NCBI GenBank assembly: GCA_963402885.1
Contig: OY727097.1
Location: forward strand, 25,103,401 to 25,167,400
Origin: Antedon bifida
Taxonomy: Eukaryota; Echinodermata; Crinoidea; Comatulida; Antedonidae
Reading direction: 5' to 3'
DNA: 64,000 nt
In this document: positions 1 to 64,000 of the stretch, piece after piece
Layout of the letters: every line of letters starts with the position of its first letter
Numbering within the stretch: the first letter of the stretch is position 1
Position numbers and translations under genes: made by a program
Notes under the pieces: model-generated
What the model saw: only the letters and a program-made list of their open reading frames with translations
Told to the model about the DNA's origin: nothing
Database searches by the model: none

Positions 1-296
1 TTATGAAAACCTGACCATTGATTAAAACCATTCATTAGAATTAACTTGTTCAGTATAATCAACGCCATGAAACCATTCAAATGGCAAGAACATACATAGG
101 TGTATATATATATATCCAATCTGCAGATAGTAATGTTTCGATCTTATTAGATCTCATCAGTGCAGCTCAGGTTTCGAAATGTATATATATATAATTATTA
201 TATAACCCTCCCATTCTTAGTAGATGTCTTTTCATTAGCCATTTTAAATGTTTGTTGTGGAAATTTAAAAATAACTAATTTCTATTTTATATTCAG

Positions 297-524
297 GTTT
301 TATTTGAAATGGTATTATTAGAGCTATGTCCAGAACTGAAAGACCCAAAACTTCTTAAGAAGCTAGAAGAGTTTGATGCCCAGAACAAAGGACAGCTATC
401 AAAGCAAAGTTCATTAGACTCGCAAGATGGGGAGCGTGAGCCACTGACAGAAGAGCCAAAACAAGGGGAGGCAGCAAAATGTGTAGGACAGCCAGAAAAC
501 ATTGAAACAAAATCTGACGAGTAA
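297..524 (+). CDS. Terminal exon of an unrecognised gene (partial)
   Basis: The exon starts after a pyrimidine-rich ATTCAG acceptor and is open in phase 0 for 75 codons to TAA at 522-524. The peptide begins VLFEMVLLELCPELKDPKLL and continues as a helical, charged segment. It then becomes a low-complexity acidic tail rich in Glu, Lys, Ser and Gln, as is common at the C-terminus of intracellular proteins. The upstream exons are outside the window. I do not recognise the family, and no catalytic or binding motif is visible. Support comes from the acceptor site, the open frame running directly from it, and the protein-like composition. An internal ATG at 309 could be mistaken for a start but lies only four codons after the acceptor. 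Confidence 0.5.
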   Translation, partial: VLFEMVLLELCPELKDPKLLKKLEEFDAQNKGQLSKQSSLDSQDGEREPLTEEPKQGEAAKCVGQPENIETKSDE

Positions 525-840
525 TTTTCAGGAACATTTTCACCTTGTTTCTAGTGTGCAACTTGTGTTTCTTAACATTTCCAAACTAAAATTTTAAATC
601 ATTTTTCTGTGAACTGTATGTAGTAACCTGTTTGTCCTCATCATTGAGTCTATTGCTTTTTTAGCTTCAACTGGTATTTAAAAGTGTTCTCAGTTCCATA
701 GTTTTTCATCACCGTTGATTCATTTTTTTTCTCAGTATTTACAAAGTTAGGAAGATTTCTAACTGTTGAAAGTATACAGCTATTTTTAACCTTGAAATCA
801 GTCTTTCCTTTTCTTTGAAAGGAAAAAAACCCATTTTTTT

Positions 841-1225
841 ATGAATTTTGCAAAACTAAAATCTGAGATATACGATTGTTTATGCGTAGCTCTATTCATT
901 ATCATTGAATGACCAAATTTGGATTGATATATCTTTGTTTAATGCATGACTTTTATTCTTTATCATTAGTACAGTTTTTTAATGAATTTTGCCAAACTAA
1001 AATCTGAGATCATTATATGGCATTGTTTATGCACATCTCTATTCATTATCATTGAATGACCAAATTTGGATTGCTGATTTTTATTCTTTATCTTTAGTAC
1101 AGTTTTTGAATGAATGTTGCCAAATTGAAATCGGAAATCATTTTACGTCACATTTATGTGTATCTATACTCTTCATCACTGAACGACGACCAAATTTGGA
1201 TTGCTATATCCGCTTTTTTTTTAAA
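841..1225. repeat. Tandem repeat, about 130-140 bp unit, nearly three copies
   Basis: Units begin ATGAATTTTGCAAAACTAAA at 841, again at 982 and at about 1110 (more diverged). Each contains the shared block GACCAAATTTGGATTG followed by a TTTATTCTTTATC segment. Periods are about 141 and 128 bp, and divergence increases toward the right. Confidence 0.75.
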
Positions 1226-1618
1226 TTTAAAATTTAAATAATTAGTTGAGTTACAGTACTTTCTTTATTATACATTGTTACATAAATGTGGTATCACTAT
1301 ATTACTTTTAAATGCATTTGGTTTCTTAGTTAATTTATCTGTGTGTTTTGTTCCTTGTTTAGCAGCCTAGCTGTAGTTGAGTAGTAATAGAATTTTTAAA
1401 TTTTATATTTAAGAAGGTGCTGGGATTTTTATAGTAACATTTCCATCCAAAACAGATATCACATTTTTTTTTATTACTGTTGAAAGTAAAAAATATATTT
1501 TTGAAATGACAAAGATTAGAAAATATTTTGTGAATGGTTTGTTCAACCAACTTTTTTTAATGTCATATCATTTACAATAGTGGCCTTAGTAGTGTTTTAT
1601 TTTTTTATTTTAAGATGC

Positions 1619-1746
1619 ATAAAGCTAATGTGCCCATATATGGACATGATGATGTCATACCACTACCCTTTTTGAGCATATCACTACCATATTTGGGCAC
1701 ATCACACATTTGTTGTCCAACTAGTTTGAGTGTAGACAGAGCTTTA
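1619..1746. mobile_element. Family-1 TIR element (MITE), copy 1, left end truncated
   Basis: The copy contains the family core (CCATATATGGACATGATGATG and ACTACCATATTTGGGCAC) and ends with the family terminus GTGTAGACAGAGCTTTA. The left terminus (AAAGCTCTGTCTACACTATC) is largely missing. A small ORF across it is only the repeat read as protein. Confidence 0.8.
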
Positions 1747-2057
1747 GTTCATGACTTAACGATTTTGCTGACTAGGTCATCGATTTTATCAAAGAGATAT
1801 TTTTATATTAAATTCAAAATTGTGTAGTATTTAAAATAATTGAAAAGAAATCGACTAACTTTGTGTGTGAGATTCAACAAATACTGACTTTATAGCCAGC
1901 TATGCAATATGCAACATATGAAAGTGTCTGAGGTGCAAGTGACACTTGAATTTACATACATGTGTGTAGATACAGGAATCTTTTTCTATAATACAAGAGA
2001 CGCCTTTGGGACTTTTTTATGAAATGAAGACATATATGTTCTAACACTACAATTCTA

Positions 2058-2600
2058 TTAAAGATGTATTGTCCCTTTGTCAAATTCCAAAAAAAAAAAA
2101 AAAAGATTTCGAAAAAAAGTGGGTTATTTTGAAGTATCTAGTAATAGTTATTAACTTTCACCAAAAATTAGTAGAAAAAAAAAATCATTTAACTGAAATA
2201 CAGACGTTTTTTGGTTCAAAAAATAACTTTGACTTCCAGTCAAAGTTTTCGATCAAAACATATCTATCTCATAATGCAACGCGCTTATTTGGCTACTCTG
2301 TATGCATAATCATAAAACTTCCTCGTGATCTGTGTGAAAACACCTTCTCAACCATGACGAGTTGTAAACAATCCTAATTAGCATCATGCATAATGTATAC
2401 TCATGGTTTGAAATCTTTGTTTACTTTCGCTCGCGACGATTTTCCAGACGAAATGTAATCAAGTTAATTTAGCTGTTAATTACGTAAAATGTTTGTTTTT
2501 GGCTCGAATTTTCGACTTAAAGTGAATAACTTTAATATTACTTTGGTATGGCCAATTTAAATTTTGAATATTTTGACCTTCATTTTTTTGTGTTTCAAGG
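2058..2600. mobile_element. Family-3 TIR element, copy 1, degraded
   Basis: It starts TTAAAGATGTATTGTCCC, the left terminus shared with copies near 14.3, 20.8, 46.6 and 55.8 kb. The right end is not clear; a CTTCATTTTTTTGTG remnant near 2579 may mark it. The 102-residue ORF across it has no protein character. Confidence 0.6.
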
Positions 2601-3479
2601 AGATATTTTTGTTTGGTCCTGAAGGTGCATTTATAAAGTGTAATAATATAATATACAGCTTTTACAGATTTGTATTGATAAAAATAAATAAAATACTACA
2701 GTATATACTGTATTGTACTATGCACATACACAAATGGACATATAATTTTGTAATACAAAAAGATATCTCACTCAGTCTCATAAAACAAAAATATTGTTGA
2801 AATAGAATCCAAGAACATATTTTGAGTTAGCTATAAGTTGTTTAATAGGAAGGTGCAAATAGAGATATACATAAATATTGGATTCCATTCCTTCTATGAA
2901 GGATTATGCAATTTGTTTATCCAATTCTCTGTAGTGCATCTACAATTGTTCCACAATTGCCAGACTAATTATGTGATACAGTGTAACATGTATATCACAT
3001 GTGATGCTGTATTTAACCTAACCATGATACATGAAACGCTGTGTAACAAATGTTGCCTGCGATACTGGACAAATATTGCTGTACTTTCTAGATACAGTAC
3101 TGAGAATCGGTATTGAATTGTTAAACATTAGTTACAAGAGGAGAATTTTATAAACTGTCAATCATGGTTGTTCATATTTGTTTAGTATTTATAGTGTATG
3201 TATTTCATAACAGATTGTATAGCAAGTTATTTATTTTATACTTTTCTATTTTAAGGGGAAATAAAGAGTGTTTTACAAAAACAGAACTTATGATATACTG
3301 TATTTTTTGTATTCGAAAACCATGGGTGTGTCCAGGAATTCAGAAATGGTCAGGGTTGAAGCCACGATTCCTGGGGGTTCAGGTTCACTCTGTGATTCCC
3401 AGGTGTTCAAGGAGGTGTCCACATAAAGTTGTGTGTGTTTATAGTGTCCATGAAAATCAGTTCATATTCAATGAGTGAC

Positions 3480-4020
3480 TTGGTGGCCAAAGACAGCAGA
3501 ACCATAATGCATAGCTGTAATATCGGCAAGGGTTCAAGTCTCACTAGGTCCTGAAAACCCTTCTATTTGATACCCTACTAAAAAAAAGGAATGGTTCATC
3601 TGTGAGCCATCACCGGTCAAATTACTTTCATTCATTGGGTTGCATTGTGGTCTAGATGTGTACTGTACATTGAATCTCCAGTCGAAATGACCAGAACATG
3701 TGTGCTGATATTATGTGATATGTATTTTTCTGATGGTAGAACAAGTCTCCACGGATAAGGACTTAAAACTGGAGGTCCAGTGTACACATCTAGCTCATGT
3801 GAACCCAGTACATTTTTTGGAAGAGCAAAGGTGTACTAGTCCATTCAGCCCCTGTCGTTGTGGACAGATGAACGGGTGTCGTTTGGTTGCAGCACTCAAA
3901 ATCCTTAGGGGAGTAGAAAGTTATGGAATGTGTCGTTCACACCTGTGCACAACTCAGCCCAGTAGGCTGCAAGTCTCAGGTTTGCGGCACCATGCCTCAA
4001 CCATTCAACTACCATAGAAA
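3480..4020 (+). repeat. SINE-like repeat (GTAGAACAAGTC family), copy 1
   Basis: A tRNA-B-box-like GGGTTCAAGTC at about 3529 precedes a block with GGTAGAACAAGTCTCCACGG and TCCAGTGTACACATCTAGCT. The second block recurs at 41.0 and 50.3 kb, and its later part (AGGGGAGTAGAAAGTT) recurs near 60.06 kb. Boundaries are approximate and it may be two adjacent insertions. Confidence 0.5.
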
Positions 4021-4360
4021 AGCACAGTAACACATAAAATACTCTTTACATGATCAATTTATTGTGAACTCCACACCATTATTGTGACAAAATATTATTA
4101 GCTGTCTCTTGAAAATATTACAGGCTTTTCATCTGGCAATTCAATTTATACAATATATATTATTTATTTAGCTGGTTTTAAACCTAAAGGAATTTTAAGT
4201 TTTTTATTCTGAATTCTTTTGGACCCATGTAAATTTTAAATCTGTCTTTCATGGAAAGCAGTTTTTTATTTTTCTCTGCTGCACCCCACACAAACACGCT
4301 CTAATTAGCTCTAGTGGAAACTGCAGATACTGTTGTACTCATTTAAAACGGTACAGTCGC

Positions 4361-6285
4361 CTATTCGTAGATCCATGCGTTTTCTGTTGGCTTCCAATCT
4401 GTAAGTTCAGTCTTGTTGAACCAATGGCCAATTTCTTTCTTTGCGCTATCCACTCCGTCAGAGCCATGGCAAATGTTGCGTCCAATGTTGATGCAAAAGT
4501 CCCCACGAATGGTTCCTGGTAGTGATTGTAACTGTGAAATAAAACCCCAAAAAAGGATTGTTATATTATTAACATACTGTACATAATATTTCATACATAA
4601 TTTTTATGTATATTTTATATGCAAATGACAATAAATGGAAGTAATTTTGCACTGATGAATAAATGAAAAAGAAATTCTGTAAAACTGGCAAGTCTGCTAA
4701 CTTCAGACATAAAATGTTTGTAAGGGATAAGAAAAAAAATAGATATATTAGATTTAAGCAAAATGGATATGTTGTAAAAAATGGCAAATTTGTACAGATA
4801 AAGAAATAAATGGGACAAATCCGTAGGAGATGGATGGATTTATTTAACATAAAATGTGTTAATAGATAATTTGCATAAAGAAATGAATACTGTTTATGGA
4901 GCTGGGGTCCGGTTAGGCATTTGTATTGGCCCATGCCTTTCCTCTGGTCAAGGTGGGCACTGGATGAGAGAAGCCCTTGATCAATGTTAGGACCAATCAA
5001 GGTGCTTTAAACAGTCCTGGCTTTGTTTGTATCAAACCTGTTAGTGGCGGTAATTATCGCTGTTGGTTTCGATTGAATAAAATAAAAATTTAAAAAAATT
5101 TAAAAAAACAGTATAAAATATGTATGCAGATGATGTTTAAAAAAAAACAACTAAGTCAAATAGAAAAATATATTTGTTAATGGAAAATGTAAAGAAATGA
5201 ATACAACTTAAAACGAAAATTGTATGTAAACAGATGGTATAAACAAACATTGTTATTAGTTAATAGAATATTATGTATAGTGTATTGAAATGAAAATGTG
5301 TTTAGAGAAAAATATATGTAAAGAGATGAGGAACATATGGAAAAATGGGATGAACACACATAAGATTAAAAAAAAATGTTGTAAAAAAGGCTCGGCTATA
5401 CTTACAGGATCGGTTTCACCAAGAAGAATTCTTCCTTGTTTGACAGCATCTGTGCCTTCCCATACCATTGGGAACACAGGTCCCTCAGACATGTACTTGC
5501 ACAGACCTGGAAAAAACTTCTTGGCTTTCAGGTCACTGTAATGTTCCTGAACATGTTCAAGATCAGCCTGAAATGAAATTGCAAAATAAGGATGGATAAT
5601 CATACTCAACATATTATATTATTATTACTCTGTGGTAACTCCAGCAATATAATTATAGTAAAACATATTTTCAATTTTAATTGCTTACACGATATGCAAT
5701 GGAAGGGTCGCCTGCACAGAAGCTTTGTTGGGTCATAATAAAATAAAATTTGTTTAAATTTGTTGATCATCATAAAAATCTTCTATTTACCAGCCTTAAT
5801 TAGACTGGCTTTAGCCATAATACTGTTTTTTTAAAATACATAAACCTTAGCTAGCAGGGCCAGGCTCGGCGCTCTACCAAAATACATACAAAACCATAAG
5901 AAGTATTATAATTGCAACAAAATAATTTATATTCAATTAAAACCCGACCGATTTATATCATCGTACTCGTAACCCCCCAAAAATAGAAGAATTACATTTT
6001 ACGATGAGCCTAATAACTCAATTCATTCATAACTAGGCTAGGCCTAGTCTAGTAGTATTCTAGGTCAAGGCAAGTATTGGAGGCGTAGGCAGCATAAACC
6101 GGGTACGCCGCCAAACAATGTCATTGAATGACAAAAATGATGAGACTTTCTCTCACCTTCATTAATTTTGCGGCTACAAGTTTGTAGCCTTTTCGTTGAA
6201 AACGTTTCATAATCTCAGGAATAAGACCTCTCTCAACCCCATCGGGCTTAACCATGATAAAGGTTCGCTCAGTTTTGTCAGCCAT
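4361..6285 (-). CDS. NME: Nucleoside diphosphate kinase (NME/NM23 group I)
   Basis: Three coding exons on the minus strand join in phase: 6285-6157, 5567-5406 and 4531-4361, giving 153 residues with TAG at 4361-4363. The enzyme moves the gamma-phosphate from one nucleoside triphosphate to another diphosphate through a phosphohistidine. Visible marks are [20 protein letters not shown] at the N-terminus with the nucleotide-site Lys13, PGTIRGDFC, and the active-site loop NICHGSD containing the catalytic His119. The family usually has NIIHGSDS; Cys for Ile next to the histidine is the only local change. The protein ends AWIYE like vertebrate NME1/2, whose length is 152. All introns have GT..AG ends. 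The ATG is chosen because it gives the standard short cytosolic N-terminus with no targeting sequence. Group I membership is clear; the exact paralog is not resolvable. Confidence 0.95.
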
Positions 6286-7130
6286 TATTTTAAATAACTT
6301 GGAAACAAAGAAAGAAAAATGATCAACCCTCCTACAATCACACCGTGGAACGGAAAGGCTGTACACACGTTGTAAGCAGCATGATATCCTACATACCCCC
6401 TCTATAACTTTAAAGGCAATGTCTGCTGCGTTACGTGTGAAACGCCAAAAATGCAAATTTCCTTTGTCGAATGGCATCAATGAAGGAAAAACACGCACAA
6501 AACAAACAAGCAAAGAAAAATGTCAGATCACAGGCCTACCTCGTTATCAATGTAAGTGGAACAATCATCTATCTTTAGAAGTAGACCTAAATAAAAAAGG
6601 CAAATCTTGTTTTTAATGGAAAGAGGAGTTTGCACACCAATAAAATAAAAACAGCATTAGAGATTTGAAATGCATTCCAATTAAATTTTACAAATCACAA
6701 GAAATCATTACCATTTGTTAATACGCGCGTCGGCATCTTAAAATGCAGTGAATCTAAAAAAATAACATCAAAGGTTACATGTCCGTTGCCGACAGAGCGT
6801 GTTACAACATAGTTCGGCTTCAGAGGCGCGGCGCTGCGGCGGAAGTTCCCAGCAGGGTCGACCCCGATTCGATTAGGCCGGTTGATAACTTGACTTGACA
6901 TTCACCGAGCACTACAAAATAAGATCACAGGATAAATTACGGAGACTCATAAATATTGCACTGCGCACACGACCGATTTGTGAAATGAAATTAAAATTGT
7001 TGTTGTTTGTTAATCATCGATGCAGGCATATCATAAGGGCAATCAGAGTGCGCATACGATTTATACATTTTAATGTTGCTGTTCAGATTTAATAGTGACA
7101 GTTTTTGCGCAACTTTCTATTGATGGCCGC
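6286..7130. promoter_or_regulatory. Probable promoter/5' region of the NDP kinase
   Basis: The bases upstream of the minus-strand ATG should hold the 5' UTR and promoter. A locally GC-rich patch with several CpGs at about 6780-6880 stands out from the AT-rich surroundings. It encloses a 68-codon minus-strand ORF (6901-6695, starting MSSQVINRPNRIG). That ORF could be a chance frame or an upstream exon of another transcript; no family is recognised. Confidence 0.3.
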
Positions 7131-7797
7131 GGCAACAGATGGAGCGTATTTCTTTTATTGGCAGCAGTGCTTTAGCAGGTATGCGCGTTGCCAGTTTGAC
7201 CGATACAAGTCCTTGCGTTATTTGTCCACATGTTTAAAGACAGCCAGTGATGAGAGAGACAAATCTAAACAAAAGTATTAAACCACGCCCTCTATACTGT
7301 TATGATAACAATCATCATTATAGTTTCATAATTGATATTACAGTAGTACTACGGTAATTACAGGCTAAAGTTATTTGCATGCAGTAACACGTCATACGGA
7401 TTCTGTTACACACAACGCATACTCTTTAATTAACACAACGTCGTCACAAGATGACACTTACCCAGAAGAAACTAATTTGTTTCTTGTTTGTAACAAGTTT
7501 GGCAATTATTGGACTATTATCGGTAAGACTAAAATTTACTTTCAAATCCTTCTTGCATCTTGTTGCTCAAACTGTAGATAATAGATCTCTCGGCACGAAA
7601 TCGTATAAAAAGAAACTTCAACTCATATGAAAATATTCCGCGTCACATCACCCTCACAAAAATTGGGTTGGGGTGTTCATCTGGCAAAATGAGTAATGTA
7701 GTTTCATCGAAGATTTAAAAAAAGACAGCCCTTTTCAAATAATCTCACAATTTAACGGTTTACAGAATACATTAATTTATATATAAACAGCTGTTTT
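7131..7797. other. Intergenic stretch without recognised features
   Basis: I see no coding exon, RNA gene or clear repeat here. One short plus-strand ORF at 7375-7581 has no protein-like character. Confidence 0.4.
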
Positions 7798-8627
7798 CCC
7801 GTGGGCACAAAACATAATTTTAACGTTAAATTAATGTTAAAATCTTGTTGATGTTGTTGAAATCATGTTAACGTATTCTAAACGAAAATGATTCAACGTT
7901 GAAATAACATTGTCTTTCTAACTAACCTTTTACGTTTATTTATCAATGCTAATTTAACATTGAAATAATGTTAAAATTTAGTTGACATTTTTGTTTAAAA
8001 TAACGTTTTCAATGTTGAAAAAAGGTTGAAGTTATATGTAGTGTTTTTAACCAACTATTATGTTTGTTTATCAGATTGCTATTTTAACATTTAACTATAA
8101 CTTTTAGCATCCGACGGAGGTTACGGGGAAAATACGTTGTTTATCAGTGTTATTTTAACTTTAATTTATCAATCTAGTTGACAATTTTGGTTTAAAAAAA
8201 TGTTTTCAACGTTGAAAAAAGTACTTCCAATCAATTATTACGTTTGTTTATAAATGTTATCTCAACATTAATTTAACATTGACATTCAGTTGGTATTTTT
8301 TGTTAAATAGGCAACAAGTTTTCAACATTGAATAAAGGTTGGATGAAAACTTTCATATTCAACTAAATTACTAGCTATTTCAACGTTTATAATTTCAATG
8401 TTAAAATAACGTTAATAATTCCAACGTTAAATTAACGTTGAAAGTTACGTTGATACAAACTTTCATATTCAACCAAATGTTTACGTTGTTTCATTATAAT
8501 TTCTATGTTGAATCAACGTTGACATTTTTTTGATGCAAACTTTCATTTTCAACACTTTTCCGACGTCATTTCAACGTTTGCAGATAACGTTGAATTAACG
8601 TTGATTCAATCAGTATTTGCCCACTGG
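7798..8627. mobile_element. TIR element with internal AACGTTGAAAT-type repeats
   Basis: Termini are CCCGTGGGCACAAAAC on the left and TATTTGCCCACTGG on the right, inverted to each other. The interior is built from many diverged copies of an AACGTTGAAATAACATTG-like word in both orientations. There is no ORF. About 830 bp, non-autonomous. Confidence 0.65.
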
Positions 8628-9257
8628 AACTATTAACACTATATTATTAGCATTTAGCAGAAAAAAAAGCATCATGGGAATGTGTTGATTTTAAAAAGAG
8701 AATTACAATTCCCTTGTAACATTTTAGTACATTATGGCATCCTCAAGGCTTGATGACAAGGGTTCGTAGTTTTAATAGGCCTATAGTGATTGTCCCTCTC
8801 TCTTATTTTCACCCCACGGGACGTAACAACATAATTGAACTGGGGGTTGTTATCCCAACGCAGTGAGTGTACTATCCATCAGAGAATTTCGCAATTATTA
8901 TAAGGCTTATTTATAAAAATGTTATCGAGTAATATAGAAACCCATCCTCAACATACAATTCTTGCTTGTCTTTAAGGGCTGTGTTATCCGAACGGTTTAT
9001 TTTACAGTTTTTATTTTAGCAGCTTTTAGCTTATTTTTATATATCTCTTCCATTGATATCCAGCCACTTCATAGCCTCGGCATTGACATTTTTTTTCAAT
9101 AATTCGCCTTTTTAATTTTGTTTTAAATAAAATGAATTGTATTATTTGTTGTATTAGGCTACTTCCCGTTGTCGAAAAATGTCCTAACGTTGATAAATGT
9201 GTTCATTTCTAAAGAAGACATTTCATAAAAAAAAACCTTTTCTTAAAATTAGTTTGA

Positions 9258-9488
9258 TTTAAAAGTCTAAATCTCATGTACTATACCATATATCATAATT
9301 TAAGAAGTACTGTTCATAAGTTTCAGTTAACTATTCCTTTTGTAAGATTAACTAGTTCTTCCCACTTTATTTATGTTTCTGGCCCTTTAATTTGGAATCA
9401 ATTAGATACAAGTATTGTTAACTCTTCCTCTCTCCCAACTTTTCGTAAAAAACTTAAAAGTAATTTGTTATCATTGTACTCAAACTAG
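9258..9488 (+). pseudogene. C-terminal remnant of a CR1/L2-type LINE ORF2
   Basis: The frame reads IPFVRLTSSS..FIYVSGPLIWNQLD..and ends LPTFRKKLKSNLL. This is the pattern at the extreme C-terminus of CR1/L2-like reverse transcriptase proteins (a GPxLWNSLP-like core followed by FKxxLKxxLL). Everything upstream is missing, which fits 5' truncation on insertion. The stop is at 9486-9488, followed by a short 3' UTR and an ATT-rich tail at about 9690-9722. Confidence 0.75.
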
Positions 9489-9722
9489 ACCTTCAAACTG
9501 TTTTTGTCATGACTTTTTTATTTTATTTAATAATTATATACAAATGTATTTTTTTCTTTTGTTTATGGGTCTTGCGTGACAAGTATTCTCTTCTTGCAAG
9601 ATCCTCTATTAATGGTATTTTTTGTATTTTCTCATTATAAATTATCATTCTTTTTTATTGTATTGTTATACCATTGATAGAAACTAATAAATGTTGAATT
9701 ATTATTATAATTATTATTATTT
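9489..9722 (+). mobile_element. 3' UTR and ATT-rich tail of the LINE remnant
   Basis: AT-rich sequence follows the ORF2 stop and ends in AATTATTATTATAATTATTA, a simple-repeat tail typical of LINEs lacking poly(A). Confidence 0.55.
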
Positions 9723-10567
9723 GTTTCTTCTAGACAACTGTACAAATACAATTTTGATCCATATTCTTTTATTCTCTTAACATTGTGTTTTTTTATCAAC
9801 TTTTGCAAACATATTTTCGTACCCTTTTATATTGATTTTAAACATAAAGAATATAGAGATATTATAGAATCCTTATAAAAAAAAGACACTTGCAAGGATA
9901 AAAGTTCCCGTTTACGCGGGAAGCACCGGTTGGTTTCCCTTAAATAGGGGGTGAAGGGATTCTGCTGTAATTTTCTTTTTAGTATTTATATGGTGTTTTA
10001 TTGATTTTGTAATATCACAAACTTGTGTAAAAACAATCAATGTTGATTGAACGAGTTGTGCTGTACTCAGTCCCGTGAATAAATAAAGTTCATATAAAAG
10101 AACCGCAACACAATTCCTTTGGCATCGAATTATGTACGATAATTATCATCAATAAATCGATAAAGATCGATTTTACTCGTTTTTATTATTTTACTCTTCC
10201 CTAGCACAATGATTTACAAAATGTGTCTATTTGAAAAATAATAACATTGTCATAAATATTATTTTCATTTATGACGAAACCGGATGCTAATATTATACTG
10301 TAGTAATAATTATTGGTTGTCAATGTGGATAAAAAAGAAATTCTACGAAAGTCTTGCTCCAAAAATGTTGATATACCGGTAACCGAATAAGAGGACACTG
10401 CAGTATATATGCAATTAAATTTAGCATTATTAATACAGTTAAATTGCTGTATTAATTAAACGTTACAACATGCACCACCACACAAGCCCTACAGTTAATC
10501 AGGTATTTGGACAAGTATCTCGTTATTATTATCGATAATAAGTGAACACATTATTTTATTGGTATAA
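9723..10567. other. Intergenic stretch without recognised genes
   Basis: I see only AT-rich sequence and short ORFs with no protein-like features. This is where a continuation of LINE A beyond LINE B would be expected had B inserted into A; I see no coding continuation. Confidence 0.4.
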
Positions 10568-12089
10568 ATGTGTTTGTTTGTTTGTTTATTACATTTTCCA
10601 CACACATCAAATTAATACAGTTGTTCATTCTAATAAAACATAGATTAATTATAAATTAGATTTAGAGAAACATGTGGATGGAGGTCAAATAAGTTAAAGA
10701 ACTTTTTTTTTACCCCCAGTTAAAAAATTACTATACATACATTATTATTATTATAATTATAAATATGTGATAAAAAGGATAATAAAGAAGTAGAAAAAAC
10801 ATGAGTTAAAAAAAAATAAATAAATAAATAAACAGAGTAGTATTCGGATAGGCCTATGAGATAAAAAGCAAATATGCATATTGAAATATGTAAAATCATG
10901 GCACATAATAATTTAAAACAATAACAATATAATGGAAATGTAATCGATACATTATTTGAGAGAAAAGGAAATACATAGGCAAAACAAATCAGATTGTGCA
11001 TGTCAGGCAATTACTCACCATATGTACAAACCAGAGATTTCTTGAGGTTATATTTAAAATTAGCATTGGGTGGTTTGTTTTTTAATTCAAACGAGAGAGA
11101 ATTCCAAAGTTTGGGACCAGTATATCAAACAGAATTACGTCTAAGGTTTGTTGTTGTTTCTGTTACATAATCATCTGCATGTCTAATATTAATGTATGCT
11201 TGTCAGATGATTTAACAAATTATGAAGAAAATATGAGGTGGAATAATTAAATTATGAATACGATACATGCACAGAGCCGTTTGGAGTTTATTAATATCGT
11301 AAATGTTCAAAACATTAAACTTAAGGAATAAAGGTTTGGTATGAGAATGAAATGATGAGCCATCACAAATTCTCAAGGCTCTCTTTTGTAATTTGAACAG
11401 ATGATCAATATGTGATGATTCAAGGCTTGTTCAAGGACATAATGTTTCAAATTTACCAATAGTTGCGGCCCAAATTAAATTGCAATATGAAATATACGTT
11501 AAAACTAAGGTACAGTATAGGGTTATGAGTATATTAGAAGGAAGTATATGTTTAAGTCTATTCATAATGCCAATATTTCGTGAAATTATATTACTAATTA
11601 AATGAAGGTGAGGTTTCCATGTTAATTTTTCATCTATAGTGATATCAAGGAATTTAGTTTCGTTAATATAATAAAATTATCAATAACAATATGATCATTA
11701 ATAGAAGCTTTAACTTTATAATTAAACAGAACATAATTTGTTTTTTGAATATTAAGGGAAAGCTTGTTTAATTTAACCAATTTGGAACTTTAATAAGTTC
11801 AGCATTAATAATTGTAAATAATGTCTCTTTATTTTTATGTGAGTAAAATATATTTATGTCATCGGCAAATAAAAAAAAATTAGAAGTTTGGATGTGTTAG
11901 GTATGTCGTTGACAAATCAAAAACAATAATGGTCCCAGTATAGACCCTTGGGGTACACCGCATATACTTTTGGACATTTTGAAATTGATTGAGTTAAATG
12001 AAGTGAGTTGATGTCTATTGCTAAGGTAGCTTTTAATTGTTTGCCGAAATGAATAAAGTTTAAACAAATGAAATGGTTCAGATGACTGC
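10568..12089 (-). pseudogene. LINE B: 5'-truncated CR1-like reverse transcriptase with 3' tail
   Basis: Read on the minus strand, a frame-broken RT is recognisable. In order: FRQTIKSYLSNRHQLTSF near 12.03 kb, CGVPQGSILGPLLFL at about 11965-11920, and a catalytic LFADDINIF at about 11870-11850. Then come TWKPHLHLISNIISRNIGI and LPSNILITLYCTLVL further downstream, and a C-terminal YTGPKLWNSLSFELKN near 11.1 kb. Stops and frameshifts interrupt it. The minus-strand 3' end is AATAAACAAACAAACAAACA at about 10590-10570, a simple-repeat tail. The first RT motifs and the endonuclease are absent. The element is dead. Confidence 0.85.
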
Positions 12090-14140
12090 TGAACAACTAT
12101 TACAACAATTATGACACCTAAGCAGTTAAAGGATTGTACCTTTTCAACTGAATTGTTTGCAATTTTTAGATTAAGGTCGTTAGTATAGATGTTTTCTTTT
12201 TCGATCCGATGAGCATTGATTTAGTTTTGTTTGCATTTATAGTGAGTTTGTTTCTGTTTGCCCAATTGTGTACTATATCTAATACTATATTTAAATTTGT
12301 TTCAATTTCGTCTATGGTTGGTAAACTACATGTCAAGGTTGAATCGTCAGCGTACATGAACAACTTACAGTTTTTAGGAATACAATTTTGTATCACTTGT
12401 GTAAATGATAAAAGCAGTGGTTCCAAAATCGAACGCTGTGGCACACCAATGTTTAGTGGTCGCGTCTTCGATTTTGTGCCACCAATGTTTACATATTGAC
12501 TGCAATCACTTAAATATGATTTAAACCACTCCATTACGGATGGTGACATGCACATAAATTTGAGTTTTTCTAACAGAATTTCATGATTAACTGAGTCAAA
12601 TGCCTTGCTCAGGTCTGTGAAAACAGTACCAGTCATTTTACCCTGTTCCATGGCATGTAAACACTCGTTGGTTTAAAGTCATGTAACGTTGTTTCAGTTG
12701 AATGCAACGGTCAAAACCCTGATTGACAATATGGGATCAGCTTGTTCACATCAGGGTACGAATAGACGGCCGAATGTAACCACCTTTCTAACATTTTTTA
12801 AACAATTGGTAGGATGGAAATCGGTCTATAATTATTAGTGTTACTTTTGTCTCCTCCTTTGTGAATAGGTGTAACAGATGCCTTTTTCCACTCTGTAGTG
12901 TAATGTCCGCATCGTATTGATAGGTTTAGGACATGGGTTAATGACTTTGTCACGTGTGGGTAAGCTAGTTTTAGCATTTTTACACTGACGTCGTCTGGAC
13001 CTGTTGCTTTACCAGCAGAGATTACTAATATTTGAATTTGAATAAATTCTTCTGTGATGTCTGGCAATATACATTTTTCGAGTGAATTTGACGTTTTGGT
13101 TTGATTCAAATATACTACTGGTTGTAGCATTCGCCATACGTTCACCGATTGTTGAGAAATGTTCATTCAATATATCAGCAATGTCGTCAGGATTGTTGAT
13201 AGTAATTCCATTATTGGAAATAATACAATTTTGGGCTGATTTTGTATTGGAATGACCTCTTTTAGTTTCTTCCATAGCATTGACGAATCACCTTTGTTCT
13301 TTCCGATAGTTGATTTAAAATAGTTTTGGTCCGGATTTTATCAGTAACGTACTTATTCCGTAACGTTTTGTAGGTGTTCCAATCTATTTCTAAACCAGAT
13401 TGTTTAGCCTTTTTATGCGTGCAATCACGTTACCGCATAAGTTGCATTATTTCACCATCAAGCCATGGCAGCGATGCGTTTCGGACGCGTTTACATTTGG
13501 TTAGTGCGTGACAGTTAAAAATACCCATAAACAACGAGTGCCACATGAGTTAAGTACATTTTTCCATGGTGCACACATTAGGTCGTATTGGAAGGCATCA
13601 TGGTTTTTATCTTTAAAACGTCTAAAGTGTAATGAACGAACGTTTCCGTTTTTAGGAGTTTTCCAATTTTGGATACCATACGCAACATAATGGTCACTAA
13701 TTAGAGCAGGCAATACACCACTTTCGCTTACAAGTTCAAGATTTGAGCTAAATATTAGATCGATTGTGGTGTGTGTTGATTTAGTGACTCGAGTTGGCTC
13801 ATTAATTAATTGGGTCATTTGGAATTGGTCAAAACATGAGGTTAAAGGATTGGTACTGTCACTAGACATACTAGTTGTACTAGACATGTCAATGTTAAAA
13901 TCACCAAGAACTATGATTTGTTTACATTCGCAGACCGCCTTATCAATATTTTTGTTTAGTGAAAAACTCAGCTGGACTAGAGGACGGTCTGTAAACAGAA
14001 CAAATTAACATTGAGCGTCATTGATTACATTTTACTTCAATCCAAACACATTCGATATCATCTGATTCTAAGTTTGTTCGACGACAGAAGGTCACACTGT
14101 TTCGGATATAAATTGCGATTCCGCCACCGTGCAGTTAATT
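12090..14140 (-). pseudogene. LINE A: CR1/L2-like element, endonuclease plus reverse transcriptase, 3' truncated
   Basis: On the minus strand the apurinic endonuclease comes first: HGGGIAIYIRNSVTF near 14.12 kb, a YRPSSSP motif near 13.99 kb, VLGDFNIDMS at about 13905-13875, and LISDHYVAYG near 13.69 kb. The linker follows. Reverse transcriptase then appears as KATGPDDVSVKMLKLAYP, WKKASVTPIHKGGD and NNYRPISILP (about 13.0-12.8 kb), VFTDLSKAFDSVNHEILLEK near 12.6 kb, GVPQRS near 12.43 kb and the catalytic YADD at 12354-12343. GVPQRS replaces the usual GVPQGS. Several frameshifts break the reading frame. The recognisable protein ends in the VQSFNCLGVII block near 12.11 kb, where LINE B sequence takes over. 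Confidence 0.88.
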
Positions 14141-14299
14141 ATTTTTATATACATTTTTACATAAATAATATTAAACACACGGTTAAGTACAAGTAATGCT
14201 TAAATATTAATAAATAACAAATCTCTATAGTATACAATATTAGTAATGTTAACGTTCGGATATCAAACAATAATTTGATAATCTGTTTGATGCATCTAC

Positions 14300-14864
14300 T
14301 TAAAGATATATTATTGTCCCCCTGAAAAAAATATTTTTAAATAAAATTTCACATAATACATTTTCATTTATTTTTTAATGGTCAAACATAGTAAAATATG
14401 TACATGGTTTGAAATTATTTCTGTTTGTTCAAAGTTAAAAATTCACATAAAAAATAAAAATGAGTTAAAAAGGTTAAAATTTGGTAAAATACAAATAAAG
14501 CATTTCAAATACAGATAAAATACATAGTTTAAAATAATTATAACATGCAAGAAAGTTTGGTGTGTGAAGAGGGTATAGCCTAAAATGATAGATAAACAAT
14601 AGTTAGGCCTATTCACTTTGAGCAAAAATTTGATCGAAAATTATGTTCCTGAAACAACTGTAATTTAACGAAAAAAATTGACTGAAATTCAATGGGGGTT
14701 TGGTTGAATTTAACCGTTTAGTTTGTCTTTTTATAAGTAACAACTTTATTTGTTTAAGTTATTTTTACAGAAGTGATTAACTTGATCAAAACTGCGAAAT
14801 TGCCAATTCAAAGTTTTTTTTATTAATCTTCATTTTTCATGTTTTGGGGGAGAATACACCTTAA
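14300..14864. mobile_element. Family-3 TIR element, copy 2
   Basis: It begins TTAAAGATATATTATTGTCC and ends GGGGGAGAATACACCTTAA. Inner bases include TTTTTCATGTTTTGGGGG on the right, shared with the copies at 20.8 and 46.6 kb. About 565 bp, no coding capacity. Confidence 0.8.
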
Positions 14865-15252
14865 AATTGTTAGTTAAGATTTCAACATCATCATTATTGT
14901 ATAATGCGACTATGTATATTTCCTGCAGCGAAGGATGAACTAAAGTTTATAACATGCAAAATGTAGGAAATTAATGCAGAGTGTCATGTAATGATCTCGG
15001 TAACAAAGGTATGCATTGACAGGCCTAAGGCTGTATATTCTATATTTAACAGAATACAATAGAGATACTGTATTTACACCTTCATTCTTGTGTTGTTTGT
15101 CTATATATTCAAAAAATAAATGTTTTTTTTTTATGTTTTGTTAATATTTTAATTTAAAAAAAAATAATAGGCCTATATCCGTCATGACTTATTTCCCGTT
15201 TGTGAGGACGTAATATGTCATTGTCGTCCAAATTTAATAAGCTTGTTCTTTA

Positions 15253-15434
15253 CAGTGGCGTAATGGCTAAACCCAGGGGCCCCCGGATCTCACGGGGGTG
15301 GGGGTAGGGATGGGGAGTGCTGAGCAGACATTAAAATATGTCGAAAAAGGCTAAAAACACCCGAGGCATCGAGCGTTGGAGGTCCCCTTGTGGTTCCTAA
15401 GCCAGAGGCCTCAGTCCTCTGCGTTACGTCACTG
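15253..15434. mobile_element. hAT-type MITE, copy 1, with 8-bp target duplication
   Basis: Termini CAGTGGCGTAA and TTACGTCACTG are near-perfect inverted repeats. The element is flanked directly on both sides by GTTCTTTA (15245-15252 and 15435-15442). An 8-bp duplication and CAG..CTG ends are hallmarks of hAT transposition. It is 182 bp, non-coding, and matches the second copy at 36083-36265 internally (ATTAAAATATGTCGAAAAAG). Confidence 0.92.
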
Positions 15435-15439
15435 GTTCT

Positions 15440-15640
15440 TTAATTTTAGTTTCTACTTGGTTGAGTATTCTTGTTTCTCCTGTTAATATCTGATTGTCTT
15501 GTGGTGTAAAGAATGATGGTTGATCTTTAAAATGAACGATGTATGTTGGTGTTCCATCCAGTACAATACACGATGGCAACTCGATCGTTTTCCTTCACGT
15601 GCCGCTTTGTACCATGCCCACTCCTAAAAAAAACATAAAT
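15440..15640 (-). pseudogene. Possible degraded coding fragment of unknown origin
   Basis: The minus strand translates over about 50 codons as IELPSCIVLDGTPTYIVHFK, then QPSFFTPQDNQILTGETRIL and on to KIKEP, with a frame break near a WYKAARE-like start. The composition looks protein-like, but I do not recognise a family. It lies beside the hAT MITE. It may be an old gene or transposon remnant, or an antisense accident. Confidence 0.25.
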
Positions 15641-15752
15641 AGTTTGACTTATGGACATGGTTAGAATGTGTTTTACTACATGAGGTAATCGGTAGTTTTA
15701 CTGATAATTCTATACACCGTCAAATACATTTTATTTATTTATCTTTTTATAG

Positions 15753-18700
15753 GCGAATAGTAGAATCGGAGTATTTAGGGCTACGTTTGGAGTGTATATG
15801 CCTGTAACCGTATATACGTCTGTTAAAACAAGAATACCTCGATACCAGGTGGTGAAGGCGTCCAGAATTAGCAAAGGAGTTCAGCATACGTATATGGCCC
15901 GTTCAGCAGGTACAATGGACTTACCTGACGTTTCAAAAACAAAACTTCGAATTAATAACACAAACATTCGAAAGGGAGAATTTTTTAGTATTTTTGTTGA
16001 TTTCAAAGACAAATTTGGTCGTCAACGTATAAAAGGTGGAGATTTTATTTTTGCAACAATTGATATAAACGGTACACGTTCCACGGGTAAAGTACTTGAC
16101 TTTGACAACGGGACATACGAAGTGATTTTCTTAGCTTCGAGTGAAGGAAAAGCTACACCAACCATCCAGCTTGTTCATCCCCAAGAAGCTGTGTATTATC
16201 TCGAAAATATCGAATGGCCGGTAGAAGATCGCGTTTACTGGATCGGCACATTTATTAAAAATAAACGTACTGAAACATCCTCGTGTGCAATAAAACGCGT
16301 TGGAAGTTGGGTAAACAAATGCGAGTACGCTTTTCCTGAAGCACTAGGTGGAGTAATGTTTATTTGCAATAAACCAAAAACATTACCATGTGATTCGCTT
16401 ATATCCACGAGAACTAACAAGAGCAGTGTTGACAAGAATTTCCAGAAGGTTCCTAAGAATGTTGTAGACAATTATTTTTCAAAGTAAGAATATTGATCAA
16501 TTTGATTATGTGACATTATTAGGATATTATTAAATTATGGTTATTATTCCCCCATCCCCTCCTCTGTGTTTCCACTACACCGTTACTACTACCGTAAAGG
16601 TACCGTAAACTATTCTAAATATTAAATTACCATCCATATCTGTGAGGGCGTGTGGCGTTGTGTGTTGGACGTTCGACTACTGGCTGATCGTTAGACCGAG
16701 GTTCGAATCTAACTCTCGCCGCATTGCTTGCAGGCCCGTAGCCAGGGAGGTTTTTTGGTTCGGGCGAACCCCCCCCCCCCCCCCCCCCTTTTACAGCGAA
16801 CCCCCCTTAACCGACTGCGAACCCCCTGCGATGTGGATTACTACTGTAATTTATATTCAAATAGTAGAATCTCAGTTAAGCTTAGTTCCCACTAGCGACA
16901 CTATGTCCTAGTGGGAACCAAGCTTAATTAAGAGTCTGATATAAAATAGGATTATATTAATTGTATGTGGAAATGATGTCAAGGGAGACATGTTCGGGTA
17001 AAACACAGCTAGTTGCTCTTATATAAAATATAACCTAGATTCTCGGTCCTTCACATTTTCGAAGCTATCTTAAAACACAGCTAGTTGCTCGTACATAAAA
17101 TACAACCCAGATTCTCGGTCCCTCACATTTTCGGAGTTTTCTTATCGTGTAGCAGACGTATACATTTTACAAAATTATTTCTTCTATTTCATAGAAATGT
17201 CAGATATGCAGTTATGAAAAGCCAATTTCATATAATCATCAACTCTTCTACAGGTAAGAAGTGGGGGAGGAGAGATGCTATACTTTAAACATGCAACATT
17301 GACAATGCATCACCAGCTCATAATAGCCACACATGGCTTGATCAGATCTATATGCAGCTAGCTGAGCTTCTCAATTTCTTCCTAGGTCATGTTTTCCAAA
17401 TGTTTCTATTTTTGTATAAGATAATTTCATGAATGTGTAAATTTATTTTTATCAAACCAATGAAAGAAACACGAAATTAGATGGTAAATACCCTCTTGAC
17501 GGTTTCTTCGTTACCTTAAAGAAACTAATTTTGATTAAAAGAGATTTATATTCATTTGTGATTTCAGATGTACATTTCTAATCAAGATAATTCGTATGTT
17601 ACAAAATTTAGGCATTAGGCCCTACTCTTTTCCTGATATCTAACACGACCTGTATTTGTTCATGAATGCCAAGAACCACAGAAGTAATATCCTTTTTCTG
17701 TATCACCCTGTTTCACTATAGAACAGGACATTTCTAATCAAGATAATTCGTATGTTACAATAGGCATTAATCTTTACCTGTTATCTAGCACGACTTGTAT
17801 TTGTTCATGAATGCCAAGAACCACAGAAGTAATATCCTTTTTCTGTATCACCCTGTTTCACTATAGAACAGGACATTTCTAATCAAGATAATTCGTATGT
17901 TACAATAGGCATTAATCTTTACCTGTTATCTAGCACGACTTGTATTTGTTCATGAATGCCAAAAATCACAGAAGTAATATCCTTTTTCTGTATCACCCTG
18001 TTTCACTATAGAACAGGACATTTCTAATCAAAATAATTCGTATGTTACAATAGGCATTAATCTTTACCTGTTATCTAGCACGACTTGTATTTGTTCATGA
18101 ATGCCAAAAATCACAGAAGTAATATCCTTTTTCTGTATCACCCTGTTTCACTATAGAACAGGACATTTCTAATCAAAATAATTCGTATGTTACAATAGGC
18201 ATTAATCTTTACCTGATATCTAACACGACTTGTATTTGTTCATGAATTCCAAAAACCACTCTGTTCTGCTCTATCCTCTGTTCCACTCTATCCTTTTTTC
18301 TGTATCACCCCGGACAGGACAGGACAGGACATTTCTAATCAAAATAATTCGTATGTTCGTAACAGGACATTATTTTCCTGGTATCATGACCAATTTCGAC
18401 CTTTTTCTTTTCTATAATAATTTAGTTCATTATCAATCAAAACTACAAGTATTATACCTTCTCCGTATATTTAAAGTAACATCATTCAATTCAAAACCAA
18501 AGCATGTAATTACATTTAATGTTGTCATTTCTGTTCGAAAGTTTGGTAGCTTAATTAATGACTTCACCCTGACCAGAATGTAGACGAACAACTTACAGGA
18601 AGCTAGCAAAGATCCTTGCCATCAATTATTATACTGTAATTGTAGGCCTATTATAATTATGTTGATATAAAGTTTGCGGTAATACCACGTATGTTAGTTC

Positions 18701-20365
18701 TGAAAAGAACTGTTGAGTTTCTCAACGTTTAGATCAATATGCTTTGATCGTCCTCACTCAAAGCATTTTGATCGAAACGTCGAGAAACTCAACAGTTCTT
18801 TTCAGAACTAATATACGTGGTGTACCGAAAACTTTATATCAACATTTGATTTCGCCATGCAAACCCTCAAACAATGTCGGCATGTTATAAACGATGGTTA
18901 TTAAATAAATGTGAATGAAATGATAGGCAGTGACGCCGAGTTGATTTTCTCACAACAAACGATGTAATTTTACAATTCATAGTACAAATAAATAATTTAA
19001 TTAATTTAACTGAATTGTTTCTGACCCCGTTGTCTTTTCCTCTTTTTTCAGTTTATACATGAAGCTTTTCCTTTTTTGGTTCTTACCCCTCTTTAGGCTC
19101 TGTCTGTTACACTATCAAACTACCGTAGTTTGACAAAACAAAAAAAATGTCATGTGCCCAAATATGGTAGTGACATACCCAAATATGGTAGTGATATGAC
19201 ATCATCATGTCCATATATGGACACATTGTCACATAAAGTTTAATAGTGTAGACAGAGCTTTACTAAAAGTATTGTACGTTATTATTATGAATTAAATTAA
19301 GATTAGTAAATTACTTTTTGACTTGATATAAAGACCTAATTTTAAACTTGTTTCCACTATGTGGCAACGTAATGACATAAGGAAGCGCAACGCAAGGGAT
19401 TTGACTGCTCTATCCAAACACTGATATAATACATTGTTTGAAGGTTTGCATGGCGAAATCCAATGTTGATATATAGTTTTGCGGTACACCACGTATAGTT
19501 CTCTGAATTGTTGATCGAAACGTCGTGTTTTTTTCAGAACTAATATACGTGGTGTACCGCAAAACTTGAATCAATAATAATATATACATATATGTTTCTT
19601 TTAGATCCTAATGTGAATAGAGATTTAGTCGAATCGTTTGATCTTCCTGTCTGTAAGGGTATAATACCAAGTACATTGAGTGACGGTTACTGGACTGGGG
19701 AAGTATGGCATTCGCTAGTCTGCAAAACGAAACAATGGACTCCACCTGAAATACGCAGATGCGTCAGAGGGAAACATCTAATATTAATGTGCGACTCAAC
19801 TACTAGACAATGGGGGGAGGTTCTGGTAAAAACTTTGAATTTAAGTACTAAGATAACATTCCAGTACATTGAAGAAAGAAGTGATACCTTAAACCTAACG
19901 TTTTATTTTCACCCATTTATAATAGGCGTTCAGCATACTTATAAATTAGCTGAGTTACATTTTGAGGTGGATATTTTGAAAAATCTCGTCGGATGCGATT
20001 ACTATATAGTGATAAGTCCTTGGGCACATTATACGCAATGGGCGCGGGATTCATACATAGAAAGATTGCAGTTATTAAAAATTGCTGTTCTTCATTTCAA
20101 GGAAAGGTGTCCCGACACACCCGTGGTGTTAAAATCTCCCCATCCAAGAGACCACACGAAATTGCCGCAATTTATATACGGCAGTGATTACATAATACAC
20201 AGGTTGAGACAGGTTATGAAATCTGTATTTGCTGATACTGATGTGTTTTTTATGGACGTATGGGATTTGGTTAATTCTTACCACTCAAAAAATGAAGTTC
20301 ATATGCCGTCACCAGTTATTCTACAAAAACTGTATATTTTCTTTTCGCATGTATGTAAGTTTTAA
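15753..20365 (+). CDS. NXPE-family protein (neurexophilin plus PC-esterase domains), 5' partial
   Basis: Two exons join in phase: 15753-16483 (after TTTTTATAG, ending before GTAAGA) and 19621-20365 (acceptor GAATAG), giving 491 residues to TAA. The signal-anchor exon must lie upstream and is not identified. The first exon carries the neurexophilin-like domain (IRKGEFFSIFVDFKDKFGRQ, GGDFIFATI, DFDNGTYEVIFLASSEGKA, LVHPQEAVYYL, then CAIKRVGSWVNKCEYAF). The second holds the PC-esterase part: GYWTGEVWHSLVC, the nucleophile block LILMCDSTTRQWGEVL, YYIVISPWAHY, FMDVWDLVNSYHSKNEVHMP and a C-terminal FFSHVC. Family members usually have GDS at the nucleophile; here it is CDS, and the C-terminal D-x-x-H reads N-E-V-H. 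Another acceptor (TTTTAG, 19604) matches consensus better but breaks the phase. Membership is firm; activity is uncertain. Confidence 0.85.
16640..16730 (+). repeat. tRNA-derived SINE fragment
   Basis: GTGTGTTGGACGTTCGACTA followed by an intact pol III B box GGTTCGAATCTAAC at about 16700. It matches, in plus orientation, the head of the minus-strand SINEs near 42.5 and 59.7 kb. The SINE body is missing and another repeat follows at about 16733. Confidence 0.6.
16733..16830. repeat. C-rich repeat fragment with a poly(C) run
   Basis: GGCCCGTAGCCAGGGAGG is followed by a run of about 20 C residues at 16769-16788 and two GCGAACCCCC blocks. It looks like a fragment of an interspersed repeat. The homopolymer makes the exact length uncertain in any assembly. 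Confidence 0.5.
17571..18355. repeat. 145-bp satellite-like tandem array inside the NXPE intron
   Basis: The unit starts ACATTTCTAATCAAGATAAT and recurs at 17728, 17873, 18018 and 18163 (exact 145-bp period), then at 18329 (166 bp, with an expanded GGACA run). The first unit (about 17571) is longer and more diverged. Inner copies differ by only a few bases, so the array expanded recently. About 5.3 copies. Confidence 0.93.
18659..19573. mobile_element. Large inverted-repeat (foldback-like) structure with hairpin ends
   Basis: Each end is itself a hairpin: 18659-18750 pairs with 18756-18845 (AGTTCTGAAAAGAACTGTTG against its complement), and 19463-19573 forms a similar palindrome. Inside these, GATTTCGCCATGCAAACC (18849) recurs inverted at about 19443-19460. 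The middle holds a family-1 MITE at 19096-19262. There is no ORF. Confidence 0.75.
19096..19262. mobile_element. Family-1 TIR element (MITE), copy 2
   Basis: Left end GGCTCTGTCTGTTACACTAT and right end TAGTGTAGACAGAGCTTTA. Internal CCAAATATGGTAGTGA is repeated twice. It is near full length and lies inside the foldback structure in the NXPE intron. Confidence 0.88.
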
Positions 20366-20505
20366 AACCTCGAGGAAACTGAATTTTAAATTAATTAGAC
20401 TTAAAATACAATTACGACTAGTAAATACAAGTAACGTTCACCACTCTTCTCCATGGGTGGATTGACTAAAAAGATAATTCCAATAGTCAATAATCGTCTT
20501 TGGAT

Positions 20506-20712
20506 TTAAAGAGGGAATTCGGCCAAAAGACCATACGCAATATCCAATTCCATAACTCGATATTTTAAAGAATGTCGATCCCATTGATCACTTGTATTGA
20601 TGGCTTTGCTCGATAAACTGGAATGGGTATCCAAATTGTCGATACCATGAACAATTATATTTGTATTCTTTTCGATTTTACCTAATGGTGAGATGATGAC
20701 CAACCACGCCAA
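20506..20712 (-). pseudogene. Unassigned minus-strand coding-like fragment
   Basis: An open frame of 68 codons begins MAWLVIISPLGKIEKNTNII and continues through INTSDQWDRHSLKYRVMELD. The composition is protein-like, unlike most chance ORFs here. It lies 140 bp past the NXPE stop on the other strand. I do not recognise a family and find no matching exon nearby, so it may be a relic of a neighbouring gene. Confidence 0.3.
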
Positions 20713-20754
20713 TTAAGGTTGAACGATTTTTAAGACCTACTTCTATTACTTGTA

Positions 20755-21107
20755 TTAAAGATGTATTGTCCCCCTGAAAAATAATTTTTAACATTTTTTT
20801 TGTTGAATATGCCATTTTAATGTCACATAATAGTTACCGACTGTCACCAAAAAATGCATCTAAACAAAATTTATTTACCTGAAAAAACTGTAATTTAAAG
20901 CAAAATGGTCAAATTGGCTGCCAGCCAATGGATTTTTGGTTGAATTTAACCATTTATTATGTTATTTTATAAGTGAAAACATTACTTTTTTCCGTTTTTT
21001 TTTCTACGGAAGTGATTAACTTTATTAAAAATACAAAAATAATCTATTCAAAGTCTGATTTAATTAATCTTCATTTTTCATGTTTTTGGGGGACAATAAC
21101 TTTTTAA
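20755..21107. mobile_element. Family-3 TIR element, copy 3
   Basis: Left end TTAAAGATGTATTGTCCCCC; right end reads TTTTTGGGGGACAATAACTT followed by TTTAA. Both termini are present, so this is one of the best-preserved copies. About 353 bp, non-coding. Confidence 0.85.
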
Positions 21108-21977
21108 ACTTGCTTTCTTTGTACCATTAGCGTCCGTCCAACGTAATCTTGGGGAGTTACATTTTAATATTTGTAATTGTGTATGTTTAAATTGTATGTG
21201 CTTCGTTTTAACTATCCGTTTTAATATGTAATATAAGTAAATTTAAAATGTATATACAAATGAGACATTTTTATTTGTAGGCTAATAATAATGATGAATT
21301 GAAATTTAAAAATCTACTAATTAAATAATTAAAATGAATATATATGTAGACATCTCTCTCTACTGAGCTCGCTATGTCGGTTGGTTGGCTGGTTGTTGGT
21401 CGGTCAGTCGGTCTGTAAATACTAACTCAAATTCGCGCACGCGACTGCAGCCATATAAATGGCCTTTTTTCAGACTTTGTCTGCTTTTTGTAAATGTTTT
21501 CATACTATAGCCTACCTGAATAAATAAATAAAAGTATATACAGAAAATTTTTGATTTTCATATATATACTTATATATATATTAGTTTCGTCACAAAATGC
21601 TTACCGTATTTATTCGAATAGCGTCGCTGGATGTTAATGTTGTTTTCAGGAGGGTTTTTAGGGGCGTTTATTGGAGGGAGACGTTTATTCGGAAGAGGCG
21701 TATATTTTTTGTTAAAAAATATTACACAATAATAATTTCAAGAAAGGAAAAAATACAATAACAATTGTAAAATAGGCTTAGTTGGTCAATTGTAGATCAT
21801 GGAATTCAATGATATGTACGAAAAATGTAAAAAAAAATGTAATATACACGGGGAAATAAATTAATAATAACGCCCCGGATCATAAACAAATAAATAATAT
21901 CAACAACTCTCTAATTATAACAAGTCTATCGCCCTCTATCTTTCGACATGTACTTCAACATCTACACACAAAACAGT

Positions 21978-22004
21978 ATGGCGGCTGTTTCGAAGTTGTT
22001 TTAA
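21978..22004 (+). promoter_or_regulatory. Candidate upstream ORF in the HAUS2 leader
   Basis: An 8-codon ORF (ATG GCG GCT ... TTT TAA) ends 20 bp before the HAUS2 ATG, in another frame. ATGG matches the strong +4 position for initiation. It matters only if transcription starts upstream of it, which the sequence does not show. Confidence 0.35.
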
Positions 22005-22024
22005 GGTAACAACAAAATAAAATT

Positions 22025-24475
22025 ATGAGTAACCCATGGGATATGAAATCTAGATCTCCCAATCTTGGAGCAATTTTAAGGCTAGCTGAACGCACTGGGC
22101 ATTTACCTCATCATGGAAAAGTATGTAGGCTAGGTCCAATTATCACTTCATTAAATTATTAAACTAGGCTAGGCTTAAGCCTATGTATGCTCTAGCTAGG
22201 CCTACCTAGGTTAGTTAGTAAGGCTAGAGGCCAGGCTAGGCAAGGCCCTGTCCTATAATACTAGGCCTATGCTAGGCCTAGCCTATAGTTTGTAGAAAGG
22301 CTAGTAAGTAGGCCTAGAGTAGTATAACAAGCAAGGACAAGGTAGGCCTAATAATCAATCAATTGAGGTCTGCTTTTCTGTCTGTAGATTTTGTTTTTTT
22401 GGTCCAGATATTAATATACTTGGTTTAATTCTTTACTAATTTAGTAATACTAATTATATTTTTTTAATGGTTTTTTTTTCAGTTTAATATTCATGGTGAT
22501 ACCAAGGAACAATCTAATAAAAATGTTCCAAGCATGTCGCATCATTCACTAGACTTGATTCAACAACTTAGAGAACTAAGTAGACAAGGAAAAGAACTTG
22601 ACAAAGTATGTATAAAACCTGGTTTCCATAAAATCGCTACACGACAGAGCGTAGCGATTCTATGGAAACGCTAGAATTTATCGGGGATCTAGTACGCGAG
22701 CGCTAAATATTCTTTGGTACGCGTATACAATTCATCGCCGGCAAAGTTGAACATGGTTGAACTTTGCCGATTTGACTGCAATGAATCGGGAGCCTTCCCG
22801 ATTGCGTCGGCGACATCTGCGCGTGTAGCGATTTTAATGGAAACGCTGTAGCGACGGTGTAGCAATTTTATGGAAACCAGGCTTTAAGTTCTGTCTACAC
22901 TATCAAACTTTATGTCACAAAAAAATGTCATGTGCCTATATATGGACATGATGATGTCATATCACTTCCATATTTAAGCATTCACTACCATATTTGTGCA
23001 CATCACACTTTTTTTCGCAAATTAGTTTGATAGTGTAGACAGCTTTAGAAAAATAATTTAATTAGATTTAATAGACAAAATATACAATCCTATAAAAAAA
23101 ACCAACTTGAACTAAAGAAAAGTTTAATTTTCATAGTTTTAAGAGACTTTGGTCCTGAGAGTTTGAGATGTTCCATTACAAGGGTCTGTAGTAATAAGAA
23201 GTTTCCCCTCTTTTTCTTGCAGGTTTCTTTAGATATCCAATGCCGACTGCTGGATAAGGACACTAGAGATATTACACACGTAGATATACTTGGTAATTTT
23301 TGCAAAATCTTTTTATCTAAAAATCTTGCTTTTTAATTTAGACAGTTAGTTAAATCATAATCAGTAAATTGTGCCAGCTTGTTGTAGGTGTGTTATAAAT
23401 AATAATGAATGTTTTATATAGTACAAATAATTTAATTCAACTAGAAAAGTTATTACTCCAGTAAAATGAAAAATAGACACAAATGAAAAGGCAAAGGCCA
23501 AAAAGGTGAACAACAACAGACAATTTAATCCTGTGAAAGAAAAAAAATTGTTTGTGTCATCTTTCACCTGATGAAATTATTTGTACCATAAGCATTAATT
23601 AAATTGTGTAATGTGTAATTCTATATTTTCTCATACCAGAATGTAAAATCTCTCAACTGAATGATTTAACATCCCATCTTCAATCAGTCGTGAAAGCCAA
23701 ACACCAGCTGATAACACGGCTTCAACAGCCATTTGTTGGCGACTACGTCAAGATTGAAGCCGCATACCATCGTCACGTTCAAGACCTGTTCCCGTTGATG
23801 GCGACCTGTCTCGCAGATCTCTCGTCTAACTTGAACAACATTGATTGGATCAGTGAATTTGATCTGAAGAATGTCAAATTAGTAAGATATTATTTTTAGC
23901 ATGTGTTAGCACACACATTCAAGCAGTTGACTTGTAGCTTAATTGATGAGAAATTAAATCATGCTTTTTAATCACAGTGAATGTTTTACTCCCCCTCCAT
24001 GTCCATGATAGACATACTATTATTGTTTGTTTTATACCATTCATCTTCAATTAGGGAAATATGGATTGGACCCTCTAATGACCCATGTCAGCCACAGTAG
24101 AGATGCAGTCTACCATGACAGGAACCAATGTGGACCAATACACTGGGTAAAACCCTATTGGTGCAAAAGGTTGCTCAAGAAGACTTCTTCTACAACCATA
24201 GTAATGGTTGAGAAGAGACTTGGTTGCGGTGCCCCTACCTTAACCACTCAGCCACTCAACTCACAAAAAATGAATAAATTAAATGATAAGTGAATGAAAC
24301 TAAACTAAGCTGAGCAGATAATTAATTTTTGCTAGCAAGTATGTGTGTTTTATAATTTAATAATTTTTAATTCTTTTACTTCCAGAAGGAAACGCTAAGT
24401 TCTATATCTACCAGCCTTGCTCAGCTGCAGACCAGTTTCCAATCGCTTTGTCTAATGAGGGAATGCTTAGAGTGA
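22025..24475 (+). CDS. HAUS2: HAUS augmin-like complex subunit 2
   Basis: Five exons join in phase: 22025-22120, 22483-22605, 23223-23292, 23640-23881 and 24386-24475, giving 206 residues (human HAUS2 is about 235). Augmin recruits gamma-tubulin to spindle microtubules for branching nucleation. Recognisable family marks are an N-terminal SNPWD, CRLLDKDTRDITH (vertebrate LEKDTADVVH), LTSHLQSVVKAKHQLITRLQ and IEAAYHRHVQDLF, which parallels the vertebrate IEAVYHRYMVHLL block. The protein is helical and probably coiled-coil, with no catalytic motif. The start is supported by the conserved NPWD directly after it. It is shorter at the C-terminus than the vertebrate protein. UTP18 follows 0.9 kb downstream on the same strand. 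A TIR element starts 10 bp after the exon-2 donor. Confidence 0.9.
22616..22885. mobile_element. Family-2 TIR element, copy 1 (HAUS2 intron 2)
   Basis: Termini CCTGGTTTCCATAAAATCGC and ATTTTATGGAAACCAGGC are inverted. The GC-richer interior (CTAGAATTTATC, GATCTAGTACGCG, CGACATCTGCGCGTGTA) is shared with the copy at 51608. A family-1 MITE adjoins its right end. Confidence 0.88.
22884..23047. mobile_element. Family-1 TIR element (MITE), copy 3 (HAUS2 intron 2)
   Basis: Left end TTAAGTTCTGTCTACACTAT; right end GATAGTGTAGACAGCTTTA. The core contains TATATGGACATGATGATGTC. It abuts the family-2 element. Confidence 0.88.
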
Positions 24476-24942
24476 ACAGACTTGAAAAACACATTCAGTA
24501 GTGAAGGGACCCAAATATGAGTCCTCCCTGGATAGTGGTTATTGATAGGCCTACAAGAAAATATCATCTGCAACGTGCCATGTAGTGGTGCTATAGGATC
24601 TTTACTTTGTATAGTTGGGCTAATTTAGTGCTTTTATTGATGAGCCTACATGCACAGATTTCGTGCTACATGTCCAGTAGTGGCACTTATCATTATCAAA
24701 ATGTAGTATAATACTGGTGAAAAATCATGGTATATTAGTAGTTGGTACATTGGCTGTCATGTCAGATTTGATCGTGGCCAAATTCAGTAATTTCACTTTC
24801 ACATCGCACGCATACCATACAAAACACCAGTGTTTCCCAGTGTGTGTTTAAACTGGAGTTTTGCTAGGCAATGAGGAAGAGGTATTAGGCCCTTAGTAGT
24901 CCAACATTTCTATATGCACTATTAATTATTATTTTTTTTGTA

Positions 24943-24948
24943 AATAAA
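24943..24948 (+). terminator. Candidate HAUS2 polyadenylation signal
   Basis: AATAAA lies about 470 bp past the HAUS2 stop and before the UTP18 start. There is no transcript evidence. Confidence 0.4.
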
Positions 24949-25385
24949 ACATTTAAAAACATTCAGAAAGTTTTTTATAAAACTATAGTAAATTAAAAAC
25001 GATTTAATATCTATCTTGACTTAAAGATGATTTGAAGAAAAAAATTGAAAATCCAATAAACTATTATTTATGTTGGAATATTTTGTTGTCCTTTGTTTTT
25101 TTTAAGGTTGTCTATTAATTATGGCCCTAAAAGCCGTCCATAAAGTGGAAATTACCCCCTCTATAGTGTGTATTACCGCCATGCGCCATGATGTTTTGAT
25201 TTCGGTGTCATGTTGTTTCCCCGTGGTGTAACCACATGTTCACATTGTTACCTGCCTAGCTAGGCAGCCTAGGCCCAAGAAAACTTTATGAAAGTACATC
25301 GAAACGTGTATGAATGTATAGTAGGTTAAATTAGATCAAGTACAGTAATAAGACAACGCAAAGAAAAAAATCAAAAGGAAGGAAA

Positions 25386-28300
25386 ATGCTAGGCCCGACA
25401 AGCAACTCGTCATCGACGAGAAGAAGGTCAGTCGGTGGGGAGGAAGAAGGGATCACTGAAGGGGTTGATAATGATATATTGGGCCTAGGCCTAGACAATG
25501 AGCTTAAAGCAGATATTCCTATTCCGCTTATGTTGCCTAGTAAACGTAGAAAAACTGCAAAAACATTAGGAGAAGAAGAATCAGAAAAAAGAGCTGAACG
25601 TATGTTAGAAAAAGTTGTATTTGGAGGTGAGCAATCAACATTGGATAATTTATTTGCTGACAAAATTGAATCTGATGAAGAATTAAATGAACAGGTAATT
25701 ACATTTAAATGTGTTGTTTTTACTAGGCTAGGTCTAACTAAAATTGGTAAATGTGCCATTTGCCAAATCATGATTTTTGGACAGAAAGAATATGGTCTGG
25801 TAAAATTGACTGTTTTAGGCCTTAATAATAATATGTATTGAGGTAACATGCGCAGAACACATGTATGTATACAGATTATTTCAAATGCAAATCAAGAAAA
25901 CATTACCAACATTGAATATAATTTAGTAAATTAAAAAAAGATCATGGAATTGGAATTAAAGATGGTCTGATGTAAATGTTTCAATCGGCACCCTAAATAA
26001 ATGATTAGATGAACGTTGGTTGACCATGCTGAGTGTCATCCTCTACACAAAATGTTGTCTATTGACACATGATCAATTTTGTCGATCGAAAATATTATAG
26101 AAAACTTTAAAATTCTTTGGACGGTTGAATGATAGCCTCATTCCATTTAGCCGAGTTTTATAAATCGTGAACTCGATTAATTATCAACTTTGTAATCATA
26201 GTTTTACATTTTTTACAGGATGTGTATAATATGTTATTTTAACAGATGCTTCTATTTACATTTTTCTTAGATGTCGGGTGAAGAACTATTTTTTATAGAC
26301 CGTGGTGACAATTCTGAGGGCGTTTTAGATCAATCAAAACCAAAGCCTGCATGGCATGACGAGGATGATGATCAAATAACGTATGTTTTTTGTTTTATCT
26401 TATCCCATGGGCAGTAGAAGGAGGACGGATTTTTCATAGAATTTTCGTACTGGGCTAAGCCTAAATGTCTTTCTACACTATCAAACTTTATGTGACAAAA
26501 AATGTGATGTGCCCATGGACACGATGATGTCATATCACTACCATATTTGGGCATATCATACCCATATTTGGGCACATCACACTTTTTTTTTATAGTGTAG
26601 CATAATACCGTACCACACATGTACTCAAACCAAGCATGGTATATTTGAAATCATCCCTTTTTTAGAGCTTATTAGTGCCCTATGGTACAGTATTATATTT
26701 ATGTTTAACTAGATTCTAAAGTCTAATGTTTTTCTTTCTAGCCACTGGTTTAACAGAGATCTTTATTTTAAATTAACACTTTGCTATTTAAGAGACAAAA
26801 AAATGGTTTAAAATTATTTTTTTTTTCTGCAGGCTTGATATGACTGGACGCAAGAAACTTCAAGATATAAGACATAAAGATGAAAAGGAATTATCTGGAG
26901 ATAAATTAAAGCAACGCTTAAAATCACAGTAATGAACCAAACTTTATTTAGAATGTCTTTTCTACATAAACCCACCACCTCCTTTTCATTCTAGCCTAAT
27001 GAAAATATGAATAATTAAAATTATACTTCATTTAGCCAAATGTCAATCTCTCTCCCAATGTGAATATGATGTCAAATTATGGGCTGCCTCTCAGACGGTG
27101 TCTGCAGGCATTCTATCTTCCACATTCCAAAAGTATTCAAAATCTAATAAATTATATTTATTTTTAGGTTTGAAAATTTAACTGGATCAAAACCAAACTG
27201 GGCTAAGTTGAAATCGGAGAGAGAAGACCGTAAAAGAAAAGGTTAGCTATCCAAGCCATCCCATTTTTAGACATCCTGTCTCTGAAAATGTTTTGGATTA
27301 ATTTTGGTTTCTTTAATAATCTACTGGATTAATCAACTCTAATAGTTCATTTGACATCTAATATAAACTACAGTAAGATAGGAGATCTTGTGTTGCAATT
27401 GTTGTGGTAGATAGGTAGCCTGGAGGTGTGTTAGATAGGTAGCCCGGAGTTGTGGTAGATGCATGTAGGTAGCCGGGTGTTGTGTTAGATAGGTAGCCTG
27501 GAGTTGTGTTAGATAGGTAGCCTGGAGATTCGTTAGATAGGTAGCCTGGAGTTGTGGTAGATAGGTACTATAGACTGGAGTTGTGGAAGATAGGTAGCCT
27601 GGAGATGCGTTAGATAGGTAGCCTTTAGATGCGTTAGATAGGTAGAATGGAGCTGTGATAAACTAATAATAAATTCAGGCCTGTATTATATTTTGTTATT
27701 TACAAGATGCAAGCAGTGACGAAGAAGATGATGAGGAGGAAGACTTGATGAAGAGAACAGGCGATTATCTGGCCTCTTCAAAATCACTCACAAAAGGCTT
27801 TATTGATATTAAAAAGTACACTGATGCAAACAAAGCATCACCCTCTGAGGTAATAAAAAAACATTGTTGGTTTTCTTTGAAGCAGAATTAATCCAATTCC
27901 CCTAGGTTGAGAACTAAAGGACTTAAGAAAGGTCTAAAAAGCAACCGACCTCTCAACCTATGATTAAAAATGATAACCATCTTAGGACCTGTTCAGACTT
28001 GGTTATTTACTTTTAGTGGAAGTTGTTTTTTACCAACCACAGTTGGTGATAACTGTGTCCAAGAAACCAATTTACCTGGGTAAATTACTGAGTCTGAACA
28101 GGCACTAAGATTGGAATAGATAGTTGGTTGTTTTAGAGGAGGCTTTAGTGATAGAGATCTGTCTATTATGTTTAACTTTGAGGAGAAAATTGTATGAACA
28201 AGACTCATTTTATCTAAAGCTATGTCTACACCATCAAACTTGATGTGAAAAAAATGTGATGTGCTTCTATATGGACATAATGTTGTCATATCACTGCCAT

Positions 28301-31300
28301 ATTTAAGCATATCACTACCATATTTGGTATTTCAGGGTTGGATAGAGTCAGTAGAATTCCATCCCAATGCACATGTTCTACTTACAGCTGGAAAAGATCT
28401 GAGGTTGAACTTATTTCAGGTAACATTATGGTTTTTGTTTCAAAATTAAACTAACCAAGGCAATCTAACAACAGGACACTGAGCTCGCCTTTCCAAGATA
28501 GGAACTCGTAACAGTTCTTTGATCTTATGTCTGGCTGCCACAAATACCAACAGTACTGTACTATGGATATATTCTTTGTGGTGTGGTGTCTGTTAACCAA
28601 ACATTTTAGGAAGCCAATTGGCCAATCGAAAATCAGTCAAAGGTTTAGTGGGCATGGATCTGATTGTGTCGCAGCCGCAGATAAACCCTTTGATCTCTAG
28701 AGCTCAGCATCCTGTTGTTGGAATGACATTTGCAAAATATTAGGTAGTAACTTAGGCTAATTCTAAGCCTAGGTATTTATATTGCAATCCAGCCAAGGGT
28801 GTTGTGTGTCCAATTTGTGTCGCCTTAAAAAGTATTGACCTAATGACACTGACATTTGTAAGTATGGTGATTTGATTTTTATTAGGTTGATGGTAAGAAC
28901 AACGCTAAAATTCAGAGCGTGTTTATGGAGAAGTTTCCAATAATGACGGCGCACTTCTCTGCAAATGGCGAGGAGGTCATCATGAGTTCAAAAAGCAAAT
29001 GGTTTTATGTTTATGATATGATTGCTGGTAAAATTATCCACATTCCATATATAAGAGGTAAGAAAGACTGTGAAGAAAGAATGCTAAAACTTTATTAGCA
29101 AACACTATGCTACGATATTGATATGCTGATTTTGCGATGCTTCCTCATGATTAATATAATGCCGAAAACGATCAATGAGCCCAGCTTGTCAACGATTATG
29201 TAGCAAGATGGTCATCCTGTGTGAAATACATTTACTAATACTGATACATACATACATATGGGATCCTCCTCTTCTACGTTGTAGAACTGGAGTCGAAAAC
29301 CTATTCAGCACCAAATAGCCTACTAAGGTGTTCTTCGATTGGGTAATGGCTTTGGCTTGCCTGATTTCCATACTTAAAATACGAGAGATTTTAATCCACG
29401 GATCACGATAGTACCGTCTTGTTGGAACAGCAAACAGCATCTTTATTGTAATTAATGTGTTCGGTCCTCTACAGATATGACCCAAGTATAATTCCATGCT
29501 TGAGTATAATTCCACCCCATAATTTAGGCTAAATATGGACATAAGACTTTGCTTAAGTCCTTTGTAGCAATTCAATTATAATCTTCTAATTTTTGGCAAA
29601 TTGCTTATTGAAATCCCTGGTAAACTATATTTTGTCATGTACAGTACTGTTTAAATCTCAATAAGTTTATATCATTTTTGTAGGTAGAGTTGGTAAATAA
29701 TGATGTTTTATTGTATCTTCCTCACAGGTATTCAGGAACGAAAATTAGAAAAGTTTGAGGTGTCGCCTGATGGCCAGTACTTGGCATTTCTTGGTAGCTA
29801 TGGGCAAATTTATTTACTCTCAGCTAAGGTAGATATACTGTAATATTTGAATTTTTGTCAGAATAATTTATTGTCAAATATCGAAACAAGTTTCAAGGAC
29901 ATTCAATAGACATTTAACATTTTGTTCTTTTCAGACAAAAGAGTGGATATCTACATTAAAAATGAATGGATCTGCAGAAGCAGTGGCATTCTCAAAAGAT
30001 GGGAAAACACTTTACTCCACAGGAGGTAATCACATGATCACAAACAAATTATATAAATACTGTACAACAATTCTGTATAATGTTTAAGAAATGGAAACAA
30101 GGTTACAATGCATTGTAGGATTCAATCTTTCAACATTTACAATGTTTTAATTGCTGGGAAAGGTTTGGTACTACAAAATTTAAAAAAATGTTCCTAGTTT
30201 TAAATAAATTATGAATGTAAGCCCAAAGACCACCTTTTTGCTGAAGTGCCCTGTTTAGACTAGAGACTAACCTAGGCCTGGCTCATGACGATTGTTTTGC
30301 CCACTGATACTAAAACAATCTTTACTAAAATAGGTAACTGATCTTTTTGCTTCCCATTACACTTTTAATTGCCTTTTACCTGTCTGCCAAGCCTACAGGA
30401 ACACAGTAGGTAGGACAAAATGAACACCTTCTATAACAATTCTGGCCATTTGAATATTTACATTATTATATTTATTCATAGATGATGGTGAGATTTATGT
30501 TTGGAATTTGCAGAGCAGGACATGTCAGCATCGCTTTGTTGATGATGGCTGTGTGAAGGGGACAAGTATAGCTGTGTCACCAAATAATATGTATTTAGCT
30601 TGTGGGTAAGTACCTGTTTCAGTCACCCGATTTTAAATGATATTGGAAATTCTGAAATTCATTTGTACTACAAACCAGACAAGCCTGAATAAAATCGTCA
30701 CAATCTAGGCTAGTTAGACCTATTTACAATCACTTCCACTGCTAGTCTCCAGTTAAAAAGAACACTTCAGGCAAAAGATACAGATTTGCCAGATGAACAT
30801 TTTAAATTTATTTTACCAGTAATTTATGTTGTTAAAAATTACATGCAGCTCATTTAATAAAATGTGAATTAATGAATTAGAGAAAAAAAATGAGATTTTC
30901 ATTTATCTTTTGTTAATATATTTTCAAAACATGTATTGTTGTATGTTAATCTCAAAGTTGATGGCATCTAACTTGACCACATGCACTTGATGATAAAAGT
31001 TTATTAAAATCCAGCTACCTGATTAGATTATTAGTAAGTCCGTGATGAAGGAAGGCATGTGAGAAAAAGACTTTGTAGTAACATACGTTTTATGTTTTAG
31101 ATCATACAGTGGAGTTGTAAATATCTATGATCATCATGATTGTTTATCGAAGACAAGACCAAAGCCAAGTAAAGCTATTAAAAATTTAACAACACCAACT
31201 TCTAAGGTTTTATTTAATTCAACCAATGAGATTCTCTCTATTGCCTCAAGTGCTGTTAATAAGGCCATCCGATTGGTAGGTTTTATGGATGTCTATATTA

Positions 31301-32905
31301 TGTCAAATGATTAAAATACTCAGTGGCACTACTTATACAAATGTGGCACTACTTATTCAAATGTGGCACTATGTATTCAAATGTGGCACTACTTATTTAA
31401 ATGTGGCACTAGGTATTCAAATGTGGCACTACTTATTCAAATGTGGCACTACTTATTCAAATGTGGCACTAATTTAAATGTGGCACTACTTATTCAAATG
31501 TGGCATAACATATTCAAGTGTGGCATAACATATTTAAATGTGGCACTACATATTCAAATGTGGCACTACTTACTCAAATGTGGCACTACTTACTAAAATG
31601 TGGCACTACTTACTAAAATGTGGCACTACTTATTCAAATGTGGCACTACTTATTCAAATGTGGCACTACTTATTCAAATGTGGCACTACTACTTATTCAA
31701 ATGTGGCACTACTACTTATTCAAATGTGGCACTACTACTTATTCAAATGTGGCACTACTACTTATTCAAATGTGGCACTACTTATTCAAATGTGGCACTA
31801 CTTATTCAAATGTGGCACTACTTATTCAAATGTGGCATTACTTATTCAAATGTGACATTACTTATTCAAATGTGGCACTACTTATTCAAATGTGGCACTA
31901 CTTATTCAAATATGGCACTACATATTCAAATATGGCACTACATATTCAAATTTGATGCTACTTATTTAAACGTGGTGCTACTTATTTAAACGTGGTGCTA
32001 CTTATTTAAACGTGGTGCTACTTAATCAAATTTGATGTTACTTATTAAAATGTGGTGCTACTTATTCAAATGTGGCACACACTACTACAGTATTTATACT
32101 ATATATTTATATTAAGTTTAATTTCTTTTATTTAGGTCCATCTACCTTCATATTCAGTATTTTCAAATTTTCCTGAGCTAAATGATATGACAGGACGAGT
32201 GAACTCCTTAGATTTTTCACCAAGAAGTGGGTTTTTGACCCTCGGAAACAACAAAGGTCAAGCACTACTATACAGGTAACTGGACTTTTGTTTGTTCTCA
32301 CCTTTTTGAAAAACCGGACACCCTTTGACTGGCCCAAAATGTCCAGTTACACCTCCAGTCTAAATATCCTACAGCAGAGGTCCTAACTTGGCAAAACAAA
32401 AGATCAGGAAACTTTATTATAGCATAGCCAAACAATAGAGGGTGGTATTTTTAAGAATCTTAGGCATCACACTATAGAGGGTGTTATTTTTAAAATCTTG
32501 GGCATCATATCAGCATTATGGCAGTAAAAACAATGTCAGCCATTTTACAGACATGTAAAAGGTGGAAAATGTGTTAGCAACACATTTTTTACCTTTGGTT
32601 ATCAAACAAGGGCTTATTAGTTGAGAATTTTGTCCATGTCCAAAAGAATCTGGAGAAATTACACTTTTAGTGAGAGACAGGACCCAACATTTTGTGAAAT
32701 TCCTGCTATTGTTAGGAGACTTTTTTATTTATTCTACTGTGTTGATAGGTGGCATTCCATAGACATACTAATACACCCAAGATGCTGTGAATTTAATGTT
32801 TACCATTAACACTATCTACTCTATTTTTTAAAAATGTTCAGCCACTTGAATGCTTATTTTGTTTATTTTATTTTTATTAGGTTGAAGCATTTTTCTGAAT
32901 CTTAA
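25386..32905 (+). CDS. UTP18: U3 snoRNP / SSU processome protein UTP18 (WD repeats)
   Basis: Thirteen exons join in phase: 25386-25694, 26271-26380, 26833-26928, 27168-27241, 27707-27849, 28336-28419, 28886-29057, 29728-29828, 29935-30025, 30482-30605, 31101-31275, 32136-32275 and 32881-32905. The product is 547 residues (human UTP18 is 556). UTP18 belongs to the UTPB subcomplex of the nucleolar processome that handles early 18S pre-rRNA. The first about 244 residues are charged and acidic ([31 protein letters not shown]), with the [13 protein letters not shown] and [11 protein letters not shown] blocks. WD-type blades follow from [20 protein letters not shown] through [18 protein letters not shown] and [20 protein letters not shown] to a C-terminal RLKHFS. 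All introns have GT..AG ends. Introns hold minisatellites and TIR elements. Identification is firm. Confidence 0.95.
26461..26600. mobile_element. Family-1 TIR element (MITE), copy 4 (UTP18 intron 2)
   Basis: TCTACACTATCAAACTTTATG at the left, GATGTCATATCACTACCAT in the core, and a reduced right end TATAGTGTAG. Termini are eroded. Confidence 0.8.
27407..27660. repeat. Minisatellite, 24-25 bp unit, in UTP18 intron 4
   Basis: About ten imperfect copies of GTTAGATAGGTAGCCTGGAG occur, with variants GTGGTAG and GATGCGTTAG. Units vary by a few bases. The array lies between UTP18 exons 4 and 5. Confidence 0.88.
27983..28106. mobile_element. Short TIR element in UTP18 intron 5
   Basis: TAGGACCTGTTCAGACTTGG at the left is inverted at the right as ACTGAGTCTGAACAGGCAC. 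About 124 bp, with a partly palindromic interior (CAACCACAGTTGG). A single copy is seen here. Confidence 0.7.
28215..28327. mobile_element. Family-1 TIR element, copy 5, right-truncated at a splice acceptor
   Basis: It starts TAAAGCTATGTCTACACCAT and carries the family core through ACTACCATATTTGG. It stops 8 bp before the AG of the UTP18 exon-6 acceptor (28334-28335); the right inverted terminus is absent. Confidence 0.8.
31315..32085. repeat. 20-bp minisatellite array in UTP18 intron 11
   Basis: About 38 copies of the unit AATGTGGCACTACTTATTCA. Some units are shifted by an extra ACT triplet (31680-31770), and the right end diverges to AACGTGGTGCTACTTATTTA. Because 20 is not a multiple of 3 and the unit has no stop in any forward frame, all three frames stay open and give spurious proteins of a repeating [17 protein letters not shown] type. 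It is not coding. Confidence 0.95.
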
Positions 32906-33044
32906 CTTACGTGGCAAATGACTTTGACAGTATAAGTTCAAATGCACATTGCATTTCATAAAAAGTATTGGTTCTAAAAGTAAAGGACTCACCTGTGGAC
33001 AACTAAGTTTGGATTCACATTAGGTGGCAAATGGAATGCTGTGA

Positions 33045-33050
33045 AATAAA
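33045..33050 (+). terminator. Candidate UTP18 polyadenylation signal
   Basis: AATAAA lies 140 bp downstream of the UTP18 stop. This spacing is plausible for a compact 3' UTR. Confidence 0.45.
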
Positions 33051-35189
33051 CATTCTGAAGACCGTGGTCATACTGATGTTATGCATGCCAACGGATATAA
33101 GATTTGTAGCATTATATACAGTATATTCTAGGCACAGAACTGCAGGAGTTTTCTGATATTTCCGCTGTTTGTCAGCCTACCAATAAAGCCGAAAAATTAG
33201 TTGGGGACACATATGTCATGTTTTGGAAGGGCCTGTAGCCGTATTCACCAATCATACTTAAGTGAGATATTTCCCTTAAATATTAAGTACAGTATTTCAT
33301 TTAACTCAATAAATATTTAAGTATTTCACTTAAATTGTGTATTCACTTTCGATAGGAGATTTTAATTTTAAGTGTGTTTCCCTTAGCCTAGGTGTGATTG
33401 GTGAATCGGTGACATACATACTACTGTTTACTATAGATGATGATACCCAAGATGTTTTAATAGTGCCCTCTATGATTTGGCCGCAGTTGCTTGATCTTTC
33501 ATTTTTCAAAGTTGACTATCTGCAAGCTTTAAGTTAATTATTGATTAATGGAAACAGAGCGTGTGACTTTTCTTTTTAGTAGTGCTATCCCCTGGAAACA
33601 TACATCGATCAGTAGTAGACCTAGGCATGCCACTTCTTTTTAATACAAAATAACTTAGTCATGACATAAATACATTTTGAAGTAATGTACAAAGATGTTT
33701 TATTTACAAAAAATAAGTATTTTGTGTAGAATAAAAATATCACAACCAAGATCTTTTGTATACTCGTTTTCCAATTTCATATCTATTATGTTCTGTATGT
33801 TCATAACATTGTTGTGTATAATGTACAGTACATGCATCCTTGAGGTGTAACATGATTTTGATGACAGAATTGAGTAAATTAAAGATAAGCTTGATAGACT
33901 GAAATGTTATTGAAATTGGGCTGTTAACTTAAAGGCCAGGTGCGGGCAAAAAATGTCTATTAATCATACATTCCAATAATTATCGATCTATAGTTTCCCC
34001 TATGTTTCATATTTTTTGGGATTTTATTTGTGTTACACAAGCTTGTTGAAAATAAGCACTTTCTTATCAGTGGGGGATAGTTCAAATTACACAGTAAAAT
34101 CTCTATTCATTTGTACACAGATTTTGTAAATAGAGAGGCATTTTAAAAAGCTATGAAAAATAAACGGTGTGGTAAAAAATTTTATCAGATGACTAAATAT
34201 AGGTAATATAACTTGAATTTTACATTTCTGGTATTTTTATTCAACTTCAGATTTTTATTTTCATACTATATCAAAAATTATCCACCGTATATCCACCATC
34301 TTTTTTCACCTTCTAGGGAGTCACCAGACATGTTATTACATTAGGTTAAACTACCTAACTACTGAAAAAAAGTCTTCCTGTTTTTTATGGCAGAATTTTG
34401 CCAAATTTTGTATTTGACCATATTAAGGGAAATTCATGTTTTTTCGTTTTGATTTCTGTTACAAATATTTGATTTATGTACAATTAACCAGATATTATAT
34501 TTAAAATTCATGCCTATACCTGAGCTTTAAACAGTTTTTTAATTCCTTATTCATGCTTTTTGTATAACTTATATGTCATCTGTAATAAGTCCATAATATT
34601 AGCAAGGACGTAAAACAGTGAAACGCCAAAAATTTAATACATTGATGTGCACAGCACATTTTTTCTGGAGTGTCTCAATTTGTTTTTAAAATTTGAATCA
34701 TATTTAATAATGATATCTGTATACAACGAACTCCAAAGAAATTGAGGAAATGTTGATTGTATTTGCTATGTATATTATACTACTGTATGCAAATAATATA
34801 TAGATAAAAAAGAAATATTTCAGTCCACATTGAAGTTGATTGCCGAAAATGAACCATTTTTAAATATAGTATCACAATGACTAGCCTTAGCTTTTTATTG
34901 GATCATATGTTCTTATTTGTTTTATGTTGTTCTTATAAATGTTTTCTTATCGACGATCTATGTATTATTACAAGTCACATGGGGTTGGAGGTTGTTCTAC
35001 CCGTTTCTGAAATGGACGATCCCATAATAACACAGCACCGTTGCGTAATACAGTGTTATGTGGTGGGCGTCGTCGTAGGAATGTGTTAGCCAGGTTGAAA
35101 GGACGTGGTCCTGGGACTACATTAAATAACTGTTCGTTTAGTATTGATTAAGGCTTCAATTAGCCTTTTTGAAAATAGAAATAACCACG
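33051..35189. other. Intergenic stretch between UTP18 and the BK-beta-like gene
   Basis: I see one short TIR element (33239-33409) and otherwise AT-rich sequence. No exon is supported on either strand. The last about 200 bp should hold the promoter of the downstream gene. Confidence 0.4.
33239..33409. mobile_element. Short TIR element downstream of UTP18
   Basis: CCGTATTCACCAATCATACT at the left is inverted at the right as GGTGTGATTGGTGAATCGG. The interior is rich in repeated CTTAAAT / ATTTAAG words. About 171 bp, non-coding. Confidence 0.75.
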
Positions 35190-36708
35190 ATGGGTACGCG
35201 CTCATCATTTCTCTACAAATTAGCGATTGGAACTACAGCATCAGTGACATTGATAATCCTTATTGTAATGAGTTTCGTCTATGTCCACCCATACCGTAAA
35301 ACGAAGGATTTTGAACCTACTACTTGTAAGGTGAAGGTACATGATATTAAGATCCAGGAAAATAAAGAATGTAATTGTTACACTACCAGTGAATCAAGTG
35401 ATTATGAGACGTACTGTGACTACGGTGATTTTGAATGCCTGAAAATATTTGTGAGTTTTTTGGACAGTCGTCGTCGAAATAGAACTGCAATGCTGTATAC
35501 AACGGATAAACAATATCGAAGTGATAAAGAAGTAAGTATAAAGGCCTCACCTCATTATTCAACAAGGATTAATGATTAAGGTCGAGTATAAAGGCCTCAC
35601 CTCATTATTCAATAAGGATTAATGATTAAGGTCGGGGGTTAAGGTCGTAGCGTTTTACTTAACTGCTCGATGAAGTGTTACACAATTGTAAAGCTCACCC
35701 GACACCAAACTGTCCACCCCTACTGTGAAGTAGACGATTCCGACTGTCAAAAGAATTTGGCCGTGACCTAATATGAATATTCTATTCAAAATATTATATA
35801 AACTGGTACCCATTTACAGTATTTTGTATAATAAAGTATATGATACTAATAGTACACTATATGAATAGAATCATTACCCTACACTAGGAACCAAAGTATG
35901 GTCGCGATCCATCCATGAGTGATCCCCATTCCATTAAATTATATTTATTTTGACGCATAACAAGTAACGAGTCTAGCTAATTTGCATGAACCCCTGTACG
36001 ACGTGACGTAACTCGTGTGACGTAACTCATTATGTAAACGCACAACGATGCAATGTGGGAGCCACAGGCAAAAGCCCAAAGCCAGGCTATGAGCTCATTG
36101 GCTAAACTCAGCGGCCCCTGGGGGGGGGGGGGGCTCTGAGCAGTACCCAGAGGGAAAAACAGTCATTAAAATATGTCGAAAAAGGCTAAAAATGTCCCTG
36201 GCCTCCAGTGTTGGAGGGCCAGGGTTCCTGAACCAGGGGCCTCAGATCTCTACGTTTCGCCGCTGCCCAAAGCCCCTTTTTCGTATGCTGAATTTGTGAA
36301 AAAGGTACAACATTATGGCGTATATATAGGGACCATGGCCGGTTGTTATGCTGTTAATAATATACATAAGCCTATTTTGTTTAAAAATATTAATCTCATA
36401 AATTGTTTTATTCACAACAGTGCACCTATCCGGTATGTGACACCTACGACCCAGAACACGTGTACGTATTGTCGGGCAAGTATGTAGAGGATCAGGACTA
36501 CCTCGACTTCCGTGACAAGTACACCGTCCCAGGAACCAACATTCCCTGCTTTTACAATCCTGAACTCGGAGAAGCCATAATGGAGCGACTAATTACCCGG
36601 GAAGATGCGATTGCCAGCACAGTGGCAACAGTAGCTACGGGTGCATTCATAATTCTAATACTGTTACTCTGTTTGATTAGATCGAGTTATTATAGGCACT
36701 ATTCGTAA
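35190..36708 (+). CDS. Two-TM protein resembling BK channel beta subunits (KCNMB-like)
   Basis: Two exons join in phase 0: 35190-35531 (donor GTAAGT) and 36421-36708 (acceptor CACAACAG), giving 209 residues; vertebrate KCNMB4 is 210. The protein has a short N-terminus, TM1 at about 13-33, an extracellular loop, TM2 at about 178-200 and a short basic tail. The loop has cysteines at 46, 61, 63, 76, 83, 115, 120 and 157 and a glycosylation site N97-R-T. Parallels with KCNMB are a TCKV start to the loop, a cysteine cluster followed by CLKIFVSF, AMLYTTDKQ before CTYPVC (vertebrate C-SYIPPC), a Tyr-rich stretch, then PCFYNPE and LITREDA just before TM2. The family tunes calcium- and voltage-gated K+ channels. 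Assignment rests on recalled motif order and topology; another Cys-rich two-TM family is possible. The first ATG is used because it directly precedes TM1. Confidence 0.65.
35536..35640. repeat. 53-bp tandem duplication just after the exon-1 donor
   Basis: GTATAAAGGCCTCACCTCAT through AATGATTAAGGTCG occurs twice, head to tail, with about one mismatch. It starts 4 bp past the GT of the KCNMB-like exon-1 donor. The near identity indicates a recent duplication. Confidence 0.9.
36083..36265. mobile_element. hAT-type MITE, copy 2, with 8-bp target duplication
   Basis: It is flanked by CCCAAAGC on both sides (36075-36082 and 36266-36273). The ends are CAGGCTATGAG and TTTCGCCGCTG. The interior shares ATTAAAATATGTCGAAAAAG with the copy at 15253-15434 and has a 14-base G run. 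It is 183 bp and lies in the intron of the KCNMB-like gene. Confidence 0.9.
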
Positions 36709-37162
36709 TATAATGTGAGAACAGGACTCCATGACGTCACTGATACGCGTCAGATGGCAGGACTTTAACGTCACCCCGTATGACGTCAAGTGGATGGAGG
36801 ACTTTGACGTCACACCGAGTTACACATCGACACAATTAATAGTTGGTCTCCCTTGGACGCCGCAAGTTGTGTTGACCACCACCACAAATCAAAAAGCCTG
36901 ACCAACTTTTATACCATTGGATAGATACATATTACAAACAAATTATTGACTTAAATATTACTAACGGGTAATTTTAGTGTGAGATTCTTAAAGTCAAAAC
37001 AGTTCGGTATGACGGGTAGATGCGTTGTATTTTATATTTTATTTATAATGATGACGTGGATGTCAAAAATAAATTGTTTAGAAGCACCAGGCCCCTTGAG
37101 AAGTAAATGTCCAAAATGAACCAAGAAATTGTGGCATACAACAGGGTATACCTCCGTGTTTA

Positions 37163-37348
37163 AGGCCAATTTACACAGACGAGCGGTAACAGTAAGCGGA
37201 AACCGCGTAGTTTGTCCCACGTAGAATCTGTATCTATCCTGAGCGGAAACCACCCGTCGCTCTCCGTTGTGTGTAAATGGTCATACGGAATAACATAGAT
37301 TCTATATTGTTATTACCACCGTTACCGCTCGTCTGTGTAAATTGGCCT
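37163..37348. mobile_element. TIR element with 28-bp perfect inverted ends
   Basis: AGGCCAATTTACACAGACGA at the left reappears inverted at the right (TCGTCTGTGTAAATTGGCCT), with 28 bp matching including the inner GCGGTAAC. 186 bp, non-coding. The perfect ends suggest recent mobility. No clear target duplication is seen. It lies in the probable 3' UTR of the KCNMB-like gene. Confidence 0.88.
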
Positions 37349-37676
37349 GTATACGTTATTATAGCATTTTGCAACATATTTTTTCTCCCTAGTCCTGTAT
37401 AGGGCCGCCGCGGGTTTCATCAACATTTAATCTAATTTTGAGGTGCATAATATAGTTACCAGGTTATTGTAAATGACAACGGTGTACAGTATGTATTGTT
37501 ATGCACAATATTACGTATTATTTTTACAAGGTCACGCATCGTCAGTGTTCCTGAGTTTTGTGTGCGATGATGCGAATCAACCATTGTTCTACTAGATTTC
37601 TAAAATAGCACACCGTTTTTGTATTATATAAAAAATGTTGGTGTATATATAAATGTATATTTTTATATGTGGTCAA

Positions 37677-37682
37677 AATAAA
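37677..37682 (+). terminator. Candidate polyadenylation signal of the KCNMB-like gene
   Basis: AATAAA lies about 970 bp past the stop and is followed by T- and G-rich sequence. It is the strongest AATAAA context noted downstream of the stop. Confidence 0.4.
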
Positions 37683-39180
37683 GTTATATGGAATCTAGTT
37701 GTGCAATGTTTACATTAATTAATTATTGGTAGTGGAGCTGAGCGCCGACTGGATGATAGTTTCTCTGGAAGGTGATCCGTAATTGTTGTCCGAACCTATT
37801 GAGGCCTACAGATCTTATGGATGTGTTAATACAATAACTGCACTTGTTATCAGCAGATTGTGAAATATAATGCCACTTTTAGCAGTGGCACATCTTGCAA
37901 AATGTTAAAAAATACCTAACTGAGGGAAAGAAAAATGAAAACTAAAATATTTGTCATGTTTGATATTGGGGACTTGCTCAACATAAATTCAATGAGCTCT
38001 TTTGCATAATTACTCAACGTTCAATCTGATCATAGTCCGTGGAGACTGGTAGAAAGAAGTCGTGCACACCTGGGAATAAAATAAATTACTGTTTTGTGAT
38101 GCGACTGTACTTGCTCGTGATATATGGCCATCCCAATATATTATTCCAGTAATTGTCACCAGTTCACACTCAGGTTAAACATTACCGATAATGATCTTTT
38201 AGGATTAATGATATTTTTTATCAATTTTCTCTCTTATCCGTTCATTAATAATAATAAATCGTTGCCCAACAAAACCAAGTACACTCAGGAGCATGCCCAG
38301 TCCGAGTTTACAAATTCCCATTTCGGTCAAACCGTAGTATTATACTGGCTTCCGCGTGGTAGAGTTTCCTATTCATTCTTCGTTCCTCGAATACTGCCTA
38401 AAAGCGCGGCGCGAAAATATACTCATACGCCACCATTGTTATTGAATCATGCTGTGGAGTACAAAAATAATTCAGCGGGAAAATAAACATCGAACAAACA
38501 ACCCTGGAATTTTGTAATCATCATGGCTCGCTGATTCTAGGCCTATCGAGATTTTGCAAGCTTATTCTTGTTTTAACTGGTTAAATCACGATTTATGATT
38601 ATATATATGCAGGTAAATTATTACTGGTTCATAAACTTCATCGTTGGTATTTTTTGTTGTATGACTTGTGAAAATATTGAAAATCTTTTGCTTAGTTTTA
38701 TTTGTTTCCGCGTGTGTTAATTAAAATCACATCGGTCGGTTTTTGTTGAAGAAGTGTGTTCCGTGCGTGTGCATGTGTAGTGTCAAGATACCCAAACAAC
38801 GCTCGCTGGGTCATCATCAGGCCTAGAGCTAGGCTGCTGCTGTTTGACTTTGTGGTGTATTGTGTGCTGTAGTTAATAATATAAGGCTAAGCTCTAATGT
38901 ATGAACAGGTGGGATAATATTATTAGTAGTGTCAAACGTGTACAATAATTTGATTTTTGAGTTAAAAATAGGTTGTTTTTTTAGTTTTAATAGTATTTTA
39001 GAAAGTTGTGTGTGATGGTGGTCCGGATAACCTTTTCTTAGTTCATTTGAATGTGACAAAAATTGATCTAGCCTAGGCTAGGCCCCCTATTCTATATCAT
39101 GCTATGATTTAAAAAAAAAACCAGAAACATTTTTGTGATCGCCTTAACTAAATCTAAAATCCATGAAAAACAACACCAAT
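37683..39180. other. Intergenic stretch without recognised genes
   Basis: A 120-codon plus-strand ORF (38124-38486) is the longest frame but has no recognised domain or splice context. A CpG-bearing patch at about 38290-38420 could belong to the NUP98 5' region; this is only a guess. Confidence 0.35.
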
Positions 39181-40080
39181 GTGTATAGGGTAGAGGGCGC
39201 GCTACCCGGACATTGTTGTTACTCGGACATTTGATACTGTTTACTTATGAATATGTAAAACTTATTGACCAATCAAATCATTTTCTTCATGAATTATTCA
39301 TTACCGATGTCACGTCGCTGGGTAACCAAAAAAAAATTACAATTTTCCATGAACATCGCTTCTAAAAACCAGTAATTTATGTGAGGTCAAGTTCAAGGTC
39401 ACACATGATTTTGGGTTTTTAAAGAAACTTATAAGGTCATAGGTCTATAAAATCTACACCAAAATTATTTAAAATGTGTAAAAGTAACCCAAAATTTGAT
39501 TTTATTAGTTGGTTCTTAACTCTTACTTCGTTGTTAAAAAAAAAAAAATTGGCCGCTACACGTGGATATGGCTGATAGAGGGCTTCAAATACCAAGAACC
39601 AAAATGGTACCCTGTTTTAGAAGTCGGACAGTAGGTGGCGCTAGATATAAAGACATGTAATTAATCACTAAAATTAATTAGTGGATCGCATTTTTTAAAG
39701 TAATTCAATATCTCTATAAAAATCAAATATTATAAATAATTTTTTGTAAATATAAAGAATAAAATAATTATATTATATATTGTATATTAAAAAAAAAAAA
39801 AAAATTTTTTATTGAAAAAATGTGAAATATAAACAAAACATTGAGGGCGTCCGAGTACCAAAAAACGCGTCCGAGTACCGATCCTTGAAGGCCTAGGTAA
39901 TCGATGGCCCTTCTAGATATGAATTTTGTTGTTGTTTTGGGTGACACTAAATTATTTATTACACTTATATTTGTAAGTTTCTATTAAAATTCTAAAAGTT
40001 TGTCAAAATGTACAATTTTAGCAATTGTGTACATTTATAGTGTTATTGTCCGAGTACCGCACCCCTTACCCTATAGACAC
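39181..40080. mobile_element. TIR element of about 900 bp with GTCCGAGTACC motifs
   Basis: GTGTATAGGGTAGAGGGCGC at the left is matched by CACCCCTTACCCTATAGACAC at the right (inverted, imperfect). The word CCGAGTACC or its near complement occurs at both ends and twice near 39850-39880. There is no ORF, so it is non-autonomous. It lies upstream of NUP98. Confidence 0.75.
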
Positions 40081-41020
40081 TGCGACTGCACAACACCACA
40101 GTAAAAAACGTGAATCGACTGATCACGACTGCAAGGTGGTCTCCGTAGCACAAAAATCGTGTATTTAATAGTAGGTTACACATATTGTTGGTCAACAACA
40201 CTGGGTTTACCTAGATTTTCATTTGTATTAAATAATGATATTTTTAGCACCCTTGAATGAAAAATATACATACATGATTTATGCACTTGTCAATTGTATT
40301 GACCCCAGGGAGAGGTGTGACATTGATGCATCATTTATTCATCAATTATTGACACAGTGGTGCTTCAAAAAGACATAGGCCTACTGTAGATGGTACTGTA
40401 CAGTACGTCACATCAATGAACAATGGTGTGTCAATGTCATGTTACTTTACCACTCACCATATCATGAACAACACGGTCACAATGCATTAAAGTGCATTAC
40501 ATTGCAAGACTCTATCCAGTGCCTTGGAATTTGGAGGGATCAAAACATCCCTCCCATATCTTTTAAATAATAAACTATGGATTCAGTAATGCTTAACATG
40601 TTTATTGTTCTGAAGGGTTTTTAAAGGGGCATTTATTTTTTGGGTGTACTGTAAAATTAAAACTTTAAAAAATATTGAAAATAAACATAATTAAAGTACA
40701 ATTGGTTACATAGCAAAATACTTTGTACAGTACACTAAGTTGTATTGTAGATGTAGGTAGTTCATATATATTCTTCTATCTACAGATAAAAATGTGTTAT
40801 TGTGTGGCTGGCTGGGCATTTACAGTATTCAAGGAAAAATTCAATTAAATTCTGGTTTTTAAAAGTGACATTGCAGAAAAATATAAATTGCACCATATTT
40901 ACATTCTAATATAAACATTAAAAGTATAAAAATATATTAAATTTCCATTTAAAAGTTCATTCAAAAAAAGAAGTGGTAACTGGAGGGGTGCCCCAAACCA
41001 AAATCATAATATTGGCGCAG
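40081..41020. other. Intergenic stretch without recognised genes
   Basis: AT-rich sequence with short poly(A/T) tracts. The word AAAGGGGCATTTATTTTTTG near 40625 weakly recalls GGGGCGTTTATTGGAGGG near 21662 and may be a shared repeat remnant. Confidence 0.35.
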
Positions 41021-41270
41021 GTTCAAATATCTCCTTGACCATAGTTTTGGTGGTAGAACAAGTCTTAAACGCCATTAAAAACGAAGGTCCAATGTACTGT
41101 GTACATATGGTTGATGTGAAAGAGCCCAGGGAATCTTTCATGATGAGTAGGGGGTTCCCCGGTGTCCTGGTTCAAATTCTGCCCCTGTTACAGCTGTTCA
41201 CCTGCACCCAATCCCAGTATAGCTTCATTTGAGCTGCAATAGGGATTATCACGCCAAGAATATTACATTT
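41020..41270 (+). repeat. SINE-like repeat (GTAGAACAAGTC family), copy 2
   Basis: GGTGGTAGAACAAGTCTTAA and CCAATGTACTGTGTACATAT match the family. The tail AGCTGCAATAGGGATTATCACG is found inverted at about 48205-48232, linking the two copies. Confidence 0.6.
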
Positions 41271-41382
41271 AGAATATCGCTTAAACAAAATTTTATTCCA
41301 GAAAAATTAAATTAAACGTTCGCCCTGCATTTATACAGTACATGTTTATTTAAAGTAGTGCATTTATTATGGTATTTACTAA

Positions 41383-41947
41383 TACCCCTTTCACACCAAA
41401 ACTCCGGAGTGATCTCCGGAGACACCCCAGGATTTATGACCATTCAAAACATCGAGAAACTCCGGAGATACCCCTTTCACACAAACCTAGCAACACCGGG
41501 GTTTATAAAATAAAATTGTAAATGTCGCCCTCTATTTTGTTTGTTTACATAGCGACGATCATTAGAATCATTAATAATATTTTTAATTTAATAATTACTT
41601 TAAAAAGTCTCAGAAGTAATATAATATTTTATTGATACTACTTATTATATTTTAAACCCGCTATATATTTTGTACAAATATTTTAAAAGTATTTGAAATA
41701 AAACTAAAGCAATGAGTGATCGTGTGAGGATGACCTTTTGACCTAAAACTCCGGAGTTTCGATGTTGGTACCTTTCACACCAAAACACCGGGGTGTCCCC
41801 GCAGTTCGCTCTCCGGAGAATGTTCAGCTGTTCAACCCCGCAGTTTTAAACTCCGGAGTTGCTTGATTTTACCTTTCACACCAAAACCGCGGGGCGTCAA
41901 CTCCGGAGTGTCTCCGGAGTTTTGCTTTTGGTGCTGTGAAAGGGGTA
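41383..41947. mobile_element. TIR element with repeated ACTCCGGAGT palindromes
   Basis: The ends TACCCCTTTCACACCAAAAC and GTGCTGTGAAAGGGGTA are inverted. CCTTTCACACCAAAAC-like words recur inside (about 41766 and 41872), together with many CTCCGGAG palindromes. About 565 bp, non-coding. It ends about 90 bp before a NUP98 5' exon acceptor. Confidence 0.82.
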
Positions 41948-42039
41948 AAGTATTTAACTTGTACTGCAAAATTCCAATTACTCCTTATGACGTCAGATTG
42001 ACATATTGCTAATTTACTGAGTTCACTTTTTGTTTGTAG

Positions 42040-42061
42040 GTGTGATCTAGAATAATTCAAG
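42040..42061 (+). other. 5' UTR part of the first NUP98 coding exon
   Basis: TTTTTGTTTGTAG at 42039 is a good acceptor, followed by 22 bp to the ATG. This implies at least one non-coding first exon further upstream, which I cannot locate. Confidence 0.55.
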
Positions 42062-45000
42062 ATGTTTAGTGGTGGGGCAAATAAAAGTGGATTTGGAACA
42101 ACTGGAAACACCTTTGGTTCAGGTGAGATGGTTAATCAATTAATTGATAATCAATTGATAAGAATCAATTGATTCATTTATGATTGGAACGAAACCCATG
42201 TCACTGGAAAATTGTGGACTTCGAAAATCACCCTATAATATATAGTAATAAAAATAATAATTCATTCTTATACAGCGCATGTAAGCAAGCTCTCAATGTG
42301 CTGCACATAAAATATTATTATCCCCGTCATTTTTTTTATCTAACACGTATGGAAAAAAACTCCCATAATAATGCAGCTAGTAATCAGTGCAAAGTTGTGT
42401 CTTGATCTAACCGGTACCCATTTTATACACCTGGGTGGCGAGAGGCCAATGTAAGTAAAGTGTCTTACCTAAGGATACAAGCAATGCGGTGAGAGCTGGA
42501 TACGAAATACGATCTCGCGATCAGTAATCCGACGTCCAACACACTGCGCTAAGACCCCTTTGATACTCAACACAAATCTTTCCAGTACAATATCCCCTAT
42601 TTGGCAGTAATGTTAAAACATTTCAATTGTTCATTTTAATGGAAAGTGTCCCCTTAATGGAGGTGTCCTCTGAGTATGGGTGTTCTAAAGTAAGGTTCTA
42701 CTATATATTTGAGGACTAATAAGTTCTTATAATATACATTGGAATTGAATAACTTTGATTGTTTTTAGTGAACATACATTTGTATAATTAACTTAACATT
42801 TTAATTTCAACAGGGCTATTTGGTGCGAACAAGCAAACAACTGGTTTTGGAAGTACAAGCGGATTTGGAGGTCAAAGTTCAGGAACTGGTCTTTTTGGCA
42901 CAAGTGCAAACCAATCATCAGCCGGTACGCTGTTTGGAACCGGAACTGCCAACAACTCATTCGGTACTGGCAGTAATACAGGTATGATACAGTAATTAAT
43001 AATAATAATATAATTAGTATATAATTAATAATAATTAATTAGTAAATAATAATCACTGTCAGTGTCCTATCAGTTAATCCCCCTAAATATAACTTTTAAA
43101 TTCTATAATGCCACAAAATAATTTCTACTAAATGTGTACATGCCAACACTTTTTTGGCCGGGATGATACCATATTTTTACTTGTTTTTTAGCCTAACATC
43201 GTTCTCCCGACTTTTCAAATTTTTTCTAGGATAACTTAAAGGACAACTTGACCCAGAACAGTATTTTTACAACCTATTAGGGATATACATATGATTTCAG
43301 AACCGCGAGATTAAGGTTATCGCCGCACGCGCTATGGTTCTAAAATCGTATGTACATCACCAATACGTTGTTAAAATATAGTCCCCGGTCAAGTTGTCCT
43401 TTAATAAATATTTTTTTATGTAACACAAACTACAGACAAACTCAAACATGTGAATAAGCGATATCTACATATCTACGTCAATATGCGGTCATAATTTATT
43501 GATTATTATCTTTTGAATGTGAGAGGAATCCTGATTTCCTCACTTTGTCTCAATAATAAATACCCTCCGAAATATACCACCCCACCATCGATATATAAAG
43601 TGCAGATGTTGGTACGTATGTACAGTAGGGTTAACATCGGGGCTTTTCATTAATTTTTATATCAAGTGTCGTGTTGTGTGTTATACTAGAACCAACAACA
43701 TTGCTGTTGTTGAGCTCTGTCTATACTATCCTATCAGACTAGTTTGACAAATAAAAATATGATGTGCCCAAATATGGTAGTGATATCCATGACATCATCG
43801 TGGCCATATATGGACATTTTTTTTGTCACATAAAGTTTCATATTGTAGACGGAGCTTTATACTTTATATTTTATACTACATTCTTACCAATTCAAAAACA
43901 AATGTTTTCCTTTGTTATGAAAGGATGTGTCATTTCCTGCCTTTGTTGTATGCTGCCCTCTATAATATGGTTTTTACCATAAACAAAATATTGGATTGTA
44001 CTGTAATTATGTTTTATTAAATTACAGCTGTCAAAAATGTTATTTAAATTTACTGTAAACTATTTTGTTTGTCTTATTTCTAAAGGGAATTTTGTTAATA
44101 ATTTATAATTTCAAATTCTATTTCCCTTTTTCTGTTGAGTTAATTTTTGCGTGGGAATGACATTGCTTTGACTTGTGACATGTTTAAATGTGATTAAACG
44201 TTTTTCAGTCACAGAGATAGGTGTTCTGTTTTTGTTGTGTTTTTTCTGCTACTACTAGTACGATACAGATCGCTATATGAATTGATTATTCATTATCAGG
44301 GGTGAAGCCTCTAACATTTAAACTACAGTGGCCAGCAGAGGCCAGTTAAAATTCAATTAATTGTTATCCTGTCTAAAATTTGCTGGCCCTTTATTTATTT
44401 TAGGAAATACTTTATGGTGGAGAGTAGGAAGGAGACACTAAATGATCTCCCCTTCTCTGTGAAATAACTAATCAACCAATCACATTACACTTTCGTATGT
44501 TAATTTGCTACTGTTGTGTTTAGGTTTTAGCTTTGGGAGCAACACTAACAGCTCAGCAGCAGGCAGCATGTTTGGGGGTGGTACTAACACTGGGGGTGGC
44601 ACTGGACTTTTTACCACCCCTACTTCAAATACCTCATTTGGTTCCGGAGGTACCTCCTCATTATTTGGAGGAGGCCAAAAATGTAAGTAGCTAAGCTTTT
44701 TATTTCATTTTTATCCATGTTTAACAAACAAAAAACCTATGGCCAGGTCTTATGGTATTATAATAAAATATAGTATTACTATTATTTAATTAGTAATAAA
44801 AATTATCTTTTTAGACAATTTTGTATTACCGTAGTACATATCTTTTCAAAAGTTTGATCTTTACTAATTGATTCAATTTCTAATCTTATAAAATGAATAT
44901 TTATCAATTAATATGAATAAACATAATATTTTAATGAATATTCATAATCTATAATTTCAAAGGACAAGGTTATTAAATTTGCCATGTGGGATTTCTTGTC

Positions 45001-48000
45001 AGCTGGTTGTCAGCCCTTTACGGTTACCACATACTTTTTGAGGTTTTTACTCTCGGTAGACTTGGCGTTGGGCGTACAAGTACCGAAGCGTTTAAGGGTG
45101 GAATCGGTGACTTCTGTTCTGTAATTCTTTTATTATTTCCTATGATTCAGTGTCCCTTTTCCCTTTTGACGTAGGAACATTCTATTAACGCTTTAATCTA
45201 CATAATGTACTCATTTCTTTCAGCTGCGTTCGGTGGGCCGTCGAGCGGTATCTTTGGCCAGCCGTCTGGCACGGCTGTGCCGTTTGGCCAGGCGGCTGCA
45301 ACCGGTGCAGGGGGGATGTTCGGGGGGACATCAACGGGTGGATTTTTCAGTGCAGGTCCAACACAGCCTATAAATGGGACGACAAAACCATTTCAGGTAA
45401 GATTAAATATTAATTTAAATTTTATTTATCTTTTTTGTTTACATTTGCAGGTATACAATTCAATTTGTTTAATTCTCCACGAATATTAAAATAACTTTTT
45501 TTTTAAATGTGACAATACATAGCCATGTAGATCACACTAAACATACCTTGAATTAATATTATTGTTATGATTAAATTTTTTCTATGAATAGAAGTGTTTA
45601 ACAAAGTCAAAATTGAAGGTTATAAGAATGTTGCATTTTATTTTTATATTAAATATTAAAATGAAAATTAAAAGCTACAAAGTTTTACAAAAAACATCTT
45701 TGTTTTTAATTTGTTATTTCCCATTTGTCTGGTGTAGCAATTACCGTCGTAAACCACAAACCTCATTTCTCATTTAAAAAAAGAATCATTTTTATTGGAC
45801 AAAAATTACTGAATCTTGGTTTAGTTGTGTATCATTCCTATTTAATTCTATATGATTAATAGATCATGGAGCCACAGGGCTAAATTAAGGCACTAGTCAT
45901 GTGCTAACCTATTTGTTGTAATAGACTTACCTCAGCCATGTAATTCAAATAATAATAGTGAGTACGAGATGAAATAAGATGAAGAGTAGGTATGGCAGAA
46001 AAAATATTTTCAATTCTCCATAGGAAGGATCAATATTCATGTAAAGTGTGTCATTTAATTCTGTGATCACATGGTTTCAGAGCCCTTACATCTCAATTTA
46101 TTTCCACAAAAACATTGTGTGCAATATAATATACTACATTATCATAAACGGGAGATGGACATACTGTACAAAAGTTTAGTCTTTTGGACAGGCTGGGGAG
46201 AGTCAGAAGACTTTAAGGTTGACCCACCCCGATAAATAAAAATTTAAAACATTAATAGTAATACAAAAGAGGATTCTATAAAAACCAAAAAAAAATTGAA
46301 AAAAAAATTTTTTTTAAACAGGGGTAAAATTTTACTTCTTATATTCAATCATCTTATTTTTAAATGAATAATTTAATAAATACATCTATTGTATGCATCA
46401 TATTTAGATGATAAATTGAGAACAATGCACATTACTTGACATGTTTATAATAACTAATTGGTCGAATTTTGCTTTGCTAATGTTTTTCTTGCTGTGTTCC
46501 TCAAGAGACAATAACATATGTTGTTCATATTAAACTATGTTTTTCTAAATTATTGTGAACTAAAAAATAACATGCTTTGATTCAGATAAAGTACTAAATA
46601 AATATATTTAAAGATATATTGTCCCCGCTGAACAATGTTTTGTTGAATAGGCCATTTTAATGTCGCATACTAATTAATCACCTGCCAAAAAATGTTAATT
46701 TAAAGAAAAAATATTTAAACAGGTTTTTACCTTTATTTTGTTTTATTAATATAAACGAAATTAGTTCAATGTGCGACTATACTCAAATAAGGTTCTGCAC
46801 AGTATAGGAAGATGATTTAAAAAAACTTTAATAAAACTATAAAATGCTCCAACTTTAAGTAGGCCATTTTAATTTTTATTTTCATGTTTTGGTGGGGAAT
46901 ACATCTTTAAGTAATTAGTTAGTTAGTATACAATGATAATGTTGAAAAAATGTTATGAAAGACAAAATTTCATTTCATTCATTTTATTCATCAATTAAAA
47001 TAATTATAAAACATGTCAAAGATAAAATGTATAAAAGATGAAGAGGATCAACAACAAAAAGCTAAAAGCTTGTACAGGGTTGAAGACCTAAAATAACTAA
47101 ACAACTATAAAACAGCTAATACTAAAAAGGAAATATACAATATATTATATAAAATAACAAACAAAACAAAAGCATTATAATTATTACTAGTTCGCAAGAG
47201 ATACATTATTTTGGAATTTTTCAATGATATGAATAGTACAAGCTACTGTGATTGTCCTCAATGAGTACATAGGTAGTTAAAAAGTAAAATACAATTGCTT
47301 ACAATGCATTAATTTGGACTAAGGCATTTTAGCGCAATACGCATGTGATTGACATGTTAGTCTGACCCCGTGCTCATTCATACTCGTGGATCGTGTCAGA
47401 TTTCTTACTATGCACAACTTAAAACATGTGTGACAGCAGATAGCCTATTGATGGATGTTGTAGTTGAAAACATGTGTTTTAAGTCTAGTCTGATTGGTCA
47501 AACATTCAAGGCAGGAACTGTTATTTTGTGGGGTTTTCCTGAGGGACTTTGCAACCTATATAATATTTAACAGTTCAAAGCCTGCCCATTCCGCTACAGG
47601 GAAACTAAAAATTACCCTTGCACATTTTTCCCCTTAATTGTTTATTCCATTCGTCGAGTTACTCATCGTTTCAAAGAACTGCAAATTTCTTTCTCCTTTC
47701 GGGGTGTGAATAGTTTTCTTCGTTAGGGTTTTCTCGTCGTCCGGTTTCGATTGAAATTTGTCATTCATTCCGTTTGCTGCGTCAATCACAATATCTCGGC
47801 TTAAGACAAATTTTGACTTAGATTCATAATATTGCATTCATTTCTATCAGTATCACATTGATACAAAATATACCCAAGTACCAAATGCCACTGAATAATC
47901 CCAGTATAATATAAAATATATTCTCATGATTACCATAGCATAGCATCACTTGAAATACAGGGCTTGTCAATCACATTTATTTTTACACCAAAAAAGGCAT

Positions 48001-51000
48001 GATGTAGATACTAATATTTTTTTTTAAACAAAGTCTTATTGCAAGTCTTTGGGAGTGGAGTTATAATTTGTCATTAGAAAAAATCCTGACATATGACAGG
48101 ACTTGAACCCAGGACCAAGCATCATAACCACCACCAAGCCACTAAATTCTCTCATGCATGCAATTTTTACTGACAAAAATAATTAGCTGCCAGTAAGGTG
48201 GTGGTGTGATAATCCCTATTGCAAATCAAATGCAGCTAACATTGTAATGGTTATGCAGTGTTTGCTAATTTTGCAATAATGATGGGTTAAAAATGAATTA
48301 CTTGACTGTATGTTTTGTTTTTCTGTAGGCCACTAATGGTACAGATACAATGATGAAAAGTGGACAATCCACTACAATACAAACAAGGCATCAAGTTATA
48401 ACAGCCATGAAGGAATACGAAGCTAAATCATTTGAGGTTTGTGCTTGCTATAGTAGATAGAAATTAGAGTACTCCACTGGAAAAATGAGAAACTTTGGAT
48501 TAGGCCGTCCTAGTGCAGCGTCTACCAACATCATCCCAACATGGAAAAATGAAATATTTGGAGACTTTTTATAAATCATAGCCAACCCATAGAGGGTGCT
48601 ATAATTTTTACAAAATACATCCAAACAAAGAGGGTGCTATTTAAACAAATCTCTGTCTTCAGAATCTATAGTACGAAATGGGCATGCCTGACTGTCAAAA
48701 GCATGGCATTATGCTGATACAGTCGACCTTCTCATTTACGTACCCCTTGGTCTGAGAGGCGTTCGTAAATGAAAAAGTTCGTAAATGAGAAGGTTCGGAA
48801 AAAAGCGCCCTCTATTAAAATCAGTGACATGTCCAAACAAATGCCCTATGTAAAACTTACTGTGCATAGTACAGTAAAAGATCCAACAGTATTAAAAATA
48901 CAGTATAAAACAATTAAATTTAACATTATTAACATGTAAATTAACACCTTAACTGCCAAAAAGATTGGTATTTCTGCTTTTTGTTATGTTACACACATTC
49001 TCTGTACCAAAATTCCATCGTTTACTTTTTATTATTGCATATTTTGATACAAACTGTAATTTACGAAATTGTTCTTGAAGTAATAATATCAAATCCGTTG
49101 TGGACCGCAAATATTTACATTTTTAAGCTACTATGTACTGTATGTGTGGTGTGGACAGCAAGTAAAATGGAATTCCCAGAAAAATGGCTACACGACAACT
49201 GACAACAAAGTTTTAAAATATTTATAGATAAGGGTCAAGTGTTTTTTTATATCGTAAAAACATGCTCAAACCAAACTAAATTTATAGTATGGTCATCGTA
49301 GCTAGCCTTTTTGCAGTTCGCGATCAACCTTTGGTTTTTTTCAAAACATGTGCAGGGTGCTCTCCATGCACTCCAGCAGTGGGGATGATGATGTCCTGAC
49401 CACTAACTAGCTTAGGCCTAGACTAAACGGCCTAGGCTTAGCTAAACGGCCTAAGACTAGCTAAACGGCCTAGGACTAGCTAAACGGCCTAGACAACTTT
49501 TAAACTAGAAATAAATCGTGGATCGTTTTTAATAAGCTTTGCTTTAGTTATAAAGTAATTGTTTTGGGATAGTTTAATAAATTAAGAAGATAATAAATTC
49601 GTAGGTACGTAAAAGTTTTATTATATTGCTGATGACGTCATCGTTCGAACAGCGTTTGTAAAATAGAAGGTTCGTAATTGAGAAGTATGTAAATGAGAAG
49701 GTCGACTGTATGTATTGTGTTAGTTAACCAAAAGGGTCATCTTGTTAGTAGAGCCTAAATTTATCAGTATTTTTGTATATGTACACCAAGTTGGAACTGT
49801 ATTGGGAGATGAAGGATCATTTGAAATATCAGGAAATTCCTGTGGTTGTTGAGAGACTTGGAAGGTATAGATATGATGCCCAATCCTTTAGGAAAGTTTG
49901 AAAAAGCTTTGCATACATATAAACAGAACCGAATGCCCATTTCATCCAGTTTTACTCAACGTTTTTTCTTTTCGTAGGAGTTACGATCTGAAGATTATGC
50001 AGCTAACCGCAAGGGTTCTACAGGAGGCGGCTTAGGTACCACCACAACCGACAAAGGATTGTTTAGCCAGCCATCAACTTCAAGTGCTGGTTTCGGCTTT
50101 GGCTCCGCAAACAAACCTGGAAGTTTTGGATGTAAGTTTTAACATTTTACTGTCATCAGTGTTTCATATCAAGCGAACGAATCCAAGATGATGTTATCAT
50201 CTTCTCGTTGGCTGTAATAGTGGAACCGTAATACCAAGCCATAACAGGCAAGGTTTCGCTGGTGGTAGAACGAGTCTTCGTGGATAAGAACTATAAAGCG
50301 TAGGTCCAGTGTACACATCTAGCTCATGTGCACTTTAAAGAACCTAGTACATCTTTCGAGACGAGTAGGTTACCCCAGTGTTCTAGTATACACACTGTCA
50401 CACACAGACAGTTATCATAAGTCATCATGAGGGCTGTTTAAGGTCACCCTCTATAAATAAGGTTGAATCCTTATCCAAGAGGACTTGTTCTACCACCTGA
50501 CCTTATGGCCTTAAAAGTGTACCGATAGTTGTAGTTCCTATCAATTTCATAATTATATATATATAATAATAATAATATTTATTTTATTTATTCGGTAAAA
50601 AAAAATCACAACAATCCCAGCGGGCAAACCTGTGATTTACAAATATAAAACGAAGAAGAACACAATTTAAAAAGCAAGCAAACAAACTTAATTACATATG
50701 AACGGGAGCATATAAAAAAAACGAAAAAAGGAGATTGTAAAAATATACTAAATTATTATGATTATTTTTCATATTAAAGTTTCGCAATTATTTATTTATA
50801 TTATATAGAAATTCAAATAAGCCTATAAATTTACTTGTCTACATCTTTGGAGTACAGGAAAAACTACATAATAAACAATAGAAAAATATTACAATTATAA
50901 AAATTTTAAAATGTTTATACAAACAAATACTATTTATATATACATTTTGATTTGTTTAATTTTAGCTTTTGGAAGTACAAATACAGGGCTGAGTACGTTT

Positions 51001-54000
51001 GGTCAGACATCCACATCACAGCCAGGAAGCAGTCTCTTTGGTGGACAGAGCAAGTCATTTTTTGGTGGTACATCAACAGGTACAACAACACCATTTGGTG
51101 GCGCCGCTGCTACTGGTGCAACTACAGGAACATTCGGACAACCGGCCAAGGTAGGTTTGGTCAATTATGGCCATTAACATTAACACTTATATAGCGTACA
51201 ATTCTTTAAAACTTCTAATCAGCGATGCTTTACATATTGTCGTAGCATTAGTTGAAATAAAGGTCATTACTGAATGTAGGGTAATGAGCTGTTATGTGGT
51301 AGGGTGGCCAGTTCCAATCCATGTTTGAAATAAAGAATCTTTAATTGTTTTTTTGATTAGTTATCTAAATGTTACTGATATTTGGCAAAGTGTTACAGAT
51401 TCTTGGTCCAGTGAAATTGACATCATTAGCACTCAAGTGTGTAAAGCGAGCTACATCTCATACCTTATGTTGAACGAGCGCCTATCTTATGTACCTATCT
51501 GAAATCCTTTAGTAGATTTTTGAAGAAGTAAACAAAGTCAACTCTAAGACCCAATAATGCTTGTTTACATTAAGATGCAATGCAAGATTGTAAGCGCAAT
51601 GCAAGTAAAGCCTGGTTTCCATAAAATCGCTACACCGTGTCGCCAACTGCTGTCGCCGACAGAGCGTAGCAATTCTATGGAAACGCTAGAATTTATCAGG
51701 GATCTAGTACGCGGGCGCTAAATATTCTTTGGTACACGCATATACGATTCATCGCCGACAAAATCAGCAAAGTTGGACATGGTTGAACTTTGCCGATTTG
51801 TCTGCGATGAATCGGGGAGACCACCCCGATGCGCGTCGGCGACATCTGCGCGTGTATCGATTTCAATGGAAACGGTGTAGCGATTTTATGGAAACCAGAC
51901 TTAATTTGACTATGGATTATCCAAACTCTTGCTTGTGATTCAACTCACTTGTATTATGCTTACATCCTTGCAGTGCGTTCTTGTGGAACCAAGCTTTACC
52001 TAGGCCTACAACAATTAGGCTTAGTAATCAAACAGTGTTTAAAGCTCTGTCTACACTATCAAACTAGTTTGACAAGAAAAGTGTGATGTGCCCAAATATG
52101 GTAGTGATATGTCCATATATGGTAGTGATATATCCAAATACGGTAGTGATAAGGCATCATCATATCCATATATGGCCACACACACTTTTTTGTGCTCATA
52201 TATGGACATCACTACCATATTTAAGAATGTTACTTCCATATGTGGGTACATCACCCTTTTTTTATCAAACTAGTTTGATAGTGTAGACAGACCTTTGGAG
52301 TGGGCTTATACCTGCATCAGTGCGTTAACAGTAAAATAAACTTTTTTCTAGAATTTGTTTGGTCAGCAAACAGCAACATCTAATACTGGGTTGTTTGGCA
52401 ATACCGGTACTGGCTTTGGTGCGACTGGATCGTTCGGTACTCAAAACACAGGATTTGGTCAACAACAATCGGTACGTATATTCTTTTACAAATATTTTGT
52501 AAATTCAAAGGATACAGATAAACTTTCATCCTTCATACAACTCTCTAAAGCTCTGTCTACACTATCAAACTTTAGGTGACAAAAAAAAGAAGTGATGTAC
52601 CCATATATGGAAATGTTGATGTCATATCACTACCATATCTGGGCATGTCACTACCATATTGTGCACACTTTTTTGTACAACTAGTGTAGACAGGGCTTAA
52701 GAGATTATTTCAATATTATTCTGCATACTATTAGTTGGTGAGATGCATATTATGGAAAATGTTGAAAATATCTAATCAATCATGCATAACATTATTTAAA
52801 TTTGATTAAAAATTGTTATGCTTTTAATTTAATGTCTAGCCTAGGAATTACATTTAGTCGTTGCAGAAAATTCATTTGGGAAGTTACTGATATGTACTGA
52901 TTAAAAAGAGTTAGCTGTAGGATGTGTGTTTTATGAAGAAGTTATACGTTTTTATAACACACCTAAGTGTATTCTTGCCATTTGATTGGATAATTTTGTA
53001 TCATGGCGTTAATTATTAATTCTATTACACGGTAAATGTTCTATATTGGTTCCATTACACAGTAGCTTTTTTTTCTGGTGACTGTTGCATATTAAACAAT
53101 AAATATTTCTTACAAAAAATGCTGCTCAACTTTTTGACGTAACAGTTTTAATTATTCTTTCGTAATTAAATGTTGTTTTTTTATGTTCATTTTGATAGAC
53201 TGGACTATTTGGAAATAAAACTGGATTTGGAACCACGACGTCAACAGCAAATACCGGCTTTGCTTTTGGAAATAATACCGGTGCCACAGGTCTCTTTGGA
53301 CCCACTAAACAAACTGGTTTGAATCTTGGTAAGACTAGTATTTTTGGTTCTAGTTGTGCCCTACCCTTTCCTCCTCCCTTATTGGAACCAAATCTATTTT
53401 CAAGGCCAGGCTAAGGTCAGAACCTCTCAAAATGTTGGTGCAAAATGCTAGATTTTTTGTTTCATCTATCATTATCAATGTTTTTATAGCATGCATGAAA
53501 ATGTTCATTAACTAAGGTCAAGCAGTCTAGCTAGTCTAATACCCTGTTAGGCCTAATGTTTTACATTAACATTACGGAAATATAACGGAAAAGAATTAAA
53601 TTATTTCTTGAAAAAAAAAAGAACTTATTTGATTCTTACTTGGCCGATTTCCATATAAAGACGGAGATGGAGGCCCATATAATCTATTTATCATAGCCTA
53701 AAGCTCATGAGGAATATGGGTATCGCAAAAAACATTTAAAAAAAAAGTGATAAAAAAAATTTAAAGGCGTGGGAATAGAAGTAATGTTTTACTCTGGGGG
53801 TATGGGATGGAAGTGGTGCATTAGAGTATTGATTGATCACTTTATTTCAGAATTTAAAAAATTCCATGTATACAATAAACAATACAAACGGAAAATCACA
53901 ATAAAAAATGATTTTCTCTGATTTAATGAAGAGATTGTAACAGATAGTTCGTAGTACATCTAACAAGATCATTTTTTGCTTTCAGGAGGTACCACTGGTT

Positions 54001-57000
54001 TTAATACCAACACATCCACAAGCGGGGGACTGTTTGGTGCAAAAACAAACACAGGTTTTGGTGGTGGTGGTCTTGGTACTGGGTTTGGTAGTACTGGTAC
54101 CAGTGGTTCACTCTTTAGTGGTCTAAACAAACAAACTGGCCTTGGTACGACTTTTAATACTGGTTCAAGTAAGTATATTAATTAATAATTTTGTTAAAAT
54201 TTGATTTGATTTCAATTTACACCCGATATAAAAGATCTCTACTCAATTTCAGATGTGAAACATAAATATAGACACAAAATTTACTTTTCGCTACTGTAAA
54301 TGAGGATGACATTTTTTTAACTTGAATATCTATTTTGTTTAAATTTCAAAATCCAAAACAACAGCAAAATGAATTCGCCAATAACAGGAGGGTTAAGGTT
54401 TATTTTTTACCCACTGTTGGAATGGTTACAACGTTAATACAGCAGTAATAATATTATATTACCTTTTTTGTAGCTGGTTTTTCTAGTGGCCTAAATACAG
54501 GAGGAGGACTCAATCTTGGAGGTGTAGGAGCAGCAATTGGAGGGTAAGAAAAATTGTAAAATTTATGGCTGTCTGCAGATCTAGGCCTAGAATTTAGTTT
54601 ACTGCCTAAATGAGGGTTACATTTTACATTATATTTTACTATAGGATTATATTGATATTGTATTATTATATTATTGATTGTAAACCAGTAATTTTAACTT
54701 GCGTTTCAAGACAGTTTCGTCTAGCTACATATCATTATACTAATTGAAACTAGAGGAAAAATGTTAAAGTTTTTAAAATCGTTTTTCTTAATTTTCAGTG
54801 CAAATGCAGACCATGCAGCACAAGTTCAACAAGTTCAATTAATGACGCTTATCACGTCTCCGTACGGTGATAACCCTTTGTTTCGCAATATGATACAGAC
54901 GACAGGACAGCGTGATGAGATACTCAAGCCTACTAGTGCTGCTGCTCAAAAGGCTCTCATTTCATCACCATATAAGGTATAATTATTACTTTATGTGAGC
55001 TGGTAATTTATGCACATTATGTGCTTCAACATCCCATTACTTTCAACCAACATTTTAGGGTTGTCATCATTTATGCTAAATTCAGACATAAAACTTTGCT
55101 ATATCCATTGAATGTAATCCAAGTATAATCCCACCCCCTAATTTGACTGAATTTTACGACCAGGCTGTGTGAGATTATACTCTGTCATATATGATATATT
55201 AATATTTTGATTGATCAAGACCAAACTATGTCATGTTAGTTCATTGTGCACATGCAGAGATATTGAGACATGTGTCCTCTCTTCCCACCTCGACACATGT
55301 TTTATGGTTTTTAGGTTCCGGTCGACAACTGACATCATATCGATTGGCCTGACCTTGGTTGGTCATCGGTCGCTGGTTGTCTCAATTCAAAAGCTCCTTA
55401 CTATTTAAAGCATAGGTAATAAGTATAGTTTCACTAAAATGAGAAATTATTCCATTAAAATGAAATAATGGTGACTGCCAAGTAAGCTGACTGTGTGCAA
55501 CTCAAACATTTTTTAATGTGCATGTTCACACACACACATGTAATTCAAGCCTGTAGGCTACAAGATGGGCAATTACTTTATGTTGAGTAAACTTAATGTA
55601 TACAATGCGCCATTTATACTATTTAATCTCGCTTCAGGTGTCATCTCGTCCTAGCCCCAAAATCAGGCCCAAAGCGCTTCAGGGTCTTAGCACGAAGTCG
55701 CAGCTGTTTGAAGGCTTAGAAGAGGAAGATGCTGTTATAAGATCAGATTCATTTGTGCCTAGACGAAGTGTGAAAAAGCTGGTTATAAAGAAAAAATCTC
55801 CTGGAGTATGTAGTTGTTCCTTTAAAGATATATTGTCCCCCTAAACAATTGAAAAAAAACACCAATTTTTTGTTGAATATGCTGTTTTATGTCGCTTAAT
55901 AGTTATTCACTTTGACCAAAAACTAGACCGAAATAAAAAAGTATTTACCTGAAAAATGTAATTTGAAAAAACAAAAAAAAAACAATTTCTATCAGACACT
56001 GATTTTTTTTTATTAAACTTAACCGTTTCTTTTGCACTGTAAGTGCAATAATTATTTTTGTTGGTTTTTTTTCCTACATAAGTGAATAATTTTATTAAAA
56101 CATTTAAACTGCAGAATATCTAAAAGAGAAAATTAAAAGAACCACAAATTATGTCTTGAGTATTTGAATTGTCTTTTTGTCAGTGATATACCTTGAATAT
56201 TAAAGTCTATTTTTTAGGCAAACTTTGTGATATCCATCTAATATTATGTTTTTCTTTTTCCCCAGGGATCTTTTAACTCGATTGGCTTTAGGAGATCTGA
56301 GGATGACTTGGTTTCCCCATTACCTCTATTCCCAACGGAATCTGTTTCTCAAAGTGGAGACACATCAATGTCACAAACAAGGTAATAATTTGATCAGATA
56401 TTGATTTTCTTTTGTGATTGACGCAATACATTTCAATGAATGTATAATTATTGTCACAATAACAACAACAACCTGTACCATGTAGTTCCATCTACCAATT
56501 ACGTAAAGAAGACATGTATATTATAAAATCACACCATATGACAGCCCTTTGTTGTAAACTAAGTGACCTTGTCACATGAGTGATTTCAATTCAATTCAAA
56601 TTCTTTATTGCAGCAAGGTATAAGCATTATTGAATTATATACAAAAAATTAACAATAATAATAATTAAAATACATGTTAATTTGTGAAGTGTGATCGTGT
56701 GTAATCTTGATGGTTTCAGTTTTTTCAGTCATTACAAATATAAAAATGACATTAAAATATAATCGAAGTCATCTTATATAAAGTATTTAAAAACATAAAA
56801 CTAGCATTGTGGATCTCATGTTTAAGTTATTAGATTTCATGAACTCACACTACAATTATAGGATTGACCATTTTTATACTGACTTTATTTATTTATTTAT
56901 AAATCCTAAAATGGATAAATATGAAGAAAATAAATCTCCCACTCAAAGGCAATGCATATGCCAACTGAACAGTCAATGACGGCCTGATGTTCCCATTAGC

Positions 57001-60000
57001 GAGGACGTGTGGTTTAACAAAGCAATTAACCTGATTCTATCTAATTTTGTGTATTGTAATTTTTTTTTTCTTTATTCTGTTATACAATGTAATACAAGCA
57101 GGTATTGACATTTTGGTGGCACAAGCAGTAATAGGATATTGAATTGAAAAGCTTATTATATAATATACAGTACTGTTTAGGGGAAACTATTTAATGCTAG
57201 CTGTGAATGAGGCTCTCAATATTTGCTGCATAATTCCTGTTGCTAATGTGATATATTGAAATCAGAAATACATAGGGCTTTGGGAAATTATTTATACATG
57301 TGATGTGGAGCTTGTTTGAAATTCAATTTGGTTGGCATACGTAATAGAATGTAATCTCATAAAATATTAAGTCATAAATTGTTAAGATTGAGCAGAAACC
57401 CAGGATAGACAGATTCAGTGTGGGACAAGCTACACGGTTTTCCACTTACCACTCTTTATTTGTTATCATTATTTTGAGGGTTAGGTTTAGTTTAGGACAC
57501 TTGGCTATCCAGTTGCACATGCATTGAAGTACAGTAGAACCTTCATTTACGTACCCTGATTTTACGTTCCCTTAATTTTACGTACGCTTAAAATGACAAA
57601 TTAAGTCATCATTTTCTTACATTGAGGCCGCAATTTAACAACAACAAAGCACAAAGCCATGGCTGTGTGAGGAACTCATGTGCATTCCCCTACAGCAGCG
57701 ACTGTTTTTATTGATAGAAAATACAAGAACATTGATATTTTATTTATAACACTTTATTTAAACTAAATCGCACAGCCTGTATATACTGTACTATTCTAGG
57801 CCTCACAACTTGCTAGACCTGCTAGCCTGGCCTAGATTAGTCTAGGAAGGGCCTAGCTAAGCTAGCGACCACCTGCATGCTGTAGGCAAACATGGCAGCC
57901 TTTTTAGCTACGATCTACGTATTTGGGGGTCAATTTAAGGTCAACCTAGATTTTACGAATCCCTTGTTTTACGTACGCCTTTCGGTCCCGTACCGTACGT
58001 AAAATGGAGGTTCTACTGTACAACCTTTTAAAATAAGGATATGTTGCAGTCAAATCTCTACAACATGGGTGAACTTTAATGGAGTATCGGAATAGTATCT
58101 TCGGTATAGCTAACACAATGTATTGACTCGTTCAGTGAACCATGTCAATATATTGCTAAGGTATACGTGGTATAACTATACTTAAAAACCACAACAAAAA
58201 AAAAACCACAACAAAAAAAAAACCACAATTGGGTGCCATTGGTCTAGGGAATTTATATGGGTGCTGTTGTTAATATTTTGTCTTATTCCACCTTCAGCTT
58301 TGTTCACAATTTATTTTTTAGCACTTTAAAAGAACCGGATGCTTGTACTAAGACGCCTACGCCTACATAAAAAATATGACAATAAATTGTATAGTGAAAT
58401 ATAGCTTGAAATAGCCAGAAATAACTTTAATTTCTTTAATGTACTGACCTAAAATCCAATTAAAGTATCTGAAATTTTCCCCAAATAGAGAGGGAGAAAA
58501 GAAGGGTGGTTGAAGGAGAAGGAGTACTGGAGAGAAAGGGGGAAAGGGGAGGTTGAAAAGAATGGTGGAGGAAGAGGGAAAGGGGAGGGAAAAAGAAGGA
58601 TAGAGGGAGAGGGAGGAGTGGAGAGAGGAAATGGGAGGGAGGAAAAAAGAGTGGAGAGAGAGAAAGGTGGAAAGCAGAGGGAGAAAAGAGGGGTGCAGGG
58701 AGAGGGAAGAGTGGAGAGAGAAAGAGAGGAAATGGGAGGGAGAAAAGAAGAGTGGAGAGAGAGAGTACTGTAGAGAGAAAGGTGGGAAAGGGGAGGGAGA
58801 AAAGAGGGGTGGAGGGAGAGGGAAGAGTGGATGGAAAGGGAAGGGAGAAAAACTTGTAATTTTACGGTTGCTATCATTACGTACAGTATACTTGTATTGA
58901 TAGAGATGGCATAAATGTCCTCAAATTATCATTCCAAAATACTTAAGAAAACAAGACACAACTACAGTATTGTACTTTAAAGTCTAAATTCTAACTTATA
59001 TTTTAAATCTTTTCTTACTTTCCACTAGTATGTCCCTGTTTGTAATCTTTCTTGCAAACACATTTTTAAAGGTTACATTTTCTGGAGTCAGCAAATATTG
59101 TGTTTTCCTACAATTCTTGCCTCTTTAGTTAATTAAAGATACCTTTTATTGTGACTTTTTCCATATTTTATAACATTATTAATTAAATTTTCAAATCTTC
59201 ACAACTTTTGGACATTTATGCTAATTGCCACGGACATGTTTCCATTGAAATTGAAGTTTTTCTTTCTATTTTCTATCAGTCGTCCAATAGGAGACGGTCA
59301 TGATGTATTGGTAACAAGCCCAGCACATGAAGCAAGTAGTAGTCAGGAACCAGTGTAAGTGTTTTTAATTTTATAATAACCCAATAATAAAGAAAAGCAC
59401 TTTAGCATTTAGCAGGCTATAATTTGAATTTACAGCAACTTTGAAGGAAACAGCTCCAATAGTCTATACCAATACTAACCCAATACAACTAGTGAATCAA
59501 CCAACACAATCCACTGATACATAATATACATATAATAATTATAATAATATTCTAGATTTATAAAGCACCTAATGCTGTGAAAGCGCTCTACATATTATTA
59601 CCCTGATCACTTTTGGATGTAACACGTATGGAAACACATTCCCATAATCAGCGCAAAGTTGTGTATTGATCTAACCGGGTACTCAGTTGAACACCTGGGT
59701 GGAACGAGGCAAACGTCAGTTGGATTCGAACCCATGATCTCATGATCAGGAGTCCAACACACTGCACCACACGCAATAGTCAGTTTAGTACCACTAAGTT
59801 TGCACTGCCCGTTTCTTTTACAATGCTGGTTGCATTGTTATAGAATCTTTAGAAATCCATTAAAAAAATATACTTTTGATACTGCATGTGATTTTTTTAA
59901 GCAATGTTTATTCCTCCAACATTTTAAAAATGATCTGCCCTTTTAATTTATTTATTTATTTTATTCAATTTCTGCCATATACAAAACAAAATGTAGAACA

Positions 60001-61235
60001 GGTGCTTGTATGATAGTTAAACTACAGTTACAGTGGCAGCACTTGACAGGAAGGTACCCTTAGGGGAGTAGAAAGTTGCGGTATGTGTCGTCCACACCTG
60101 TGCGCAATTTAGCCCAGTAGGCTGCAAGTCGCAGGTTATTCCCCCATTTACATTTACAGTGTTTGACATTATTTGAATAAAATAAATCCCTCCTTTGAGA
60201 CACCCTTAGTCTGTGACATACACCCCTAATAAGTGGACACTTTGTTGTACCCTAAAGTGAAGTGACCTCCATCCACCCATATACACTGTATACTTATGTT
60301 AAGTTAACTGTTTGAAGAAGTTCTACTGTAATTCAATTCAAATTGTAATTGATGAATTAATATTTTGCTTTATGAATCATAATTCATCTTTACTACTTTT
60401 AAGGACAGTTCTATGACATATTTTACCATTTGATTGAACAATAATTGATTAAAACAACTCTATTATTTTCAAGGATCATACAGTACACATTTTACAGGTT
60501 TAAGTAATTTCAGAATTTGTATTAAAAACCTTGTATTGTATTGTAAATCTATGGCTACTGCCAAAAGTGTATATTCTGTTATTTTAACTTCCTGGTCATC
60601 ATTAAACATAAGATTGTATGGTAAGTGTGCATGGTTGTTTGTTATACAAATTTTCCTACTGCACTCATCCATGATAGTATACACATCCGGACACCATAGA
60701 TACTGTAAACAGGTTTCATTTTATAAATTTTTTGTTTCTATAACAAATCATTTTGTGAATTCACAGTGGCTACAGTTACTACTGTACCAGATGGTATTGT
60801 AGATAAAGCATATATTCTGGTTAATGTTGACTGTACAATTAAACATTATACAGAATCTTAAATAATTAAATATAACAAACTTGTACTGTACTACCATTTT
60901 GATGCATCGTGCATGATCGAACACCACTATTAGATTTACACTTGTTTCATTTCAACTGTTTTGTTTCTTTAAGCAAATTACTTTAGGTAGTTGACAATAA
61001 GTATAATAATAATGCTTGAAACTAATTCTTTCAATTGTGTCTATCTAACAGCCATGCAATCATAACCTTTCATATTTTGAACTTTTCAACATTGTTCGTG
61101 TGGTTTATTGTGGCACCACACACTTACCATCTTTTGATTGTTTAATGTCAAGCTATTTATAGATACCGTTGTGCTGTAAGTGCGTTCCTATTGCACAATG
61201 CTTAAACTCGATTTCTTTTCAGGAAACCAGAATAA
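42062..61235 (+). CDS. NUP98: Nucleoporin NUP98, model without the autoproteolytic domain
   Basis: Sixteen exons join in phase: 42062-42122, 42814-42981, 44524-44682, 45224-45396, 48329-48436, 49978-50131, 50966-51150, 52352-52471, 53199-53328, 53986-54168, 54474-54543, 54799-54976, 55638-55805, 56266-56381, 59280-59354 and 61223-61235; 686 residues. NUP98 lines the nuclear pore channel and binds transport receptors through FG repeats. Many FG/GLFG repeats occur in exons 1-11, split by the RAE1-binding GLEBS motif in exons 5-6 (TGTDTM-like start, then RHQVITAMKEYEAKSFEELR). After the repeats come the conserved LMTLITSPYGDNPLFRNM, RDEILKPTSAAAQKAL, RPKALQ and RRSVKKLVIKKKSPG blocks. The last exon adds only VKPE and a stop. 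The autoproteolytic domain and NUP96, normal in NUP98, are not found before the window ends; exon 15 may instead splice past 64000. Identification is firm; the 3' end is uncertain. Confidence 0.92.
42238..42556 (-). repeat. tRNA-derived SINE, minus strand (NUP98 intron 1)
   Basis: Read on the minus strand, the head AGCGCAGTGTGTTGGACGTC is followed by a decayed B box, then CACCCAGGTGTATAAAATGG and CATACGTGTTAGATAAAAAA. It ends near TGCTTACATGCGCTGTATAA. The same order is seen in the copy at 59540-59776. It is an old copy. Confidence 0.75.
43236..43404. mobile_element. Short TIR element with TTAA ends (NUP98 intron 2)
   Basis: TTAAAGGACAACTTGACC at the left and GGTCAAGTTGTCCTTTAA at the right are perfect inverted repeats. 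169 bp, non-coding. TTAA at both tips fits a piggyBac-like target, but TTAA here is also part of the repeat. Confidence 0.85.
43712..43860. mobile_element. Family-1 TIR element (MITE), copy 6 (NUP98 intron 2)
   Basis: GAGCTCTGTCTATACTATCC at the left and TATTGTAGACGGAGCTTTA at the right, with the core CCAAATATGGTAGTGATA. Both termini are present. Confidence 0.85.
46608..46910. mobile_element. Family-3 TIR element, copy 4 (NUP98 intron 4)
   Basis: Left end TTTAAAGATATATTGTCCCC; right end GGTGGGGAATACATCTTTAA. Both ends are kept. 303 bp. Confidence 0.85.
48055..48240 (-). repeat. SINE-like repeat, minus strand (NUP98 intron 4)
   Basis: On the minus strand, CTGCATTTGATTTGCAATAG comes first and a B-box-like GGTCCTGGGTTCAAGTCCTG is near 48110. 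It shares the AATAGGGATTATCAC block with the plus-strand repeat at 41.2 kb. It lies about 90 bp before NUP98 exon 5. Confidence 0.5.
48720..49708. mobile_element. Pogo/Tigger-like TIR element flanked by TA (NUP98 intron 5)
   Basis: CAGTCGACCTTCTCATTTAC at the left and GTAAATGAGAAGGTCGACTG at the right are perfect inverted repeats flanked by TA. The ends resemble the CAGTAGAACC element at 57532-58018. 989 bp without a transposase. It contains about four copies of GGCCTAGACTAGCTAAAC-like tandem units (49415-49495). Confidence 0.87.
50255..50510. repeat. Repeat of the GTAGAACAAGTC family with inverted ends (NUP98 intron 6)
   Basis: CTGGTGGTAGAACGAGTCTT at the left is matched inverted by GAGGACTTGTTCTACCACCT at the right. 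The body contains TCCAGTGTACACATCTAGCT and TTTCGAGACGAGTAGG, shared with the SINE-like copies at 3.7 and 41.0 kb. Confidence 0.65.
51608..51902. mobile_element. Family-2 TIR element, copy 2 (NUP98 intron 7)
   Basis: AGCCTGGTTTCCATAAAATC at the left and GATTTTATGGAAACCAGACT at the right, inverted. The interior matches the HAUS2 intron copy over most of its length (CGCTAGAATTTATC, AAATATTCTTTGGTAC, CGACATCTGCGCGTGTA). Confidence 0.9.
52041..52295. mobile_element. Family-1 TIR element, copy 7, enlarged (NUP98 intron 7)
   Basis: AAAGCTCTGTCTACACTATC at the left and TGATAGTGTAGACAGACCTT at the right. The core has extra tandem copies of ATGGTAGTGATATG, making it about 100 bp longer than the others. 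Both strands stay open, giving spurious ORFs. It ends 56 bp before NUP98 exon 8. Confidence 0.9.
52546..52700. mobile_element. Family-1 TIR element, copy 8 (NUP98 intron 8)
   Basis: TAAAGCTCTGTCTACACTAT at the left and TAGTGTAGACAGGGCTTAA at the right. It lies 75 bp after NUP98 exon 8, so two family-1 copies flank this 120-bp exon. Confidence 0.9.
55822..56140. mobile_element. Family-3 TIR element, copy 5 (NUP98 intron 13)
   Basis: TTTAAAGATATATTGTCCCC begins 16 bp after the exon-13 donor GT. Internal ATATGCTGTTTTATGTCGC matches the GAATATGCCATTTTAATGTC block of other copies. The right terminus has decayed. Confidence 0.78.
57532..58018. mobile_element. Pogo/Tigger-like TIR element flanked by TA (NUP98 intron 14)
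   Basis: CAGTAGAACCTTCATTTACG at the left and AAAATGGAGGTTCTACTG at the right, flanked by TA. 487 bp with no transposase. Several TTTTACGTACGC words lie next to the ends. Related to the element at 48720-49708. Confidence 0.85.
58485..58850. repeat. Long polypurine GGGAGA-type tract (NUP98 intron 14)
   Basis: About 360 bp of almost pure A/G on the plus strand, made of shuffled GGGAGA, GGAAAAG and GTGGAGAGA words. The few pyrimidines are mostly in GGTGGA and AGTGGAG. Open frames on both strands here are artefacts of composition. Confidence 0.93.
59540..59776 (-). repeat. tRNA-derived SINE, minus strand (NUP98 intron 15)
   Basis: On the minus strand: A-box region GTGGTGCAGTGTGTTGGACT, B box GGGTTCGAATCC (plus-strand 59722-59733), body CCACCCAGGTGTTC and CATACGTGTTACATCC, then TGTAGAGCGCTTTCACAGCA and an ATT-rich tail near 59540. 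This is the best-preserved SINE of the window, with intact pol III boxes. Confidence 0.85.
60040..60140 (+). repeat. SINE-like fragment (NUP98 intron 15)
   Basis: TTAGGGGAGTAGAAAGTTGC and CCCAGTAGGCTGCAAGTC match the SINE-like repeat at 3.9-3.99 kb. It is only the central part of that repeat. Confidence 0.6.
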
Positions 61236-62007
61236 AGACACCGATGCTTAATAGAATATAACCAAATACAATATGTATGCTGTTCTTAATATGTTTTCAT
61301 GGAATAACAAAAATAATAATTGTGACGATTTATTTACTTGATATTTACATTTTTTTTTAAATGTGTTCAAATGACACAGTGTAATTCTGGATAAATATAA
61401 AATTCAAAAGCTTAGAAATGTACAATTCCAAATATATATATTAAAACTATTATAATTTAAATTCAGAAATGGACAATGCATTATAATATACTTTATTCCA
61501 TATTGCATTAAAACAATTAACATTTAAATTAAGAAATATTAATTATTAAAAATGTGCGCATAATCTTTTTGTTGAACAATATCAAACTACTGTAGTGCAG
61601 TTAGAAACTACACTTTAACCTGTTTTATACAATTTTCTAGCAAGCTTTTTTGGGTAATCATGCGCTCTAGCTAGCAGTGAATTTGCCATTCCAAATTTTA
61701 CTTGAACAAAAAAAAAACATACATTGTATACATTGTAAAAAAAGTTATTGCATTAACTGAAGTAGAATAACTTTAAAATAACTCTGATTAAACGAATTGA
61801 TTGTATTAATAATCAAACATTTATATAGCCATACATACAGTATAACACAATTACCTTATATGACATACCTTATATGACTGATATTTTTGGAGGGCCTGGG
61901 GATATAAAACTTGAGATTGATATAGGGTGGAGTTATACTTGAGCCTGGGATTAATATACAGTATTTATATATAGTAGTCATGTCCATTAAACTTTGACAA
62001 TTGACAT
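61236..62007. other. Convergent intergenic stretch, NUP98 stop to kinase stop
   Basis: AT-rich, with no exon seen. It would hold the 3' UTRs of both convergent genes if NUP98 really ends at 61235. No APD-like coding block is seen here on the plus strand. Confidence 0.5.
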
Positions 62008-63720
62008 CTATAGTACTTTGAAAACTTTAATGTATTGCCTGTTCGCGACAATAACATGCCTACCGTTAACTGCAACAAATTGTTGTACAATTGGCTCAGA
62101 TGCAATGTTATGATCAAATTCTTTCTCAAGGAATTTCCCATTCTCATTGTACAGTACGACTTTTCTGTCTGTAAGTCCTACGATCATGCCAGAAGGAGCA
62201 ATTGTAAAATCCCGGATGTTTGTCAGATGGAGCGTTCTTTCGCGTTGACCTTGAATAGTGTACTTCTCTATGACACCCCTGTATGACCATGAGTTTACAT
62301 AGATGTGGTCTTTGTGAATTTTAAGAGTTGGATTTGCCTGTTTTGCAATGAATCCTGGAGAAGTAAACAACTCTTGTAGGAGTGTACCGTCAGGATCATA
62401 TTTTACACAGAACCATTCATATTTATCTTCTCTCAATGGTTGCCCGGGCAGTTCATCTGAAATGTTTAATACGCTTCTCTTTCGGTGAAACTTGGCTGAG
62501 AATAGTGACAGTAATTTTTGCCGACACATGGCATATATGTTGCCTTGTGAATCAATTGCGATTGATGAAACGTATTGCTGAGACTTTGACCCGCTGTTGT
62601 CTGTTAAGTAGAAACGAACATTCGTATTTGACTTTATTATCTTTGTTGTGCCGTCTTTCTTTCGTTTTGCGGCAATATCTTCTGTACGATTTTGGCTGAA
62701 TAAGTTTGCATTGCATATGCTTCGATTGCTTAGATGTTTTTTCGGAGTAAAGCCCGCGCCTGAGAAATTTATTGGTAGTATTTTGACTCGCTTGTGAAAC
62801 TTTGTATACGAAATCGCAGTGACAACAAGAAGGAAGTTGCCATTTTGGTTCGTTAATATGGATAAGAGCTTGTTTCCGTAACCAGGTACCTGTTGCATTG
62901 TTCTTATATTGGCAATTTCAACGACACGGAAACGTTCTTCTTGTTCTGTAACTTCAAATAGCATATCTCGTACTTGGGTGATAGTTGGACGGTCGTGATA
63001 GTCTTCCTGCCAGCATAGGAAGCCAAGGTTTTTCAATGTGTCTGGCCAGTTTTGTGGTACTGATAACGGAGGACTTGGAACCAGTCTTTCCCTTGCCAGA
63101 TCAAAGTCTGTTTTACCATCAAAATGGCGTGTTCCTGTCATGATCTCCCAGATGACAATCATCAAAGAATATACGTCTGATTTCTTACTGACAAGCGGTG
63201 GATTGTTCAACCTCTCTGCCGCCATGTATCTCATTGTTCCACCCGCTTGCGAAGGTCTTGTCGTTGCTTCCAACGTGCGTGCAATACCGAAGTCGCAAGC
63301 TTTAAGACCATTCGGAAAGACGAGAAAATTAGCTGGTTTGATGTCTTGATGAATTATATTGTTTCCATGAAGATACTCAATGGCAGCCACTGCATCATTT
63401 GACCAGGAATAATTAAGTGGTGCCGGTATCTGGACTCCACTCTGTAGTCGATCAGATAAACTTCCTGATGGCGTATACTCCATCACTATCATATTCCTGT
63501 GCTCTTTTGTGATGGCACCAATAAATTTTACAATATTCGGGTGGCTTAAGGTGGCATGATGTGATAGCTCTGTTTGACAGAAGAACCGGCTGTCTTTAAC
63601 GGCGACTGTACGTCTCTTGTATGTAGCCCTGAATACGATAGTGTTGTTGGTTTCGGCGATGGAAATTAGATTTTCCAGATGCTGGTACGGAATCTCTTTA
63701 AAGGTAGGATTGGATGCCAT
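62008..63720 (-). CDS. Single-exon TKL-like protein kinase with C-terminal propeller-like domain
   Basis: One uninterrupted frame of 570 codons, ATG at 63720 and TAG at 62008. The N-terminal kinase domain (about 12-260) has VAVK with Lys42, a probable alpha-C Glu51, the catalytic loop HQDIKPAN (124-131), CDFG (142-145), MAAE in the APE position, SDVYS (181-185) and DRP (243-245). The order and the YMAAERL and HPNIVKFIGA blocks suggest the TKL/TAK1-like group. The glycine-rich loop is unusual: IAETNNTIVF has no glycine. HQD replaces HRD. From about 285 to 570 are beta-rich repeats such as SSIAIDSQGNIYAMCRQKLL and FTIAPSGMIVGLTDRKVVLY, like NHL or six-bladed propellers. The absence of introns among intron-rich neighbours suggests a retrocopy or a lineage-specific single-exon family. 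The intact frame argues for function. Substrate and pathway are unknown. Confidence 0.88.
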   Translation of the reverse strand: MASNPTFKEIPYQHLENLISIAETNNTIVFRATYKRRTVAVKDSRFFCQTELSHHATLSHPNIVKFIGAITKEHRNMIVMEYTPSGSLSDRLQSGVQIPAPLNYSWSNDAVAAIEYLHGNNIIHQDIKPANFLVFPNGLKACDFGIARTLEATTRPSQAGGTMRYMAAERLNNPPLVSKKSDVYSLMIVIWEIMTGTRHFDGKTDFDLARERLVPSPPLSVPQNWPDTLKNLGFLCWQEDYHDRPTITQVRDMLFEVTEQEERFRVVEIANIRTMQQVPGYGNKLLSILTNQNGNFLLVVTAISYTKFHKRVKILPINFSGAGFTPKKHLSNRSICNANLFSQNRTEDIAAKRKKDGTTKIIKSNTNVRFYLTDNSGSKSQQYVSSIAIDSQGNIYAMCRQKLLSLFSAKFHRKRSVLNISDELPGQPLREDKYEWFCVKYDPDGTLLQELFTSPGFIAKQANPTLKIHKDHIYVNSWSYRGVIEKYTIQGQRERTLHLTNIRDFTIAPSGMIVGLTDRKVVLYNENGKFLEKEFDHNIASEPIVQQFVAVNGRHVIVANRQYIKVFKVL

Positions 63721-64000
63721 GATGCGTTTCTAAACGTCAGTCAAATCATTGTGTTTTAGCCTACAAGCTGAAATGAGAAAATGAAAGCTCTGATGTACTT
63801 GGTTGACTGATATTATTTATTATTATTTCACCTGTTCACTGAACTGTGAAAATTCTTTGACCTCTGTCAGACTCTGTTAATGTTTTAGTTTGCATGTCAG
63901 AATACTAGAATTAAGAATACCTTATAAAGCATTAATTATGTAAATAAAATAATACAATCAACCTTTGGGTTTATGTACAGTTTTACAATTACTTGTAGTT
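63721..64000 (-). promoter_or_regulatory. 5' flank of the kinase gene
   Basis: This is upstream of the minus-strand ATG and should contain the 5' UTR and possibly the promoter. A splice acceptor shortly upstream of the ATG cannot be excluded. No specific motif is seen. Confidence 0.3.

Follow-up and report, generated by a model that had tools for sequence, protein, structure and literature searches.

Fusions of a protein kinase with a beta-propeller are known in animals from LRRK1 and LRRK2, NEK8 and NEK9, and VPS15. LRRK1 and LRRK2 form part of the ROCO family and carry a TKL kinase followed by a WD40 propeller. NEK8 and NEK9, in which the kinase is joined to an RCC1 propeller, and VPS15, in which it is joined to WD40, belong to other kinase groups. 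MAP3K12 (DLK) and MAP3K9 are TKL kinases, as is the pseudokinase ILK, which carries ankyrin repeats, and among bacterial enzymes we take the mycobacterial kinase Mbk to be PknD. In ILK, Asn replaces two P-loop glycines, the side chains of these residues contact ATP and the protein binds ATP (excerpt of PMC4718504). ILK has lost the Lys of the catalytic loop and the Asn that binds Mg (excerpt of PMC3014569). In Mbk a kinase is combined with a transmembrane region and with NHL repeats, six of which are recognised (excerpt of PMC1262709).

A gene of Antedon bifida, coded in one uninterrupted piece, looks like an unusual version of this known kinase-propeller design and not a new kind. It lies near the end of a 64,000-nt stretch of genomic DNA, hereafter the window, with the following features:

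62008..63720, minus strand: complete coding frame, 570 residues plus stop, coding part without intron (reading frame and shuffle control)
62953..63699, minus strand: TKL-like protein kinase domain, residues 8-256 (Pfam and PDB matches)
63631..63663, minus strand: glycine-free nucleotide loop SIAETNNTIVF, residues 20-30 (translation and alignment to DLK)
63343..63351, minus strand: catalytic loop His-Gln-Asp, residues 124-126, non-RD (translation and motif census)
63286..63294, minus strand: DFG motif, residues 143-145 (translation and motif census)
62011..62934, minus strand: C-terminal region, residues 263-570, a probable degenerate beta-propeller (tail match to the sister gene L006 and weak family matches)
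62533..62583, minus strand: best blade-like stretch, residues 380-396 (Reg_prop at 380-396 and SBBP at 383-396, both below the curated cut-off)
63768, minus strand: final base of the acceptor-like TTTTCTCATTTCAG, the end of a possible 5' UTR intron (sequence signal only)

A complete 570-codon frame had been reported in the first-pass annotation, and its coordinates, length and openness hold. The strand had to be corrected to minus, where the frame runs from ATG to TAG; the plus-strand reading of the same interval is full of stops. The open run of the real frame is 573 codons. In 200 mononucleotide shuffles of the 64-kb window, all six frames counted, the longest run averaged 126 codons and never exceeded 194, and the frame is not due to chance. 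An in-frame TAG is located 12 nt upstream of the ATG, so coding begins at that ATG or later. The acceptor-like site ends 47 nt before the ATG. A donor-like GTAAGT is found about 450 nt upstream of that site, at window-equivalent position 64215 (in L001, beyond the window), and together these sites suggest a 5' UTR intron; three further acceptor-like sites occur within 600 nt upstream of the gene. The gene is real and belongs to an animal. Domains matched by the frames around it include neurexophilin and NXPE4-C, both of them animal families; other matches are to two pieces of an NDK gene, to reverse transcriptase and endonuclease pieces and, only weakly and below cut-off (1.2e-4), to a BK-channel beta subunit.

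Three other parts of the window carry retroelement pieces or repeats. Retroelement pieces with reverse transcriptase and endonuclease-reverse transcriptase matches, presumably LINE-like, are located at 12166-14004 on the minus strand. At 31323-32078 a 20-bp unit is repeated in tandem about 37 times (90% matches), with overlapping open frames in two phases, and a purine/pyrimidine-biased repeat tract at 58363-58925 leaves several frames open.

The kinase half of the 570-aa protein matches Pfam Pkinase (1.4e-41, residues 25-252) and PK_Tyr_Ser-Thr (1.9e-38). Its best solved relative is MAP3K12/DLK (PDB, 5.7e-32 over residues 8-250); rows 1, 2, 3 and 5 of the PDB matches are MAP3K12 or MAP3K9, row 4 is labelled EGFR, and numerous further kinases follow. 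The original assignment to a TKL-like kinase is thus upheld, as a class that rests on the nearest solved domains. The details of the active site read earlier from the translation are likewise borne out. K42, D126, N131, D143-F144-G145 and the alpha-F Asp (D182) are kept, as are K128 and, by alignment, Glu51, so that the VAIK Lys, the catalytic Asp and Asn and the DFG of a catalytically equipped kinase are all present. The catalytic loop reads HQD, which makes the kinase non-RD. A glycine-rich P-loop is missing: residues 20-30 hold no glycine. In the DLK alignment, Ala22, Thr24 and Thr27 stand opposite its three P-loop glycines, and the tip of the loop is Asn25-Asn26. The protein differs from its nearest solved relative in the P-loop and in having HQD where DLK has HRD, and the tails of DLK and the MLKs are unlike its own. 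A P-loop devoid of glycine is not unique, because the P-loop glycines are replaced in ILK too, with Asn at two of them, and ILK binds ATP (excerpt of PMC4718504). The 570-aa protein differs from ILK in keeping K128 and N131, both of which ILK has lost.

The earlier suggestion to look for single-exon paralogs with the same fusion was followed up in the animal's own genome (315.6 Mb, 27 contigs; 76 of 118 candidates scored, 69 matches listed), and two further single-frame genes with the kinase-plus-tail layout were found:

L006:610-2292, minus strand: sister gene of 561 aa (kinase match 1.8e-32)
L018:1354-3126, plus strand: sister gene of 591 aa (kinase match 8.2e-41)

The tails of the 570-aa gene and L006 align over 81 columns (32% identity, blastp E 2e-7, z 9.4, where z compares the local score with 500 shuffles), and those of L006 and L018 over 161 columns (25%, E 1.5e-6, z 9.2). 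Between the 570-aa gene and L018 the tails have no direct similarity (z 0.2), and L018 is joined to the group through L006. In a whole-protein search the L018 product (P0004) matched the L006 gene over residues 76-543 (27%, E 1.3e-26), a segment that spans the kinase part and runs into the tail. By these alignments the genes are a small kinase/pseudokinase-plus-tail family of at least three members, whose tails are homologous in part. Three is a lower bound, because own-genome searches with the tails of L006 and of the 570-aa gene (two of the three tails, L018 being the third) returned the query itself and one match at E above 1, and so missed sister tails already known.

Both sisters have lost catalytic residues, each in its own way, and are therefore predicted to be pseudokinases. 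In L006 the motifs read HKH and NFS, and a Trp replaces the beta-3 Lys; in L018 they read HKN and, in place of DFG, DAL, while the Lys and two P-loop glycines are kept. Since neither sister has the catalytic Asp or an intact DFG, and since the P-loop glycines and the Arg of HRD are lost from the 570-aa protein itself, all three products might be pseudokinases whose kinase fold and tail serve only as partner-binding scaffolds. We give this a little less than an even chance: the retention of K42, Glu51, D126, N131 and DFG in the 570-aa protein would be unexpected if catalytic constraint had been fully released. The explanation we lean towards, at slightly better than an even chance, is that the product is a non-RD TKL-like kinase joined to a C-terminal, probably propeller-shaped interaction domain, and that this one genome holds at least three single-frame genes of the layout, dispersed and strongly diverged, of which the other two are catalytically degraded.

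A motif census and a tree were made for 30 loci, the 570-aa gene included, out of the 69 listed matches. In the 29 other kinase loci the catalytic loop is HRD in 16 and another HxD in nine, and four have no Asp. Only L026 among the 30 shares HQD, and its count of zero glycines is uninformative because the P-loop is absent from its frame. The 570-aa gene, L006 and L018 fall within a supported group of 18 kinases, without clear placement within it. They are not grouped together in the kinase tree (two changes; one group in 2% of bootstrap trees), and a single clade of the three is not rejected (p-AU 0.26). All three are on long branches, which makes their positions unsure.

The same census contains ten short single-frame TKL-like kinases (L003, L004, L005 and L010-L016, open frames of 281-328 codons), four of which (L003, L004, L005 and L010) have HKD for HRD; L015/L016 and L012/L014 are near-identical pairs by branch length. 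L007 is a further predicted pseudokinase: this single-frame relative reads HKN and NFG, carries an insert rich in Ser and Thr in the region of the P-loop, and has a 320-codon frame without a tail.

The absence of introns from the coding frame could also be explained if the gene had arisen by recent retrocopying from a kinase gene with introns. We consider this highly unlikely. No close source was seen in the own-genome search: the 15 best-scoring matches after the gene itself are 30-36% identical, and the six listed matches above 36% are all short (39-79 residues, 38-56%). L006, L018 and many related kinases are likewise single-frame, and the possible 5' UTR intron, together with the strong divergence of the single-frame sisters, argues against recent retrocopying.

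The nature of the tail is less certain than that of the kinase half. It had been described as rich in NHL or propeller-like repeats; an NHL propeller is not established, since every profile match is sub-threshold. In the profile scan no Pfam family reached its cut-off in the tail of the 570-aa protein, and no NHL match was listed there up to E 10. Across the three tails, propeller families account for three of six weak Pfam matches: SBBP (0.0069) and Reg_prop (0.06) in the 570-aa protein, which overlap on one stretch of 14-17 residues, and NHL (0.15, below cut-off) in L018, where it appeared only when the tail was scanned alone. The L006 tail gave no propeller-family match in Pfam, and none was listed in the full-length Pfam scans of L006 and L018. 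Ten control frames of the window, a small set in which several frames may be non-coding, produced six sub-cut-off matches, none of them to a propeller family. When a three-tail profile was searched against the PDB up to E 10, the only two matches were GID7 (0.49) and TRIM71 (1.7), both of which, we presume, carry propellers. Single-tail PDB searches gave nine rows up to E 10, none significant, of which one is TRIM71 and eight are other proteins.

Because all of these propeller matches are non-significant and an internal repeat went undetected in an HHalign self-comparison (best off-diagonal E 0.038, probability 1.4%), the C-terminal half might be a strand-rich fold other than a propeller. We regard this as rather unlikely. 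The weak Pfam matches lean towards propeller families when set against the small control, and the strand share, by a crude propensity method applied to three proteins, is higher in the tails (0.44, 0.49 and 0.49) than in the kinase halves (0.32, 0.35 and 0.39). A length of about 300 aa would also suit a propeller of six to seven blades. Sequence thus lends weak support to a propeller-like character, and a propeller is probably the better guess.

The first-pass annotation had further suggested that the layout might be convergent with bacterial PknD or novel. Convergence with PknD is not supported: a membrane-like segment is absent, and kinase-propeller fusions are already known in animals. The best 19-residue hydropathy mean in the 570-aa protein is 1.28, at residue 285, and no transmembrane segment is apparent by hydropathy between kinase and tail. 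The lack of a strong hydrophobic segment fits a cytosolic protein, without proving that location. An animal counterpart of PknD, a receptor kinase of the membrane whose sensor is of NHL type, would share the order of kinase followed by possibly NHL-like repeats with the bacterial layout (excerpt of PMC1262709). However, the bacterial kinase possesses, in that same source, both a transmembrane region and NHL repeats (six recognised), and the 570-aa protein has neither by hydropathy and profile search; membership of the PknD type fails on the missing membrane-like segment. The closest solved relatives are, moreover, animal MAP3K kinases, and the tree groups the gene with kinases of its own genome. 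We hold a PknD counterpart to be extremely improbable.

Searches farther afield gave little. A scan of prokaryote contigs (23 stretches matched the pattern) yielded one kinase-only match, in the bacterial MAG L031, with 35% identity in the best segment (residues 58-196), and a viral scan (two stretches matched the pattern) yielded no relative. All PHROGs matches were weak (best E 0.069), and NCBIfam gave 14 families, none of them near its cut-off; 13 of these matches fall in the kinase part.

With respect to the animal fusions, the likeness to LRRK1 and LRRK2 is that a TKL-type kinase is directly followed by a C-terminal propeller, which is only probable in the 570-aa protein. The difference is that the latter has no Roc, COR, LRR, ankyrin or WD40 match. 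Its kinase alignment starts at residue 8, and it is not a ROCO protein because a Roc-COR match before the kinase is absent; no LRRK occurs among the 60 of 2533 PDB matches listed. NEK8, NEK9 and VPS15 resemble it as animal kinase-propeller fusions and differ in that its tail has no RCC1 or WD40 match. Among the matches listed from the kinase, propeller, kinome and non-RD/pseudokinase literature, no description of the fusion was found, and it may already be catalogued in eukaryotic protein collections.

If the preferred explanation of a non-RD kinase with a probable propeller holds, the 570-aa protein would be soluble, and its tail would bind a protein or ligand and thereby position or restrain the kinase. 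The kinase may hold nucleotide through its Asn-containing loop, somewhat as ILK does, and, judging from the glycine-free loop, its transfer activity may be weak or partner-dependent. The predicted-dead sisters L006 and L018 could then act as scaffolds or allosteric partners. A bolder version, which we consider doubtful, would see in these genes a lineage-specific animal signalling family, with one maybe-active kinase bearing an ILK-like Asn loop, at least two dead sisters, a common, new and uncatalogued propeller sensor domain and possible live/dead pairing on a shared ligand. HER2-HER3 and RIPK3-MLKL are kinase-pseudokinase pairs comparable to such pairing.

If true, the finding would extend the kinase-propeller combinations of animals beyond the LRRK, NEK and VPS15 types. 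It would also offer a naturally occurring trio of kinases with a common tail, one candidate-active and two predicted dead. Such a trio could be used to ask whether phosphate can be transferred by a kinase devoid of P-loop glycines and how such a kinase is controlled by a propeller tail.
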